From Pirellulales bacterium (GTDB lineage: Bacteria > Planctomycetota > Planctomycetia > Pirellulales > JAICIG01), in contig JAICIG010000485.1 in NCBI GenBank assembly GCA_025924495.1, positions 1 to 5,582 on the forward strand: a stretch of DNA of 5,582 nucleotides, written 5' to 3'. The position numbers and the translations under genes were made by a program. This document shows, in pieces, positions 1 through 5,582 of this stretch. The first letter of the stretch is position 1. Each line of letters starts with the position of its first letter. The notes beneath the pieces are model-generated. The model worked only from the letters and a program-made list of their open reading frames with translations, did not search any database and was not told where the DNA came from.

Positions 1-939
1 ATTCCCGGCGACGATCCGATCCAGATTCAAAGCTCGCCGCACCTGGCCCGACTCGAACCGTACGGCGAGGTGATTCTGTATTCCGACCGGCCGCGCGATA
101 ATGCCGAAAAAGTCCGCCGCACTCGCGACGCCACCTGCTTGATCAACTCGCGCAGTTCTGTCCTTTGGCCAGCCGAAGTGCTGCGTGAGCTGCCGAAGTT
201 GAAGATGTTCGCCATCTGCGGGATTGGGACCGATGCCATCGACTTGAATGTCGCCCGTGAGCACGGCATCGACGTTCGCAACCTGCCCGGCCGCACGGCG
301 CCGATCGTGGCCGAACACGCCATCGGCCTGCTGTTGGCCATCTCGAAGCGGGCCTGGTTCCAGACCAACGAACTCAAACAAGGCCGCTGGACCGGCATGC
401 AGAACATTTATCTTCGCGGCAAAACGCTGGGCTTGATCGGCGCCGGTCCGATCGCCGCCGAAATGGCGCGACTGGCCCGCGCAATCGGCATGCGCGTGCA
501 AGCCTGGACCTATCGGCCGACGCCCGAGCGCGGCCGCGAACTGGGGGTCGACTTCGTCGGGTTCGATGAACTGCTCAGAACTTCCGACGCCATCAGCCTG
601 CACGTGAAGCTGACCGACAAGTCGCGAGGTTTGATCGGCCGCCGCGAGTTAGAGCTTCTCAAGCCAGGCGCCTTGCTCGTCAACACGGCCCGCGGCGCCG
701 TCGTCGATACGCTGGCTTTGGTCGAAGCTCTGAATTCCGGGCGCCTGGCCGGCGCGGGGCTCGATGTGTTCGATCGGGAGCCGCTGCCGGCCGATCATCC
801 GCTGCTCGCCAGTCAGCACGTCGTGCTTACGCCCCACAACGCCGACCAGACGCCCGAGGGCATGGAATTGCTCAACTCGGGCATCGTCGACAACGTCATC
901 GCCTTCTTCGAAGGTCGCGACGTCAACCGCGTCGTGTAA
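1..939 (+). CDS. D-2-hydroxyacid dehydrogenase, 5'-truncated by the window edge
   Basis: The frame is open from base 1 and its translation (IPGDDPIQIQSSPHLARL...) already looks like the N-terminal catalytic lobe, so the true start lies upstream; the GTG at 70 is internal. The protein belongs to the NAD(P)-dependent D-2-hydroxyacid dehydrogenase family, which reduces 2-keto acids to D-2-hydroxy acids in the cytoplasm. Numbering codons from base 1, the Rossmann loop is GAGPIA (147-152). The catalytic triad is intact: Arg231 in NTARGAVVD, Glu260 in DVFDREPL and His279 in LTPHNAD. Where NAD-specific members carry an acidic residue at the end of the second strand, this one reads AWTYRP, which suggests NADP or relaxed cofactor use (inference). 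The residues after the catalytic His are NAD rather than the usual IGG/IAG. The substrate cannot be told from the sequence; phosphoglycerate, glyoxylate/hydroxypyruvate or another keto acid are all possible. It ends in TAA and converges with the minus-strand operon, with 22 nt between the two stops. Confidence 0.93.
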   Translation: MPGDDPIQIQSSPHLARLEPYGEVILYSDRPRDNAEKVRRTRDATCLINSRSSVLWPAEVLRELPKLKMFAICGIGTDAIDLNVAREHGIDVRNLPGRTAPIVAEHAIGLLLAISKRAWFQTNELKQGRWTGMQNIYLRGKTLGLIGAGPIAAEMARLARAIGMRVQAWTYRPTPERGRELGVDFVGFDELLRTSDAISLHVKLTDKSRGLIGRRELELLKPGALLVNTARGAVVDTLALVEALNSGRLAGAGLDVFDREPLPADHPLLASQHVVLTPHNADQTPEGMELLNSGIVDNVIAFFEGRDVNRVV

Positions 940-961
940 ACCGATCCGCCAGCGCGGTCAT

Positions 962-1867
962 TCATTTCTGGCCGGCCTCGACCAGCCGCACGGAAATCTC
1001 CGTCGGGACCGACGTATAGCCCGAATCGGCGGGCAGTTCGAAACGAATCAAAGCATCGCCAGGACGTGCATCGCTGGGGACCCGAACCGGGCCGTGATAG
1101 AGCACGCCTCAGCAGCGTTCGAGAAACTCGTTCAGCCGCTCTCGCCGTCGCCCTTCGGCATCGGTATAAATCAGCGTGGCCAGTACCGGCACGTCTTTAG
1201 GTAAGAACTCTTGGGAGACGGCGGCAAACGTGTTTTTGCCCACTCCCCGATGTCCCATGAAGACAGGGAAATCGGTCTCTCCGCCGATCGTGAGGTCCTT
1301 GGTCCAAATCCAACGCTGAAAACTGAACTGCCCGCTGGCATCGAACCACAGCACTGGGGCTTGGGCGGGAGAAGCGGCAAATTGATTGTATGGCCCCGCC
1401 TCTTCGGCATAGCCGCCGCGCAACGGTTGCTTGCCTTGCCACTGCATTCGCAGAAACACGCTGCCATCGTCGCTCGTCCGTCGACTCACCGACAACTCCG
1501 TGTGTACTTCCTCCGTATTTGGGTCTTTGAATTGCCCCACGTCGAATTGCACGGTGCGCTCCCGCTTGTCCACCTTGCCTTCGATTCGCTCGTCCGCTTC
1601 GCTTAAGTCTCCGTTGGCGTTGCGATCGAAATAGAGCACGTCGTACTGCTCGAGATCAGCGGCCGATTTGTCGAGCACGGCCCACACGCGTGTCTGCGCC
1701 TGCGGACCGAACAAATACAGCCCGTACAGCGGCTCCTTGGCGACGTACGACGGTTGCTTCTTGATCTGGCGATCGACCTTTGAAAGATCGGGCGGTTCCG
1801 CGCCAACGGCGCTCGACGACGCCAGACCGCACAGAGTAATCGCCGCCAACACAGTCTTCCATCGCAT
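962..1867 (-). CDS. Probable exported selenoprotein with C-Sec motif (in-frame UGA at 1109-1111)
   Basis: The 301-residue protein is read from ATG at 1867 to TGA at 962-964, with an internal UGA at codon 253. Residues 1-23 form a Sec-type signal peptide ending in AVGA. Residues 81-92 (DRNANGDLSEAD) resemble an EF-hand calcium loop. The middle is mostly beta-rich with no domain I can name. The UGA follows Cys252 directly (LERC-U-GVLYHGPVRVP), and 48 more residues follow in the same frame. Cys252 is the only cysteine left after signal removal, so a Cys-Sec pair would be the sole redox centre, comparable to the C-terminal GCUG of mammalian thioredoxin reductase. A hairpin at a SECIS-like distance follows (1062-1108). 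The start has an AGGAG 8 nt upstream, and the gene lies 21 nt after the upstream selenoprotein gene, so the two are probably co-transcribed. The alternative is a nonsense mutation or sequence error at a Cys or Trp codon, giving a 252-residue truncated product. The biological role is unknown. Confidence 0.8.
1062..1108 (-). promoter_or_regulatory. Candidate bacterial SECIS element of the downstream selenoprotein gene
   Basis: The RNA directly after the UGA can fold in two stacked parts. An outer stem pairs GGCGUGC (1102-1108) with GCACGUCC (1062-1069), leaving one bulged U. An inner hairpin (1078-1093) pairs GGCCC with GGGUCC, again with one bulged U, around the loop GGUUC. The apical loop begins 20 nt after the UGA and opens with GG. 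Known bacterial SECIS elements lie within the coding region shortly after the UGA and need G in the apical loop; SelB binds them. In E. coli fdhF the bulged U is on the 5' side of the stem, whereas here it is on the 3' side. GC-rich DNA forms hairpins easily, so position and loop content matter more than stability. Confidence 0.6.
1109..1111 (-). other. In-frame UGA, predicted selenocysteine codon (residue 253)
   Basis: The minus-strand reading is TGC TGA GGC (Cys-UGA-Gly). Both sides stay open in one frame: 252 codons before and 48 after, the latter with GC-rich third positions (33 of 48) and protein-like content. Sec next to the only mature cysteine fits a selenenylsulfide redox pair. TGA at 962-964 appears to be the true stop. 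Confidence 0.78.
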
Positions 1868-1875
1868 GGCTCGCT

Positions 1876-1880
1876 CTCCT
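1876..1880 (-). promoter_or_regulatory. Shine-Dalgarno site, downstream selenoprotein gene
   Basis: AGGAG on the minus strand lies 8 nt before the ATG at 1867 and within the 21-nt gap after the upstream gene's TAA. It supports this start and separate re-initiation within one mRNA. Confidence 0.75.
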
Positions 1881-1888
1881 AACCAGGA

Positions 1889-3181
1889 TTATCGATCAGC
1901 CCTCAACGGCCCGCGCAATTCAGCACTCTTCACGCGACGTTTCTTGGCCAAGGGATCGAGGTACCAGCGATAACCGCCGGCATCGTTAAAGAACAAGTAG
2001 TCGTGGTTTTCGCTCAACCAGGCGTTCCAGGCGGCCGCTGTGGCCTCGGCGCCGGGCCCATCGGGCGCATACCGAGCGAGCAGCGTCCGAGCCGATCTTG
2101 CAGCGTCTCCCGAATCGGCTCGCGCCGTAATCGCCTTTTCGAGGAAGGCCAGCGTGTTGGGCGCCGCGCCGAGCGATTTTGCCTCCTCATCGACAACGAG
2201 CCTGCCTTCGGCATCGGCGTACAAATAAGGAAGATTCTCGCGACGCCACGCACTGCGCTCCGCCTCATTCAACCGTTCGAACTCCTTGTAAGTTCGATCC
2301 GACAAGAGATACGCAAGGAGTTTCAGCGGATCGTCGGAATGCCGGAGTGCACGTTCGACCGCGCTGCGATCGCGGGGCGCCACCGCCGTGAAAACAGAAG
2401 GCGTGAAAGCAATCGGCCGGTCCTCGGTAAATCGAGCAATATAGACGATCGAGTTGATGAGCAGCGCATCACCCGTGTCGTTCATCTCGGCGGGCGACTG
2501 CTCGAACCCGAAGTGCAGCAGGTTCCCTTGTCGCCAAATGGCGCCGGCGCGCGGCGTCTTGCCGTTCATGCCGCCGCACATCATCTCGAGATCGGGAGCG
2601 TCGGCAAATTTATAGACATAGGTGCACCAGCCGCTGTCGTAACGCTTCTGTTGGTCATCGACTAGCGGCAGCACGTCAACTGTGTCTTGCTTCAGTTCGC
2701 CGGCAAATACGCCGGCCGGGCGCTGAACGGTCCGCGTTATGGCGATCGGCAGAGGGGAACGGAAGATCTCGTGGTCGCGTAACCCGTACGCGAAAGGTTC
2801 GAGGCACGTTCACCCCGAGCCGCCGGCAATCTGCCAGACTCCGGCCAGCAGTAGCCCCGCACTGCCGAGCAACACCGTCGGCTTCGACCACGCCTCGCGT
2901 TCGCCCAAGGGCGACTTGTAATCCGCCGACCGTTTGTCTTGTTGCGACCAATCAAGCAACACTACGTCGGCGTCTTGCGCCTGAGCCGGATCAAACGTCT
3001 CGCGATTCGCGACATCGACCCGAGAGAAGTGCTTTTCCAACAACTCAACAAATGCTCGCTGCCGCGGCGTATCGAGGTTGCCCACGTACAAGACGCGTTG
3101 GGGAAAATCGAGCGGAGCGGCAAAGCACGCCCCAGCCATCATCAGCCATGCCAGAGCGGCAAGCTTAAAGACACGCGTCAT
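1889..3181 (-). CDS. Probable exported selenoprotein with Sec-Thr-Cys motif and ThuA-like N-terminal half (in-frame UGA at 2810-2812)
   Basis: The gene encodes 430 residues from ATG at 3181 (AAGGAGG 5 nt upstream) to TAA at 1889-1891, with UGA at codon 124. Residues 1-22 are a signal peptide (AGACFAA; Cys19 could be a weak lipobox). Residues 27-115 alternate strands and helices (RVLYVGN, RQRAFVELLEKHF, ADVVLLDW), resembling ThuA/flavodoxin-like folds (inference). The UGA sits in GGSG-U-TCLEPFAYG, giving U124-T-C126, a redox-type U-x-C motif. The only other mature cysteines are C186 (SGWC) and C202 (EMMCGG). The C-terminal half is helix-rich and ends with an aromatic segment, DYLFFNDAGGYRWYLDPLAKKRR. 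Between the UGA and the first later start candidate (GTG at 2674) there are 45 open, protein-like codons with no good internal start, so the 261-residue downstream piece is not an independent gene. A perfect 7-bp hairpin with loop CGGGU follows the UGA. This is the first gene of the operon. The role is unknown; an exported oxidoreductase is a guess from the motif. Confidence 0.83.
2768..2803 (-). promoter_or_regulatory. Candidate bacterial SECIS element of the upstream selenoprotein gene
   Basis: On the minus-strand RNA the stem UCGCGUA (2787-2793) pairs perfectly with UACGCGA (2775-2781) around the 5-nt loop CGGGU (2782-2786). An outer CUCG/CGAG stem (2800-2803 with 2768-2771) closes the structure. 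The apical loop starts 23 nt after the UGA and contains GGGU, compared with the GGUC loop 18 nt after the UGA in E. coli fdhF. The perfect stem, distance and loop all fit a bacterial SECIS element; the bulged U of the E. coli element is absent. Confidence 0.72.
2810..2812 (-). other. In-frame UGA, predicted selenocysteine codon (residue 124)
   Basis: The local reading is GGC-TGA-ACG-TGC, giving Gly-Sec-Thr-Cys. The 123 upstream codons and 306 downstream codons are in one phase (3181 and 2674 differ by 507 nt, a multiple of three). Sec two residues before Cys is a common redox arrangement in selenoproteins and their C-x-C homologues. Confidence 0.83.
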
Positions 3182-3186
3182 CTCCG

Positions 3187-3193
3187 CCTCCTT
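3187..3193 (-). promoter_or_regulatory. Shine-Dalgarno site, upstream selenoprotein gene
   Basis: AAGGAGG on the minus strand is a near-perfect anti-16S match 5 nt before the ATG at 3181. It fixes the start and shows that the 123-residue open segment is the real 5' end of a translated gene. Confidence 0.85.
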
Positions 3194-3290
3194 TGCAGGA
3201 TCCTAAGCAAAATGCACCAGCATCCTCGACGCGTCGATCATTCTCAGCGAAGCGGCATGCAAAAAGCAAGCGGAAAATGGCTGCGGCAGC

Positions 3291-3296
3291 ATTCTA
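3291..3296 (-). promoter_or_regulatory. Candidate -10 element for the selenoprotein operon
   Basis: The minus strand reads ACTAGAATGC, with TAGAAT one base from the sigma-70 -10 consensus. No convincing -35 hexamer sits 17 nt upstream. It resembles the plus-strand element at 3353-3358 (GCTACAATGC). The assignment is weak. Confidence 0.3.
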
Positions 3297-3328
3297 GTCG
3301 GCAGATGAAAACGCCTCGGCGGATCGCC

Positions 3329-3358
3329 TTCGCATGGATGGCTGGGTACAGCTACAAT
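3329..3358 (+). promoter_or_regulatory. Candidate sigma-70 promoter for the propeller gene
   Basis: TTCGCA (3329-3334, four of six matches to -35) is followed after 18 nt by TACAAT (3353-3358, five of six matches to -10). Transcription would begin near 3365, about 120 nt before the chosen ATG and just upstream of the 18-bp palindrome. Confidence 0.4.
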
Positions 3359-3383
3359 GCGCGGCTAGCGCCTTCATGAGACT

Positions 3384-3401
3384 TTCGTGCTTAAGCACGA
3401 A
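3384..3401. repeat. Perfect 18-bp palindrome, candidate operator
   Basis: TTCGTGCTTAAGCACGAA is a perfect dyad with no spacer. It sits about 20 bp after the predicted start site of the plus-strand transcript, where a repressor would block elongation. No T-run follows, so it is not an intrinsic terminator. It could instead be one copy of a dispersed genomic palindrome. Confidence 0.5.
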
Positions 3402-3485
3402 TTGAGTCGGTTCAAGCGGCGGCACGCGACGGTGCACCGCATCACAGGTTGTGGGCTAGACCATCAGAAAGATTCGGCAGACAGC

Positions 3486-4403
3486 ATGTCCCAATACTCT
3501 CAAAATCCGGGCCGACGTGCGTTCCTTGCGGCGGTCACTATGGCGCTCTCCGCGATCTTGTCGCCCGATTGCCGCGCCGACGATCCCCAACACCGCCCTG
3601 CGCTGTACATTCTCAATGCGGATGGCTCCGGCTGGCGTCCGCTAAGTCTATCCGCAGATTACTGGGCGGGGAGTTCGCCGGTCGTTTCGCCCGATGCGAA
3701 GCAGGTCGTGTTCGACGGCTGGCGGCTCGTCGACCATCAAAAGCAAGGGCCAGCCAAGTTGATCGCCATTGATATCGACGGGAATAACGTCCGCGAGCTT
3801 TGTGCCGGGCAATCGGCCAGTTGGTCCCCCGATGGCAAATTTTTCGCTTGTTCGCTCCCATTGCAGTCCGCGGACATTTGGATCATGTCGGCTGACGGCA
3901 AGGAGCACAAACACATCCGCGCGGGCTGGGCGGCGCAATGGTCGCCCGACGGCAAGCAGATCGCCTTCCTCCAGGGCGCCAAGCTAATGACTTACGAGGT
4001 CGATTCGGGCCAGATTCGGCAGGTGCTTGGCGGCGGCGTCAGTCCCTATACGAAGCTGTTCTGGAACATGGCCTGGTCGCCTGATAGCGGCCGGATTTGC
4101 TTCAAGGGAGCGAAGCCCGACGGGTCGGAAGAGCTGGCAATCGTCGATGCGGCCGGGGCCGAATTCGGCCTACAGGTTCGCTTCGCCACGAAAAGCTTTC
4201 TCCCCGACATTGCCTGGCATCCGCGCGGAGATCGGGTGGCGTTTGCGATGAAATCACCCGCGAGCAACCGGGAGCAGATTTACGAGCTCGATCCCGATTT
4301 CGACGCCCCGCCCGTGCTGATGGCCGGCCAAGACGAATCTCGCACCAACTACTGCCCTTGTTGGACACCCGACGGAACGAAACTGATCGCAATCAGCCAA
4401 TAA
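3486..4403 (+). CDS. Exported TolB/WD40-like (PD40) beta-propeller protein
   Basis: The 305-residue protein starts at ATG 3486; a longer frame begins at a GTG (3387) inside the palindrome but adds no signal or domain. The N-terminus PGRRAFLAAVTMALSAI has a twin arginine followed by a hydrophobic stretch, suggesting Tat-type export with cleavage near CRA-DD (residues 29-33). Six WSPDG-type motifs follow at about residues 66-76 (VVSPDAKQVVF), 112-122 (SWSPDGKFFA), 151-162 (QWSPDGKQIAF), 196-207 (AWSPDSGRICF), 243-254 (AWHPRGDRVAF) and 292-304 (CWTPDGTKLIA), each ending in a strand. This is the PD40 repeat of TolB and related six-bladed propellers. Such proteins usually act as binding scaffolds; no catalytic residues are visible and the partner is unknown. 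The Shine-Dalgarno is weak. The gene is divergent from the selenoprotein operon and probably co-transcribed with the small gene 48 nt downstream. Confidence 0.88.
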   Translation: MSQYSQNPGRRAFLAAVTMALSAILSPDCRADDPQHRPALYILNADGSGWRPLSLSADYWAGSSPVVSPDAKQVVFDGWRLVDHQKQGPAKLIAIDIDGNNVRELCAGQSASWSPDGKFFACSLPLQSADIWIMSADGKEHKHIRAGWAAQWSPDGKQIAFLQGAKLMTYEVDSGQIRQVLGGGVSPYTKLFWNMAWSPDSGRICFKGAKPDGSEELAIVDAAGAEFGLQVRFATKSFLPDIAWHPRGDRVAFAMKSPASNREQIYELDPDFDAPPVLMAGQDESRTNYCPCWTPDGTKLIAISQ

Positions 4404-4451
4404 CTGAGTCGAGCGTCTTTACCCGGTCGATTCGAGTTCTGGGAAGTACTC

Positions 4452-4664
4452 GTGCCTCGTCAATTCAGTATCCGATCGTTGCTCTGGTTGACCGTAGTCG
4501 TGGCGGCATTGCGGGGAGGCAGAGCATTCGAACGCGAGCGAGTGAGGCGCGAGCTGGAACGGCAGGATGCAGAATTCTGGGCCAGCTACAAACCGGGCGA
4601 TATCCGCCAAGGTATGCCACAAAGGCTTTGGCGGCGGCTGAATGACAGGCTCCAGAAACTGTGA
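4452..4664 (+). CDS. Small single-pass membrane protein with planctomycete-type N-terminus
   Basis: This 70-residue protein starts at GTG 4452, with a weak purine-rich GGGAAG 5 nt upstream. It opens with PRQFSIRSLLWLTVVVAALRGG: a basic-aromatic start, then one hydrophobic segment (about residues 9-20). The form R-F-S-[IL]-R-[ST]-LL-W-L is, from memory, very common at the start of small anchored planctomycete proteins. The rest is highly charged and probably helical (ERERVRRELERQDAEFW), followed by a basic tail. The N-terminus would sit in the membrane; the function is unknown. It lies 48 nt after the propeller gene on the same strand and is followed by a probable terminator, so the two may form one transcript. 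Confidence 0.72.
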   Translation: MPRQFSIRSLLWLTVVVAALRGGRAFERERVRRELERQDAEFWASYKPGDIRQGMPQRLWRRLNDRLQKL

Positions 4665-4695
4665 CTTCCCGTCTCCATCCCTGCCACGCGACCGC

Positions 4696-4718
4696 AGCGG
4701 CCTTCCCGCTTGTTTTTT
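4696..4718 (+). terminator. Probable rho-independent terminator
   Basis: AGCGG (4696-4700) pairs with CCGCT (4706-4710) around the loop CCTTC and is followed by TGTTTTTT. The stem is short, but the T-run is clear and stands out in GC-rich DNA. It begins 31 nt after the small membrane protein's stop, where the propeller transcript should end. Confidence 0.55.
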
Positions 4719-4805
4719 AGGGTGAAACTGAAGGCGGGTCCGATCCGCTCCAATAGTGAAGGGATGAGCCGGTATCTGCCGTGCCGGACGGGTGCGTTTT
4801 GATTT

Positions 4806-4826
4806 CCTGACAGTTACACTGTCAGG
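4806..4826. repeat. Inverted repeat with 3-bp spacer, candidate operator
   Basis: The arms CCTGACAGT (4806-4814) and ACTGTCAGG (4818-4826) are perfect reverse complements separated by TAC. No T-run follows on the plus strand. The site is about 90 bp before the oxidoreductase ATG. The short spacer and symmetry fit a dimeric regulator site better than a terminator. Confidence 0.5.
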
Positions 4827-4913
4827 CTAGAGCATCCGATGCGTGCAATTTCGGTTCGACTTAATATCGAACAGCTCTCCCCGTGCTTGCCTTCCAACCC
4901 ACGAGCCCTTCCC

Positions 4914-5582
4914 ATGAGCAGTTTCACCTCCACTCGTCGAAAGTTCCTGCAATCGACCTCCGGAATGCTGGCCGGCGCGCTCGCCGCGCCGTACTGGGCC
5001 ACGAGTCGCTCACGCGCGGCGGAGTCAAAGAACGATCGCATTGTGCTGGGAGCGATTGGTCTCGGCGGCCAGGGAACTGGCATCGCCAATCGGGCTCGCC
5101 AGTTCGGCGATATCGTGGCGGTGTGCGACGTTGATCGGCAGCATGCCGAACGTGCCAAGAAACAGTTCGGCGACAAGGCCGAGATTTATGGCGACTACCG
5201 CAAGCTGCTCGAGCGCAAAGATATCGATGCCGTGACGATCGGCACGCCCGATCATTGGCATACCGCCATCGCGCTTGCCGCGGTGCGGGCGGGTAAAGAC
5301 GTGTACTGCGAAAAGCCGCTGACCTTGACCATCGACGAGGGCAAGTTGCTGGTGAAAGCGGTTGCCGAGACGCAGCGAGTGTTTCAGGTGGGCACCCAGC
5401 AGCGCAGCGATGCCCGCTTTCGCCAGGCCTGCGAGTTGGTGAGGAATGGCCGCGTGGGCAAGCTGCAAAAGGTCACCGTCTCGCTTCCTCGCTCCACGAA
5501 GGTCGGCGGTCCATTTGCCGCCAAGCCGGCGCCCGAAGATTTGGACTGGCAGCAATGGCAGGGCCAGGCGCCCGCGCACGAC
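4914..5582 (+). CDS. Tat-exported Gfo/Idh/MocA-family oxidoreductase, 3'-truncated by the window edge
   Basis: The first 223 residues are present, about half the usual length for secreted members of this family. ATG 4914 opens a classical Tat signal (STRRKFLQST, hydrophobic core GMLAGALAAP, then SRAAES). The NAD(P)-binding fold begins at IVLGAIGLGGQGTG, with the loop G49-L-G-G-Q-G54; strand two ends in VCDVD, whose acidic residue suggests NAD preference. IGTPDHWHT and YCEKPLT follow; Lys134 in E133-K-P is the family's conserved lysine, important for cofactor binding and catalysis. FQVGTQQRSD is typical of planctomycete members. The family oxidises or reduces sugars, inositols and related compounds, often with a tightly held cofactor; Tat export of a folded protein fits this. 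The substrate is unknown and the C-terminal substrate domain lies outside the window. No clear Shine-Dalgarno is seen. Confidence 0.93.
   Translation, partial: MSSFTSTRRKFLQSTSGMLAGALAAPYWATSRSRAAESKNDRIVLGAIGLGGQGTGIANRARQFGDIVAVCDVDRQHAERAKKQFGDKAEIYGDYRKLLERKDIDAVTIGTPDHWHTAIALAAVRAGKDVYCEKPLTLTIDEGKLLVKAVAETQRVFQVGTQQRSDARFRQACELVRNGRVGKLQKVTVSLPRSTKVGGPFAAKPAPEDLDWQQWQGQAPAHD

What the first reader, a model, noticed from the sequence alone, without database searches (positions are those of the whole stretch)
962..3181. Two adjacent genes each with one in-frame UGA: a candidate bicistronic operon of exported selenoproteins
Two co-directional genes 21 nt apart each contain exactly one internal UGA, with protein-like sequence in the same frame on both sides, strong ribosome sites at both starts, signal peptides on both products, and a SECIS-like hairpin at the expected distance after each UGA. 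The UGA falls in redox-type contexts (U-x-C and C-U). Two independent nonsense mutations would not be expected to share all these features. Exported selenoproteins paired in one operon are uncommon, and the families are not ones I recognise as characterised.
Basis: partly seen in the sequence, partly recalled or inferred. Interest (0 to 1): 0.95.

Follow-up and report, generated by a model that had tools for sequence, protein, structure and literature searches.

The report
Two unannotated exported selenoprotein families
Two neighbouring genes of a likely planctomycete bacterium are each interrupted by a UGA codon that is predicted to be read as the rare amino acid selenocysteine; the same UGA sits at the same place in relatives from other genomes, so ordinary gene finding cuts both families short.

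Summary
Gene 1 (3181..1889, minus strand, 430 codons, UGA at codon 124, GSG-U-TC) and gene 2 (1867..962, 301 codons, UGA at codon 253, RC-U-G) lie 21 nt apart. Both UGAs are family features. Gene 1: 14 of 392 genomes of a planctomycete phylum carry a homologue with TGA in the same U-x-C motif; the 118 full-length homologues among the 120 listed have Cys there. Gene 2: 117 of 119 listed homologues (window's own aside) end exactly at Arg-Cys, where genomes show TGA followed by conserved protein; distant members have Cys-Cys. selA is present in 14 of 14 genomes with TGA-form gene 1, 15 of 16 with TGA-form gene 2, but 1 of 8 tested with its Cys-Cys form. Gene 1 has a covarying SECIS-type hairpin; gene 2's fits the SECIS model but does not exceed codon chance. 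Neither family resembles an entry of the 119-family inventory I read, nor matches NCBIfam. AlphaFold puts a ThuA/glutaminase-like fold on gene 1 and an Ig-like domain, completed only by read-through, on gene 2. Some gene 1 relatives are fused to DsbD_N, suggesting cell-envelope thiol/selenol redox. The host's own Sec machinery and Sec insertion are untested; the gene pair was not found elsewhere.

The parts
1889..3181 (-). Gene 1: predicted exported protein of 430 residues read through one UGA; family with U-x-C (Sec) or C-x-C (Cys) motif
2810..2812 (-). In-frame UGA, codon 124 of gene 1 (predicted selenocysteine)
2775..2793 (-). SECIS-type hairpin of gene 1: 7-bp stem UCGCGUA/UACGCGA, loop CGGGU
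3187..3192 (-). AGGAGG, likely ribosome-binding site of gene 1
3119..3181 (-). Gene 1 signal-peptide-like segment, residues 1-21
   Evidence: inspection
2420..3109 (-). Gene 1 residues 25-254: predicted class I glutaminase/ThuA-like fold
962..1867 (-). Gene 2: predicted exported protein of 301 residues read through one UGA; its own stop is UGA at 962-964
1109..1111 (-). In-frame UGA, codon 253 of gene 2 (predicted selenocysteine, next to Cys252)
1079..1093 (-). SECIS-model hairpin of gene 2: 6-bp stem GGCCCG/CGGGUC, loop GUU
1876..1880 (-). AGGAG, likely ribosome-binding site of gene 2
1802..1867 (-). Gene 2 signal-peptide-like segment, residues 1-22
   Evidence: inspection
971..1336 (-). Gene 2 residues 178-299: predicted Ig-like sandwich that contains the UGA and is completed only by read-through

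Best explanation
These are two adjacent genes for predicted exported selenoproteins, in each of which one in-frame UGA, found at the same codon in homologues from other genomes, is likely decoded as selenocysteine. The predicted steps: SelB with Sec-tRNA is recruited by the hairpin just after the UGA; the products are exported; gene 1 then carries a Sec-x-Cys pair on a ThuA/glutaminase-like domain, and gene 2 a vicinal Cys-Sec pair inside an Ig-like domain. The pairs most likely work as thiol/selenol redox centres in the cell envelope, with gene 1 probably re-reduced by a DsbD-type relay, because some relatives of gene 1 are fused to the DsbD N-terminal domain. Shown here: conserved UGA position, conserved protein on both sides, Cys replacements, co-occurrence with selA, a covarying hairpin for gene 1, DsbD_N fusions. 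Inferred: Sec insertion itself, export, redox activity, electron donor, and any partnership of the two proteins. The confidence given is for Sec decoding of both UGAs; I put the redox role at about 0.7.
For: Gene 1: of 392 genomes in the phylum of G001 (a Planctomycetia MAG), 18 had a match and 14 of these carry TGA at the motif position, including the four close ones (L036-L039) with G-x-G-TGA-T-C-L. The 118 full-length homologues among the 120 listed (of 831) have Cys there. Gene 2: of 119 listed homologues apart from the window's own P0123, 117 end at Arg-Cys. DNA of the loci shows TGA there, then conserved G-x-L-x-H-G-P-V-R-V-P in the close ones; database entry P0189 equals the L001 reading up to that TGA. 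Cys-Cys forms without a stop were read in ten genomes (L014, L019; L080, L082-L086, L088, L089, L091, L092), and P0174 has Cys at the position. selA over cut-off: 14 of 14 genomes with TGA-form gene 1, 15 of 16 with TGA-form gene 2, 1 of 8 tested with Cys-Cys gene 2; Fisher p 1.8e-4 for gene 2, genomes related. Gene 1 hairpin: 11 chosen sequences, 97.4% of cells paired, 14 cells with a change on both sides, 0 of 500 shuffles as high for either. Residues 124 and 126 of gene 1 and Cys252 of gene 2 are invariant in alignments A3 and A2. DsbD_N over the Pfam cut-off in L045, L048, L051, P0081 and P0086.
Against: The window's own genome is not held, so its Sec genes were not tested; selD was tested in no genome. 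Gene 2's hairpin is no better than synonymous codon choice, and total folding energy is not unusual for either window gene. In one search the number of covarying pairs (3; 302 of 500 shuffles as high) and of pair types (4; 480 of 500) is not above shuffles. G003, with TGA-form gene 2, has none of selA, selB or tRNA-Sec over cut-off (a 3.2-Mb MAG). G001 has selB only as two fragments below cut-off and no tRNA-Sec over cut-off; G226 lacks tRNA-Sec and G228 selB over cut-off. G445 has Cys-form gene 2 and selA. In G477 and G427 the residue before the TGA is Gly, so the Cys partner is not universal. The two genes were not found side by side elsewhere. No enzymatic function is known.
Confidence: 0.9

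Rival explanations
1. Gene 1 is a selenoprotein, but its Sec/Cys is a hydrolytic or transfer nucleophile of a ThuA/glutaminase-like enzyme rather than a redox centre.
For: Residues 25-254 match class I glutaminase and ThuA-like folds.
Against: By the order of strands and helices the nucleophile elbow falls near Gly106-Ser107, before residue 124 (inference). A second Cys two residues on is invariant in A3, and DsbD_N fusions point to thiol redox.
Confidence: 0.2
2. UGA in gene 2 is a true stop, and the DNA behind it is conserved for another reason.
For: 117 of 119 listed database proteins end there; the hairpin is not above codon chance.
Against: The sequence after the UGA is conserved as protein (GVLCHGPVRVP and the like), Cys-Cys members read through without a stop, and the predicted Ig-like domain (residues 178-299) includes most of the 48 residues behind the UGA.
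Confidence: 0.03
3. The genes are pseudogenes or carry sequencing errors.
For: One UGA each would look like a nonsense mutation.
Against: The same codon is TGA in independently sequenced genomes, and the rest of the frame stays open in most of them.
Confidence: 0.01
4. The host reads UGA everywhere as Trp or Gly (another genetic code).
For: Both frames are open under TGA=U.
Against: Gene 2 itself ends in UGA, and relatives have Cys, not Trp or Gly, at these codons.
Confidence: 0.01

Closest known systems
Bacterial selenoproteins with a CU or UxC motif (for example KCU-star NF033934, SaoC NF040734, thioredoxin-like Sec.2), as listed in Table 1 of PMC13188914
   Same: Vicinal Cys-Sec or Sec-x-Cys motif; in-frame UGA
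   Different: No NCBIfam model matches either protein at E up to 10
CTP synthase C-terminal region-related selenoprotein (NF004836, GxUxG)
   Same: A glutamine amidotransferase named as a selenoprotein in PMC13188914; gene 1 has a glutaminase-like predicted fold
   Different: Gene 1 has GSGUTC and no match to that model; its Sec lies after the elbow region (inference)
ThuA-like proteins (1t0b, 4jqs)
   Different: No Pfam match by sequence; extra helical C-terminal half and U-x-C motif
DsbD N-terminal domain (PF11412)
   Same: Fused to some relatives of gene 1
   Different: Not found in gene 1 itself
Selenoprotein operons (grdA-grdB, SAO, Tso; section 9 of PMC13188914)
   Same: Selenoprotein genes side by side
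   Different: Other families; the pairing here was not found in the other loci examined

Membership tests
Bacterial selenoprotein gene | In-frame UGA with conserved protein in the same frame on both sides | tested here: met
Bacterial selenoprotein gene | UGA aligned with Cys in other homologues | tested here: met
   gene 1: the 118 full-length homologues among the 120 listed; gene 2: Cys-Cys forms in ten genomes, P0174
Bacterial selenoprotein gene | bSECIS model: loop 3-9 nt, stem 4-16 bp, G in the first two loop bases, 16-37 nt from UGA, MFE at most -7.5 | tested here: met
   both window hairpins; beyond codon chance for gene 1 only
Bacterial selenoprotein gene | Sec machinery in genomes with the UGA form | tested here: met
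   selA in 14 of 14 (gene 1) and 15 of 16 (gene 2); selB and tRNA-Sec incomplete in G001, G003, G226 and G228
Bacterial selenoprotein gene | Sec machinery in the window's own genome | not testable with these tools
   no genome held
Bacterial selenoprotein gene | Selenium shown in the product | not testable with these tools
   needs experiment
Selenoprotein families with an NCBIfam model | Match to the family's model | tested here: not met
   0 families at E up to 10 for both proteins
Families of Table 1 of PMC13188914 without an NCBIfam model | Sequence match to the family's representative | not tested
   Table read, names and motifs compared only; Pfam-based families covered, which gave no match over a cut-off
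ThuA / class I glutaminase (gene 1) | Fold | tested here: met
   (predicted model)
ThuA / class I glutaminase (gene 1) | Pfam match by sequence | tested here: not met
   0 families at E up to 1
ThuA / class I glutaminase (gene 1) | Catalytic residues at the elbow | not tested
   coordinates of the model were not examined

The most novel reading that the evidence does not exclude
Planctomycetota carry an unannotated cell-envelope selenoproteome: a Sec-x-Cys protein on a ThuA/glutaminase-like fold, coupled or fused to DsbD-type domains, and an Ig-like Cys-Sec protein form a selenium-based redox relay outside the cytoplasm, which in this organism is encoded as one operon.
Probability: 0.25. Interest if true: 0.85.

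Novelty: new member of a known kind. Interest (0 to 1): 0.68.

Why it matters
Two families are hidden by ordinary gene finding because it stops at the UGA: the listed database homologues of gene 2 lose their last 48 or so residues, and gene 1 homologues with TGA come out in two pieces. Neither resembles an entry of the 119-family inventory I read. If confirmed they place Sec on folds other than the usual thioredoxin fold, point to selenium use in the planctomycete cell envelope, and give direct tests (75Se labelling, Sec-to-Cys exchange). selB over cut-off in 234 of 392 genomes of the phylum suggests that more such genes remain to be found.

Tried and rejected
Folding energy of the 45 nt after each UGA against 1000 synonymous shuffles: no excess for either window gene; of 28 TGA-form sequences only L047 stood out. 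The stricter SECIS-type score separated gene 1 but not gene 2: 6 of 17 gene 1 sequences (L041, L042, L045, L046, L049, L051) were not below p = 0.05, nor 10 of 11 gene 2 sequences.

Genome neighbourhood: I read the neighbouring frames by eye and saw no neighbour common to most loci. One pair stands out: the gene 1 relatives of G189 and G161 lie near LpxC and LpxB genes. The other neighbours were not scanned, apart from one methyltransferase near gene 2 of G001 and a frame near gene 2 of G356 that gave no match.

More Cys-form DNA for gene 1 was sought in the phylum of G003: 1 of 145 genomes matched and the match (query 195-407) did not cover the motif. A search with residues 215-301 of gene 2 found only two entries, both ending at the UGA. 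Profile searches of solved structures by sequence gave nothing convincing. Rfam gave no match in the window. Promoter- and terminator-like sites were about as many as in shuffles.

Selections made before counts: A4 used 11 of 17 distinct gene 1 sequences, those whose hairpin falls in the window's register, which favours that structure; L043, L047 and L055 form hairpins in other registers, L042 and L046 a bulged one, L041 a weak one. Duplicate loci (L004-L006, L056, L059, L060, L062) were dropped; L003 (frame break behind the UGA) was dropped. Gene 2 sequences read later (L023, L077-L079, L081, L090) were not added. A2 and A3 used part of the 120 listed homologues each. The DsbD_N scan took five TGA-form relatives picked by eye for their long C-termini, two short ones (no match), and P0081 and P0086, which were already marked PF11412. 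The selA count for Cys-Cys gene 2 leaves out G465 and G515 (not tested), G215 (Ala-Pro at the two positions, no selA) and G217 (match stops before the position; selB but no selA). Genomes are related, so the Fisher values overstate independence.

Papers: PMC13188914 outline, sections 5 and 9, section 7 parts 1-2 of 3 (all of Table 1) and passages; PMC12013277, PMC5029168 and PMC4807772 passages only; other papers as search listings only. The supplementary tables of PMC4807772, which list selenoprotein candidates of two planctomycetes, were not seen, and Haft and Tolstoy 2025 is not held, so earlier mention of either family there is not excluded. Searches for prior reports. Gene names given by eye to unscanned neighbours and the signal peptides rest on recall and inspection.

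Full report
What is there. On the minus strand of the window, gene 1 (3181..1889) and gene 2 (1867..962) follow each other with 21 nt between them. Each is open from start to stop except for one UGA: codon 124 of 430 in gene 1 and codon 253 of 301 in gene 2. Gene 1 ends in TAA and gene 2 in UGA, and both have purine-rich ribosome-binding sites. The flanking genes encode a D-isomer-specific 2-hydroxyacid dehydrogenase, a beta-propeller protein and a Gfo/Idh/MocA oxidoreductase. The gene 2 homologues that bear organism names are planctomycete MAGs, among them Pirellulales, Gemmataceae and Planctomycetaceae, so the host is likely a planctomycete. No genome is held for it.

Gene 1. A protein search found 831 homologues and listed 120. 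The 118 full-length ones have Cys at the UGA position, in the motif G-C-T-C. The two closest, P0003 and P0004 (88 and 91% identical), begin only behind that position, as expected if their genes also carry a UGA; their DNA was not seen. In 392 genomes of the phylum of G001, 18 had a match. Reading the DNA, 14 of these genomes have TGA at the motif: G028, G112, G202 and G099 with G-x-G-TGA-T-C-L, and G210, G131, G189, G128, G390, G161, G014, G354, G168 and G349 in more distant relatives with TGA-x-C-L. L041 of G131 has a second TGA near its end. G380 has Cys; the matches in G262, G158 and G066 do not show the motif. All 14 TGA-form genomes have selA over the curated cut-off. G380 has selA in two pieces, each under the cut-off.

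Gene 2. Of 213 homologues 120 were listed; one is the window's own P0123. Of the other 119, 117 end exactly in Arg-Cys, where the UGA stands in the window. The exceptions are P0146, which ends in unrelated sequence, and P0174, which continues and has Cys at the position. One of the 117, P0189, equals the L001 reading up to its TGA. A contig scan gave three loci, all with TGA there and the same protein continuing behind it, in L003 with a frame break further on. Two genome searches (23 of 392 matched; 18 of 170 matched) gave further TGA forms. In all I read the TGA form in 16 genomes: G001, G002, G003, G356, G122, G228, G118, G161, G258, G248, G226, G477, G448, G523, G427 and G401. In G477 and G427 the residue before the TGA is Gly, not Cys. 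Members with Cys-Cys and no stop were read in ten genomes, eight of which were tested for selA (G108, G090, G443, G446, G486, G442, G445, G525; not G465 and G515). selA is over cut-off in 15 of 16 TGA-form genomes and in 1 of those 8 (Fisher p 1.8e-4). G215 has neither Sec nor Cys there and no selA.

Hairpins. PMC13188914 gives the bacterial SECIS model, and both window hairpins meet it. For gene 1 the stem recurs in the same register in 11 of 17 distinct sequences. In these 11, 97.4% of cells are paired and three of seven pairs change on both sides; none of 500 shuffles is as high for paired cells, double-changed cells or covariation score, while the number of covarying pairs and of pair types is not above shuffles. 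Against synonymous codon shuffles the SECIS-type score is high in the window (p = 0.0035) and over the 17 sequences (Fisher 1.5e-10, not independent). None of the four controls without Sec (L044, L014 and L019 with Cys, L012 with Pro) stands out. For gene 2 all 11 sequences form the stem, with one pair changed on both sides in three sequences, but the protein sequence alone makes such a stem likely (Fisher p = 0.11).

Known or new. Neither protein has an NCBIfam match, and Pfam gives none for gene 1 and one below its cut-off for gene 2. Table 1 of PMC13188914, read in full, lists 119 families, and no entry looks like these by name and motif; the representatives were not aligned. Planctomycetes with Sec machinery are known (PMC4807772, passages), but its table of candidates was not seen. 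I file both as new families of the known kind 'bacterial selenoprotein'. Side-by-side selenoprotein genes are known elsewhere; this pair was not found in 46 other loci searched.

Noticed in passing
L001:5205-5759 (-): Beside a gene 2 homologue, on the other strand, an exported-looking ORF of 185 residues with one in-frame UGA in a C-Y-R-U motif (CxxU, thioredoxin-like by eye); no Pfam or meaningful NCBIfam match.
   Followed up: partly
phylum of G001, 392 genomes: selB is over its curated cut-off in 234 of 392 genomes, so Sec use seems common in this phylum.
   Followed up: no
L043, L045, L048, L051, L055: Distant relatives of gene 1, also with TGA in the motif, carry a C-terminal DsbD_N-type domain (three over the Pfam cut-off, two below).
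   Followed up: partly
L099 and L102 (G189, G161): In both, the gene 1 relative lies downstream of an LpxC/FabA-domain gene and next to an LpxB gene on the other strand, a hint of a link with the outer envelope.
   Followed up: partly
window 1583-1627 (-), gene 2 residues 81-95: DRNANGDLSEADERI resembles a calcium-binding loop and is well conserved in the family; a calmodulin-like match there is not significant (E 0.93).
   Followed up: no
L003 (G003): A contig labelled Verrucomicrobia carries the UGA form of gene 2, with a frame break behind the UGA and no selA, selB or tRNA-Sec over cut-off in its 3.2-Mb genome; the contig may be misplaced.
   Followed up: no
G477 (L077) and G427 (L081): Distant gene 2 relatives where the residue before the TGA is Gly instead of Cys.
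   Followed up: no
L065:5193-5945 (+): A methyltransferase-domain gene lies about 3 kb from gene 2 in G001.
   Followed up: no
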